Part shown: positions 1 through 64,000 of the stretch, in pieces
Layout: each line of letters starts with the position of its first letter
How positions within the stretch are numbered: position 1 is the stretch's first letter
Source: Fragilariopsis cylindrus CCMP1102
Taxonomy: Eukaryota > Bacillariophyta > Bacillariophyceae > Bacillariales > Bacillariaceae
DNA length: 64,000 bases
Reading direction: 5' to 3'
NCBI GenBank assembly: GCA_900095095.1
Contig: FMBT01000328.1
Coordinates: 186,001 to 250,000 of the forward strand
Translations under genes and position numbers: made by a program
The notes under the pieces: generated by a model
The model's input: only the letters and a program-made list of their open reading frames with translations
What the model was told of the DNA's origin: nothing
The model's database searches: none

Positions 1-596
1 AGGAATTTTGCCAGTCTAATTAGTATCAGCCTTCTGAATTGGCACAGTTAACTACATAGTTGATATCTCAGGTTGCACTGCCTTGTATTTGAGATGAGAT
101 GTGCTTGGCAGAAATTACATGCACACATACATATACATGCAAATTCATGGCAAATAATTTGTATTGGTTGAAAGTGATAGTCAACCCAGTAACTTATATG
201 TCCATCCATTGAACTAGGAATATTGTAGTTCAAGAAGAGTGAGCTGATATGTTTGTAAGTGTAAAGATCTTCAGGAACAAGCACAAACATTTTTGTGCAG
301 AAGGAACCTATTAGCCATGAATTCAAATGGAAATATTTATCTTTTCTTTATAATATATGTATGATTGTTAGAATCAACACGAATCATGAACTAAAGTCAA
401 AGGCAGACAACGCGACTAAATCGTTTTGGGAGGATTGAAACAATCAAATCTCAGCATTACTTGCTTTGTAGGAAAAAAGAAGTTGGAATGAGATGGAAGG
501 AAAAGACGCATGATTAAAATAACGAAATAACAAATAGAATAATCTTATATCAGCATTTTACAATTAGCATTTCTAGCTAGGCTATTATTTCATCCA
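1..596. other. Left-edge intergenic DNA, no gene recognised
   Basis: AT-rich sequence downstream of fabD (which ends on the minus strand at 597). A 92-codon minus-strand open frame (326 to 48) has no recognisable domain and I do not accept it. No RNA gene or repeat was seen. Confidence 0.5.
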
Positions 597-1846
597 TTAT
601 ACGCTGATATTGGTGCACTCAGCTGTCTTTGAAAATCGCTTCAAAATCCCCGACACAACTTTGCCTGGACCAAGCTCATAAGCCTTTTCAAAATCTTTCG
701 ATAGCATCAAATCCATTGTATTTTCCCACAAGACGGGTGATGTTACTTGTGTAGCCAGTAATTTTTTGATAGTTTCAGGATCAGAGTGGGGCTTAGCGTC
801 AACGTTGCTGATGACAGGAATGCGAGGCTTTTTGATTTCCACCTCTTTTAAAACATCCTCTAGCGACGAAACGGCAGGGGCCATGAAATCTACGTATCAA
901 ATTGAACATTGCCGATTGAAATTGAAATTGGGGGAGTTGAAATTTGATTCATTTGGTAAGATGTTTGTATCAATATGATTGATACGCATCAAAAAACATT
1001 ACTTTCGTTGTTAAAGACAACAACATAAACAAAAATCGGTGAAAAAAAGAGATTTTAGATTTTCCACTTACCAGTATGGAAGGCACCCGCAACAGCCAAT
1101 CTGACAGTCATTCGGGCTTTGAATTCAGGCTTTGCAATTTCGGCAAGTGTATCACACGCCGCACTGGCCCCACTGACAGCATAATTACCTTTGCACAAAA
1201 AGTTCGCAATCTGAACTTTTTCACCACTCTTTTCACTCGCGGCTTCGCAAAGTTCTGCGACTTTGCCGCTATCTAGACCGATCACAGATACCATACCCGA
1301 ATCAACGGCATCTGAAGCGGCTTGCATCGCTTCTCCGCGTGCCTTAGTAATTTTGACGCCATCTGCAAAGGAAAGAGCACCGGCAAAGCACAAGGCTGAG
1401 TATTCACCCAAACTTAATCCCATTGCACATGTGGCTTCATCGACGGCTTCTGGACCAGAATCTTGCTTGAGTTTTTCTACAGCGGCCATACTGGCTACGA
1501 AAATAGCTGGTTGCGAAACAACCGTTGAATCTAACTTTTCTTTTGGTCCTTCGGTGCAAACTTCTAACAAATCGTAGCCCAAAATCTCACTGGCTTCGTC
1601 AAATAGGGCCTTCGCAGCTGGAACATCCTTCACGACCTCACTACACATACCCACAAATTGGGCACCTTGTCCAGGAAACATCACAGCGCACTTGGCAGAA
1701 AAATCATCAAAGTCGTTATCGCTAGCGGCAACCTTCGTCAAACTACGACGACTGAATGATTTTGTGGTAGGTACAAAAGCAGACGACAATCGGGACGTTA
1801 AAGCCAGTAGGATCATTGCGGAAGAAGAAACGAGTAGCTTGACCAT
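597..1846 (-). CDS. fabD: Malonyl-CoA:ACP transacylase, plastid targeted
   Basis: Transfers malonyl from CoA to acyl carrier protein for type II fatty acid synthesis, expected in the plastid stroma. Two exons: 1846-1072 and 889-597, joined by a GTAAGT donor and a TAG acceptor. The join restores the family motif GAFHTDFMAPAV with the catalytic His, and gives 355 residues, normal for FabD plus a presequence. The catalytic Ser lies in GLSLGEYSAL (the usual GHSxGE with L for H), and FPGQGAQ is near residue 55. The N-terminus is hydrophobic (MVKLLVSSSAMILLALTS) and ends at SSAFVP, a typical diatom bipartite plastid presequence with Phe at the cleavage site. It is transcribed divergently from the V-ATPase gene. 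Confidence 0.95.
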
Positions 1847-2514
1847 ATTATTACTTGTTATTTAATTTTGTTGATTAAGTCGTTGTTGTGAAGCTTGTTG
1901 AATTAAAAATGAGCCCTTTAATATACAGCACCCTTTTCGATAGATTACAAATAACAAATACGGTACGATAATAAGTTGTCAATAGATAGCATTTATTTGT
2001 AACATATCTTTCGTGCATTTGATGACGACTGCAGCGTTCCGATGATGCGGAAAAAAAAAAAAAGTTGTGTGTTCGACGACATCATGTTTTTTTGTGTGCA
2101 AGCAAGAGAGTTAAAATAAATAAATGACGTCATCTATAGTATAGCCTAGTCAATAGTCATACTAGTACCGTAGATATAAAACATACGAAGCAATAAACAA
2201 GACTAAAACAAACTCATTTAAGTCATGTGAGTCGTCATGCAAAAAAGCCTCTATTTTAATTCAGGGGTCATAAACGCTCTCTTTATTATCATTACTAAGG
2301 AAGAATCGCGTTCAATCGTTCATGATGTTATTGAATTGCGTTATTGCACATACCAACTTCACAGTATTGTCATACAGTAGCAATCTACAATCTACAATCG
2401 TTAAGAGTAAAAGAAAGCAACAACAAAAATCAAAAAGCGACCCCCACAATAATCGGTAGAAACTGCACCTTACGGTATCTGATTTAAAAAAATATATAAA
2501 AATAAGCGACAAAT
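1847..2514. promoter_or_regulatory. Divergent intergenic region, fabD / V-ATPase subunit a
   Basis: About 670 bp of AT-rich DNA between two divergent start codons, so it presumably holds both promoters. It contains an A-run near 2050 and short A/T-rich tracts. I see no defined element and no gene. Confidence 0.5.
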
Positions 2515-5337
2515 ATGGCGAAATGGTTCCGTTCCGAGCCGATGGAGTACATCTCCATTATTATAAATGAGGATGCCTCCCATGACTGTTTAGCAGACCT
2601 CGGGAAGTTGGGGGTTATGCAATTTACCGATGTAAGTTAATTTGTTTCTGGTCGTCATTGTTCAGTAATCTTTGAAAAAAAAGGTCATTTGAGCAAAAAA
2701 GAATTACGAACATTCCCTTTCTCTCGTCTCACCAATAATGGACTGCTTCCAATAAATTTCCTTCCCCCAAAAATAATATTCTATTACGTATATCATACCC
2801 AATTCTAGCTGAATCCTGATTTAACTCCTTTCCAACGGCGTTATGTCTCTTATGTGAAACGATGCGATGAATTAGAGCGAAAAATCCGTTATTTCTCTTC
2901 TGAGATAGATAAGTTCGATTTGGAATGCGCCTCGACTGGTACTGTCGATCAATTCTTGGATAGCAATAACCCACACGTGTCAAGTACCGGAGAAGCATCG
3001 AACGGAAAACTTTTGGAAACATTAGAGGTTGATCTCGAGGTGCACGAATCTCAGTTACGAGAACTAAATTCGTACAGTGAAAAGCTTACTGTTGAATACA
3101 ATGAAAAGGTTGAATTACAAGAAGTATACGAAAAGGCACGTTATTTTTTCATGACAGATGCACCTCGTCTCGCAAGTTCTGAACGTCGGCGCAATCCCGC
3201 CGCGACAATAACGAATCTTTTAGAAACAGAAACTCGTCCCGATCTAGATATGCGATTTTCTTTCCTGACCGGTGTAGTCTCCACCGAAGAGTGCATTCGT
3301 TTCGAGCGGATGGTCTTTCGTACTACTCGTGGTAACTGCTATGTTAGATTCGCTCCTATCCAGCAGCCGATTACCGACCCTGCAACCGGAAAACTCCTGG
3401 AAAAGTCAGTCTTCATCGTGTTTTACAAGTCTCAAGCTATCGAGGCGAAATTAAAGAAGATTTGTGATGCCTTTCAGGCTCACAGATATAGTATACCTGA
3501 CATGGATGACGCAACTTCAGTAGAAAGCATGCTAACGGAGAATGCGCAAGATCTTGTTGACTCTCGTACAGTACTTCTTAAGAATCAGGATACGCGGTAT
3601 AGACTATGTCAAAAAATCTCTCAGCACCTTGAGAGGTGGTCGTGGATTGTCTTACGAGAAAAGGCAATCTACCATTCCCTTAATATGTTCAAGGCTGATG
3701 TTGCCGGTATGCTTCGTGGAGAGGGATGGGTTGCAACAGAAAATCTCCTTGAACTTCGTGAGGCTGTCGAAAGAGCTCATTCCAACATGGATATGGGCAT
3801 GCCAAGTCACGTGGATCATGTACCGCAACCCTGGCCGACACCTCCTACGCACTTTGTGACAAACAAATTCACTTACGCATACCAAGAGTTTGTCAACACA
3901 TACGGTATACCTCGGTATAGAGAAGCCAACCCTGCTCTTTTTACTGCAGCTACATTCCCGTTCCTCTTTGGTGTAATGTATGGTGATATCGGTCATGGTA
4001 CATTTCTATTTCTAGCAGGAATTATTGGGGTTTGGAATGAAAAGAAAAACGAAGGTGTCAAACATGACGAGTTGAGCGAAGCGTTGCATACGGCACGATA
4101 CATGTTGTTGATGATGGGATTTTTCGCGATCTATGCTGGTTTAATTTACAATGATTGTTTTTCGTTGGGTCTTAACCTTTTACAAAGTCGCTGGGTGTTC
4201 GAGGGTCAAGACTATGGAACTGTTGATGAAGGGGCGGTTGCATCTTCAACGACGGATTACGGTTCAGACGAATCTGTTTATCCTTTTGGTTTGGATCCCA
4301 TTTGGCATGTTACTTCAAATGAGCTTCTTTTCTTTAACTCGTTCAAGATGAAAATGAGTGTAATTTTTGGCATCCTCCAAATGTTTATGGGTACTTGTAT
4401 AAGAGGTCTGAATGCTGTTTATTTTGGAGAGAAAATCGACTTGTTCTTTGAAGTTCTCCCAATGATGGTCTTTTCTGCCTCTTTATTCGTATACATGGTC
4501 ATTTTAATCTTCATGAAGTGGACTATAAACTGGCAAGAACGAATGCTTTCTGCTACCTGTTTTGATCCCACCGGAGATGAATGGCAAAATGATTGGATAA
4601 CGTGCGATGGATCTGGAAATGGATACTGTACGCCCTGGGGTTACAGTTGTGTCGATGGTGATTCTACTGTAGACAAATGTCCTCTGAATTATGGTGGTTC
4701 TGGTGACGGCTGCCAACCTCCTAACTTGATTACAACCCTCATTAATATCGCCCTCGCACCTGGAACAGTGGAGGAGCCCATGTACTTTGGACAAGCCTAT
4801 ATCCAGAATATTCTACTTCTCTGTGCGGTTGCTTCCGTTCCTGTTTTATTGCTGGCTAAGCCATATTTCATCAGTCAACAGACACATACACCCGTTCATC
4901 ATCATGACGAAGACCTTCCTTTGTACACAGATGACCACGACCGCAGTGGTGGCGGTGGCGAAGAGCATGATTTTTCAGAGGTTGTTATCCATCAAGGAAT
5001 TGAAACCATTGAATTCGTCCTTGGTATGATTTCGAATACTGCTTCCTACCTTCGTCTCTGGGCGCTTTCTCTTGCTCACTCCGAACTTGCCACTGTCTTT
5101 TGGGAAAAGTGTATGCTATCCACCTTGAATATGAACTCATTCGTATATTGCTACTTCGGGTTTGCAGTCTTTGCCGGTGTTACCACTGGTGTGCTGTTGA
5201 TGATGGATGTGTTGGAATGCTTTCTTCATGCTCTTCGTCTTCATTGGGTCGAGTTCCAAGGTAAATTTTACAAAGCCGATGGGGTACGTTTCCACCCTTA
5301 TTCTTTCAAACAGGTCATAAAAGATTCCGACAACTAG
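2515..5337 (+). CDS. VHA-a: V-type H+-ATPase V0 subunit a
   Basis: Membrane subunit of the V0 sector. It forms the half-channels through which protons reach the c-ring, and acidifies vacuole or endosome lumens. Two exons: 2515-2631 and 2809-5337. Exon 1 carries the typical start MAKWFRSEPMEYISI, and the splice gives LGVMQFTD-LNPDLTPFQRRYV as in the family. The product is 881 residues, at the long end for subunit a (about 800-880). The cytosolic half (to about residue 400) is followed by roughly eight membrane segments. The essential Arg of the penultimate helix lies in SYLRLWALSLAHSEL. An acidic, His-rich loop (HHHDEDLPLYTDDHD) precedes that helix. No frame problem was seen. Confidence 0.96.
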
Positions 5338-6193
5338 AGAGATAGATAGAGAGAAACAACGGGGATGAAAATGGATCAACTAACAAAAGTCATACCATTC
5401 ATAGATAGACCAATATTTTTTTCCTGTATTTTGTAGAGATATCCATTACATAATCGACAATCTACGAATGCTTCTATTTTCAAATCTGCTTCGTATCTTC
5501 AGTAATAATTACATTGTAATACGTTACAGTGGAAGTATTTTATCCCGATGATATTTGAACTGATATATCCCCCTTTTCCGACACGATCCCCTAAATAAAA
5601 ATGGGGGGAAATATTTTTCCTTATCTTTTGCCACGATTACCGGTATTGATGTGATTTTGATTTAGAATCCTAGCAGGTTAGTTGGTTAGTTCATTACAGT
5701 AGCTAAAACTACTGTCGTATCTTTATTGAGAGAGATGATGGCTCAAATAACAAACCTCCAATAGTAGCAATTGACCGTCCAAGTTAGATCTCGACGACTT
5801 CCCTCATCACCATCGACATTCTACTGCTGAACTGTGTCGTGATCCCGTGGTGCCCTATCTCTGGCGACTTTTGGATTGTTGTCTTCTTTTAAAATTTTAG
5901 TTGAATCGAGAAATTGTGTCTATACATTTTCAGCTACTTTTAAAACAATATACATCGATGAGTTTCCACAATCATTGGCCGAACAACGAACGGATATCGG
6001 ACATTGGAAACACTAATACCAATTACGGAAAGCATCACAGAATGAACAGCAACACCGGCAGCACTGCGACGTACTTTCCAGAAATCAATGAAGATCGATC
6101 ATCAAATCCAAACCTGAGTCCATTGAACGAAATAATACACGAGTTAAACGAAAAAATGTTGTTGCAGCGGCGGCCTCGGGAGGACCCAATCAA
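5338..6193. other. V-ATPase 3' flank and TOR 5' region
   Basis: Holds the 3' flank of the V-ATPase gene and the presumed TOR promoter. From 5958 an ATG opens a Ser/Asn-rich frame (MSFHNHWPNNERISD...) that runs to 6251 and overlaps the TOR frame. It is out of frame with TOR by one base, and the change could lie in the six-A run at 6151-6156. It may be the true TOR N-terminus. Confidence 0.5.
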
Positions 6194-9100
6194 ATGTCGT
6201 TGGCGTTGGATTCGAGGAGCGATCCATGGGGTTCTTCCGAAGCTGCTTTAGGCGACGTTGATGATGGCATCGCAACGAGCGTTAGTAGCAGTGCTACGAC
6301 GGATCGAAAAAAAAATCCCAATTCTTATGACAATAATCCGAACGCTATTCTATGCACGTGTCAACAGCAGCAGCAGCAGCAACAACAATACGCGCGACAA
6401 CAATCAACTTCAATTGGTTATTCCACCAGTTCCGTTCGATCACCGATCCGTGACAATGATAGGGGTGATATTGAAAACGTAGATGACAACGCTCGTTGTC
6501 TTGATTGCGGAAAACCTCTTCCGTCCAGCGATACCACTAATTCTATTAGTGCCAATCCAACCAGTCCTCGACAGAAATTGAGATTAAATTCGTTGTTGGC
6601 TTCATCTCATAACGAGAGGTTGGAGGCACCGAGGCATGCCGAGGAACTCTTACAGGTAACACCGCAATTGCGAACGATATCTTCTTCCTCGACTGATATG
6701 AACGTAACGGGTGCCTCCACATCAAACAACATTCTGAGCATGGTTTTGTCTTCTTCTCCCTTCAAACACCACTTTCATCCACACAATGGCCATAGTAACA
6801 ACTACAACCATGGGAAAAAAAATCCCCATAGTTCTTCGTCTTCTATGGATTCTTCCCGTCGCAGCAGTGTCGGTTCGATACTTCACAATACCGTTAGCGC
6901 CAAAAGTAACACTGATATTCCTACCACCACCAGTAGTACCGGTCTTACCTCGGACTACAAAACCAGTTTGAAACGAGATCGAGCCAATCATCAGGCCGCA
7001 ACAGAATTGGCATCTCTTCTATGGATTTGTGCCCATGAGATGTCACTAGAGGATTATGGAATGGTCGAAAGTGAAACCTTCACAAGCGTTTTTTCCCTCG
7101 TACATTCGAAGGGAAACATGGACCGAAGGATGGCGGGTTTAGCTGCATTGGACGCATTAATCGACGCGCCTAGTGCTGACGAAGAAAGAAAGGCAATCAA
7201 ATTTGCCAACACACTCAGTGGAGGATTGCGATCAGCCCGTGGGGATTACGAATTCTTGTCGGCCGTCTCAAAGGCGTTAGGGCATATGGCGACACGGACG
7301 GCTAACGTAGATTTTGTCGAATCGGAAGTTACTCGAGCCTTGGAATGGTTAAGAACGGATCGGTCAGATAGACGGTACGTACAGAGTGGTTTCAGAAAAT
7401 TTAAGACACATACCATCAGAAACACTGAAGTACAGCTTGTTCTTCGTTAATCTGATTGAACCACCAAAAATCATTCAGTCATTTTTGCTTTCCAGTTCGA
7501 TGAGCCTTTAAGATTCATTTTTCTTCCCGCGACTCAAATAAAATATGGTTCTGTTTCAAATACTTGTTCCCCTCTTCTTTATTGAAATTATTTCACTTTC
7601 ATTAGACTTGCCGCCACGTTGGCACTGAAAGAGTTTGCTACTCATGCTCCCACAGCTTTCTATTCCAAAACTTCACAGTCAACTTTAGGACAGGGCGGAT
7701 CAAATGAATTTTTGGATTATATATTTCAAGCTGTTTGTGATCGACAACCTATTGTTCGAGCTTGTGCTGCCGATGCGCTGTCCCAATGTCTCAAGATTTT
7801 AATGGAACGTCAACACATGTCCCTAACGGGGCTGCTATGTCAAGTCCATTTTTCCGTCATGGATGGATTGAATTTGCAAACACCCAACAATAGTTGGACG
7901 AAACCCACAGTTACATCGAAGGTAGAAACCTCGCAACACGGATCCCTATTGGTTGTTGCTACTATGATTGCCCATACGCGTGATTTTATGTTGCCACGGT
8001 ACGAGGAAGTTTGTAGTAAGGTGATAGAATTCATGTCTCATCCAAAGGCCTTAATAAGGCTAGAATTAGTCAAATTGCTACCCCGATTGGCCCAGCGATG
8101 CCCAAAGGTTTTTGCTCGTCGGTATTTAGAGCAAAGCTTGGATTTTCTATTGGCAACCGCAGCGAATGCCCCACCTCCTCGAGTGGGAGTGGATATACGA
8201 CCATCAGCCTACAGTTCTATCGGTCTCTTGGTTTTGGCTATGGTCGATCAAGTCTCTGGGGATTTAATCGGAGGGGCGACTCTTCCTACTGTGAAGATAA
8301 CGGACGATCCTGAACATCCAGGAGAGCTACATATAGTTGAATTATGTGAGACTGGAACAATAAGCAAAAAATTAGACGAAATATTTGCCCTGGTCAGTAA
8401 GGGTTTAAAATATGAGTCAACTTCGTCTTCGCGGAAGTCCACGGTTATACATATAGCCGCCTTTCACTGTGCTGCAGATCTGATCAAAGCTCTTGGAGAA
8501 ACGGCCCAACCCTATATCAATGGCTTAATCGATGACATGTTCAGTGCGGGCCTGAGTAATGATCTTATACAGTGTCTGTATGAGATTGCGGAGTGTGTAC
8601 CAGAACAGCAAAATATCATCGAGGACAGGTTGTTTCAAGAAGTTTCTATTTGTCTTGCTGGAATTCAGTCTGCAAGAGTCTTATGTGATCCACTTGTGTA
8701 CACACAATCTACTGCAGGAGCATGTCGTAGACAACCGCCCAGAATTCTACTAGTGGGTAGCAGTCATTCGCCACCACCAATCGAGAGAGGGACAGAAGAT
8801 CCTACAATTCGTATCAATATGTCAAGTAACCCATCAGCTATAAAAGGTCTTGTACTCAGTCTTCAAACTTTAGGAACTTTTGGCGATTACATGGGTAGAG
8901 TGACGACATTTGATTCTGTGGTTCCAATCCTTCCCTTTGTACAGAATGTTGCAGCTCCATATTTGTCACACCCCTCGAGTGAGGTTCGAAGAGCAGCGGT
9001 GCTAACATGCTGTGTGCTACTAGTACCTCCTGGGATAATGCACAGGAAAAGGGTAGGAAGTCAGTCTGCGGTTATTATAGAAAATGTCCTAGATATGTTG

Positions 9101-12100
9101 CTCAGGGTTGCTGTGTCGGATCCTTCTCCAGTTGTTCGATTATGTGTCGTCAGGGCATTGGATTCAAGGTATGATCCTTTTTTGTGCCAGGCAGATTCGC
9201 TACAACCCCTTCTTCTATTGCTTCAAGATGAGGTTCTAGCCACTCGAGCAGCTGGAGTACGTCTATTGGGCCGGCTGGCATCACTTAATCCTGCACCCAT
9301 ATTACCCTTTATGAGAAAATTCCTGATGGAAGTTGTTGTTGAATTACAATGTGGCGTCGACACAGGAAGAGGTCGTGAGGAGGCTACTCGCTTACTAGTT
9401 GTATTCTTGAGATCAAAGTCGCTTCAGCGATTAGTTCGTCCTATTCTTCCCGCTATGATAGGAACGCTCCCGTTGAATGGAGGAACACCGCGTCTTGCTT
9501 CTGCAGCTATGGAGGCGCTAGGAGAACTAGCGAAGACTGCAGGAGCAGCGCTGCAACCTTGGGTCAAAGAGATAGTTCCAAACATTCTAGAAACTCTACA
9601 AGACCAGAGTAGTGCTAGCAAGCAGCGAGCTAGTTTGAGGACGCTTGCTCAGATTGCTGGCTCTACTGGTTATGTAATCCAGCCGTATATTGATTATCCG
9701 AAGCTATTATCTCAAGCCACTGATATTCTACCCGGAACAAAGAGAGCACCTTGGTCGCTTAGACGAGAAGTGATACGCACTCTAGGCGTTTTAGGCGCTC
9801 TCGACCCAGATCTATACAACACAGTGGCACCCCAGGCAAGGAAAGGTGGAGCTGTTGGTGGTGCTTATTTTATCGTCCAAGACGAGATTAGCATTAGTAT
9901 TGATGGGGCTGATCCATCGTCAAATGACGTTTCTTGGGAATCGACGGGAAATCCTCTATCGAGTGTGAAGACTATCAGCGGCACTAGTCGTGTAGCTGCG
10001 CGACTATCATCCTCTAAACATCTAGGGAAGATATCATTATCGTCCACTCCAGGGAAGAAGCTACCACTTGGCCCATCAGATTCATTCAAAAAGATTAACG
10101 ACTCAGACGATGATCTCCCGGTTCATTTGTCAATGTACGAACAGTATGCAATGGTTGCGCAACCAGTTTCCAGTCACACTCCAGCTCGTCGAATGACTCC
10201 AGTAGATGATGAATTTTACCCAACGGTAGCAATTCAGGCATTGATGCGTGTTTTTAAGGATCCATCGCTAGCTGTACATCATGGAATGGTGATGCAAGCT
10301 ATTATGTTCATATTCAAGTCACTTGGGATTCGTTGTGTCCCTTTCCTGAGTCAAGTTGTCCCACACGTTATGGTTACTATACGAACCTGTGGACAAGCGA
10401 ATCTTCGAGAATCATTGTTGAAGCAGGTTGCAACTTTGAGCGGTATAGTCCGTGAGCATTTGCGACCATACGTTGCGGACATTTTCGATATCGTTGAGCA
10501 ATTCTGGTCTTCGCGACACACCTCAACCATATTCAGCTTAATATCTCATATCGCAGTGGGTGTCCCTGATGAGTTCAAATTTTTTGTTCCTAGGTTAATA
10601 CGACTATATCTTTGCAGTCTCGATGAGATCCAAATTGCTGAATGGGTTTCAACCGAAAGGCTAGTTCATCACAGACAAGGTCTTCGAGAAACAGAACAAC
10701 TACGATTAATCCTTTGTAGTATACGGAGTCTAAGAGGGGTACTCGGCGACTACTTGCATATTCTTGTGCCTGCGCTGTTGAAGCTATCTGACTCTCTTTT
10801 GCCGTTGATATCGGACCATTTGGAGAATGAAGATAACCGGGTGACAAATGCAGATCTCGAGAGCTTAAGCGTTTTGATGTTACAAACAACTTCTGCTCTA
10901 CTTGAATGCGAGGGGACTAGTATTTTGAACAAGTCCATGACGCCATATTGGGGTGAGAAAAATGAATATTCTGGAAATTTATCAGCTCGGATTGTCCAGC
11001 CTTTGATCAGATTATTAGGAGACAAATGTAAATCAGACAGAATTGTTGGTTTGGCAGTTGTTCAAACGATATGTGTATGCGCAAGACAACTTGGGGTGAA
11101 TACATGGATTAAACTTTACCATCGAGTTGTAAGAATCGCCATCGTTGAATGGCAGCATAATGTCGGTTACGATGATGTTGATAGTCAAAATATAGGTAGA
11201 TCTCCAAGCCATAATGTGTCCGCTCAGATGACCTCTTCTTCAAAGTGTGGTCTGCAGCACTATGATGAAGTCATAAGAGAACTCCAGACCTCGCCTCTGC
11301 AAAGGAGTTACTTGAATCCATATATAACAGAAACGCATCGTGCGCCTCCTAGGCAGGATTCTATCCTACAAAACGGAGTTGATCAGCAAGGCTTCACTGA
11401 TAACCTTGGTATCGCACCTCATTTCGACAATTCAAGTGAATTCGATCCTGTGTTCACACATATGTATCACCAGTCATCGAATAAGTCAAATAAATCAAAA
11501 ATTAATCAGGCACAATTGCAGCGAGCATGGGATATATCGCAATGTGCCTCGAGGGATGACTGGGATGAATGGATGCGTCGCTTAGGAATACAACTACTAA
11601 GGGAGGCCCCCTCACCTGCGTTACGAGCATCTGCAAGCCTCGCTCACGCCTACCAGCCTTTATCCAGAGAGCTTTTTAGTGCATCATTCGTTTGCTGCTG
11701 GAAAGAACTGAGCGAACCTTATAGAATAAATCTTGTCCATGCACTCGAGGCTGCTTTTGTTGCTGATATTTCTCCCGAGATCTTACAAGCTCTCTTAAAT
11801 TTAGCTGAATTTATGGAACATGATCCGTTGGGCGGTCTCCCAATCGATATACCGATTTTGGCTAATCTTGCTCTGAAGTGTAGGGCCTACGCTAAAGCAC
11901 TTCATTACAAAGAGCGGGAGCACAATATGAATGGTGCAAGCTCATGTGTGGAAGCACTCATAAGCATAAATCGAAAGCTGGATCTTCAAGGTATGTTATT
12001 ATTATTACTGATCTTTATTTTCGTTTAAAATCAAAACCAATCTAACGCTACTTTGCTTATCTCAAACAGAGGCCGCACTTGGAGTACTCAAATCTGCAAC

Positions 12101-15100
12101 AATGAGGTTTGAGGAACAGCAATTAAATGATGATATGACTATTGGAACGTTCGCCCCGAATAGCTTCCCACGTCAACAGAATGGGCATGAAATGTTTTAC
12201 AGTGTTGTTTGGAGTACAGAAGACAAGCACGATGATAATTTGAATTCGTTAGATCTCGTAGAGAACAAGGATCGTTGGCTAGCAAAACTTGGGTCATGGA
12301 CCGACGCCTTAGAGGTGTACGAAGAAAAACTTATGCGGAATCCTAGTGATTTCGATGCAACTTTAGGCTGCATGAGATGCCTGAGCTCTAGTGGGGAGTG
12401 GCGACAAGTATTAGAGCTTGCTGAAGATAACTGGCCGACTATTAGTGCTGGAACTGCATTTCAAAATGAAGTACACGATGTCTCAAATGTATCCCAACCT
12501 AATGCTGTCGCCTCTAGAGAACATAGAAAGGCTCTTAACATGTGTGCAAAAGCTGCTTGGAGACTAGGAAGATGGGATGATCTCGAGAAATATTCTTCTG
12601 AGCTAGTACACGGACAAGGAAACAATATGAATGTTGGTCCTTCGGCGGCTACTGGTCCACGGGATGGAAATATCCCAAGAATAGACTTTGATGGAGCGTT
12701 CTTTTCTGCGGTTCTACATGTTCACAGAGAAGAGTGGCACTTTGCTGCCGAGTCAATCGATGCTGCAAGAAAAGCGATGGATGGTCGATTTACGGCGCTA
12801 ATGGCAGAGTCTTACAATCGAGCCTATCCAAGTATTGTCACGGCTCAATGTCTAGCTGAAATGGAAGAAATCATTGAATATCGAAAGATCGAGAAAGGTG
12901 CTCAGGGAGGTGCTCATCGTCATCCCGCGAATAGACCAGATCCAAAAGAAGCTCGCGAAAGACTGCTTTCTGTTTGGAGAGAAAGGTTGGCTGGCTGTCG
13001 TGTCGATGGTGAAGTGCATTATAATATCATGGCCGTTAGATCCTTGCTTTTGTTACCCTCAGATGAAGTCGATGCAACTTTGACATTAAGCGAGTTATCT
13101 CGTCAAGCTCAGCGTTTTAAACTCGCTGAACGCATTCTGCTAGATCCACTTCAAAAACTTGGGGCAGACCTGAATGGTGCGGTGTTCGGATTTGGTTTAG
13201 CAGAGAATCTTGGTCTGAGAACAGAGCTTGACGATGCTCTGGAACGAATTCCAATCCCACGCATTATTGATAGTCTTGTTGCAAATGATGACAATTGCGC
13301 ATATTTGCCACATTATGGTCAAGCTCATCGCCAATGGAGCAAACAGTTGGTCCAAGAGGCAGGGGGACTAGAAAGGTAAGACAATCAAAAAAATTCCAGT
13401 AAATATGATTTATAATTAATTGAAATATCTCACAAAAGCTTTTTTGATGCGACTCGCTTGATCGAAGATTGACCATCCAACATAAACTGTACTTCGCATT
13501 CTTAAAGCACTTATGGCTGACAGATCGTCGTGACGAAGCTTTACACCGAATGAGCCGACTCTGTGACGTTGTTGATATGACATCTCATTGTGAAATTTTA
13601 GGCGACCAGTCACTTAGATCAGCGTGCTGGCTTGAATTAGGTGAATGGAAAATCGAAGAAGGCACGGCTCCGAATTCATTTGTACCAGAGCTACTACAAG
13701 TTGAGGTTTTATCTGAGTTTAAACGTGCAACATTAATGAACGGAGGTTACAAAGCATGGCATAATTGGGCACTTCTGAACTTTAGAATTGCTGAGCAGCT
13801 AAACGAAACTGACGATGGGAATGGAAATCGTCGAAAAAATGCTCCGGTGTCGGCTTCGCAGAACAACCATGTGGTGACAGCCATCAAGTCATTTCTAAAC
13901 GCAATAAGCCTTGGAACCAAACGCTGGAGTGCTTCAGTACAACAAGACATGCTGAATTTTTTAACTTGCCTTTTTCAATATGGAGAACAACCTGCAATCG
14001 CCACACTTATTAATCAATGTATCGAATCGGTTCCGATAGAAACGTGGCTTGGGGTCTTGCCGCAACTATTGGCACGAATTCACCTTAACAATCATTCTAT
14101 CCGCTCAGTACTTCATCCTTTGCTTGTACAACTTGGTGAAAAACACCCCCAGGCATTAATGTACCCACTATCAGTACTTTTAAAAAGTCCCGTTGCCGAA
14201 AGAAGGAGTTCAGCAGAAAGTCTTATGAATTCATTAAGGTCTCATTCAAGCGCGTTAGTAGAAGAAGCCCTCATGGTTTCCTCTGAATTGATTAGGGTTG
14301 CAATCCTGTGGCTAGAGACCTGGCACGAAGGTCTCGAAGAAGCTTCGCGTCTCTACTTTGGAGAAGGAAATGTGTCTGGAATGCTTGATCTGCTTCTACC
14401 ATTGCACGAAAAAATTGAAAAAGGTGCCGAAACAAGACGTGAAAGTGAATTCATCAATAGTTTTGGCTCGGATCTGACGCAGGCCCATCAGCATATCAAG
14501 GACTATATACGGCTTGTGTCAGAAGGTGGAGATACCATTCCGACTGGCCCAAATTCGTCCAATGCTTATGATGCCTCTGGTCGCCACATTCGACAAAATG
14601 AAGAGGCCGAAACTGCCATGAACAAGGCTTGGGATATCTACTATACAGTGTTTCGTCGAATCAATAAGCAATTGCCGGCGCTAACAAAATTAGAATTGAC
14701 AGATTGTTCTCCCGCACTGAGCAAAGCTCGGAGTCTAGAACTCGGAGTGCCTGGATCATATCGAGTAGACGGAAGCTACATTAAGATCGAAAAATTTATT
14801 CCAAGCGTTCAAGTCATTACGAGCAAACAACGGCCACGAAAGATCACCTTAAGAGGGAATGATGGGAAAGACTATGTCTTCCTACTAAAAGGTCACGAGG
14901 ACTTGAGACAAGACGAGCGAGTCATGCAGTTGTTTGGTCTCGTAAATGCCCTTTTGGAAAGAGATCGTCAAACCAAAAAACATGACCTGAGAATCCAACG
15001 TTATGCAATTTCACCCCTTTCGCATAATTGTGGTCTTGTAGGGTGGGTCCCTCATACTGATACATTGCACTCTCTTATTAGAGATTACCGACAAACCAAA

Positions 15101-16658
15101 AAGATTCCATTGAACTTAGAGCACAGAGAGATGTTGAGAATTGCTCCCGATTATGATCAATTGACAGTGATGCAAAAAGTAGAAGTTTTCACAGACGCTC
15201 TGAAGAAAACAACTGGTGGAGGTAACGATTTGTACGAAATTCATTGGTTGAAAAGTACAAACAGCGAGGAATGGTTGGAACGTAGAACCAGATATACAAG
15301 AAGCTTAGCCGTTATGTCAATGGTTGGGTATATCCTTGGTCTTGGTGATAGACAGTAAGTGTTAAATGTCCGTCTAACGAGCATGCAACGAGTTCGAACC
15401 TTTCTTATTTAGGATTTCATCGTGTTTTGACATCACTGTATCAAGCTCAGCGCCTACTCCTTGACTTCATACGGTTTGCGCAGTATTTCGACTTCAGAAA
15501 GGAATCTTTCAACAACGACAACAAAATCTTTATGTTACTGCTTTTCTTGGTCTAACATTCTAACTTAAACCTTCGTTCTTCGTATTTTAATTCGCAGCCC
15601 ATCGAATTTAATGTTGGACAAACTCAGTGGCCGAGTGCTACACATCGATTTTGGTAAGAAATTTACACGAAATACGAAATCAATATCTGTTCCTGCTGAG
15701 TTGCTTATACGCGCTTACATTCTTTTTCTTTGCCTCTGTAGGAGATTGCTTTGAAGTTGCCATGAATCGAGATAAGTACCCTGAAAAGGTACCATTTCGT
15801 CTGACTCGCATGCTTATCAAGGCGATGGAAGTCAGTGGTATTGAAGGGAGCTACCGAAGTACTTGCGAACGAACTATGACAGTCTTGAGAGAGAATAGAG
15901 ATTCATTGGTTGCAATGCTACAGGCCTTTTTATATGACCCACTAATTAGCTGGCGTTTGGTAGACCTATCCAATAATATTGAAAATGTCGACGCTACAAA
16001 TCATATCACCGGTGATGGTAGGCTAGCTGAATCTGTCTTATCGTCTGCTCGTGATATTGTCACTGGAAATGGTATAGTGGACGTGGATGGAGGTGTCCCA
16101 ATCGATGACGGTTCCCGACCAGGTGTTTTACCTATCACCGAAGGCGACGAAGACGAGGACGATGAAGAGAAAGACGATTTGGTATTGCCAAATGGTCTCC
16201 ACGATCTAATTCCTTCTGTTGCCATCGGGAGAGGTAACGAATTGGCTCGTGCTCGATCGTTCCAAATTTACTCAAACATCCAGACGTATGCCGCTAACTT
16301 GGGTACAGATGGGCGGATTGAGAGCATCACTGGAGGTGAAGGCGCTTCCGCTCATATCGCAGCCTCTGGTAACCATTCAGTTGCAAGATCGCGAATGGCC
16401 GAACGAAGCATGCGTCAACGGGAAATGATGAGTATCTTAGATGGCGATGAAGGACTTGAAGCAGAGGAGGCACTCAATGAGAAGGCTCTCAAGATTATTC
16501 GCCGAATTCAAGATAAACTAACTGGAACAGACTTTGAAGACCGCGCTGAGAGTAGCGAAACCCTTGACGTTGTAGATCAGGTTCAAAGGCTGACCGTCCA
16601 GGCAACTTCTGTCGAAAATCTGAGTCAGCTCTTTATTGGCTGGTGTGCTTTTTGGTAG
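6194..16658 (+). CDS. TOR: Target of rapamycin (TOR) Ser/Thr kinase
   Basis: Central nutrient/growth kinase of the PIKK family. Six exons: 6194-7374, 7606-11990, 12070-13375, 13468-15354, 15598-15653 and 15742-16658. Every junction is GT-AG and restores family sequence (e.g. DRRLAATLALKEFA, GDRHPSNLML, HIDFGDCFEVAM). The product is 3243 residues against about 2450-2550 usually. Order: Ser/Gln-rich N-terminus, HEAT repeats (about 260-1700), FAT (to about 2500), FRB (about 2563-2695), kinase (LLKGHEDLRQDERV near 2763; GDRHPSN near 2918; DFG near 2938), FATC ending IGWCAFW. FRB keeps nearly all rapamycin contacts (EGLEEASRLYFGE, AWDIYYTVF; human Thr2098 is Asn). Insertions lie in the FRB and in an acidic stretch before FATC. 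The start at 6194 is the first ATG in frame; an upstream extension from 5958 is possible. Confidence 0.96.
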
Positions 16659-17482
16659 ACATGGTGTGGTATAAATAACTGGAAAGTTCTTCTGATGGAG
16701 TCAAATCTTATGTAGCTACTGTCACGATTTTGGGTATCATTTAGTCCACTAAAATGATTCCTCCATCGCACACGTTGTATAATGTATAGTATATTGAATA
16801 GTATAGTCCTAGTCTTAGTAGAATAAATATGATATAGTATAGAACTTAAAAAATATGGAAAAATAGTGTGTATGATGTATACGGTAGTATATTGAAGGGT
16901 ATAGTAAAATAAATATAATATAGAACTTAAAAAATATGTAGATCACTGGCTCGCCTTGATATTCTACACTAATGTCTAGTAGAGGGATTTCGTCGAGGCA
17001 AAAATTGATGTGAAACTTTCTCTTCTTCTTTACTGTCTGATCTCGCCAGGAAGAGACTATCACAAGCATATCATCTAGGTGATAGATTGTTATATAATAT
17101 ATATAATATATATAGTATATACTGTATGTATTCGTATGAGTGAGATATACGAAAATGTGCCGTAATATGCCATGGCACAAATTGAATAAATTAGTTTCTT
17201 TTTATTTAACAGAAATTTAATTCGCCGTAACACGCTAGGGTGACATGGTCCTGAGCTCGAACAATCAAACTAACAACAAGACCGAAACTCGCAATCAGCT
17301 ATCTTTTTATTTGATAGGAATCATTCCATTCCATTCCATTCCATTCCATCCAAAACAACAAACAACAAGACCGAAAGTGGCAATTCGATTCGATTCGATT
17401 CCATTTCTATATTATTAGCAGAACAACAACAACACCGGAAAAGCGATCGAAAGAACAGTCAAAAAGGATTTTTAGAAGAAAG
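16659..17482. other. TOR-CSN2 intergenic region with short repeats
   Basis: AT-rich and without a credible gene. A degenerate direct repeat ending GAACTTAAAAAATATG occurs at about 16788-16857 and 16885-16937. A pentanucleotide array (ATTCC)n lies at 17322-17349. The phrase ACAACAAGACCGAAA occurs twice, near 17273 and 17364. A 121-codon minus-strand frame (17180-16815) is almost all I/Y/F from AT-rich repeats and is not accepted. Confidence 0.6.
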
Positions 17483-19486
17483 ATGTCGGACGAAGAATCA
17501 TACGAATATGAGTACGATGACGATGAAATGGACGAGGGGAACAACTTCGAGTACACAGACGATGAGGAGCAAGGAAATGATTCTGAGGTCGCTTTGGGTA
17601 AGTCACTTACTTTACATACTTTATGCTGCTTACTTCGAAACAGCAAGATATCTTCAAACATGATGCTGGTTGTGTTCAAAATAACCAAGATGATGATTTT
17701 TTTTCAATTTTAATTTTAAAGTTTGGCAATCGTGGTAATATATATATATATATATATCTCATCCTTACATAGCCGAATAGGAACTCACGAATTGAATTGT
17801 ATTCACTGTTCTATATACCGTACGTCTACTATTATTTCGTCTATACACGCACTACCACACTGCAATCTATAATTTCACAGAAAACGCATATTACAACAGC
17901 AAGGGCCTCCGTGAAACCGACCTTCAGGAAGCCGCAGATGAATTCGAGAAAGTCATTATTCAAGAAAGAGAAGAACTTGCTTCTAAAAATGAAGATGGTG
18001 GTGGTTCAAAAAAGTATGGACCATGGTCTTTCAAGTGTATTAAGCAACTAGTGAAACTTCAATTGCGGATTGGAAGTACAGATAGTGTACTATCAGTATA
18101 TTCTCGTCTATTGGAGTGCATCGATGAAGGGAATGTCAGTCCTAATGCGGTCGAAAAGGGAATTAACGGGATGCTCGAACGTGTGGCAAGTCTACTACAA
18201 GGAAACGCAGCAATGCGTAGTGGCATTGATGCAAGCAGCTCGAATAATTTAGATCCACAGAAGCTTGCTCTTGCTGTTTACGATTCTACTCTTCGTGTAT
18301 TTCATCCCTCGACGGGATCATGCCCGAATGATCGTTTATGGTTCAAGACTAATCTGAAGTACGGTCAACTCTTGTACGAAACGAACGAAGCAACAAAGCT
18401 GCAACAAGTTCTCTTTGATCTTCAAACGACGCAAGAGTATCAAAGTAATAACGATACAAACACCGCCGCCACACACAGTAGTAGCAGCACGCAGTCCTTG
18501 GAAATTTTTGCGTTACAAATGCAACTGTACTCTAGACAAAAAGACAGCAAGAAACTTCGTCAAGTTTTTAACAAAGCTATGGTAGTGCGTGGAGGAATTC
18601 CCCATCCACGAACCATAGCGACCATCCAAGAATTGGGAGGGAAAATGGTAAGTGGCACTTTTTTTTTTTTTCGAACCTTTCTTTTGAACGGACTATTCTA
18701 TTCTGTTCTATTATTATCATTACTATCATTAATATTTATTTTGTTTTGTAACTGTACTCACGGTCTTATTTGCTTTACCTATCTTTACTGTAGCATATGC
18801 AAGCAAAAGAGTACGAGGCTGCGGGCAAAACTTTCTTTCAAGCATTTAAAAGCTACGACGAAGCGGGAGATCAAAGTCGTCTTCGGTGTCTCAAATACTT
18901 AGTCTTGGCTAGTATGCTTCACGCATCATCTATCAATCCATTTGATTCACAGGAGGCTAGACCATATCGTGATGATCCTGAAATTGCCGCAATGACCAAT
19001 CTTGTCCAAGCATTCCAAAACAATGAAATTCACAAGTTTGAACGAATCTTACAACAAAATAAAACTCGTATTATGGGAGATGAGTTTATTAGGGAACACG
19101 TAGAAGATTTACTTCGTACCATCCGCACTCAAGTTTTACGGCAAGTTGTCAAACCATACACTAAAATCTCGTTGGAGGCAATTGCAAAGGAACTTAACAA
19201 TATCCCCGTTGGTGATGTTGAGAATCTTCTTGTTGGTCTTATCCTCGATGGCTCTTTAGATGGGCAGATTGATCAAGTTACTGGAGTCTTGTTAAAAAAA
19301 GCAGAACGTGGAGGAGGAGGAAATAACGAAACAAGCGCAGCCGGTACAACTTCTAGCGACTTGGTTGCACTTAAATTTGAAGCCATGAGCCAGATCGCAT
19401 CAGCATTGGAAGACATTGCAATTTCTACCGCTAATGGTAGAATGAGTGAAGGAAATAATTCTGGTATGCGTGGAATGGTTCACTAA
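17483..19486 (+). CDS. CSN2: COP9 signalosome complex subunit 2
   Basis: Scaffold subunit of the COP9 signalosome, which removes NEDD8 from cullin-RING ubiquitin ligases; CSN2 contacts the cullin/RBX side. Three exons: 17483-17597, 17881-18647 and 18794-19486, all GT-AG. Product 524 residues (human 443). The acidic start [19 protein letters not shown] is typical. After the first splice, [18 protein letters not shown] matches the family's YYNSK segment. The helical repeat region contains [19 protein letters not shown] and [11 protein letters not shown]. The C-terminal PCI/winged-helix part reads [19 protein letters not shown]. Extra length comes from a Thr/Ser insertion near residue 220 and a Gly/Ser-rich tail. 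Rpn6 of the proteasome lid is the related alternative, but the acidic N-terminus and YYNSK favour CSN2. Confidence 0.93.
17740..17757. repeat. (TA)n microsatellite in CSN2 intron 1
   Basis: Run of about nine TA dinucleotides within the first intron of CSN2. Confidence 0.85.
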
Positions 19487-19989
19487 TATAATCGTTGACT
19501 ATGGAAATAACTAAATGCACATACACAGTTCCTCTCCTCAATCTGAGATTTTTATATTTTCATGGGACAATTTTGATGAGATTTGAATATTTTTCAACAG
19601 CAACATGATTGCTGGGAACGAGTACGCACACACAACACAAGCGCACACACACAAATATATAGAGTTCCGTCAAAAAAAAATGTACCATTTTTACTTCGTA
19701 TCTATGTATATACAACACTACTATTATATAACCTTCGTAAATACTTTGATAAGAATGAATGCAATGGTATTTATTCAAACGTTCGTCGATCTACTACTAG
19801 TACACTCATTATTTACCTGCAAACGAAACCAATAACTTGCTGTTCGTGTGGCCAAAACCATGCCATAACATACCCGTATCTAATCTATATGTATGTATGT
19901 ATGTATGTATGTATATAGCGCAATTACGATTGTTTAAATCAACATAAAATTACTTGAGTATTAGACTGACTGATTAATTAATTGATTAA
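19487..19989. other. Convergent 3' flanks, CSN2 and unknown gene
   Basis: About 500 bp between two genes that end facing each other. It contains a (TATG)n tetranucleotide run at 19891-19915 and an ATTAATTA-rich stretch near 19975. The short open frames here are low-complexity and overlap each other; none is accepted. Confidence 0.55.
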
Positions 19990-21150
19990 TTAATTGTTAT
20001 CATGATTATAATCGAGTATCATACGTTCCTGTATCTTATTGAGTGCACCACGGGAATCTTTTAAGAAATTTTCAGACCAAACGTGATTTGGTAGTACATT
20101 AAAGAGTATTGCAGCATCCACAATAAAATTCACTACTTGTACTTGTACTTCTCCTTCTTTACTATTATAATGATTATGACTACAACGCGCTGATTTCATT
20201 TTCTGCTTTTGCTTTTGCTGCTGATCATTACTACCACTTTTTGTACCGGCACCAGCATGTATATGCATTGTATTTTTAATTTGATCATTTATATCTAAGA
20301 ATGCTTTTACGGATCCAATCCGTATTTCATCTGTATATTCCTCGTACATACCAGTAATTCTACCAGTAAACGATTCTAAGTTTTCACTAACGTTACCTTT
20401 ACTGCTTCTATATCCTTTACTATCATTATCATCATTAGTAGTAGTATGATAATAGTCATTACGTGAACTACTACTCTTATAATCGGTACGAATAGCAGAA
20501 ACAGCAGCAGCAGCAGCAGCAGCATTACAAGTAGTAATATTATATTCTTGTTCGGTATTAGTGGGGATAAAGTCACACAGGCCACAATTACTTTCTTTTT
20601 TATTATCATCATTGTGACGAATTGCTGTTGCTGCTGTTGCCATTTGTTTTATCCGTCTTGATCGTCGAAGATGCTCTAATTCCTTCTTAGAGAAATCAGG
20701 AAGAAAATCTGTGTTATTTCTCTTTGCTGTGAGTAATTCTTTCTCATCGTTTTTGGTGTACTCCATTTTTCCATCGTTACACAAAAGAAAGTCATCTTCT
20801 TGAATGCGGATACGACGACGATGTGCATTATCAGCATCATCATTATCATCATCCCTACTTCTTGCGTCATTATTAGAAACAGCTACGAAGGTTCCTTCCT
20901 GTTTGTGTTGTTTCCTTGACTCATAATCATTTCTATATTTGTATCTTTGTTTGTGAATACTATTGATGATGCCACTACCGGTATTGCTGCTGTTGCTATT
21001 CCTACTGCTCAAACTTCTGCTAAAACTAGTAACGTTACCGATTTCCTCTGGTGTTGTCGCAGTCTTCGGCTTCGTTGTGATCGGTATTCTGTCTCGACTC
21101 TCCCGCCATTGTCGTTGAGATTTAATGAAATCTTGACTTTCAAATCTCAT
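19990..21150 (-). CDS. Uncharacterised low-complexity protein
   Basis: Single open frame of 386 codons starting MRFESQDFIKSQRQWRES. Function not recognised. The first ~290 residues are hydrophilic, rich in Ser, Asn, Arg and Asp, with an Ala run (CNAAAAAAAV) and a small Cys motif (NCGLCDF). Two better-structured parts stand out: a helix-like segment SFTGRITGMYEEYTDEIRIG followed by KAFLDINDQIKNTMH, and a C-terminal segment VVNFIVDAAILFNVLPNHVW. No signal peptide or clear membrane span is seen. It is divergent from the aminotransferase gene. The length of the open frame and the coherent C-terminus support a real gene, but homology is unknown. Confidence 0.6.
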   Translation of the reverse strand: MRFESQDFIKSQRQWRESRDRIPITTKPKTATTPEEIGNVTSFSRSLSSRNSNSSNTGSGIINSIHKQRYKYRNDYESRKQHKQEGTFVAVSNNDARSRDDDNDDADNAHRRRIRIQEDDFLLCNDGKMEYTKNDEKELLTAKRNNTDFLPDFSKKELEHLRRSRRIKQMATAATAIRHNDDNKKESNCGLCDFIPTNTEQEYNITTCNAAAAAAAVSAIRTDYKSSSSRNDYYHTTTNDDNDSKGYRSSKGNVSENLESFTGRITGMYEEYTDEIRIGSVKAFLDINDQIKNTMHIHAGAGTKSGSNDQQQKQKQKMKSARCSHNHYNSKEGEVQVQVVNFIVDAAILFNVLPNHVWSENFLKDSRGALNKIQERMILDYNHDNN

Positions 21151-21827
21151 GATGTTCTTAGCTTAGCATCAAAGCAGGTTCAGTTTTTCAATGTTTTGTT
21201 TTGGATGATGATCTTGCTGAGAATATTATGCGGTATTAGCCTTTGCCTTTGCCATTCCATTACTACTTTACATGAGGTTTTTTGTGGTCGATAATCGAAA
21301 TTTGGCTTTAAGAAGTTGAATTTGTGAGATGCAAATACCGTTTCGAGCTGCTCGACCGTTGGACGTTGGACCTCTAATTAGTACTTCAAGTATGTGCTTA
21401 TTAAGGCGTATTTTTGATCGCCTGTCTGACAGACGGTATGCACGTCACACGTATTATTTTTCTCATTATAGTATATTTGTAGATATGATCATATTGTATG
21501 AGCGTATATTTGGAGGTATAAATATACGGTATGGTGATACTTGGCAAAATATTGTTAAACGTACGTAACCGAAAACGTCCTTCACACAACACGGAGGATA
21601 TGATGTGATACCGGTATGATCTTTGGAATCCGACAAACGAAACAACCAAAGTCGTTTAGGATGAAAGGAACCTAACCGCTAACACAAACAGCAGACAAAC
21701 AAACAATCGACGCACACACAATAGCAAATCTCTTCTGTCACAATCCTTCTCAGTTAAAACACTGCAGGTACCGTAACATATCTTATTAATTTCATCTTAA
21801 AATACTGTAACAAAAACAAACAACACC
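21151..21827. promoter_or_regulatory. Divergent intergenic region, unknown gene / BCAT
   Basis: About 680 bp between two divergent start codons, presumably containing both promoters. CA-rich and AAAC-rich sequence lies just upstream of the BCAT ATG. No gene or clear element is seen. Confidence 0.5.
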
Positions 21828-23347
21828 ATGACATCAGAAGCACCATCATCATCTTCTACTAAAAGATCGAGTATAGGTCCTACTACCACGAGACGTAGTT
21901 CTTTACCTCCTAAGGATGGAATTGATTTTGATAATCTACCATGGAACCTTAACCATCCAGAGGAACATACATACGTACATTTAACAACAACAACTGCTGA
22001 TGGGTGGACGAAGGAACATTATGATCTTGAAACCGATCAGGGTACATTATTTGATTCAGTATACAATTACGATGAGTCACCGTTACCATTATCACCTGCA
22101 TGTGCATCCTTAAATTACGGAACAACTATTTGGGAAGGATTAAAATGTTATCGTAATAAGAATGGTGATCCTGTTGTATTCCGTCCTGATAGGAACTTTT
22201 ATAGATTTCAGTATGGTGCAGAACAGATGTCATTACCACCGCCTAGTCGCGAATTGTTTTTACGTGGTATCCAACATACGTTACAACAAAATTCACATAT
22301 AATCCCTCCTCACGGAGAAGGTATGAAATTATATGTCCGTCCTATGTTATTAGGAAGTGGACAACAACTTGGTTTATATCCAAGTTCACAATTTAGTTTA
22401 CTATTTTATGTATCACCAACTGTAAGTACTGTACTGTACTGTACTGCCTGTAGTAGATATATCGATTAACGTTTATCAGTATCGCGAAAGATCTTCCTAT
22501 CAGAAAAATAAATATTGTATTGACCGACCGAACCGAACTCATCTTGTTTCTGTTTCTTTTCGTTCATCCTGTTCCCTTTTAAATTTAATTAAATTAAATC
22601 AAATAATAGGGCAATTATTTTAAGAATGCAACTGGTGGTCTTAATATACATTTAGAAACGAAACGTTGTCGTGCTGCACGGGGTGGTCTTGGGAATGTGA
22701 AATGCAGTGGTAATTATGCTGTTGCATTAAAACCATTAATGGATGCAAAGAAACAAGGTTTTCATGATAATTTATTTTTAGAATTGGAAACATACCACCA
22801 AGCAAAGGATAAAGCTGGCGAAGAAAATGATAGTTCATCATCATCTGCATTAGATTCTGCAATATTACAAGAAATGTCTGCAGCAAATGTATTTTTTGTA
22901 TTCAAAAATGGTGAAATTGTTACACCGTCATTAGATCGTGGTACGATCTTACCAGGTATAACACGTGATTCGGTTATCACGATCGTAAATGATTTTGCCG
23001 ATGAATTAACAGATGCTATGATACAAAGTACGGGAGATGCTACTGTAAAGGTAACTGTTTCATCAAGAGATGTGACATGTGGTGAATTGAAATACGGAAA
23101 TGCAACGGAAGCATTCTGCACAGGCACTGCAGCAGAACTTGTTCCGATCGCTCGTTTAGCTACCGGAACAGATGAGGAACCATTTGAGGTTAATTTCACA
23201 CACGGTAAAGCTTTACCGGGTGGTCCCGTAACAGTTACCATTCTTAAAATGCTACGTGAAATTATGGTCGGTGATCGCACATCGAAAGGAACGGAAGGTT
23301 GGCTTCGTGATCCCTTTTCATCACCCGAGGAATTCTGCAAAGAGTAA
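21828..23347 (+). CDS. BCAT: Branched-chain amino acid aminotransferase
   Basis: PLP-dependent fold-IV transaminase that interconverts Leu, Ile and Val with their 2-oxo acids. Two exons: 21828-22421 and 22610-23347, joined by a GTAAGT donor and a TAG acceptor; product 443 residues. The join gives YVSPT-GNYFKNATGGLNIH. The PLP Schiff-base Lys is in GGLGNVKCSGNYA (about residue 229). Family motifs LNYGTTIWEGLKCYRN and VFRPDRNFYRFQ are near residues 95-130. The C-terminal half contains VFFVFKNGEIVTPSLDRGTI and LPGITRDSV. The first ~35 residues are Ser/Thr/Arg-rich with no hydrophobic signal, so a plastid address is unlikely; cytosol or mitochondrion is more probable. No frame problem. Confidence 0.95.
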
Positions 23348-24634
23348 GAATACGACATTAATCAAAGTTAAAAAGATCGCCTCTACAAATACGACGTTAC
23401 TTGTAAGAGGATATGACAAATTGCAATGGAGTTTCATCATTGTCATCATCGTCATCGTCATCATACTCAGAAATGGAAAAATAAAATTGAAATGAAATGG
23501 AAATGGAAATTCACATCTCATACTTTGCGAGTAACGCAAGTAAACTATTTATTCGAGTATTAATGCTTATTATTAAAAAAGAAACAATATTATTGAGTAT
23601 TGAGTAAATTTATCTTAGCTAGCATATTATTTCCGACAGGAAACACGAAAGGAATGACAATCTACTTTTTAAACTATCTAACAATTTATGGCCGACCAAC
23701 AAACTTTCACAATTGTCTTGATTATTCACAATTAAAGTGATGTTAGTATAGTTTAGAATTTATATTCATTCAAACTTTAGTTCAAGTATACAGGACTTCT
23801 CATTTTCAAGTTACGGTATATATGTCCAGTCTGTCAATGAAATTTTTGTATATGGCTATCAATCAAACTTATGTTCAAATCATAACCCTGAGAGCTATCA
23901 ATCAATCTAATATAGCACACGAGCTATGTAATAGGAGCTCTACATACATTATAACCTTAAGCTGATCTTGAGTAAAGGAGATGTCGTGGCAAATTTGGCA
24001 ACAGTAAACAAAAAATACTACCTTGTTTATGCATGTGATTTTAATGTGAAAACACACTTCAACTACTATAATGGGTGCTCTGTTACCCCTTAATTCAAAG
24101 GGTGCAATAGTAATAACAACTAACTGCATGCAATAACTACTAATATTATATCTTTATTTTTACTTGTTTTAGTTTGATGTGTCTCTAAGTTTGACTCTGT
24201 ACCTATGTATTTCCACGGCATGTGCACCTACGACGTACATTGATAAGGTAGGGCCCCACACTATAATAATACATACTTTTGCATTCATCTACTGTATGAT
24301 GTACGGTCACTGTGCAACGTTTCGACTCCCTAGACGAAACGTGGCTTTTTAACAGCTTCAAAATTGACGTTAAAATTGACTGTACAGTATCACACTTGGA
24401 GCAGCGCTTAATTACAATGAAGCCGTTGGGTGTGTAAGTAACTTGCCGTTAGTTTTCCATTTCGCGAAAACACGACAACCAAAACTACCCCTCATTCATA
24501 ATGATAAAAAAATATATAAAAATTAGAATACCAGTAATTGTGTTGCTCATTATTCACATTTTCATAAAGAGAACTGTTCGTTCCTGCACTTTAATTCTGA
24601 ACTACTCGTACCTATAATCGTTGCCGTCGTCGTC
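23348..24634. other. 1.3-kb intergenic region, BCAT to MDR fusion gene
   Basis: AT-rich. Near 23440-23465 there is a run of (CATCGT)-like trinucleotides. A 75-codon minus-strand frame (24129-23902) has no recognisable features and is not accepted. No tRNA or other RNA gene was seen. The last few hundred bases presumably hold the promoter of the downstream gene. Confidence 0.5.
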
Positions 24635-27600
24635 ATGGAGTTTGTAGATTCCTTGTGGGAATTCGTCCTCGAGGACTCTGAAGATGAGGAGAAAGCAGAT
24701 AGACGTCGAAAATCGGAAAAAAGTAAAGCAGATCGACAGCGAAAATCGTCGGAAAGTAGTACTAAGAATAGAATTAGTATCAAGAACAATAAGAAAGATG
24801 ACAAATCTGATAACAGGTTTTTAGATCCAAACTACTTCAATATTTTTGACTCAAGGAAACAATTGCAAGATGAAAGCGATGTCAATCACGATAAAACATG
24901 GAAGATGGGTTGGTTTGATGGAAGGGACGATAACGATGAATCGAATACAAAACAATCGAAAAGAAGTAGTATCTCTAGGAGTATGTGCAAAGATTCGGAA
25001 AGATCAACAAGGAGCGGTAGTTTGAAAAACAACCGAAGTGTACAAAAAAATAGCAAACACGAGAATCGTACTGACAATAGAGAAGATAAAGAGGATGGCT
25101 TTTGGGATATTCTAACAGGAGCCCCACCTGTTGCTACAATACCGAAGAGATCTATTAGCAGCAGTAGCAAAGGCCGTAGTTTGCTGCCAATAAGAAGGAA
25201 CGATGAGGAATCAAATAGAAAATCTACAACGATCGTTCTTCAGTCGAAAGCTTTTGTACGATCTACAAGTATTGCGTCTACTGGTTCTGCTAAATCCAAA
25301 ACGAGTGGTGGAAGTGAGAAAAAGAAAAGATCATTCAAAAAACATTTTAAATTGAATTCAGATTTAAAACCTTCTGAAGAAGAAAGTTTCAAGAATAAGT
25401 ATTATCTTCAAGATCTGGAAGTGAAGCACATAGCATTAGAAAAAGACGACAGAGAAAAAGACATCGTAAAATCCTCAACCGAGGATGATACAGTGTTTGA
25501 TCCCATGATGAGCGCCATTTTCCAGATAGCCGACTCGTTCGATCCTTGGGGTCAAGAAGAACAATCGGAAACATCAAACTCTGATACAGATACATGTCCA
25601 TCCGAAACAGCTGGCAACGATGATGATGCAGATGAATATGAATATGAATTAGACACGAGAGAACCAAATTCCTCCCTGTCAAAGAGAATAGAGACACAAG
25701 AATCACAATCGCTGGAATCGTCTTCATCTCACATCGCAGGCGATAGAACGAACGACAGGTTAGAAACGCTCTTGGACCAGCCACTACCCGAGTCAATCGC
25801 AGTTGATCCTAGTAGTTATCCGTACCACTCCGATCAAGCTTCGAAACAAGAAAGTGAAGTCTCGTCTGAAATTCGATCACAAGTAAATCCTCTGGGTAAC
25901 ACACTATCCGAAGAATTATACAAAGTGGGGAAAAATATTCACAGTAATAATGTCGAACCAGATGCCCAATGGGAAGAATATTGGGCTTCAACACCGAGAC
26001 TCCCCGTTGATCCTTCTGAATCAAGACCTATACATAGTTTTGGAGGTATATCGAAAAAATCAGGTATTAGTATGAAAGATGTTGCTACCGAAATTACTGG
26101 TAACGAGGATGCTGCTGTGCTTAGCGACGGCTCGATAGAAGTAATCCTTCTTCCGACGAGATCAAGATACCAAGGGATGTTCACATTAAAAATATACCTA
26201 GTTCTAACGATGGTGGTCGCGAAGGTAGAGATATTGAAAATACCACGAAGCACAATCTTTTGAAGAAAGTCATATGTGGCTTGAAAAAGGCTAGCAGAAA
26301 CGATCTTATTATTAGTCGTTTGAAGAAAACGGATGCAGCAGAAGTCTTCCCTTCGTCAAGGATGATAGTAGATGGGGAAACACATTCGATCATTGGGCAG
26401 AATGTAGATCTAGTCAACGGAGTGATGGGTGTACCTTCCGATCATCTGGTACAGTCGAGCGGGCCGCAGTCATTGTACGAATATGATTATGATAGTAATG
26501 AAAATATGAATGTTAGTTACACAAAATCAAACCAGAAAGCACGAGGAAATATTTCTGTGAGAAGTCTCGGTCCACCACGATCCTTATCGTGGTCCTTAGG
26601 TGGTGAAAATATAGTCATTCAAGTCGAGGTACGAAACTCAGTACAAATCTTATTCGTTTATATAATTGTATGGCTTTTGTTGTTGTTGTTGTTGTTGTCG
26701 CCGTTCTGACACCAAACCTCGTCTCTTGTATCTGTCGCTCTATATAGGCTTCAACAGTGTCTGAGACGGACTGCATTATTCGACAAGGATTGTGGTGGGG
26801 TGATTCTAAACCTTCTCTTCCAAACACACCTGGTGTAGATGTGGTAGGAAAGGTATATAGCGTCAAGCAAACGACTGGAAACGCGTATGGTCTACAGCCG
26901 AAGCAAACCGTCGTGTCACTAGTCAAATGGGGAGGTAATAGTCGTTTCGTAACGATACATCCCAATCAGCTGGTTAAGGTAGCCGATGGACTTGATCCTG
27001 CTCAAGTTGCTTGTCTACCTGAAGCATATCTATCAGCTTTCCAGGTTCTTCATAAGAATCAGACAGGCAGTCTACGTTATCGTGAAAACTCTCTTAAAGG
27101 TAAATCTATATTGATCCTCGGCTGCATGACTAACAATATGGGAAGGGCGATGATCGACCTAGCACTGAATGCCGGCGTTGCCACAATTTATGCTACTGCC
27201 AAGAAGAAGCACTGGAAAAAACTTTTATCGATTGGTGTGATGCCTTTGAGTACGGATCCTATGGAATGGATCCAGAATATTTCAGGAACCATCAGTCTTG
27301 TATTGGCTCCTAACGGCAATCTTCGAGAAGATGTGAGCCCTGTTCATTTTCGAGCTCTTCTACCAAAGTATGGCCAGCTGATAATTTGTGGACGTCGTAT
27401 CGTAGGGAATGACATACCAATTACGGAATGGAAAAGAGATCACCAAACATCGATATTAGCATGTGGACAGGGCAAGGCTCTTCAGAAGATCTTAGGAAAT
27501 TCTTCAACGTACGACGTTTATGAAGAATGGGAAAAAACCTTGAGTTATGCAAGAAAGACTTGTCTCATCTCTTGAAGCTGTTGGAGCGTAAGATAATCAA

Positions 27601-27733
27601 GCCCGAAGTATTGGATCGTCTTCCATTGAATAAGGTAGCCAAAGCTCAGGAGCTACTTGAATTGAAACGATTACCTGGCTTTTTGGTGTGCGAGCCTTGG
27701 ATGATGAGCAAGAAGCGTGCTGTATATCTATAA
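24635..27733 (+). CDS. Disordered region fused to MDR oxidoreductase
   Basis: A charged, Ser/Asp/Lys-rich region of ~650 residues (MEFVDSLWEFVLEDSEDEEK...) runs into a quinone-oxidoreductase-like MDR domain. Splice: donor after 26628, acceptor before 26748, giving ENIVIQVE-ASTVSETDCIIRQG. MDR landmarks are TPGVDVVGKVYSV, the Rossmann segment SILILGCMTNNMGRAMIDLA and LPGFLVCEPW at the C-terminus. The glycines of the usual GxGxxG are partly replaced, so cofactor binding is uncertain; structural-zinc cysteines are not evident. There are two apparent one-base losses. Near 26138 the natural-looking reading moves to the frame of LDRSNPSSDEIKIPRD. Near 27556 it moves from SYARKT to DLSHLLKLLERK. They may be consensus errors, slippage or signs of decay. 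The N-terminal half has no recognised domain. Confidence 0.75.
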
Positions 27734-28036
27734 CAATACACTTTTAAAGAACAAATGCTTTCCATCTATCTGATTTACTTTGTATGCACCTGATGTCGTA
27801 GTTTATTTATGAACTAGAATGTTACTTGAAAAGTATAGGAATACCTTTTCGTACTGGCTCAAGAGTAAGCATTTTCTTGTTAGTATTCTATGATGATGTA
27901 GTTTTTTTTTGCTCTGATGCATTATTACGTATATTTATTTACTTATATGAGGAAACATTACTAGTCGCTTCACTCTATCTAATTGACGAAACGGATAAAT
28001 AGAGCACACATATACTCCATGCGTATTTTATAACGA
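27734..28036. other. Convergent 3' flanks, MDR gene and FKBP
   Basis: About 300 bp of AT-rich sequence between two genes that end facing each other. It includes a T-run at about 27902-27910. Nothing else is seen. Confidence 0.55.
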
Positions 28037-29099
28037 CTAACATTTCAGTAGATTCACTTCAAAATACAATGTCGCTCCTTTCCCTGCACCTATATCCTTC
28101 ATTCCGTACCCAGCCTTCGATGGAACTATAATATGTCTCCTGCCTCCTTGTCTCATGCCTTTCAGTCCAATCTCCCATCCTTTGATGACTTCACCCTTGC
28201 CGTATTTAAAAGAAAAATTATCCCCCGAATCGACAACTTTACCCGTTTTATGTAGAGCTCTGAGAACGTATTGACAAACAACTCTTTTACGATCTACTAA
28301 TTCCGGTCCCCTTCCAACAAGGATGTCAACATATTTAACACCCATGGATGTATTAACAAATGTCTTTACATCGGGTGCACGTTGTTCAAGATCTTTCTGT
28401 TTCTTTTGGCTTACTTTTTGTTTTTCACGTTCCTTCTTTTGGTTCTCTCTGTGGGTCTTCAGTTTTTCTTGTTCCTTTTTGAATTCGAGTTTCTTTTCTT
28501 TTTGTCTTTCCTTCTTTAGACGCTTCTTCTCTCGTAGACGTTCGATATCATCTTCATCCTTATCTTTACTCAATTTTGCCGTATGTTGTTGCTGCTCCTG
28601 TTGTGACGACGAAGTATTACTACTCTCGATATTCTTTGATTCATTACTAATATGGTCGTTTTTTCTTGTCACTACTTGATGATGGTTCCAAATTTATCTT
28701 TTCTCCTTCTTTTTGTTGGTTCCTTTTTTGACGTCCCAAGATTGTCTTTTCTTTTTGTCTTTGCTTCTTTAGACGCTTTTTCTCTTGTAGACGTTCAACG
28801 TCTTCATCTTTGCACGATTTCGTCGTATGCTGTTGCTCCTGTTGCTCCTGTTGTGACAGAGAAGAATTATTACTACTCTCAATCTTCTTTGATTCATTAC
28901 TATCAATCTTCTTTGATTCATTACTATTCTTTATTTCAACTTCTTGTGGACGATTTTTGGGTTGGTTCTTTTTCTTTTTACTACTTGATGATAGTTCTAA
29001 ATTATTCAAATTAGGCTTGGACCGCTTCGCGTAGAAACTTCTTTCTAAGGAATCATCATATTGATCTTCTTTTCGTGGGCCCCTACTTCGACGTCCCAT
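28037..29099 (-). CDS. FKBP-type prolyl isomerase with Lys-rich N-terminus
   Basis: Peptidyl-prolyl cis-trans isomerase. The C-terminal ~110 residues form the FKBP fold: GVKYVDILVGRGPELVDRK, VVDSGDNFSFKYGKGEVIKG, WEIGLKGMRQGG, SKAGYG and LYFEVNLL. A long basic N-terminus (KKRLKKERQKEKK, with QQEQQ tracts) resembles nuclear/nucleolar FKBPs of the Fpr3/FKBP46 kind, though those have acidic stretches. Start chosen at 29099 (MGRRSRGPRKEDQYDD); an upstream in-frame extension to 29444 looks non-coding. The frame changes at an A6 run (minus strand; 28659-28664): the upstream frame stops at DKKKRPY and the next frame opens at KNDHISNESKN. One A fewer would join them. The two sides carry a tandem duplication. 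The domain call is firm; the exact N-terminal frame is not. Confidence 0.85.
28491..28940 (-). repeat. Internal tandem duplication in FKBP N-terminus
   Basis: Two related segments, 28491-28656 and 28750-28940, encode the same order of motifs: SNESK(N/K)IESSN, QQEQQ, KD(E/K)D, ER(L/R)xEKKRLKK and RQKEK. The second also contains a 24-bp tandem repeat encoding SNESKKID/E. The frame break of the gene lies at the junction between the copies. Confidence 0.8.
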
Positions 29100-29390
29100 G
29101 ATTCGATTCGATTCCTTCGATTCGTAATGAGTGTGTGTGTGTGTGTGTGTGTGTGTGCGTTTGTACTGTAAAATGTTGATAATTTTCATTTCAAAATATA
29201 TCGGCATGAAATTTAAAAAATAAATTGGTGGCCAATGAAATTTCCCCGAAATTAATTCCTCCCCCAGTTTGATAGTCGATTGACGATTGACATTCCTTCT
29301 TCCCCCAAATCTTTGTCTCGTATTCAGTATACTTGATACTTCAACAAAATCAAGAACAGGGAAGGAAGAGAGAGGTCGACAAATTTGAAA
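29100..29390. promoter_or_regulatory. Divergent region FKBP / TPR-J gene with (GT)n
   Basis: About 290 bp between divergent starts, so presumably both promoters. A (GT)n microsatellite of about 13 units lies at 29131-29156, and ATTCGATTCG-type repeats lie just left of it. Confidence 0.6.
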
Positions 29391-30728
29391 ATGGACTATA
29401 AATTGAAAATGTCGAACCTTCTTCCGATACCACGAAAGAGGCACCTACCGCCGTTGACGATCCTCCATCCGAAACGCTCGAAGAGTGGGAGATCCAACGT
29501 GATAGTCACAAAAAGGACGGAGATGCAGCATTTCGTGCTGGAGGTTATCGAACAGCAATCGATCAATACACTAAGGCGATAAGCTTAGATCCAGAATTTA
29601 TTGTATTGTACAGTAATCGATCAGCAGCATTTTTATCAAATGGTGAAAGTTCAAGGCCTTAAAAGATGCCCGAAAATGTATCGATTTAGATACGGCATTT
29701 GCCAAGGGACATTCTCGTTTGGCTGCTGCTCTATTGGCCCTAAAGAGATTCGAACAGGCTAAGGATTCTTATCAACATGTGTTGGAGAAGGAACCCAAAA
29801 ATATCGCAGCCAAAAATGGAATCGGATGTGTGCGTAAAGGAGATATCGAACGGATGACACTAGAGCAACAACGTCAAAAAGAAAAGGAAAAACAGGAGAA
29901 GGAAGAGGAGGAACAGCAGCAGCAACAACAACAACAACAGGAGGCAGCAGGAAAAGAGGAAGACGAGGAAGATGATTTGTTAAATGACTTTTTCAACGAG
30001 GTCGAAGAAGTTGTAACAAAGAAGAAAGATAAATCATCATTACAAAGCACCAATAACGCCATTCGAAATGATAGAAAAACTCTAGGGACCACGCAAGAAC
30101 AAATCGATCGTTTAATTCAACCCCGATTTGAATGGCGAAATCTAAATCCTTTTTTCGTTTTACAATTGCCAGCAGCAACTGCCACCGAGGATGATATTTC
30201 ACGACGATATAAGGCAATTAGCTTGTTGCTCCATCCTGATAAAAATCAAGCGAAGCTTTCGACCGAGGAAGAGAAAGATCGATGCCAACTAGCATACGAT
30301 CAAGTTCAAAAGGCAAAGATCATATTAGCGGATGAAGATAGAAAGCGGTACATACAATCATTGGTAGAAGAGGGAATGAAGCTAGGGGAAAACAAGTGGA
30401 GAAAAGAAAACAAGCAGCAACAGCAACAGCAACATCAGCATAACACTAAGAATAAAACTGATAACGGGGATAAATCTTCAGTAGTGTCACTAGAAGTCAT
30501 CCAAGAACGAGAAGTTATGAGGATTTTGCCCAGGTAGAAATAAAACGAAAAGATGTTGAAGATAGAGAACGAAAATTCGCACAGCGAGAACAGAAACAAG
30601 AAGATGATCAATCGGAAAAGGAAAGAAATGAAAGAAAATTTGATAAGAAATGGAGGAACGAAGAAAGGGTTGACAAGCGTGTTGGGAATTGGCGTGATTT
30701 TGAAACTAACAAAAAGAAAAAAACGTAA
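29391..30728 (+). CDS. TPR protein with DNAJC8-type J domain
   Basis: Probable HSP70 co-chaperone. N-terminal TPR repeats: KDGDAAFRAGGYRTAIDQYT, then FKALKDARKCIDLDTAFAKG and LLALKRFEQAKDSYQHVLEK. After an acidic/Gln-rich linker comes a J domain (NPFFVLQLPAATATEDDISR, with HPD in LLHPDKNQ). The C-terminus (KKWRNEERVDKRVGNWRDFE) matches the tail of DNAJC8/SPF31, a spliceosome-associated J protein, rather than DNAJC7. Three one-base losses split the frame: near 29405 (A-run, just after the ATG), 29647 (GAAAG) and 30513 (GAAG). Each would be closed by one extra A, and the protein reads smoothly across all three. TPR plus a DNAJC8-like tail in one gene is unusual. The intact middle frame is 29719-30537. 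Confidence 0.8.
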
Positions 30729-31227
30729 AGAGAGGGGGTATTCGATATTATTGTACAGTATTGCGGAAATTTTTATCATCATTTACAGTTAATCTTGTGT
30801 AAGATATGTAGCTTGAAAAACTATACTATATCCATTAACATTGTTTTTCAATATGAGATAATTTTATATTCTGCTAGTATTTCCCCAAACTTGTATGATA
30901 TTTAGAATCCTCGTTAAAAATGTTCAAGAATAATGATTTTAAAACTTTATCTGAACCGATATTTTATGTGTAATACACCATCAAATATACTATAGTATAG
31001 TTTACTAGTAAAACTAAAAGGGGGGGAGTGAGGTAGAGATTGTTGCACCCCTCTTTTTATGACTTATGTTTTTGAATGAATCGAATCATCCACCAACTGA
31101 ATCCATCTTTACGTGAAAATCAAAATCCATCACCAATCTTTAAAATCTGAAATCCACAAATCCGTATTTAAATTTCTATTTACGGCAGAGTAGCCGATAA
31201 ACCTACAATGTTTATACCAAGTACGAT
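30729..31227. other. Intergenic, TPR-J gene to OB/methyltransferase gene
   Basis: About 500 bp, AT-rich, with a run of seven to eight G at about 31020-31027. Nothing else is seen; the right part is presumably promoter. Confidence 0.5.
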
Positions 31228-33790
31228 ATGGAAGCTGTTCCTGCTTGGCTTGTGGGATTGTTCGGTAGTTTATACAGTCATGCTTTTGTCGTTGTTAAAT
31301 CGTCATCATCGTTCAGAGGACGATGTGGACCCACAGGCATGGGTGAAGGTGATGTGAGCTTTACAGAAAAACTTTTGAATCATCTTCGTCAGAATGATAC
31401 ATCACCGATCGCCGTCGAAGGATACGTGACATCAAAACGTACAATTGGAAAGAATCTCGCATTCCTTGATTTTCAAGTCGATCATGGCAACAATCATGAT
31501 AATGGCAACGAAAGCAAATACATAGACGACAATCACAACTTGTGTCAAGTTCTGTTACGAAAAGATATTTATCAGGGACGATGTTATGAAGGTTATCGCC
31601 GTTGTCTACTGAAAGGTTGCAAATTCAAAATTGAAGGATATGCATCAGCGACGAAGATACCAGGTAACGTTGTCTTGATGTTGAATTCGTTGGAGCTTAC
31701 TGCTTTGCCTCGTCAATCTCAGCACATTCAAATTATTTTACAGCAGGCAAAAGACGGTGCTATCCCTTTGAAGACGTAATGAAAGCCTGCTGTTATCCAA
31801 ATAATATCAGTGGTAACAGCTCTCCTTCCTTGGAGATCGAGAAGCGTATTCTTTCTTTGAAGCCGTATCCTATTGATCCAACTGACATAAACGACGACGT
31901 AGACGAAGAGACCACGACTGTCATTGAGAGAAGCAAACGTGAAAGTCAACTGCTTAATAAGCTCGCCAAAGATATATTTTCTACCCTGCCGGATGATCCA
32001 CAGTACCCGATCGCAGCTGATCAAAAACATATATCAAAGTATGGAAATTTTTTCCTACCTCCAGTTCCGAAAGAGTTGCAAATGGTTCCAGAACGACTAC
32101 AAAAAGAAGTGGCAAATGAAATGATGACGACGACAAAAGTACACAGTAAAGAAAGGACAATAGTAGAAACCCTGAGGAAATCAAATAACAGCGGCGACAA
32201 TCCAATTGATACTGCCTCAGAAAAAGTGTGGATCGTTGGATGGGTGCAAAATCGACGACGATTTCAAGGAAACGTGACAATGATATATCTTCAGGATGAC
32301 TTAAATCAAGACGATTCGGATAGGCTACCATGTATAGTTCATCCAGATTTTTTGTTCCAGCAACAGCAGCAACACCCGAAAGATGCTTCTGGTGTATATC
32401 AGACGCTGATCGCGCCTGACTCAAAGGTTCGGATAGAAGGCCGACTTGTACTTCCTGACGTGAACGATACGAATCTTGTAAACGGCAAGGAAAGTCAGTC
32501 TTCATTACCGCCGATATTATGGGTAGAACATATCGAACTGGTACGGTCATCATTTCGTTCCGTAACGATCCGTCACTTGTTGGATCTACTTTACGAAAAA
32601 AGAATGGATGCAGAAGAAGTTTCAAAGGCTTTATTAATCCCATACGAAGAGGCAAAACAACTTTCTCTTCAGTCTGATGCGACAGAACGGCAATGGAAAG
32701 CCAATCAATATGCCGTTCAACTACAAAAAGAAGCATCAAGTAACGATAAAATCAGAACAAATAAGGTCCAACCTGTACTGTTACAAGTCATGGAAAAATA
32801 CAAATTTCTTTCTAAAATCCATCCCGTTATCTCGACAATATAAGAGAGGAAGAATCCAAGAAAAACAACGATAATGACAATGCGAACAAGGATAATGATT
32901 TATTGATGTCAAAGCGAAGACGAGTAGCAATAAGTATGCCAGGTAGCAAATGGGAAATCAAGAAAAAACCTCAGCTTGAATGGATGGGCCGACAGATAAA
33001 ATCCGTATTGGAATCGCATCCAGATTTTAGAAAGCGGGTTCTTACAATTATTGATATCGGAGGGGGTAAGGGAGCACTTGCTAACTATCTTGGACGGGAT
33101 GCATATTTAAGCAAATACGTAAAAGTTCACGTTGTGGATATTTGCGAGGGTGCCGTGATGAATGGTGAAAAAAAGGCAAAACGATTCGATCTTCCTGTCA
33201 ATTTTCAATTTGCAGACGCTAGCAACTCGGATCTATTGGACGCAGTCGATGGAGACGTCGTAGTTGCATTGCATGCATGTGGTCATTTATCCGATATTGC
33301 CCTTGCTCATGCCATCCATCGTAGGGCAGGCTTTGTAATTGTTCCCTGCTGCTTCAACTCTAACCCACATCTTACTATTCCTGTCAGTGGTAGCAGTAGC
33401 AGCAATAGCAAACAGTCCAGTACAACTGTTCCGGATTGGCTTGGTATACCATCAAGCGACTGGTCGGCGTTGAAGTTGCTTGCAGAAGTCCAAGACGATA
33501 TACCCCTGGCAAGCGAGGCGATTGGAATCATATGCGCTGTTCGTGCCGAAGCTGCTAAGAAAAAGATATCATTGATGAATGATATATCCAAAGAAAACAT
33601 CAAGGCTGAAATTGATGCTGATATTGATGTTGATAATACTGCTGGAAATAACAACAACAACAACAACGACGACGACGACAACATCGGCGAAACTGCTGAT
33701 AACGATCCATCAGAGAGGAAGATTGAGATAAGAAGTTTCCCCATCCAATATTCTACAAGGAATACTGTACTTGTTGGAATGTGTTCATGA
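31228..33790 (+). CDS. Double OB-fold plus SAM methyltransferase-like protein
   Basis: Predicted SAM-dependent methyltransferase acting on RNA or another nucleic-acid-bound substrate (inference). Order: OB fold 1 (SPIAVEGYVTSKRTIGKNLA to GNVVLMLNSLEL), OB fold 2 (KVWIVGWVQNRRRFQGNVTM to LPPILWVEHIEL), then a Rossmann methyltransferase domain with motif I TIIDIGGGKGALANYLG, motif II KVHVVDICEGAV and VVALHACGHLSDIALA, as in the GSTCD/METTL25-type group. PCCFN follows that motif. The tail is Asn/Asp-rich before RSFPIQYSTRNTVLVG. Two one-base losses split the frame: near 31767 (reads AIP-FEDVMKACC with one extra T) and near 32828 (HPV-YLDNIREEE). The N-terminus has SHAFVVV after a hydrophobic stretch, so organelle targeting is possible but weak. 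Substrate unknown. Confidence 0.75.
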
Positions 33791-33853
33791 ATTTTTATTG
33801 AAACACATACATCTGAAATTAGAATATACCATTATTTATTTATCTTTAACTAC

Positions 33854-35455
33854 TTAAAAATTATCCTTATTTTGTTTTACTTGTTCAATTTCTGTCATAT
33901 ATTTTTCGACACGTTTTATAAATGCAAAAGCTGCATCCCGATCTCTATTAATGAATGCTGTATTTTTACTATATTTCTTTTTTTCGAAACTTTCAGGTGT
34001 TGCTGATTTCCAGAATCGACCTAAAAAGAAACGAAAGTAATCAGCCACAGCAAGTTTATAATGCCATAATGCAATTTCTTTTGGATAATAACATAATGAT
34101 TGTTTTATCGGACGAGTTGTAGTATTCATAGTAGTGTCATTAACATCGTGGGTTTCTTCTTCTTGATTTTGTTGTTGTTGTTGTTGTTGTTGTTTCAATA
34201 AAAGTAAATCATTTAATTTATTTATGTAATGATCGACTAACATCATTTCACCCCCATCATCTAAATGTTCTGGCCGGATAGCATGATGGATTAGCATAGC
34301 AACATCCGACATACCTAAACCAACACCGGTAGAAGCGAAATCTATCAGTATCACTCCACGATTATTATCTTTATTTTCATCATTACTGATTGGTAGAAAA
34401 AAATTCATTGCCTTACAATCTCCGTGACTTAATGTCGCATACTTATCTGTTGGTTCTGGTGAGGTTTCAGCACATATGTATTCCGCTAAATCTTGAATAC
34501 GTCGTCCAAGATCATTAATTGTTTTATCATCATCATCAACAACATCAACATTGTTATTATCATTATCATTATCATTATCATCAACATTATCATTGTTATT
34601 ATCATCAATGTTTATATCAAATGCTGTTGTAAATTGAATCCATGCATCAACTAATCCAGTAACCTCTTTTGGATTGCGTGTTTTTAAATGATACGATCCT
34701 CTTGATAAACGTGTTTGTGCCTTTACTAATAATTCTTGATTTTCCCATGCCGATGCATGAAATGCAGCAATACCATCCAATGCATCTTTTGCTTGTTGAA
34801 TTGTTATAGGTGAATCTTGAATATACTGTAATTCTGGAATTGTTTCCATAACAATATATCCACCCTTACTACTATTCGCAGCAGAAACAGCAGTAGCATC
34901 AACAGCAGCAGTAGTGATGAAATTGGTACTAGTAGTTGTCGTAGTATTCCAATCGACATCGACCGGTCCTTGCATAGGATCATCAGTTGCTCGTTCTTCT
35001 TCTGTAAGTAAACCATCTAAGTTGTAATTTGATGCATAAATTTCTGGTGTACTAAAGATATTAACATTTGATGATAATGATGATGACGATGATGATAATG
35101 TAAGAGCAGATAATAAATCAGGTAATATTTCTTGATAAAATCGTACTTCTGTTCGTAGATACATTATTGTTCTACGAAAATCAGGCCATGAATTTTTCCC
35201 TTTTTTCTCATAATAATAATTTGCATCTACTGTCTTGACAAAACATGATTTATCATTCTCTACTGCTGTGTTGTCGCAGCGCCCGTTATTGTTGTTGTTG
35301 TTGTCGCCATTATCATTGTCGTCACCACTATCGAACAAAACCGTAACGAGATGTCCCTCAGCATTAGCTTGAACTATTTTTGTTTTTGTTTCATAGCTAA
35401 CAACTGATTCGGTAGGGAATGCTTGTTGTAAAATAGGAAGTAATGACGATTTCAT
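33854..35455 (-). CDS. CHK/APH-family phosphotransferase-like protein
   Basis: Kinase-like fold of the aminoglycoside phosphotransferase / choline kinase / ecdysteroid kinase-like superfamily; likely phosphorylates a small molecule, identity unknown. Single exon, 533 residues. Key signs: Brenner-type catalytic motif LSHGDCKAMNFF, the metal-binding Asp in GVILIDFASTGVGLGMSDVA, a preceding ALDGIAAFHASAWE helix (the AxxHAxxW pattern typical of CHK-like kinases), and TEVRFYQEILPDL in the N-lobe. Asn/Asp runs from GAT/AAT repeats are inserted in loops (about residues 40-60 and 280-310) with a Gln run near 420. No signal peptide. Frame intact. It is divergent from the MCMBP gene. Confidence 0.82.
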   Translation of the reverse strand: MKSSLLPILQQAFPTESVVSYETKTKIVQANAEGHLVTVLFDSGDDNDNGDNNNNNNGRCDNTAVENDKSCFVKTVDANYYYEKKGKNSWPDFRRTIMYLRTEVRFYQEILPDLLSALTLSSSSSSLSSNVNIFSTPEIYASNYNLDGLLTEEERATDDPMQGPVDVDWNTTTTTSTNFITTAAVDATAVSAANSSKGGYIVMETIPELQYIQDSPITIQQAKDALDGIAAFHASAWENQELLVKAQTRLSRGSYHLKTRNPKEVTGLVDAWIQFTTAFDINIDDNNNDNVDDNDNDNDNNNVDVVDDDDKTINDLGRRIQDLAEYICAETSPEPTDKYATLSHGDCKAMNFFLPISNDENKDNNRGVILIDFASTGVGLGMSDVAMLIHHAIRPEHLDDGGEMMLVDHYINKLNDLLLLKQQQQQQQQNQEEETHDVNDTTMNTTTRPIKQSLCYYPKEIALWHYKLAVADYFRFFLGRFWKSATPESFEKKKYSKNTAFINRDRDAAFAFIKRVEKYMTEIEQVKQNKDNF

Positions 35456-35872
35456 CTTAAATGAATTCCATTTGTCGTTGTTACAAGTACGCGGCAGATA
35501 TTCTCATGTTGATACCGTATAGTAGTATTCGAATATTATAAATTTGCGATCATAAGTTGAATCGAAAGCATGGAAACAACGCAAAATGGGGGGTATCCTC
35601 TAAATCAAAATCACTCGGTAACTACTAACATATACGCATTTGGGGGTCTAGGACCTATGTAAGAGTGTCCCCCTAATAGACACCAATGACATATCAATCC
35701 ACGCGGAAAAACTGCGCCGAAAAATTACAAATACGTACACAAAAAAAGCAGCATTGCTTACTTCATTCATCATTCATCATTCACCATTCATCATCACCAA
35801 GTGCAAAGTTAGAAAAGTAATTGAATTGTAGTAGCACAGCAGTACAATAGAAGCGAATAAAAAACAAACGAA
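35456..35872. promoter_or_regulatory. Divergent region, CHK-like kinase / MCMBP
   Basis: About 420 bp between divergent start codons. A degenerate (ATTCATC)n repeat lies at about 35762-35795, close to the MCMBP start. Promoter function is inferred from the layout. Confidence 0.5.
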
Positions 35873-37126
35873 ATGGATGCCATCCTTCAAACAATCCGAA
35901 AAAAGTTATCTCGTGGAGAAAATTTGTCAGTCAATGATTTCAATTCTTTAGAGCAGATTCACGTAAATAATGTGATGACCTACAGCAATGGCAATAACAT
36001 TGACAATAGTAATGACGATGACGATAATGACGATGGCAGTATTAATAACGTTATTGAATATTTAGATCGTTCCCTCATCCTGCATGATGATCAGCAAGCA
36101 GCAGCAGCAGCAGCAGCAGCAGTAGATGGCAAAGACATTACTACGTGTACTCATCTACAACCTCGATTGGTTCGTTACGTTGGTATGGTTCAGGATATGC
36201 TTGATCCGGAATATTATGAATCATCTGACAAATATGGACGATCTACTCATTTTGTTGATCATTGCGACTTATTGAATAACAACAATAATAATGAAGACAA
36301 TGATGAAGATAATGAAAATGATAATGACAATGAAAACCATAAGTGTTGGGCGGAACGTATTCCTCTAGTGGTAGTCCCTATTCCATTTGCATCGAAATGG
36401 TTAATGGGTTCCTGTTCCGATAATAATAAGGAAAGATTAAGGACAAATATTAATAGTAAGTCAGTTGCTGTTGTTGTTTCGCCAGTATCATCTTCTAATA
36501 ATCGTGCTGGAGATCGAAAACGTGGACGTGATGATAATAGTAATAATGATGATCAAGATAGTACCATGAAGGAAGATAATGATGATGATACAGACGAAGA
36601 CAAGAATACAAACTCATCGACAACAACGGACCACCATCATCAGCCACCAAATAACAAGAAAACAATGACATCATCGACATCGGAAGACAAAGATAATGGT
36701 ATCAATAACTTGACGACGACGACGACGATGGATTGGTGGCCGGCTGGAACTTGTGGAACATCCATCGATCAATGTCCAGTATTGGCTAAGATATGTTATG
36801 ATCAATTATTATCATCACTATCGTCAAAACAACAACAGCAACAAAAACAAAAACAACGTCCACTCAAATTGAACGACGTTGTATCATTGGTTGGTGTGTT
36901 ATCGATGAATCCATGGGAAGCAGACTTTTCAGCACAATCGTGCTCCACCACGAGAGTAGCAGATGATGGAATTGGAATTTGTGGATTTGAAGTTGACAGT
37001 CATAATGAATATTATGTTCCACCTCCTAGTCGTTACCACGTCTTCATGTTTTAAGTTACAAACAATTTGATTTAGATGATCTTGCCAAACAAGCGATCGG
37101 TGTTGCTAACAAGAAGAAGAGCCGGA

Positions 37127-37157
<31 letters not shown>

Positions 37158-38406
37158 TAGGATGGATGGAGATGACGACGAGATTTGTACTACTAATAGT
37201 AATAACAATCGTAATAATGACGACGACACCATCGAACAGAGATCTTGTTCGATGGAAGAAGAAGAAGAAGAATTGGAGATTATTGATGGTCGTGGTGGTG
37301 GTCGTGGTTCTATTGAAAGAATATCATCTCTTCTAGCGCTAGATCCTTTGTCTTCATCATTGTCATCAACTGCATTGTGGACAAGAGCTCTTTATTTGAC
37401 CTTGTTATCTGATGCCGAACGACAACACCCACAAAATAATCCTGGTGGTGACGATGACGTTGAGACACTACCAGCAACAATGGTTCGTGTTGGACCAGCA
37501 GAAAGAGCTTTGGGGTGTGTTTCTTTGAGATTGTCAACTCCAGACGTTACAAGCTCAAAAGCGTTATTTCGTCAATTGGCTGAAGATATTCTTCCTGAAA
37601 TCTGTCCTGTTGTAGCCGTTGTAGACCTAACAACAACGATGATGAATAATAACGATTTCTCTTTATTCCCCAGGAAGGACAGTCAAGGACGCTTAAAACC
37701 TTGTCCATTGCAATTACCAAAGGGTTCCGTTGTACTAATACATTATCCACTATCTACTTATAAAAAAAATGAGAATAATCAAGACGACGCACAACGCGAA
37801 ACTATCCTCCGTGACTTGGTTCAACATCATCGTCTTCCATACCAATTCGAGGGAGGCGTTGTGATTCCGTTCGAGGCGGATTATCGTATCATCGTGGTAA
37901 CGACGCAAACACAAGAACTACCATGTACCCTCTCGGTGTTGGCTACAACGGGAATAGGTATGTCATCGACTTCAAGTGCTACAACAACAGGAACAGAAAC
38001 TATACCGTCGAAACCCGAACTTCGGGAAATCTTAATGAAGGGCCGTTTGGGCAATGGGAGTACCGGGAATGACGAATTGAAAAAATTCTCGTCCTCCTTC
38101 TTGCAACGAGCACAAACAGACTTCTTGGAGCGACGACAACGGTTCCACCAAACGTCATCATCAACACTTCCTGGAGAAGATGATTTTCATAGATGGTTAT
38201 CATTAACGAGATTGCATACCAAAAGCCGTCGCTCTATTGACGGCCTTTCTCCTAATGGAGGCGAAGCCATGATGGTAGAAGAAATAGAAGGACCGTCTCT
38301 ATCATCTTCTTCTGCTCCTTTGCCGAGTGAAGAATATTGGGAGCCAACAGTGGAAGATTGGGAAGCGGCATTACAACTAGATGATGCTATTCGTGATATG
38401 GTATGA
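35873..38406 (+). CDS. MCMBP: Mini-chromosome maintenance complex-binding protein
   Basis: Binds and helps unload or remodel MCM2-7 on chromatin (ETG1 in plants, MCMBP in animals). Two frames make up the gene: 35873 to about 37043, and from there to 38406. Family landmarks: RLVRYVGMVQDMLDPEYYES, ERIPLVVVPIPFASKW, KLNDVVSLVGVLSMNPWEAD and YYVPPPSRYHV-LHVLSYKQFD across the break; later RALGCVSLRLSTPD, PCPLQLPKGSVVLI and LPYQFEGGVVIPFEADY. Acidic and Asn-rich spacers, (AAT)n at about 37128-37159, separate the conserved parts. At about 37043 one base is missing between the two frames; the protein alignment is continuous across it, so a single-base loss in the gene or in the consensus is likelier than two genes. 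A short intron there does not fit. Confidence 0.87.
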
Positions 38407-38627
38407 GAGAGAGGGTAGAACAACGAGGAAACGGAGATATGATCTTATTCTATCACTATCTAGTTACAATATATCACTTATCTAGCTGCAAGCGTAATTT
38501 AAAGAATAAAAAGTCGAAGGAAGGGGGTGCATTTTCCAAACCGATGTAAAGATTATGTAAAGATTTCTATCTAAAAAATGTATTAGTTTTCTTCAAACTA
38601 CTGTAGCTAGCTGGTTTCTACCAAATA

Positions 38628-39596
38628 TTACCATGGAATTAGACATGCCTTGTAATCGACAAATCGAAACCCAGTTTTTGCATCGGTATTTTCTATCGCT
38701 TTTAGCATTCCAGATACGCTAACGTCAGCATCGATTAGACCATTTCTATTTGTCATATCAGTTCGGACATAGCCCGGATGTAAAAGTACGACACGAGCTT
38801 TATCACAGAGATCGATAGACAAACTTTTGGCTACTATATTCAATGCAGATTTTGAGGCACGGTATGCGTATGATCCACCGCTACTATTGTCATCGACACT
38901 AGCTACCTTGCTCGTAATGAATGCAATAACCGGCATCAATTGGGGTTGACGTGTTTTTAAAAGCGGAACAAAGTTTTGTGCCACCAATAAAGGTGCGACA
39001 GAATTTATTTCAAACGTCTTCATCATAACCTCCTTCGTTACTTTTGGTGCAGCAGCACGATTTGATCGTGCCGATCCATCGAATGAAGTTTCGGGCAAGT
39101 ATATTCCAGCGTTTTGGATTATGTGTGTAATTGGTTGAATGTCTGTTCTACTTCGTAGATCTTTAGCAACGCGTTCAATACTTGATCCATCTTCTAAATC
39201 CATTTGAACTGCGTGGAGATCTTCGACACCTTATATATAGATAATGAGTATGGTATATCATCTGACCGATACGTAGCGATTACAGTAGCACCCTTGCTCA
39301 GACACTGCTTAACGAATTCAATCCCGATTCCTCTAGTTGATCCAACTATCAGAACTGTGCAGTTTTCATCGATCGGATTCAGTATTTTCTGTTCTTCCAC
39401 TGATTCATATTCACCTGGTGACACTGATATGGCTTTTGGAAACGATGATAATTGTGTAGTTTCCGCTTTTGCGGCGTGAGAAGATGGATTAAGAGGACGA
39501 GAAAATGAGTTCGCTCCAGCAAAAGCATTCGAGGAGTACGGGCAAAGTAGAAGAGAACTGAAGAGCAGCCCCAATAATTTGGTGGCGGAGTTTCAT
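38628..39596 (-). CDS. SDR oxidoreductase, probably plastid targeted
   Basis: Short-chain dehydrogenase/reductase with a Rossmann fold: cofactor motif VLIVGSTRGIGIEFVKQCL (TGxxxGIG variant), IIQNAGIY (NAG motif), and catalytic YRASKSAL (YxxxK). HPGYVRTDMTN follows. The N-terminus is hydrophobic (LLGLLFSSLLLCPYSS) and ends NAFAGANS, a diatom-type plastid presequence. The frame breaks near 39230: one base short between SIYK and GVEDLHAVQMDLEDG. A second mismatch lies at the presumed ATG (39596), which is one base out of frame with the signal peptide (an extra A in ATGAAAC). Substrate is unknown; similar proteins are annotated only as NAD(P)H-dependent reductases. It ends facing MCMBP, 220 bp away. 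Confidence 0.82.
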
Positions 39597-40051
39597 AGAA
39601 GTAGATGTTTTCCGAACAATGCTATTCATTGTACAATAGTATGGCATACTATTTTTGTGGTGCCGCATATCCTTATCAGCCTTTGATTATTCATTCATTG
39701 ATTCGTCGATTGATTCATTTTATTCATTCATCGTTCATTTACACACACAAAAAAGTCACCGTCACGATGTGTGATTGATTCGACTTATTCGACTTATTCG
39801 ACTCATGTTTACAGAAAGTTTTCTCCATTAGCATTTTTTACTTTTTAGGGTGTACCTTGGCTTCATTATACAATAGTTGTGTATTTCAATGTGGCGGATC
39901 TAATGACAGTCCTACTTTTTAGCAGCCTAGTACTGTTAGAATATCCGATATTTCATTCAGGTGGTTTATTCCAACAGGTTGAAAACATTAAACAAAGATT
40001 AAATTAAAATAGATATTTTCATGGATTGATATTATTTATCATTTTTTTTAG
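39597..40051. other. Intergenic, SDR to coiled-coil gene
   Basis: Contains ATTCATTC and ATTCGACTT short tandem repeats at about 39690-39805. From 39879 on it is the 3' flank carried by the duplicated segment. Confidence 0.6.
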
Positions 40052-40095
40052 TTATGAGCGTCTTCTTTGAAGCAATTCAGGACCGAGCGCCATAA
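39879..40095. repeat. Duplicated 3'-end segment, copy A
   Basis: Direct copy of 43703-43911 with only a handful of mismatches and a 7-base insertion (CCGATAT). It covers the last 13 codons, stop codon and about 170 bp downstream of the minus-strand coiled-coil gene. Similarity stops abruptly just upstream of the ATGGCGCTCGG codons. Confidence 0.93.
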
Positions 40096-40548
40096 TCTCC
40101 AAAAGTTCTAATTCCCTCGCTTTCGTTCTCGTCAGAGCAGAATCCAATTAAATGCTTCTGATTTATACCAATCTCGCTCTTTTTCCAATTTCTTGACCAC
40201 TGTATGGTTTTCGATTGCTTTTTCCTTCCCTTCAATCTCATCCATTTTCCATCGAAAATCTCTTGCTACATTTCGCATGTGTGATTTATAGCGTGTGAGA
40301 AATTCATCTTCTCTAGACTGGAGTACACCAGACAGCTTTCCTGAGATGGACGAGAGCACGTTCTGCAATTTACCAAATTCTTCATGGATTGCCTGGATTT
40401 TTTGCGGATTGATTTCAGCATCATGCGAACTGGAATGTTCTTTGTTGGAGGAAATGATCATTGTATTATTATTTGGGGTGCGAAGCAGAAATGGGAGAGA
40501 ACATCTGTTGTTTGCAAAGTTCGTACCACTGTTGATTCTCGCGTTCAT
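40052..40548 (-). CDS. Small coiled-coil protein with COG5-like 3' end
   Basis: Short helical, charged protein: KIQAIHEEFGKLQNVLSSIS, then RYKSHMRNVARDFRWKMDEI and VVKKLEKERDWYKSEA. No function recognised; the ERDWYKSEA phrase is a general coiled-coil pattern. Start at 40548 (MNARINSGT) or at an in-frame ATG near 40464 (MIISSNKEH). The open frame stops at 40132, but one missing base near 40147 (TTAATT run) would let it continue NLDSALTRTKARELELLEI and end MALGPELLQRRRS, exactly the last 13 residues of COG5 (3.8 kb away), with the same stop codon and 3' flank. The full extent to 40052 depends on that reading. Confidence 0.6.
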
Positions 40549-40661
40549 TCACTACTCGTGAAAAAAATCATTCGTCACAACACAACGTCAGAATCGGCAC
40601 AAGTATCAGTCAGTAAGTAAACCTCATTTAGTGCATCCATGGATTACTCCTTGATGATTAC

Positions 40662-41681
40662 CTACAATTCGCTCTTGCGGGCATCAAGCTTGCTGTCACT
40701 ATAGTTGTGCCTACTGGTATCTGCATTGCATCCATCTACGCCCTTTCTGCAATCATCAGTCGGTAATTGCAGCTTCAATGCCTCTGGATTGATTGGTGAT
40801 ACAGCACAAACTTTACGAAATATCTCCCCCATTCCACTATTGTAACCATTCTTGGCCCTATCCTCACACTGCAGTTTATATTCCCGTTCGTCTTGAAATT
40901 CACGTCTTCCGCTCTTATCAACGTTTGCAACAGATGACATTCGACCAGGCGTGGGATGATCAATATCTTCCATGGCTCCTGGTGCGACCCCATCCCCTTC
41001 CTGGTCAGCATCTTGTGAATCAAAAAACATGTTGATGATGACATATCCATGATCAGACAACGTCGCTCCCTCTAATGCCCCATCCTCCAAACACCGAACT
41101 TCCCTGGCAGAATCAGCAATGCTCGTTTGTCTCCTATCAAACGGCTGCATGAAAGGTATTTGCAATTGTGTTGGGTCATCGCATGGATTACCAATGACAG
41201 CAAATTGAAAAGTTTGCTGCCTCCCTGTGGCCAAGGTAATATTCTTGGTATCTATCCTAATAAAGTCTTGGGTATCACAGACACATGGCCAGCAGCAGTA
41301 ATGCATGTATCCAGTGGAATGACCTCCACCGAGTTTTGGCAAGGTCAATCGGTATCTGTTGTAATCAGATGGGCGCACAGGTGAACCAGAGACAGCACAG
41401 AAAGCAGTGAAAAACATTGCGATGGTAGCTTCTGACATTTGATGGGATCGATCGAGGAGAAAGGTTGCCCATCGGTGAGATGCGGCATTGCGATTACCAT
41501 GGAGGAAGATATTATTGTACTCGCGATGCAAATCTTGTACGGTGGCATGATCGCTGGTGGCTGGAGGCCAGAGCTCGATGACGGAAGAGGTCGTTTCTTC
41601 TCTAGTATTAGTAGCGATGACTGCGAGTAAGCATGAGGAGGAGGATGATGCCATGAGGAAGAAGAGGATTGCTAACAACAT
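40662..41681 (-). CDS. Secreted protein with CCWPCVC motif
   Basis: Predicted secreted or luminal protein of 339 residues. Start chosen at 41681 because it begins with a signal peptide (MLLAILFFLMASSSSSCLLA); an upstream in-frame ATG at 41930 would bury that signal. The core holds SPVRPSDYNRYRLTLPKLGG and HSTGYMHYCCWPCVCDTQDF, then FQFAVIGNPCDDPTQLQIPF. The close-set Cys (CCxxCxC) suggest metal or redox chemistry; this is inference. Further Cys lie in EVRCLEDGA, KLQCEDRA and RKVCAVSP. The C-terminal part is hydrophilic and may be disordered. I cannot name the family. It is divergent from the MerT-HMA-like gene, 490 bp away. Confidence 0.7.
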   Translation of the reverse strand: MLLAILFFLMASSSSSCLLAVIATNTREETTSSVIELWPPATSDHATVQDLHREYNNIFLHGNRNAASHRWATFLLDRSHQMSEATIAMFFTAFCAVSGSPVRPSDYNRYRLTLPKLGGGHSTGYMHYCCWPCVCDTQDFIRIDTKNITLATGRQQTFQFAVIGNPCDDPTQLQIPFMQPFDRRQTSIADSAREVRCLEDGALEGATLSDHGYVIINMFFDSQDADQEGDGVAPGAMEDIDHPTPGRMSSVANVDKSGRREFQDEREYKLQCEDRAKNGYNSGMGEIFRKVCAVSPINPEALKLQLPTDDCRKGVDGCNADTSRHNYSDSKLDARKSEL

Positions 41682-42172
41682 GGTTGAGTGGCTGACTGGC
41701 TGGCTTATTGGATCAAGGGGGTAACGTCGTGGTTTGATGTAGATTGTTGACTGCGGACTGGAGACACCCGATGACAAAAATATGCATTGACCATTTACGA
41801 GTAACGAATAACCATCAACGAGCAACGAAAAACGATGATGATTCACGATGGCTTCAATTGGTAGTAGAATTGTTTTAAAAGCGGCTTTCGTTTTGCGTTG
41901 TTTGTTTTGTGAAGAATGTGTATCAAACATAAATTTCTGACTAATTTTGTGGGCTTCTTCATTCTAGAGTCGAAGAGGCTTAAGTTTTTTTTCTAGGCTA
42001 TTATGATAGGGACTAATTTAGCCCTTCACTTTTTTCCTCATTCAACTTTCGTCATATCATTATTGGAATTGCAGGAATTGGTTCCTTCATGCATCATCCT
42101 CTTGTTTGTGTCATCAATTAAATTTACACAAGCTCGTACAACAGATAACAAATAACTAGTAACTAATAAGTA
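41682..42172. promoter_or_regulatory. Divergent region, CCWPCVC protein / MerT-HMA protein
   Basis: About 490 bp between divergent starts, presumably a shared promoter region. The left 250 bp is open in frame with the CCWPCVC gene but reads like 5' UTR. No metal-response element was recognised. Confidence 0.5.
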
Positions 42173-43018
42173 ATGACTATAATTGTAATGAAATCAGCCC
42201 GAAAAAAACAACATCTGATTACAGACATGAACTTCGCCCATCGACTGACTGTTAATCTCCTGCTAATATCCACCACCCTCATCGGTTGCACCTACATCCA
42301 ACCCCTGCACGATCATGTCATTGATATCTACTACAACATTAACGACTATATGATGCAAACTGCCAATCGATTAGCATGGTGGTCCCTCCTAGGACTCCTT
42401 TCCTCATCATGCTGTGCTCTGCAAATCATTCTCAATGCCTTATCCTTTGGATGCGCTGGATTCAATACGGTGCTGGGGCCGCTTAGACCCACCTTTGTGG
42501 CATTCACAATTGTGGCGCAATTAAGTTCGTGGTTTGTGGCATATCCTCGACCCTATCAGTGGGGGGTAACGGCTTTCTCTACTGTGGTATCTAGTGTTCT
42601 TACCTTATTGCCAGAATTACTAGCATGGCGTACGGCCAAGCGTCAGCTGACGAAACAGCAACAATTAAATCAAAATAGTGAGGACTCTAATGGACTCGTC
42701 ATGATATGTGGTAAAAGGCTGCTGTTTCGTCTTAACACAATGGGATGTGCATCATGTGTATCGACTGTATCAACTTTGCTGGATGGGTTGGAGGGTGTGA
42801 TGAGTCATAAAGTTACACTAGAAGATGGGCTTGCTGAAGTCATATTGGCAAAATCATCGTCTACTAATGTCAATAGCAATAGCGATAGCAATGACTATGT
42901 CATGGAATCTAGTGATACCAAGCCGGATATATTATTGTGGAAGGATATCGCAGCCAAACTTGAAGCAGCAGGGTTCCCAGCAGAATATGTTGAGGACGAC
43001 TCAAAGAAACATAAGTAG
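42173..43018 (+). CDS. MerT-like membrane protein with HMA domain
   Basis: Single exon, 281 residues. Hydrophobic segments at about residues 24-46, 66-100, 105-125 and 130-150. The second begins WWSLLGLLSSSCCALQIILN and is followed by GPLRPTFVAFT. This matches the bacterial mercuric transporter MerT pattern: a vicinal Cys pair early in a membrane helix and an LxPxRP loop. After a Gln-rich linker comes a heavy-metal-associated (HMA) domain: FRLNTMGCASCVSTVS (MxCxxC-type site), LEGVMSHKVTLEDGLAEVIL, and KLEAAGFPAEYVED at the end, equivalent to MerP. Known: MerT passes Hg(II) across the inner membrane from MerP. Inferred: a eukaryotic fused MerT-MerP-like metal transporter; metal and membrane unknown. 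Second MerT Cys pair not evident. Confidence 0.75.
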   Translation: MTIIVMKSARKKQHLITDMNFAHRLTVNLLLISTTLIGCTYIQPLHDHVIDIYYNINDYMMQTANRLAWWSLLGLLSSSCCALQIILNALSFGCAGFNTVLGPLRPTFVAFTIVAQLSSWFVAYPRPYQWGVTAFSTVVSSVLTLLPELLAWRTAKRQLTKQQQLNQNSEDSNGLVMICGKRLLFRLNTMGCASCVSTVSTLLDGLEGVMSHKVTLEDGLAEVILAKSSSTNVNSNSDSNDYVMESSDTKPDILLWKDIAAKLEAAGFPAEYVEDDSKKHK

Positions 43019-43867
43019 CTAGTTGATTTTGATGCGTATACTGGGTGCAGGCTAGTTTACACGTACCATGTAATATGATACCAGTGTGTAACCTTGTCTA
43101 CGGTCCGTGCTGGGTGATATGTGACATCAAACAGGTGCCAGGCAAGGTACTTTAGGAGAAATATCCCGGCCGCATTCGCCTTACATATTATAGCGAAAGA
43201 GATCCGATGCAATTCAAACTCCGATTCCATCACTGAAACAATGAATGCATTGTGTATCCGTGATTTTAGTAAATTCAATAAAAACTGCATATTACAGATG
43301 AAGAGTCTAAAAGAAGTTTGCCGAAGGAGGGTGGGTATTCATCCTTCATCTTGATGGCATTTAAAAAGAGTGAAAAGGTAGACCAGTAGGTAGGAAAAAA
43401 TTGTTGTCACTTGCATTCTGTGCATGCCTACGCTTAATCTGAAGACGAAAAGGAGCCACCATGAATAAAAAAGTAGCTGATTTACATTGAAACTAAATTA
43501 TTGAGTTTTTGATAATGTTATCATTTTTGCTGCTGGTTTAAGAAAGTTCTTGACTTCTCAACTATCAACAAGTTTTTCGTTCAATCTGAAGAGTTGGTAT
43601 GTGAAGCTTCACTAGGCCTTCATATTGGACTTATAGCTAATTCGTGTATCGAGAGTCAAATAATCAGCTTACATTCTATTTGTTGAAAGATAATACAAGG
43701 ATGTGTATTTTAATGTGGCGGATCTAATGACAGTCCTACATTTTAGCAGCCTAGTACTGTTAGAATATTTCATTCGGTTGGTTTATTCCAACAGGTTGAA
43801 AACATTAAACAAAGATTAAATTAAAATAGACATTTTCATGGATTGATGTTATCTATCATTTTTTTAG
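43019..43867. other. Intergenic, MerT-HMA to COG5 (3' sides)
   Basis: About 850 bp between convergent genes. Short open frames on both strands at 43057-43354 overlap each other and show no domain; they are not accepted. The right end (from 43703) is duplicated copy B. Confidence 0.55.
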
Positions 43868-43911
43868 TTATGAGCGTCTTCTTTGAAGCAATTCAGGACC
43901 GAGCGCCATAA
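43703..43911. repeat. Duplicated 3'-end segment, copy B (COG5)
   Basis: Matches 39879-40095 in the same orientation. It covers the last 13 codons of COG5 (MALGPELLQRRRS), its stop codon at 43868-43870 and about 165 bp of 3' flank. Confidence 0.93.
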
Positions 43912-46900
43912 GGATGGCAGCCACTCGAGGATCACCGTCTATTTTGTCACTATTGTTTCCAAGAAATGTTGATTGTGCGCTTTCTCTTTGCTTATATGAG
44001 TCACAGCATGCCATTGTCGTCATCCAATCAAGGGATTCTCCTTCGTCAATATCTCCATCTAACGAGACCAAAGTCATTACATATTCATCGACGCGTAGTC
44101 GTTTCCAATGATGCGGTGATGTCAGTAAGTCGGGTGCGAAGGAAAACAGGTAATGGAAGACCGTCGATGGTCGAATGTCACGGACCCAAACCTCCCGCGA
44201 AAAACTTTTCGCAATTGTTACAGCGGGCTTCGTTGTATCATCTAGACCTGTCCAGAAGAGCATTTGACGTACCGCACGGAGTTCAGCGTAGGGTTTGCCA
44301 TTACCGATAGTATTAAGTGTCTTTGAGTCAACGTTGCCACCAGCTCGTGTCATAAATTGATCTATGACGAGTTCAAAGTCAGCAAGATCTTGTGTCAGTT
44401 GTAGCTTCACATCCTCTCCCATAGGACGAATCAAAGATGCATTCGATACAAACGTATAGACTGAAAATATCGATACTGCTGATCCAACAACAATAGAATA
44501 GGGAGGGGGTAGCTTTTGCAAGAATGTTGTAAATAAACTGTCATAGAATCCACTTAGATGCTTCTGGACAAAAGAAGAAGTGTTTCCCTCTGATTGATCT
44601 ATACCACCTTGATGTAAATACGTGCCTTCTTGATGCATTCGTCCCATCATTCTTGCAACGCGACGATTTAAGGCTCGGCAAAGAGGATACACAATCAACT
44701 TATTGACCATACTGTCAATCTCTTTCCTGGCAGGTAAAAGCGCGTGCATCGAAATACTTGAAACCTCCTCAAGTTGTGGGGTTACTGCTGGACGGTAGGG
44801 TTCCAAGAATACTTTTTCGCTTGCGTTTTGTAGACACTCTGACATGAAAAACATAATCTTGGTCACCTTCATATCGTGTACCAGGGCCTCTGAGGGAAAT
44901 CCATCAGTAGTGAGACATCCATCTTCGCCTACATTGCTGACGGCATTCTCCGCTTGCGAACAAAATTGGCTGATCATTTGAACGACATTTTCAGCAATCA
45001 TATTCACTGCTGATAATTCTCCCCCGCCTTCTCGAGGGTCTGCCATGGCCAATTCTTGACGAATGATTGTGTCGAATCTTTGGATGTCGTATTTTGAAGG
45101 CAACAAAGGCAGGTGGGAAATGGCATTTCCCACATCGTCAATTGTTACATTTTCGCCAAACATGTATTCAAGAGGAGCGCAAAGACGTTCACTTGAAGCG
45201 TCCAGGAATGCTACTTGCATTCGGAAAAGACCCATCTGGGACGCATGATTCCCCTGTAATGTCAACCACTCAGGCGAATTGAAGACAACTGACATTGAAG
45301 TCGTCGTGCTACTACCAACACCAGTAGTAGAGGAAGATGCACCCCCAGATTCGCCAACGCCGCCAATCATGGTCCAACTATCGGCACTTGTCGTCACGGG
45401 ACCGTTTCTCTTGTTTGTTGCTCCCCCCTCACCACCACTAGACGTGCCATTTAATCCGTCCTCGTCGACCACCTGCGTACTCCACTGCAAGAAGGGGTCA
45501 TCTAATGCGGCTGATCCTCCCAATACTCCCATAAAGGCATTCGTAGACGAGGAGGACGCTGTTTCGTCAAGGGAAGCCATCATCGCTGATCCCGATACTC
45601 CCGCAGCTTGCATGGTGTCCTGGAGAGAAGCCAGCATGTGTAAAGTGGCTGAACGAGTCGTCGGATATAATGCCGCAACGTCTGGAGCGAATTTTCCATT
45701 TTCATACGTGATTATGTGTTTAAGACGTTCTCCCATCCGTTGACAGAGTCGATCCCAATACAGTGTGAAGATAGACCAATCCTTGGTATTATTTTTATCG
45801 ATGTTGCTGTAGCCGTCGTCGCCGTTTTCATCTTGCTGATCATTTCGCGATCGAAATTTTTCGGGAACAGGTGCAGCCGCCACAACGTCACGAAAAACTT
45901 GTCTGCTAACGGGATCTGACTTTCGCAACAATACCTGTTGCAAATTCCATACCTGCACGCAAGCCTCGGCTATTTCATCTGCCCATCGAGTAGCGGCCCG
46001 TGCCCGAAACTCCTTAAGTTTAATCTTAAGTGCACGTTGAACGTTTGTATCGGACAATTTCTTGCTAGAAGCTGAAAGTTTTGCTTCGGTGGTGGCAGTT
46101 TCCTGAAGATTAGTCAAAGTTGTTGGTGACCAAAAATCGTTGGTAGCCTTTTCAGCGGCCATCAGAGCATGATTCACGGCACTCCATGACGCCTGTGGTA
46201 ACTCCCCCAAATGATAGTAAACTTGTAGAGTTGCACCAAGTTGTATAATGGATGACGAAGAAGATGACAATGATGTCCTATTACTACCGTCATCCCCCTG
46301 CTGCTGTTGCTGCTGCGATAAGAGAGCTGCTGCTGCCTCGCGGACAGCAGCTGCAGTTTTTGTTGCGTGTGGACGGATTGCCTCGACGACATCAATTTTT
46401 TCTACATTGCTGTGAGGTTTTATTCGAAGTTCTGGTTTCGACAACAGATCTTCTATGACCGCAACCGAAGCCGCCGCTCGAGTCAAATCCCTCAAGTCAT
46501 CCAACATGAAATTTTCTAACTTCGATGCTTCGAACTGCAGCCGTAAGATCATTTTTAGTGTTGCCGATAATTTTAATACTCTCGACAATCGATTAGTCGC
46601 CTTTTCCATCCTCGTTAATCCTCGAGTGAGCGAGGTTTCTACACGAGATGCAACACCCTCTAACACATCTCCCTGTCGCTTCAGTCGATCACATCGTTCA
46701 CGGGTTGCGATCAACGTCGTCGTTGTCGTCATCGTCGAGGTATGGTACGACCCGGAACCGATCGCATTTCCGTCTTCTCCTTTCTCGTCGTTGTCTTTGT
46801 CGTTTTGGTCATCATCTTCTTCGCTGATTGTCTCTATAGCGTGTCCGTGCAATCGTAAGAGTGGTCCAGCTACGGCTTCGGGACTTGTTCGGGATACTCG

Positions 46901-47341
46901 TTCTGCTAACGATTCTACCAGTACTAGTTTCCGATCGACATCCTCCAATGCGTCTTCAGCCTGTTGTTGGTGATCTAGAACAGAACGCCCAATGCTGCTG
47001 CTATTGATGTTGTCAACGTCATCGTTGTTTTCCAACAATAAGGCTGCCGCGTATGAAAAACTAGCTTCGTTTCCTGTAGCTGTTGCCATCGTCGTCGTTA
47101 TTAGTTGTTCTGCGGTATGATTATTATCGTTGGTATCCTCTTTGCCTTTGCCTTTATCGTTATCACTGTTACCGTTACCGTTAACATTCACATGCATCCG
47201 ATGCTCAGTTAGCAGTGGATCTTCACGCAATAGCAATTGCAAAGAAGATGCAGCTTGTGCTCCTAACGACGATTCGGACTTATCTGTTCCAGCGGCGGAC
47301 ATTCGTCTAGTCGACGCTTCTCTATTAAGCGAGAACGACAT
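43868..47341 (-). CDS. COG5: Conserved oligomeric Golgi complex subunit 5
   Basis: Subunit of the COG tethering complex (lobe B with COG6-8), which docks retrograde vesicles at the Golgi. Single exon, 1157 residues, longer than animal COG5 (about 840-860) because of Asn/Asp and Ser/Thr spacers. Support: the helical N-terminal part DRLKRQGDVLEGVASRVETS, RLSRVLKLSATLKMILRLQF and AAASVAVIEDLLSKPEL; then IQLGATLQVYYHLGELPQAS, closely like the COG5 LQVFYNLG segment. Later come RQMLFWTGLDD and VFHYLFSFAPDLLTSPH (COG5 LHHLFSRAP-like). The last 13 residues and the 3' flank are shared with the coiled-coil gene at 40052. Frame fully intact. Other COG/exocyst helical-rod proteins are the alternative, less likely. 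Confidence 0.85.
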   Translation of the reverse strand: MSFSLNREASTRRMSAAGTDKSESSLGAQAASSLQLLLREDPLLTEHRMHVNVNGNGNSDNDKGKGKEDTNDNNHTAEQLITTTMATATGNEASFSYAAALLLENNDDVDNINSSSIGRSVLDHQQQAEDALEDVDRKLVLVESLAERVSRTSPEAVAGPLLRLHGHAIETISEEDDDQNDKDNDEKGEDGNAIGSGSYHTSTMTTTTTLIATRERCDRLKRQGDVLEGVASRVETSLTRGLTRMEKATNRLSRVLKLSATLKMILRLQFEASKLENFMLDDLRDLTRAAASVAVIEDLLSKPELRIKPHSNVEKIDVVEAIRPHATKTAAAVREAAAALLSQQQQQQGDDGSNRTSLSSSSSSIIQLGATLQVYYHLGELPQASWSAVNHALMAAEKATNDFWSPTTLTNLQETATTEAKLSASSKKLSDTNVQRALKIKLKEFRARAATRWADEIAEACVQVWNLQQVLLRKSDPVSRQVFRDVVAAAPVPEKFRSRNDQQDENGDDGYSNIDKNNTKDWSIFTLYWDRLCQRMGERLKHIITYENGKFAPDVAALYPTTRSATLHMLASLQDTMQAAGVSGSAMMASLDETASSSSTNAFMGVLGGSAALDDPFLQWSTQVVDEDGLNGTSSGGEGGATNKRNGPVTTSADSWTMIGGVGESGGASSSTTGVGSSTTTSMSVVFNSPEWLTLQGNHASQMGLFRMQVAFLDASSERLCAPLEYMFGENVTIDDVGNAISHLPLLPSKYDIQRFDTIIRQELAMADPREGGGELSAVNMIAENVVQMISQFCSQAENAVSNVGEDGCLTTDGFPSEALVHDMKVTKIMFFMSECLQNASEKVFLEPYRPAVTPQLEEVSSISMHALLPARKEIDSMVNKLIVYPLCRALNRRVARMMGRMHQEGTYLHQGGIDQSEGNTSSFVQKHLSGFYDSLFTTFLQKLPPPYSIVVGSAVSIFSVYTFVSNASLIRPMGEDVKLQLTQDLADFELVIDQFMTRAGGNVDSKTLNTIGNGKPYAELRAVRQMLFWTGLDDTTKPAVTIAKSFSREVWVRDIRPSTVFHYLFSFAPDLLTSPHHWKRLRVDEYVMTLVSLDGDIDEGESLDWMTTMACCDSYKQRESAQSTFLGNNSDKIDGDPRVAAILMALGPELLQRRRS

Positions 47342-47829
47342 CTTTTAGAAAGATAACTATGATGTCTGAAGGAAGCTATCGCTGTGGGTGAGGATCGTGC
47401 AGCAGTAAGTAGAATAATGAAAGATTCCTTCTTGTTTTATTGATTTTATGAGATGTTATTGATGTTATGTCTTTTTGTTTGTATTCAATACAATGTATAT
47501 ATCATACCTTTTCGACCTTTTCAACATGAGACAATTGGGGTTGGATTCGGGGGAGGTTGAAACGGGGGATAAAGTGATAAAGTGTGACTACTTACTGTAT
47601 TCGAATTTGAATTAAATTTTTTTCTCACAAATTGTCAGTCATCTCTTTTTGTATTATTGTTATACGTGTTACTCTCAATTAATAGGTTACTTTGGCATAG
47701 TTCATACACAATAATAGGACTACTGTAAGATACATTCCTATTCTTCTCGTCGTATCTCATCCTCGAAGCTGCTTCTACCATTATTTTTACTTGTAGCGGG
47801 TTTTAGGGTTTGCTATAATTTCGGAAATT
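47342..47829. promoter_or_regulatory. Divergent region, COG5 / CRY-DASH
   Basis: About 490 bp between divergent starts; AT-rich with no gene. Presumed promoters for both genes. No specific element recognised. Confidence 0.5.
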
Positions 47830-49515
47830 ATGGCGGCAAGAAATATACCGCATGGAAGTACAAATACGTCCATTAATATCCAATGGTTTCGATTGATGGA
47901 TCTACGACTACACGACAATCAATCGTTGGTAAAAACAATTGAATTCGCTAAGAAAGATCTAACAGGAATATTACCAATATTTTGTTTCGATCCACGAATT
48001 TTTGGTAACGAAGCAAGGTCAGAGTTTGGTTCTATCAAATGTGGTCCTCGTCGTGCTAAATTTATTTTAGAGGGAGTGCTAGATTTGAGAAAACAACTCG
48101 AATCAAGAGGTTCTGGTTTCATTGTAGCATACGGTAAACCTGAGGTCGAGTTCGTGAAAATATTGAAGATGATTGATCCAAACAGAGACATTCCCTGTCG
48201 CATTTTTTGTCAGGAAGAGGTCTGCTCAGAAGAGCTATTAGTCGATAACGCTGTCCGCAACGCGATCACTCGCCATTACAACAAATCTAATTTACATCCA
48301 GTATGGGGTTCTACATTATAATAACATGATGATCTTCCTTTCAACGATGGAGTATTTGGCATGTCCGACACGTTTACTCCTTTCCGAAAGATTGTCGAGG
48401 AAAAATGTCAAATCGGGAATCCACTTCCAATACCAGCAAAGAGGAATTGAAAATTGTAGATATCGACGAAATAGATAAATGTTCTGCGAACTATATGCCG
48501 ACTTTATCAGATCTAGGGTATAATCAGCAACAGATCCAACACGCAAATACAGTCCATGAACGTGGTGTCATGAGCTTCATTGGTGGGGAGACTGCCGCTT
48601 TGGCAAGATGTAAGGAGTTTATTTGGGATAAAGATCTAATCAAAGTTTACTTCGATACGCGTAATGGATTAATTGGGCCCGACTATTCGACAAAATTTTC
48701 ACCCTGGCTAGCTCACGGTAATATTTCACCCAGACATATTGCAATGTCGAAATTATGAAGAAATGCGAGTCGCCAATAAAAGTACATATTGGGTCGTCTT
48801 TGAATTATTAGTGCGTGATTATTTCAAATTCTTTGCCAAGAAACATGGTAACAAAATTTTCTTTTCGGGTGGGACCACTACCGGTGCAGAGAAGAAATGG
48901 GGGTCTGATAAACGCCACATAACTGCTTGGAAAGAAGGAAGAACTGGTTTCCCCTTTGTAGATGCCAACATGAGAGAACTAGCCGAAACTGGTTTCATGA
49001 GTAATCGTGGCAGGCAGAATGTTTGTTCGTTCCTTGCACATGATTTGAATCAAGATTGGCGGTACGGTGCTGACTATTTTGGAAGCATTTTGCTGGATCA
49101 TGATGTCCATTCGAACTGGGGAAACTGGTGTGCTGGAGCAGGCATGACTGGGGGACGAATTAACAAATTCAACATCGTCAAGCAAAGCAAGGATTATGAT
49201 CAATATGGTGATTACGTACGACGCTGGCTGCCAGAGTTAAAAGATGTGCCAGTAGATTTTTTGCATCAGCCATGGACAATGTCTCAATTTCATCAAATAG
49301 AGAGCAATTGTCGTCTTGGTGTTGACTACCCAGATCCGATTGTACCTCCATATAATCCTAAACAAGGTGGTGGAAAAGGGAATGGAGACAATCGTAAGCG
49401 TGGAGTTAGGGAGCAAAAGAAGAATAATAATAATAATAATAATAGAAATAGAGGCCGAGGTCAGCGTGAAGATATGAAAAGTTTAAAACAGGGCCAGATT
49501 ATTATGAAGGATTGA
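47830..49515 (+). CDS. CRY-DASH: CRY-DASH cryptochrome/photolyase, frame broken
   Basis: FAD photolyase/cryptochrome of the DASH clade; family members repair CPD lesions in single-stranded DNA and may sense blue light. Landmarks in order: IQWFRLMDLRLHDNQSL (DASH has WFRNDLRLHDN; here one extra Met), CGPRRAKFILEGVLDLRKQL, DTFTPFRKIVEEKCQIGNPL, STYWVVFELLVRDYFKF, TGFPFVDANMRELAETGFMS, NRGRQNVCSFLAHDLNQDW, then KQSKDYDQYGDYVRRWLPEL. The tail is Gly/Arg/Asn-rich. Unlike its neighbours it is broken in several ways: two consecutive in-frame TAA codons (48319-48324) between GSTL and HDDLPF, one missing A near 48439, and one extra A near 48743. Either a recent pseudogene or badly called consensus; no single splice choice repairs it. 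Confidence 0.82.
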
Positions 49516-49892
49516 TATTAGATCCATTGTATCGATCACAATTGCTATAGCAGAGCAAAATTATTAAATATAGTAGTGGTAATATATAGTTTTACAGTGA
49601 GATAACGCGTAACCTTAATTTTACCATCTAAAGCTTGCTTCATTTGAGAAGCTCATCGTGACTGCCTGTATTGCTTTGGACGAGAGGTATTTATGCATAC
49701 CTGTCTATCTAGCTAGCCGCAATAGTTGTGAGATTTCTATTTAGTACAGATAAATAATATTGACGCATATTGGAATTTTTGTTGTAACCCTAGGTAAAAT
49801 TTACGCCCAAAAGCAAATAGGTAAATGCGTGGATGTAACAACGTCATATAATTTATTTTATTATATCATGGAAAAATATACTAGTACGCACA
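49516..49892. other. Convergent 3' flanks, CRY-DASH and repeat protein
   Basis: About 380 bp of AT-rich DNA between two genes that end facing each other. Nothing recognised. Confidence 0.55.
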
Positions 49893-51514
49893 TTAAAACA
49901 TTCCTGAACCAGCATTGATCCGTTCTGCAAGACTAGGACCACCAACTCCTCCATCATTTCTCAATCCATGATCTGCTGCTTCTACTTCAGCAGATACTGG
50001 TATTTCTATAACCGCAACTGCTCCAGATGATGACGATCCACTGGAAAGAATATTTGAAGCAAGACTGGTAGCTTTTTCATTTTCCATCACTCCCCATCTC
50101 GATTTACCTGCTGCAGCGGCGGCGGCTATTCTGGCATTACGAATGTCGTATATGGAAGGAACACCAGAGTTTATGACATCCAAAACAGGAGCTGATGAAG
50201 GAGCGGTGATTACTGCAGCGTCACTTCCACCGGTAAATAGTTGTTGACCAAGATTCACACGTTCTGCTAATGATGGTCCTCCGACGCCTCCATCATTTCT
50301 TAATCCATGATCTGCTGCTTCAACTTCAGCTGCAGCAACGGCCGGTGTAGATGAGGTTGACGATGACAAGGAAGGTTTCGAGGCCTCTTCGGTTGCCTTT
50401 TCTGATTCAGCATTACCCCATCGTGATTTGCCAGCCGCTGCTGCTGCTGCTATTCTCGCATTTCTTTTGCTGTACAAATCATCGGAGCTTGATAAACTTA
50501 TCTGGGATGGAGTAGTTGATCCATTGACAACCGCGCCATTGACGTCTACTTTACTTGGCTCTGACTGGGATAAACTTATGTGGGATGGAGTAGTTGATCC
50601 ATTGACAACCGCGCCATTGACGTCCATTTTGCTTGGCTCTGACTGGGATTTTACATTTACTTTGGTATCATTGGATGATATTTGGACCTTAGCTACTTCC
50701 TTATCACCCCAACGAGACTTACCAGCCTTACCTGCCGCCGCCACATTAGCATTACGTGTATCGTACAATTTTGTATCCGACGAAGATTCCACTATATTGA
50801 CCGGCGTCGAACTATCAGTAGCAGAGGATGATGCCTGTAATAGAGCTAACTTCCCCTCATACTTGGCAGCAGTAGCTGCTTCCGCCGCCATTACTGCCTT
50901 CATTTTTTGAAGTTGGGATTCAACAATATATTTTGCCATAAATTGTTGGTACTGGACTAATTTCGCTGCAAGTTCCGCTTTCGACATATCGCTTACTGCC
51001 AGACCGGATGATGGTGGTGGAGCTGTTGCTGCGACAACAATTCCTGCTGAACTCTGTTTGGCATCGTCAGTAGATTCTTTAAGAGCAGTAACCTCACCTC
51101 TCAGTACCTTACAAAAGAAATGGAGAATATGGTGCATCGGATTTTCAACTACAATTAGAAAACGAATTTGTAGAAACGAACGAACGAACGAACGAACAAC
51201 GATCAAATGTCTTGAATACGTTCTTCTTCTTATCCTTATCCTTGACTTACATTAATCTGAGCATTCTTCTTATCTTCAACTTCTTTGACTGCTCGAATTT
51301 TTTCTTCATGTGCCTTGACCATGTAATCTGTTAAGTCTTCTGGAGATAGAAATAACGACGATGATGATGATGATGATGATGATTCGGTGGCGGTAACTCG
51401 TCTACCTATCGTACATTTCAAATTATTTGCCTGCCTTGTATACATGAAACTATGAACCGGAGACGCAGCATCCAATAGGACGAGAGCGGCAACGACTGAA
51501 CTTGTGAATTTCAT
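49893..51514 (-). CDS. Plastid-type Ala-rich repeat protein (SRWG repeats)
   Basis: Two exons: 51514-51251 and 51107-49893 (GTAAGT donor; AAG acceptor), 492 residues. The N-terminus is a signal peptide (MKFTSSVVAALVLLDAASP) ending VHSFMYTR, compatible with a diatom plastid presequence with Phe at the cleavage point. Then come a helical, charged segment (LSPEDLTDYMVKAHEEKIRA) and a Lys/Ala coiled-coil-like region (residues about 128-178). The rest is low complexity with three copies of a motif, Y-D/S-x-RNA-x-x-AAA-x-x-AGKSRWG, at about 202-222, 299-319 and 407-427. Two copies of a second motif, EAADHGLRNDGGVGGPSLAE, lie near 353 and 466. A 26-residue tandem (QSEPSK...NGSTTPS) lies near 243-294. 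Family not recognised. The spaced identical motifs in disordered linkers resemble a multivalent scaffold. Confidence 0.85.
50491..50646 (-). repeat. 78-bp tandem duplication in SRWG repeat gene
   Basis: Two adjacent 78-bp units, 50491-50568 and 50569-50646, almost identical. Each encodes 26 residues of the QSEPSK(M/V)DVNGAVVNG type, so the gene has expanded recently in frame. Confidence 0.9.
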
Positions 51515-51778
51515 TTTGTTTTTCTTCTTCTTCTTTATTCTTTTATGTAACGAGACCGAGGACGTAGGTCAAATTCTTGTTTGTTTTGGGAAACGAAAAA
51601 GATAATTTTTTTTTTTTTTTGATGTGTAGAAAATTGGATTGATTCTCGCTAAGTTGCTTTTTTATGTTCACCAATGTTATGTTGACAGACTTCTGAAAGA
51701 ACTACTAATACATGGGGAAAAAAAAGCAAATACGTACGACAAGACATGGTACCGGTATCATTCAACTCATGCAACAAT

Positions 51779-51948
51779 CTATTTATCGCAAAAATATTAC
51801 GTAGAGGTAGGTTTTAACGTTCTGACGCCCATACACCAATCAAATCTCATCGTAAAAATGTGTCTATTTATCGCAATAATATTACGTAGAGGTAGGTTTT
51901 AACGTTCTGACGCCCATACACCAATCAAATCTCATCGTAAAAATGTGT
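51779..51948. repeat. 85-bp tandem duplication
   Basis: Units 51779-51863 and 51864-51948 begin CTATTTATCGCAA and end GTAAAAATGTGT. They differ at one base (AAAAATATT versus AATAATATT). Such near identity implies a recent event. Confidence 0.95.
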
Positions 51949-52026
51949 TTGAAGGCAGGGTTCATAAAAAAGAGGGGCGCGTCACGAACAAAAATTCTCG
52001 CGTTTATTACCCCTGTTTGAAAATAT

Positions 52027-52513
52027 ATATATACTGTACACTTGCAATGCATCACATTTTCCAAATTTCAAATGCGCGCAACCCCCATGAAGTTATATAT
52101 CATTAGCAAGCTCAACGGACTGAGATTCAGTTTTTAAAGGGCTCCTGGCGTGAAAGAGTGTTTTTCGGAGAATAATTGAGTTTAAAAGAATAAGAGTAAA
52201 CTTGCTTTAACACAGGATAATTTCCCCTTTTCGTGAGTCTAAAATTATGCGCGCATTAGTGTTTATCGCGCGTAACAAATATTAGGGTTTAACACATATT
52301 TTAGTCACGCTCTCCTGGGACTGATTTGTACAAAAACTGGGGCGCACCAAGGAAGCTTCAAAAATCCATTTAAAACTTAACGAAAAATACCACTACACGC
52401 GTCACATTCTGCTGCGTGTAGTGGTGTGCTTACTTATGCCCAATTCCAAATATTTACGATTTGTTGGCACGCCCGTTTTAAAATGTGATCCATTGCAAGT
52501 GTACAGTATATAT
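52027..52513. mobile_element. MITE-like element with 34-bp terminal inverted repeats
   Basis: Left arm 52027-52060 starts ATATATACTGTACACTTG. Right arm 52480-52513 is its reverse complement with one mismatch in 34 (33/34). The 487-bp interior has no coding frame, is rich in GCGCGC/CGCG words, and holds a perfect 12-bp hairpin. TA-rich flanks would fit a TA target site, but the duplication cannot be delimited because the arm ends are themselves TA repeats. A non-autonomous DNA transposon is the simplest reading; a single copy is seen in this window. Confidence 0.7.
52389..52425. repeat. Perfect 12-bp stem hairpin
   Basis: ACCACTACACGC (52389-52400) pairs with GCGTGTAGTGGT (52414-52425) around a 13-base loop. 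It lies inside the inverted-repeat element. Confidence 0.9.
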
Positions 52514-52719
52514 CAACGTCGCTGCTCGTCCGTCGTCCGTCATGCTATGCAAAGATTTTTTGTGAGCTGTGTTCATGCTAACTTAGAGTAAACAAAGGTT
52601 GCTCAATGACAACGACCTGGTAGAAGCCATCAAGAGACCAAGCCAAAGTCAGAAGGATTCCAGCAACAACAATTTCGTTTTAAATTAAAGAGGAAGCAAA
52701 AAAAACGCACATTGACACC

Positions 52720-55700
52720 ATGTCAACCCCCAACTCTCGACCTGTCCATCCGTGTTTTCTTTCCGTATTCGAAGGAAAGACAGGAGTTGAATATTCGACA
52801 TGGGCTCATGTGACGAAAAATAGCTTAGATAATGGTCGTGGTGGTAAAGGTTTGCCTGATTTAATAACGGCCCATGCTTCTTCCTTGTCCATATATCGGG
52901 TAGAAGAATCGACCGGAAAGTTACTTCTTGTACATACATATTCAAACTTAGCGGGAAATGTTTGTTTTTTGGAGACACTCCGTGTCGACGACAGTAGCAG
53001 TAGTAGTAGCGACGATGATGACGACGACGACGACGAGTACGATGAAAATGATATCAATAAACAACAACAACAACATGCCAAGAAACGACGAAGTGGAATA
53101 ATAAAGGATCGTCGTCGACGACCGGATGCGATATTGATTGGATTCTGTGGTCATCCGCGATTGGCTATAATTCATGTCCAACCAGATTTGTTGTTGGCAA
53201 CGACATTATTGGATTTGACACCAGCGCTTACGGAAAATTCCTACGGGGCCGTTACTCCTTTGGAACAAGATTTGATTGCTAGTTTATTTCAAAAAGATTG
53301 TCAACATCAAGCTACTGTTTCTGTCGTATTGGGAGGCGGGATTTCATTAGTTTGTCTTCAACTCGAATACAGTACCGCAGTGGGAGGTTGGAGGGCGGTA
53401 GAAGAACCATATATTCTTCCCCTGTCTACACTAGCAGAAACAATCGATAAAAATGCGATCGCAGGTGGTGGTGGTGGTGGTCATCAAAACAATTCCTCGA
53501 ATCAAAATCGTAATCAAAATGGTAACAATAAGGATGAAAAGTCTCTGTCTATCGTCACTGGTTTCGGTGATATTTTGTCAACAGCATTTCTACCTGGATA
53601 CCTAGAGCCTACAATGGTAATTTTACATTCAAACCCATATGTAGGTCATGCCTGGTCTGGTCGATGGGGACGAGAAGATGGTGGAAATCGCTACTCTTTA
53701 GTCTTGACTGCGGTTACTGTCACGGTTGGCCATCAACGGTCTGCATTGTTGTGGTCAACGGAAGTTCCCGCCGATGCCATGTACGTGTACACGTGTCCAT
53801 TGAATAGTACCGATCCTAATAGTAGCAATAAATCTATGAAACAAAGAAGCGGGAGTAGTTCGAGTAACATGGCCGCATGTTTAGTCCATTGTGTCAATTC
53901 CGTCGTTTTTATTTCTAATACTGGACAGATCCAACAGTGTTTAGCGGTGAATGGTTGGGCCGAATCGGCATTATCGGTAGCCTATTCCGGTATTGTAGCA
54001 GGAAATCCCTGGCCGTTTCCAAAACAATCAATACAACTAGATGGGGCACAATTCACTCCCGTCAACGCCACTACATGGTTTGTTGTATTACGACGAGGAC
54101 AAGTATATTTGTTACAAAACAACAACAATGACAACAACAATTCGGACGTCGTCGGTGAATTTTCTTTAATGTCCCTATACCAAACAGTAGGTGCCGTTGG
54201 CGAAGTTTCTCACGTTAGTTGTTATCCTATGGGAAAGTACGGTGCAGAATCATTGGGAGAATCTGACAAAATTTGGGGCAAAGACTCTTTGTTGTTTTCA
54301 TCGCCAATTACGACCAACAAGGCAGCGAAAATATTACAAGCGATGGTTGATATAGGTCTTCTTTTTGTTGCTAGTCGAATGGGTGATTCTTCTCTACTTG
54401 GATATGCGTTGGGGAAAACGTCCGTGGTAGATGCACTAAAAACTGAACCTGGCCTTGGTAACGTCAAAAAGGAAAATACTATAGTGCCAAACAAGGGGGA
54501 AGGAACCATGCCTGTTGTGCAGATTTCTGCTAATAATAATAAAAAGAAAACGGTCATGATGGATGATGGTTGTAAAGAGTATGAACAAATATTACAACTG
54601 GAGGAAGCAGCCTTATATGCTCCTTCTACTGACGAAAGATCAGAAACTCTCAACGTAATTCCACCAAGTGACGACGACGAGGAAGAAAATGAAGAGGTTC
54701 GGTCCAAGAGAAAACGTGCACGCTTTAGTAATTTGAGTGTGGTGCGATCACTCAACGTTCTCGATTCATTGAATGCTTTAGGACCTTTAGGTCCAGCTTG
54801 TTCGGGACCGCTTTCCCCAAGCCCGGAGGTTGTTATAGACCCAACTGATTCTACTAGTGCTAGCACAACAGCTCCTATTGGGACCGCAGGGTATATATTT
54901 CCTTGTGGATTCGGGTCCAGTGGTGGTCTAGCACTACTCTCGTTACCTGGACGTGATGATCGAACTATATTGGCAGAAGCGGATTGTATCAATGCCAAAG
55001 CATTGTTTAGTCTCCCTCGTCGTAACCTAATCCTTTTAACGATGTTGCCGGAACATGGTGGAACGAAGGTCTTTAAGTTAGAAGGAGAACCGTCGTTGGT
55101 ATCAGCTGAGTCATCTGCTAAGAAAGGAGAGGCTGAACACGATTTAATTGAAGCCGATCTTAACGAATGGTGCCCAAATGAAGACACCCGTGATTTCTTC
55201 ACAACTTGCAACGTGCTAATGAGTATCGATTTAACTGATGATTCTTTTCTCGTTTTAGCAGCCTCACCTATTGACGAAAATTCAGAATCATATTTCATAA
55301 TTGTCTTTCACGATGGAAAGGGTATGATCAGTATGAAGGCTGCGAACCAATTGGATATTCCACAGGGTGAATTCATCACAACTGTACGGGCAGTTGAAGA
55401 TCAAGAATCGGAGCAAGTCTTACTTGCTTGTACCTTAACAACGGGTGAATCAAAAGTGATTATGATCTCTAGCGAGGGGTCTGTTAACGAAGAACATTCA
55501 TTTACAATCGATACTCAAATGGATACTGTAGACTATGGTGACGAAGAAGTAGAAATTTTGAGCGACGAAGAGAAATTTTATTCTGACAGAAACATCGTAT
55601 CGGTTGATATATTCAAGGCACCAAAGTCATTCTTCGTTTCGAATTCCACAGACTATGGCGGGAGCGAAAATTCTGAAATACCCATCAACGATTCAGGTGA

Positions 55701-58167
55701 AACCGAGGTAGACTACTTACTTGATGAGGATGACAAGGAGCTATACCACGATATCAATACAAATCTTAGCTATGAAAACAAAGAAGTAACTGACAATACC
55801 AGTGACGATGCAAGACGTAACGATCTTCCACTACCAGATGAAGGAGATGTTTGGTATCTTGCTATCAGTCGACAATCAGGAGAACTTGATGTTTTTCTTT
55901 TTTCCGATTTAAATGAACCTGTATGGTCATGCGTTGGCTGTGGACACGGTGTACCATCATTAAAATCGATAAAACAAACATCATTTCGGAATCCAATAGG
56001 GCATAAAGTTTGCACTCGGGAGATGAGATTCTTCTTTTGTGGTCCATCGTCGAGTGAATGGGGAAAGTCCTTAATAGGACCCAGACCATTTTGTTTAATG
56101 CTTGAAACTAGTGACGGGGACGCCCATATATATGTTGCTGATGTTCATCATAGATCATTAAATTTGGAATCATTTAGGCGGGTTCCTTTGAAAGATGTGT
56201 CAAGACCGAGTAAGGAGTCAACTAAACATTTTTCTAAGTTGCGACGAAAGAGGATCATTTCAGCTAAAGACGGTACTGAAGCACCAAATGACTTTCGACA
56301 CAATCGTTTATTCTCATTCCATAACATCTCTGGACAAGACGGAGCGTTTGCATCTGTTTCTCGGCCATTTTGGTTGATTGCCGAGAGAGGTACACCTACG
56401 ATTCTTCATCATAGGTGTAGGCATGTTGCACCTGCTGGTGCTAAATCCAGGCCTATAACTGGATTTTGCTCTGGTTTATCAATCGGAAACAGTAATGAAT
56501 CTAGCTTTGTTACACTACATGAAAGAGTAGGTCGAGTTGGTAGCCAACGAATGACCCTCTTCAATGGCGTTCTGAATTTGACATCCAAAAACAGCCTTCT
56601 GCCTGGCGGAGGATTGTTTATTGAAAAAATTCCATTTGGTGTAACTGTGAGGAAAATCCAATTCATCGATGACGGTCATCATTCTACTGGAACACATCCT
56701 CTCTATGCCGTTTTAGTATCCAGAGAATACGATGCTGACTTGAGTGAACTAAATGAAGATGGATTATCGGACGAAGAGCGTCAACATATAGCCGACGAAA
56801 AAGAAAATGCAAAGATTCAACGGCAAGTGGAGGCAGATCTTGGTGGTTTTGATGTTGAACAAGAGTGGGTGGAAGAGATTGAACGAGAAAACTGCTTCAA
56901 GGTTGATAAAAGACTTGGAGGAGCACCTCCGATACCGAAAAGTTCGTATTCCTTGTGGATTGTCGATGCGGCCAATGGATGGCAGGTAGTTGATTCGTAT
57001 GAGCTGGATGAATTTGAGACCGGGACATCGATGGAAGTAATGTCTCTTAGTGAATTTCTTGAAGAACCTGGTGGTAATAACTATGATATATCCGGAGAAG
57101 ATTTGGATTCAAAACTATTCATTGCAGTTGGATCAGGTACTATCGGTAAAGATGGAGAAGATGTAGCTTCGAAGGGAAGAGTTTTAATGTTTGAAGTAAA
57201 AAGAGCGAAGGATCCGTCCTCTTTGTCAATTGCAGAGCTCGATATGGTGTACGAAAAAAATGTATTTCACGGACCGGTCACAAACCTTAGCTGCTTGACC
57301 ACTGAAGGGAAAAGTCGACTGATTATTACTGCTGGACCGGATGTCAATGTGGAACAGTGGGGGAACGATAAACTTACACAAGTGGGATTCTTTCGGGCCA
57401 CGATGCACGTCTTGAATATCAAACTATTCAAGAACTTTTTAATTTTAAGTGATGCTTATGATTCGTTGTTCTTTCTCGTTTGGAGGGAATCCGACAAGTC
57501 TCTGACACTCCTGGCAAAAGATTATGATCCAATTCCAGTCTATTGCTCCGGCATTCTTAGCAGAGGAGGATCCCTAGATTTTGTGTGCCACGATGATCGT
57601 CAGAATTTACAATTTTTCCAGTACGCTCCTGGAGATCCCGCTGCTCGTGGTGGGAACAAGTTAGTATGTCGTGCCGATTTTCATTTGGGAAGTCAGACAA
57701 CCGATCTTCCAAATCATTTCTGCCGCTCAAGCCTTCTAATTAATAGCGCTACGCCTGCAAGCACACTAGCTGCTTTGAAACAGCAGGACACATTTTTTGG
57801 AAAAGCTGATGATGATCAAAGACTTGCTCTAAGCTTTGGAACTACTGATGGTGGGTACTGTTCCGTGGTACCATTAAGCGAGCCCGTCTATTGGAGATTG
57901 ACAGCGCTTCAAAGCGTTTTGGTAAATGCTCTAGAAAGTGATTGTGCGCTAAGTCATCGAGCCTGGAGACTCTATCGCCGTACGCCAAGAAGAGGTGGAT
58001 GCCGCAACAACGATCGCAAAAAGGGTGTGATTGACGGCGATGTGGTTATGCAGTATACTGATCTTTCGAAAGCTGATCAAGAAGATCTCGCTAGTGCAAT
58101 AGGATCAACAGTAGATCTGATCTTGGACAACCTCTTGGAGTTACGATGTTCTACCATGGTACTTTAA
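52720..58167 (+). CDS. CPSF1: Cleavage and polyadenylation specificity factor 160 kDa
   Basis: Largest CPSF subunit; scaffold for AAUAAA recognition in mRNA 3'-end processing, nuclear. Single exon, 1815 residues (human about 1440). The N-terminal beta-propeller region holds RRRPDAILIGFCGHPRLAII (family DALLLSF..AKLSVVEYD-like) and SLSIVTGFGDILSTAFLPGY. The C-terminal CPSF_A domain reads GRVLMFEVKRA, HGPVTNLSCLTT, LFKNFLILSDAYDSLFFLVW, DYDPIPVY and LVCRADFHLGSQTTDLPNHF; the last phrase, RADFHLG, distinguishes CPSF160 from DDB1 and SF3B3. Extra length comes from acidic insertions (poly-Asp near residue 97, EVDYLLDEDDKEL near 1000) and Asn/Gly runs. No signal or membrane span. Frame intact over 5.4 kb. 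Confidence 0.93.
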   Translation: MSTPNSRPVHPCFLSVFEGKTGVEYSTWAHVTKNSLDNGRGGKGLPDLITAHASSLSIYRVEESTGKLLLVHTYSNLAGNVCFLETLRVDDSSSSSSDDDDDDDDEYDENDINKQQQQHAKKRRSGIIKDRRRRPDAILIGFCGHPRLAIIHVQPDLLLATTLLDLTPALTENSYGAVTPLEQDLIASLFQKDCQHQATVSVVLGGGISLVCLQLEYSTAVGGWRAVEEPYILPLSTLAETIDKNAIAGGGGGGHQNNSSNQNRNQNGNNKDEKSLSIVTGFGDILSTAFLPGYLEPTMVILHSNPYVGHAWSGRWGREDGGNRYSLVLTAVTVTVGHQRSALLWSTEVPADAMYVYTCPLNSTDPNSSNKSMKQRSGSSSSNMAACLVHCVNSVVFISNTGQIQQCLAVNGWAESALSVAYSGIVAGNPWPFPKQSIQLDGAQFTPVNATTWFVVLRRGQVYLLQNNNNDNNNSDVVGEFSLMSLYQTVGAVGEVSHVSCYPMGKYGAESLGESDKIWGKDSLLFSSPITTNKAAKILQAMVDIGLLFVASRMGDSSLLGYALGKTSVVDALKTEPGLGNVKKENTIVPNKGEGTMPVVQISANNNKKKTVMMDDGCKEYEQILQLEEAALYAPSTDERSETLNVIPPSDDDEEENEEVRSKRKRARFSNLSVVRSLNVLDSLNALGPLGPACSGPLSPSPEVVIDPTDSTSASTTAPIGTAGYIFPCGFGSSGGLALLSLPGRDDRTILAEADCINAKALFSLPRRNLILLTMLPEHGGTKVFKLEGEPSLVSAESSAKKGEAEHDLIEADLNEWCPNEDTRDFFTTCNVLMSIDLTDDSFLVLAASPIDENSESYFIIVFHDGKGMISMKAANQLDIPQGEFITTVRAVEDQESEQVLLACTLTTGESKVIMISSEGSVNEEHSFTIDTQMDTVDYGDEEVEILSDEEKFYSDRNIVSVDIFKAPKSFFVSNSTDYGGSENSEIPINDSGETEVDYLLDEDDKELYHDINTNLSYENKEVTDNTSDDARRNDLPLPDEGDVWYLAISRQSGELDVFLFSDLNEPVWSCVGCGHGVPSLKSIKQTSFRNPIGHKVCTREMRFFFCGPSSSEWGKSLIGPRPFCLMLETSDGDAHIYVADVHHRSLNLESFRRVPLKDVSRPSKESTKHFSKLRRKRIISAKDGTEAPNDFRHNRLFSFHNISGQDGAFASVSRPFWLIAERGTPTILHHRCRHVAPAGAKSRPITGFCSGLSIGNSNESSFVTLHERVGRVGSQRMTLFNGVLNLTSKNSLLPGGGLFIEKIPFGVTVRKIQFIDDGHHSTGTHPLYAVLVSREYDADLSELNEDGLSDEERQHIADEKENAKIQRQVEADLGGFDVEQEWVEEIERENCFKVDKRLGGAPPIPKSSYSLWIVDAANGWQVVDSYELDEFETGTSMEVMSLSEFLEEPGGNNYDISGEDLDSKLFIAVGSGTIGKDGEDVASKGRVLMFEVKRAKDPSSLSIAELDMVYEKNVFHGPVTNLSCLTTEGKSRLIITAGPDVNVEQWGNDKLTQVGFFRATMHVLNIKLFKNFLILSDAYDSLFFLVWRESDKSLTLLAKDYDPIPVYCSGILSRGGSLDFVCHDDRQNLQFFQYAPGDPAARGGNKLVCRADFHLGSQTTDLPNHFCRSSLLINSATPASTLAALKQQDTFFGKADDDQRLALSFGTTDGGYCSVVPLSEPVYWRLTALQSVLVNALESDCALSHRAWRLYRRTPRRGGCRNNDRKKGVIDGDVVMQYTDLSKADQEDLASAIGSTVDLILDNLLELRCSTMVL

Positions 58168-59158
58168 ACAAAGTTAATTGTTAGTATTTAATTACCACAA
58201 CTTATTATAGCCATAGCGGTCTGTTGATTTTCTTTGCTTTTTCTTTGTGGTAAGTTAAGTGGTATTTAAAAATACACCACAAAGCCGCCGAACTCCCGTA
58301 CTTTAATAATAAAAGATTCATTTGAAAGTTAGTACTGTTTGTTGAAGTAACTTACTTATGCTTCTTACGACTATTACCGGTATTAAAAATATAGCATTTA
58401 GCCGTTGAGCTCCCCTACTTTGAATAACAAAGGATTCATTGTCATTTGTAGTTAGTACACCCAACTATATTTTTACTTGTTACTTGCTCCTGAGAGTGGG
58501 TGTGTTCAGAGCAATCCTACTGAAGTTTGACATACAGTAAGTGCTTAACTGCTAGTTGAAGTAACTTACTTACTTACTTATGCTTCTTATGACTATTACC
58601 TCAAATTCGAAAATGGTCGGCAAAACTTGATACAATAGGTCCTACTACCCTTTTTTTAATTTTAATCTCACGATTTTCAACCAAGCGCGAAACAAATTTT
58701 CAATCACGCTTTCCTTTCAGATTCATTCCTACAATCATTCATCAAGTCAATAAAGTGTCATCAATTTTACTGTTGATAAATAATTTTTATACGGTTAGAG
58801 AATGATCGTAAAGAAATAAGCCACTTATATTGACTATTGCCCCTAGTCACACATACAGACAAAAAGAAAAAAACGAATACGTTTCTCAAACGGCAAATTA
58901 TATTATTATTGTACTGGTATTGCTTTTTTACTATACTGTCGTATGTTGAATGTCTCGACAGACACCAGACAACATACCGTTTCTAAAGGTCACGCCTTGT
59001 ACACTCGAACGTACACCTCTTTCAAATTTGCTCTCTTTATAATAAAATATTCTATCTTTCTTGTCGACTACACTTTCATCGTAGAACATAAGTACACAGA
59101 AAAAAAGTGTTTTAGAACGGAAGAAAAAAAAATTAAAAGCACACGTTTAATATTGAAG
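58168..59158. other. Intergenic, CPSF1 to tyrosinase
   Basis: About 990 bp, AT-rich. The left part carries a degenerate two-copy repeat. The right part (from about 58700) has A-runs and is presumably promoter and 5' UTR of the tyrosinase gene. An in-frame ATG at 58943 would add 72 residues without signal-like properties and is not used as the start. Confidence 0.6.
58263..58602. repeat. Two-copy direct repeat with insertion
   Basis: Copy 1 (58263-58380) and copy 2 (58381-58602) share TATT(T)AAAAATA, AGCCG..GAxCTCCC.TACTTT, AGGATTCATT-like and GTTGAAGTAACTTACTTA followed by GCTTCTTA.GACTATTACC. Copy 2 has about 100 bp of extra sequence in its middle and an expanded (ACTT)n. Confidence 0.75.
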
Positions 59159-61005
59159 ATGATTCACTTCAGTTCAACTTTTCTCCTTTTACTCTCTACA
59201 ACAACGTGCATGTTCCAAAAGAACTTATGGGTAGCGTCACAAGAGACAGAGAGATTATGGGCGCCCCAAAAGAACTTATGGGTAGCGTCACAAGAGACAA
59301 AGAGATTATGGGCGCCGTCACGGATATCAGAGGAGACGGCAGAGGAGACGACACAGTGGCCTTCGTCACGGGTATCGGAGGAAACGTCAGAGGAAACGTC
59401 AGAGGAAACGTCAGAGGAAACACTGAAGGAAGAGTCAGAAGAGACGCCGGAGGTAGAGCTAGAGAAGGAAATATCCATGGAGTGTTCACGAACTCGTAAA
59501 CGTTGGGCTTGGTCGGACCATAGCTGCGAAGAACAGGATGAATATATTGAGGCTGTTTACAGACTAAGAGAAGAAGGAATATATGAAGACTTTATACGTG
59601 TTCACCGTGATGTGAACGAGCGGTATCATGGTACTGCCGAATTTTTGCCTTGGCATCGTTGGTTCATTTTTCAATTTGAAGATGCTCTACGAAAAATATC
59701 AATGAATCCATGCATCACCCTCCCCTACTGGGACTGGCAAGATTCCTCTGTCTTTGACGACGATACCTTTGACGGGTTCATTGGATGGGATAATAATGAG
59801 GACGAATGCAGATGGGAAACTTTGGGGGGACGCTGCTTAGAACGAAATATGAATAGGAATTTTGAAATGTGGAGATCAGGACAAATTATTGCAATGATTA
59901 CCAACTATGAACAGTACTCCGACGACTTTCCCAGGAACTCTCGTCGGAACAATGGTTTTCGTGCAGCAATGGTAAGATAAATAAACAAATAAATGTATAT
60001 ATATATATACATATATACATATATATCTTCCGCGTCGATAACAATAAGTTGTTGAAATCGTATAGATCATTTCTTCTGCCCGGACCACTTTCTCTCTAAC
60101 TTAACTTATTTTTCTTTCAGGAAGGAGGGCCTCATGCTGCTCCACACCAATTCTTGGGTGGTCCAATGTTGAACATGATCAGTCCAACCGATCCCCTCTT
60201 CTTTGTTCATCATTGCAATGTTGATCGTATCTGGTCTTTGTGGCAGGACTATCATGATCACGATGAGATAAATATCTCCCGTTATGATACTCCCATACAT
60301 TACGAAGGCAGTTTATTGGACGAACCGATGAGATTTGATGATCACAGGATGTTCCGCATGAGAAATGGAGACTATCCTGCACCGAGGGACGTTCTTTCTA
60401 ATGATGACATTGTAAATGTACTCTATAAAAACGATCAGCTAGGAAGAAGTCTACGTTACGATCCCAATCCTGATTGGATTGAACCTGCTTCTTCGGGAAC
60501 TGATGAAGTTAAGTGTGACCGAGAATCGAGGCACCGAGAACGAGGACGTCGAGATTTGAAAATAGGGAATATTTTGGACGACCGATTTGGAGGGAAAATG
60601 AGAGTTAGTCTGGCTAGCAAGGAATTTGAGAAAAAGGGCGTAAAAGGGTCATTCTTCTCCGCCTTTTCTCTCCGTGGAAGTAATGCCGAAAACCATCACT
60701 ATCAACCAAAAGAAGAAGCGGTCGAAAGACAACCGATTCCCAAAGACAGCAGCTTCAGCTCCATCGAAAATTGTATAGAGATGAATGACTTCACAGACCA
60801 AGAAGAACGAGAGATATGGGATCGTCTTTGTCAAGAAATGTCTCTAACTTCTACGTTTGCTGAACGGATGGCATTCCTAGCTCAAGAAGAATGTAAAGTG
60901 CACGGTGATCCCTACAGTGCAAGCATAGAGTGGATTCATGCAATCAATATGGACAACGAACTTGTAGCGTTCGAATGTTTCCACCTACCTGATCGAGACA
61001 TTTGA
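59159..61005 (+). CDS. Secreted tyrosinase (type-3 copper oxidase)
   Basis: Binuclear copper monophenol/diphenol oxidase. Two exons: 59159-59971 and 60121-61005 (GTAAGA donor, TTTCAG acceptor), 565 residues. Start at 59159 gives a signal peptide (MIHFSSTFLLLLSTTTCM). CuA site: FIRVHRDVNERYHGTAEFLP and PWHRWFIFQFEDAL, giving three His. CuB site: EGGPHAAPHQFLGG and DPLFFVHHCNVDRIWSLW, giving three His. All six ligands are therefore present. LPYWDWQD is also typical. Between signal and catalytic domain lie a 17-residue tandem repeat (QKNLWVASQETERLWAP) and a SEET-repeat acidic spacer. The C-terminal ~230 residues are unassigned. Known substrates are phenols; here the role (wall, mucilage cross-linking or defence) is unknown. 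Confidence 0.92.
59215..59316 (+). repeat. 51-bp tandem repeat in tyrosinase N-terminus
   Basis: Units 59215-59265 and 59266-59316 encode QKNLWVASQETERLWAP and QKNLWVASQETKRLWAP; the DNA copies are nearly identical. Confidence 0.93.
59386..59421 (+). repeat. 12-bp SEET repeat in tyrosinase
   Basis: Three perfect GTCAGAGGAAAC units encode (SEET)3, flanked by degenerate copies on both sides. They form an acidic, Ser/Thr-rich spacer before the catalytic domain. Confidence 0.9.
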
Positions 61006-61692
61006 GCAAATGAGAGGCAATAAAACGCGTGAAAGCATGAAGTGAATGTAGACATAAACGAGTCAAGATGCTTTAGCTTTGGATGACTCAACTAATCGGT
61101 GTCAAATTCGAGTGGTATTGACTAATGACATTATGCATGTATACTATAAGAACATATTAGCCATGTTCTAAATTGTTATTTTATATATTTTTTATTGACT
61201 TGACTACACTAGACTAGAATAAGAAGTACTGTACTTTAAACAAATATAACCATTAGTTTTTATCTGTTTTACTAGCGTTATTATCGGTTTTAGCTCAAAA
61301 TATTTAAGAATAGAAATCTTCCGTTATTTGGTTGCACATAAGAAACCTTAGTTTATGACGAAGTTCTTGCAAGATCCGCGAGAGATTGTGATTCATTCGG
61401 TAGCTAGATAGGCTTAGGTGGAAGCTATGCGCAAGAAAAGACGGCGACAATTGTCTAGCGTGCAGCATATTACAATTGCTAAAACAGTGAAATGTTTGCC
61501 ACTACAGTACTAGCATGGGTTTCGGCAGAAATGTACTTGTGAACATTCAGTGCACTGCGACGCAACAAATTCGGATGTTGATGGAAATGCAAGTAAATTA
61601 ACCGTGGAAAAGTGGAAAAGATTTGAAGAAAAAACGACTGTTCTACCTCACAACGTCGAAATATATGTACAAGTCAAAGATCTCTTTTCTTA
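61006..61692. other. Convergent 3' flanks, tyrosinase and CXC gene
   Basis: About 690 bp of AT-rich DNA between two genes that end facing each other. I see no gene, RNA or repeat. Confidence 0.55.
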
Positions 61693-64000
61693 TTAATATC
61701 CTTCTGCAACAGCAGGATCGCTGCTGGAGTCGTTGACACGCATTTTTTTGAAGTCAATGCAGCGAGCTGAGACTGGAGTCAAATCTGTTATCTTGCCCTC
61801 AGTACCAGTACCTTTAGCCGGTGTCGACAACGCCATAGGCACAACGCCATCAGTTGCTTTCGGGTCATTGGAATTTTCCCTTTCCATAAGCCGAACTCCC
61901 TTTTTCAAAGATCCTAATCGACTTCGTTTTATCTTTTGGCGTAAACTCGGTGTTCCATCACCAGGATGTTCTCGTTTCGGTGATTCGTCACTGTCGTCAT
62001 TTTCGTCGTCAACAGAAGTATCAGGGGATGCCGTTTTATGTGACGATGATTCCGATACTTTACGATCCAAATCATTCTTTGTCGAAGAAGCCTCTACTTT
62101 AACATTTGTATCACCTGCTTTTCGTTTCGGTGACATGAACTTCTTGAGAAGATTTTTCTGTGGCGTTTCGAATTGATCATCTTCAGCACGAATCGTTGCT
62201 TCTGGTGAGCAATTTTTTTCACTGCCATAACAATCACTGTTGTTCTGACGATTATTAAGTGGCGGCGAAGACGTTGCAGCCGTTGCTGCTGTGTCTTTCG
62301 CACTGGTAACAGCTCTATTGGTCGTTGAAGGTGAAGAATCATGTCCTGACATTTCTGTCATAGCCATCGCTGCCATCAGTAAAGCATTAACGGCTGTCTT
62401 TTCTGATGATTTCAAGGCATCGACAGCCGCTCTTTCTGCTGTACTAGGAGCTGGTATACTCCTAGCTCCATTGGCGATAATATTTTTCGTGCGCAATGAT
62501 TTATTATTGATATTACTACCAACTACCGGTGATCCTTCCGAGGACGATGCCAAGGATGGCATTGATCCAGCTTCCGATGGTGCCCTTGAAATTATTCTCT
62601 TTGGTTTTTCTGCAGATCCATGTTTTAAGAAAGCCTGATAGATGGAATTTAGATTTATTAGAAAGAGTGAGTGGAATACGGGCAAGTCAAGAAGAAAGTT
62701 AACGACAGTATAGTAAATTTCAATGTAAAGGTGCACCACCACAAAATGGCCTCTAAAATTGCAGGAAAGAGATAGAGATATAGTTACTTACCAAATTTTG
62801 TGCCGCATCCATCATCCAGGATGGTTCTTTTTTAGTAGGTGTGGTGACAACACTACTGTTCTTTGTAGGTGTTCTAGCATTATTTGTATTAACGTTTCCA
62901 TTTCCGGTCGCAGGAGGTGCATCTCCTCTTCCGAGATCACCCACACCGCCGATGGGCATGTTTTTACATCCCACACAACGACAATTCGACGAGCACTTCA
63001 CATTCCCCGCGTAGCACTCACAATATTTTTTCATACAAGCTGACTTTCGACATTTACACCCCAATTTGTGTGATATCGTCCGAGCATGAGGGATATCTGA
63101 AAATAGTCCAAGTCCCCCTCCTCCTGCTGTTGTTGTATTTATTCCACCACCACCGCCACCACTTAGTAGTTTCGCCTTTTGAAGTTTCTGAAATTTAGTA
63201 TCAAAAGCTGACGGATTTCGTGATAATATTCCCCGAATCGCATCCTGTCGTTCACTTTCGTGTATGGGATTATTACTACACGTCAAACATCGACAATTAC
63301 TACCGCAATATATTTTAACAGCAAAACATTGACAGTATAGTTTAAGACATTTAGTCTTTTTGCATGTACAACCCATGGTAGTAACCTCCTCTCTATGAAA
63401 ATCTTCAATTTGGGAAGGAGACGTTGCACCCTCAGCACGAGCTTCCAATTCAAGCATGTGTAAAGTGGCTGGGTCGGTAGGAGAATGGTTGTTATTATTA
63501 TTATTATGAGCGCCACCAGAACCACCAACACCTCCACTTTTTGTTGCTGATATCGGCGATGAAGGACTACCGCCATTATTGGGTGGCATCATCATCGAAG
63601 TGGGACCACCACCACCACCATTACCAATATTATTTTTACTATCTGGTGTACTTAATCGTGATAGTGCATCTCTTCTAAGGGTAGGATCAGAATACCGATA
63701 CGGTCCTGCAGAAGGAGATCCATTATTATTATGAGGATAATGATGATGGGTAGAAATACGAGGAGGAGATCCCACTACTCCCGATGCTGATGCTCCTGGT
63801 ACTGTCCCTTTCGTGGGACTACTTCCATGATCTGATCCTTTAGTTCCTTTTGAAGAAGAAGCAGCAGTAGAAGCAGCAGCCTTCGACGCAGCAGTAAGGT
63901 AAGCTTGATGTGAGGCAGCGTAAGCCTCAGCATTCCACACGTGATGACCTGGAGGTGGTGGTAGTGGAGGAGGAGGTCCACCATGGTATTGTGGATGCTG
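61693..64000 (-). CDS. Tesmin/TSO1-like CXC (LIN54-type) DNA-binding protein, 5' partial
   Basis: Nuclear DNA-binding protein of the CPP/LIN54 class; CXC repeats bind CHR-like promoter elements and, in animals and plants, act in DREAM/MuvB cell-cycle repression. Two exons visible: 64000-62792 (open to the window edge, start not seen) and 62634-61693, joined by a GTAAGT donor and a CAG acceptor (AAQNL-AFLKHG). Two Cys-rich CXC domains: GCTCKKTKCLKLYCQCFAVK...CGSNCRC, and GCKCRKSACMKKYCECYAGN...CSSNCRC, separated by a spacer holding the RNPSAFD-like motif (ILSRNPSAFDTKFQK) typical of the family. The flanking sequence is Ser/Gly/Pro/Asn-rich. The C-terminal exon has basic SPKRKAG and EKPKRI stretches that may act in nuclear import. 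Confidence 0.92.

Follow-up and report, generated by a model that had tools for sequence, protein, structure and literature searches.

The principal finding in the window, that is, the whole 64,000-nucleotide stretch of DNA that was analysed, is a predicted two-exon gene on the minus strand (49893-51514) whose spliced product of 492 amino acids is best explained, at about even confidence, as a nucleus-encoded, plastid-targeted multivalent scaffold, or linker. A putative plastid presequence and a helical N-terminal region precede a tail that carries three copies of one motif, M1 (YxxRNAxxAAAxxAGKSRWG), starting at residues 203, 300 and 408, and two copies of another, M2 (AEVEAADHGLRNDGGVGGPSLAER), at residues 348 and 461, with HGLRND within them at 355 and 468. 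The intron was selected as the best by splice signals among the nine frame-keeping GT-AG joins in the range searched. The features of the gene are as follows.

51251-51514, minus strand: exon 1, encoding the signal peptide (aa 1-22), the F at +1, a transit-like stretch (about aa 23-54) and the start of the helical region
51108-51250, minus strand: predicted intron of 143 nt, donor GTAAGT, acceptor TTTCTTTTGTAAG, pyrimidine-rich
49893-51107, minus strand: exon 2, an open frame joined to exon 1 without an internal stop
50826-51346, minus strand: helical region of the N-terminus (aa 57-182), split by the intron and also present in a relative at G000:C62:4808-5335
50706-50765, minus strand: M1a, YDTRNANVAAAGKAGKSRWG, aa 203-222
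50491-50649, minus strand: 78-bp in-frame tandem, two copies of 26 aa, 95% matches
50415-50474, minus strand: M1b, YSKRNARIAAAAAAGKSRWG, aa 300-319, with 12 synonymous and 0 nonsynonymous differences from M1c in 17 core codons
50259-50330, minus strand: M2a, AEVEAADHGLRNDGGVGGPSLAER, aa 348-371, with 10 synonymous and 0 nonsynonymous differences from M2b in 24 codons
50091-50150, minus strand: M1c, YDIRNARIAAAAAAGKSRWG, aa 408-427
49920-49991, minus strand: M2b, AEVEAADHGLRNDGGVGGPSLAER, aa 461-484

The initial annotation had described three M1 copies spaced 97 and 108 residues apart, two M2 copies and a 78-bp in-frame tandem, and all of these were recovered in the spliced product, the motif arrangement at a level beyond that of shuffled sequences. 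The best internal 21-mer identity at a distance of at least 25 was 21/21, compared with no more than 11 in 200 local shuffles. At a distance of at least 40, the runner-up score among the window's 44 stop-to-stop frames of at least 150 amino acids was 12/21, shared by two frames that include the antisense frame of this gene. The tail can be read as three units, the first consisting of M1 and the 26-residue tandem and the other two each consisting of M1 and M2, and units 2 and 3 probably came from a duplication, as their M1-M2 linkers are partly alike (13/26 residues, in a Ser/Ala-rich alignment). All three tryptophans of the protein reside in M1, as do all three tyrosines of the repeat region.

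As the closest copies of each motif differ only synonymously, M1 and M2 look selected at the protein level, in a comparison that covers the motif codons. M1a is further away, with four nonsynonymous codons of 17 against M1b and likewise against M1c. Both motifs are apparently older repeats kept at the protein level, for which recent DNA expansion alone would be insufficient; the 78-bp tandem itself looks young. In searches of the organism's own genome (67.9 Mb, 818 contigs), an M1 query of 30 residues hit nothing but the three copies in this gene. A GKSRWG-type pattern was found at seven places in the same genome, three of them in this gene, while a control pattern was found at two. Among the other four places, the one on contig C398 was alone in lying within an open frame of at least 60 residues that reads GKSRWG, and was rejected as a HAD-like sequence (by eye) without the RNA part of the motif.

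The putative signal peptide spans aa 1-22 and ends in VHS, with F at residue 23 (MKFTSSVVAALVLLDAASPVHS/FMYTR, cleavage site placed by eye at the slash). The 31 residues following this F contain 4 K/R, 1 D/E and 13 S/T, a Ser/Thr-rich composition that is more basic than acidic. As described in PMC4329603, diatom plastid proteins carry an ER signal peptide followed by F, W, Y or L at +1; their transit peptide is rich in hydroxylated residues and net positive. The presequence as read by eye appears to fit this rule, and the protein is probably plastid-located as predicted from its sequence, in agreement with the plastid-type presequence first proposed.

The structure model (single-sequence AlphaFold2) was made for exon 2, and the part of the helical region in exon 1 was judged helical by eye. 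In the model, one helix runs through aa 131-182, along which the ten-residue mean pLDDT drops from 92 to 51, and ten-residue blocks with a mean pLDDT above 70 occur within aa 129-168 only. Searches of the own genome revealed a relative of this region on contig C62, first found at E values of 0.0003 to 0.006. Its open frame (L021:2309-2923, G000:C62) contains 205 residues, 179 when counted from the first Met, and aligns with aa 13-172 of the 492-aa protein with a Smith-Waterman score of 173, compared with at most 68 in 1000 shuffles. By eye this relative has an F-type presequence (TTA/FVV); inspection of its frame showed neither M1 nor M2, and it is made of the N-terminal helical region only. 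As the C62 relative has the region without the tail, the N-terminal region counts as a separate domain, and the comparison suggests that the motif tail was either an addition to this domain or was lost in the C62 relative. An internal duplication in the N-terminal helix is not claimed, its score having been reached by 28/2000 shuffles for the 492-aa protein and 11/2000 for the C62 relative. Weaker matches to the C62 query on C565, C108 and C144 (E 0.13-0.52) were dropped after inspection, as was a match on C324 (E 2.2) from the search for relatives; those on C670, C72 and C439 (E 2.9-5.2) were left out of the inspection.

Most of exon 2 has no predicted fold, with 317/404 residues at a pLDDT below 50 and a mean of 45.7 in the single-sequence model. 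Short low-confidence helices overlap all three M1 copies; in both M2 copies such helices set in with the final four residues. The tail may be disordered, although the model is single-sequence and a charge-hydropathy index assigned only 3/17 blocks of the protein to the unfolded class. With the exons scanned separately, nothing in Pfam reached the cut-off (best E 0.12). In a further Pfam scan of other frames, PRIMA1 and Hpr_kinase_N matches lay below the cut-off and were taken as composition effects. Searches of exon 2 against PDB sequences yielded no solved relative (best E 0.62). The family was thus as unfamiliar to these databases as it had been in the initial annotation, and a known single domain across the repeats was looked for in Pfam and PDB without being found. 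The proposed layout of stickers and spacers is supported, as are repeats that look selected and an exon 2 largely unfolded in the model.

M2 also occurs outside this gene. Two coded patterns, for which control patterns gave 0 and 3 places, located M2 at four places in the genome: two in the 492-aa gene and one each on contigs C464 and C67. The latter two are copies of one gene, 89-94% alike in three main aligned pieces. The C464 frame (L019:1873-6651, G000:C464) encodes a giant acidic protein of 1593 residues from Met with a pI of 4.38, a presequence read by eye as CIA/FLP, five KGPPxSFGxSVA-type repeats and one M2. A query of this repeat type matched only the C464 and C67 (L020) copies, and outside M2 the C464/C67 protein is unrelated to the 492-aa protein. 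Neither the C464 protein nor the C62 relative has a Pfam family at the cut-off or a solved relative by sequence. The DNA around M2b is shared to the letter with one of the two copies.

49897-50008, minus strand: stretch of 112 bp surrounding M2b, identical to G000:C67:31460-31571

Over a wider 128 bp, the M2b block matches C464 at 96.1% identity, and both genomic counterparts lie inside another predicted plastid protein. In C67 the M2 block is in a different frame from the upstream part, which is either an error or real, and by eye a deletion and a shift of frame immediately ahead of M2 distinguish the C464 and C67 copies; the M2b-type block retains its open frame in C464. Judged from this identity, the M2b block is one that recently moved between genes or was homogenised, and the near-identical DNA may be a recent copying accident without a common binding role. 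Exon 2, M1 and M2 queries against viral contigs, and an M2 query against prokaryote genome contigs, gave no confirmed relative, and an M1 DNA pattern was found 0 times in each of the two collections. As the collections searched consisted of prokaryotes and viruses, the lack of an outside relative says nothing on other diatoms.

The known linker closest in kind is PYCO1, which links Rubisco in the pyrenoid of Phaeodactylum tricornutum; in the account given in PMC10288592, a BLAST search by its authors returned no homologue in other sequenced algae, and only a short isoform encoded by the genome that carries PYCO1 itself. As PYCO1 is described there without a homologue in other algae, the gatherer of Rubisco in other diatoms looked open. 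PYCO1 is described as plastid-located and mostly disordered, with tryptophan in repeated motifs, repeats of about 80 residues and two kinds of sticker, KWSP and GTGYNP (PMC10288592). The 492-aa protein is like it in having repeated motifs with tryptophan, two kinds of putative sticker, a predicted plastid location and a tail that may be disordered. The pI of PYCO1 is given as 10.03 (PMC10288592), whereas the 492-aa protein is acidic, with segment pI values of 5.36-5.90, and it differs from PYCO1 in its N-terminal helical domain, which the C62 relative has on its own. KWSP, GTGYNP and EWGSM/EWASM do not occur in the 492-aa protein. The PYCO1 large-subunit element AAEWGSMNQ, as described, shares W-G-x-M with SRWGVME of M1c, a likeness too short to count. 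In the own genome, the PYCO1 sticker pattern K-W-S-P-(R, Q, K, H, N or S)-G-G was found 0 times (control 0), in a search that a diverged or intron-split form would escape. The pattern of the PYCO1 large-subunit helix, E-W-G/A-x-M-N, was found at two places (control 0), neither of which resembled a repeat protein by eye.

FLIPPer, a search for Rubisco linkers, looks for repeated elements 20-120 residues apart as described in PMC11570498, and the M1 spacings of 97 and 108 fall inside this range, which is a broad one. The green algal Rubisco linkers EPYC1 and CsLinker are described as mostly disordered with short repeated helices (PMC11570498, PMC10473226). The M1 spacing falls in the range used to search for them, with CsLinker compared by description, but they belong to another lineage, and Rubisco binding of the 492-aa protein is only conjectural. 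The Chlamydomonas proteins SAGA1/2 and RBMP1/2 offer a likeness to M2, being described as otherwise unrelated plastid proteins with one short motif in common, a motif that the same account describes as unfound in other lineages, where common Rubisco-binding motifs of other sequence may build other pyrenoids (PMC10473226). M2 would be such a common motif if it bound Rubisco. Set against the Chlamydomonas Rubisco-binding-motif proteins, the sharing of M2 is recent at the DNA level. The Chlamydomonas Rubisco-binding motif is [D/N]W[R/K]xx[L/I/V/A], and in this form it does not occur in the 492-aa protein. The M1 and M2 peptide strings did not occur in the literature searched. No diatom linker besides PYCO1 was apparent from titles and the beginnings of abstracts; Nam et al. 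2024 and Shimakawa et al. 2024, whose subject is reportedly diatom pyrenoids, may list an orthologue.

In the scaffold model that we prefer, the N-terminal helical region would, after import into the plastid, associate with itself or anchor the protein, and the tail would present three M1 and two M2 stickers on flexible spacers. By attaching to copies of one or two partners that are abundant in the stroma or at the thylakoids, these stickers could cross-link or cluster them, and the C464/C67 protein could join the same assembly through M2. That the partner is Rubisco, in the pyrenoid matrix, seems unlikely. The initial annotation had suggested a pyrenoid or thylakoid scaffold, and while the sticker-and-spacer layout is supported, a pyrenoid role in particular is not, since the absence of PYCO1-type and Chlamydomonas-type motifs and the acidity of the protein disfavour a plain Rubisco linker. 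A Rubisco role nonetheless keeps some probability, as the coded PYCO1-type sticker pattern had no match in the own genome, PYCO1 is described without algal homologues, and the spacing fits. A broader proposal, to which we give low credence, is that this is a diatom without a PYCO1-like linker that would use scaffolds with motifs of their own (the 492-aa and C464/C67 proteins), M2 being a transferable tag for docking on the pyrenoid or on a different plastid condensate. Two candidate proteins, the 492-aa and the C464/C67 protein, and two peptides, M1 and M2, are offered for the gathering of Rubisco in diatoms, and should the partner be something other than Rubisco, the protein would still represent a new kind of diatom plastid scaffold.

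Other functions were weighed against this scaffold. The protein could instead be a plastid adaptor or tether, with the helical N-terminus docking on a membrane or complex while M1 and M2 each recruit a client such as a light-harvesting or biogenesis factor. This is a less probable reading that we nonetheless take seriously, since the N-terminal region stands alone in the plastid-type C62 relative and so has a job without stickers, and the small number of motif copies (three M1, two M2) and the acidic pI also favour it; three similarly spaced M1 copies, two of them with identical cores, nevertheless exceed what one client would need. M1 is locally basic, with several basic residues per copy (RNAR...GKSR in M1b and M1c, for example), and could bind RNA or DNA as part of a protein associated with the plastid nucleoid or ribosome. 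We consider this improbable, as the tail is acidic overall and Pfam contained no nucleic-acid-binding domain for it at the cut-off, the best exon-2 match being the TDP-43 C-terminal model at E 0.4.

A signal peptide and Ser-rich low-complexity stretches would also be expected in a secreted or silica-associated protein, or in a precursor cleaved into repeated peptides. The F at +1, however, points to the plastid under the rule described in PMC4329603, and the repeat region contains a single KxxK, a single dibasic site and no RxL, making this explanation highly improbable. The least credible possibility is that the repeats have no function and reflect recent duplication of low-complexity sequence. 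The recent look of the 78-bp tandem, with its 95% matches, and the copying of the M2b block between genes are what such a history would leave, but this reading was already disfavoured, because many synonymous changes separate the most similar copies of M1 and of M2, whose protein cores were kept.

The region upstream of the gene provides a lead on its expression. TGACGC is described as one of three CO2-responsive elements of PtCA1 and PtCA2, which are diatom carbonic anhydrase genes (PMC7378808), and it is present four times in the 1206 bp upstream of the 492-aa gene against 0.36 expected, with 0 occurrences of TGACGT. The copies lie 314-890 bp from the start codon, in a region common to a divergent CPSF-type gene. 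As the element was picked after looking, this enrichment is a lead only. An 85-bp tandem (51778-51948, two copies, 98%) is located upstream of the gene, each copy containing one TGACGC, with two more further upstream. In the 800 bp upstream of the C464 protein, TGACGC was found 0 times and TGACGT once, and neither was found upstream of the C62 relative.

Elsewhere in the own genome, 27 stretches matched silicon transporters (best E 1.1e-226), compared with 0/14 control genomes over the cut-off, which marks the genome as that of a diatom. Six other frames of the window were scanned against Pfam, giving a photolyase FAD-binding domain, a CPSF A-type protein, COG5, two tyrosinase matches and one frame without a match; none of these six points to a plastid neighbourhood. 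The tyrosinase domain extends across two open frames (58943-61005), which are perhaps a single gene with an intron, and a 51-bp tandem (59215-59316, two copies, 98%) lies within the first of them.
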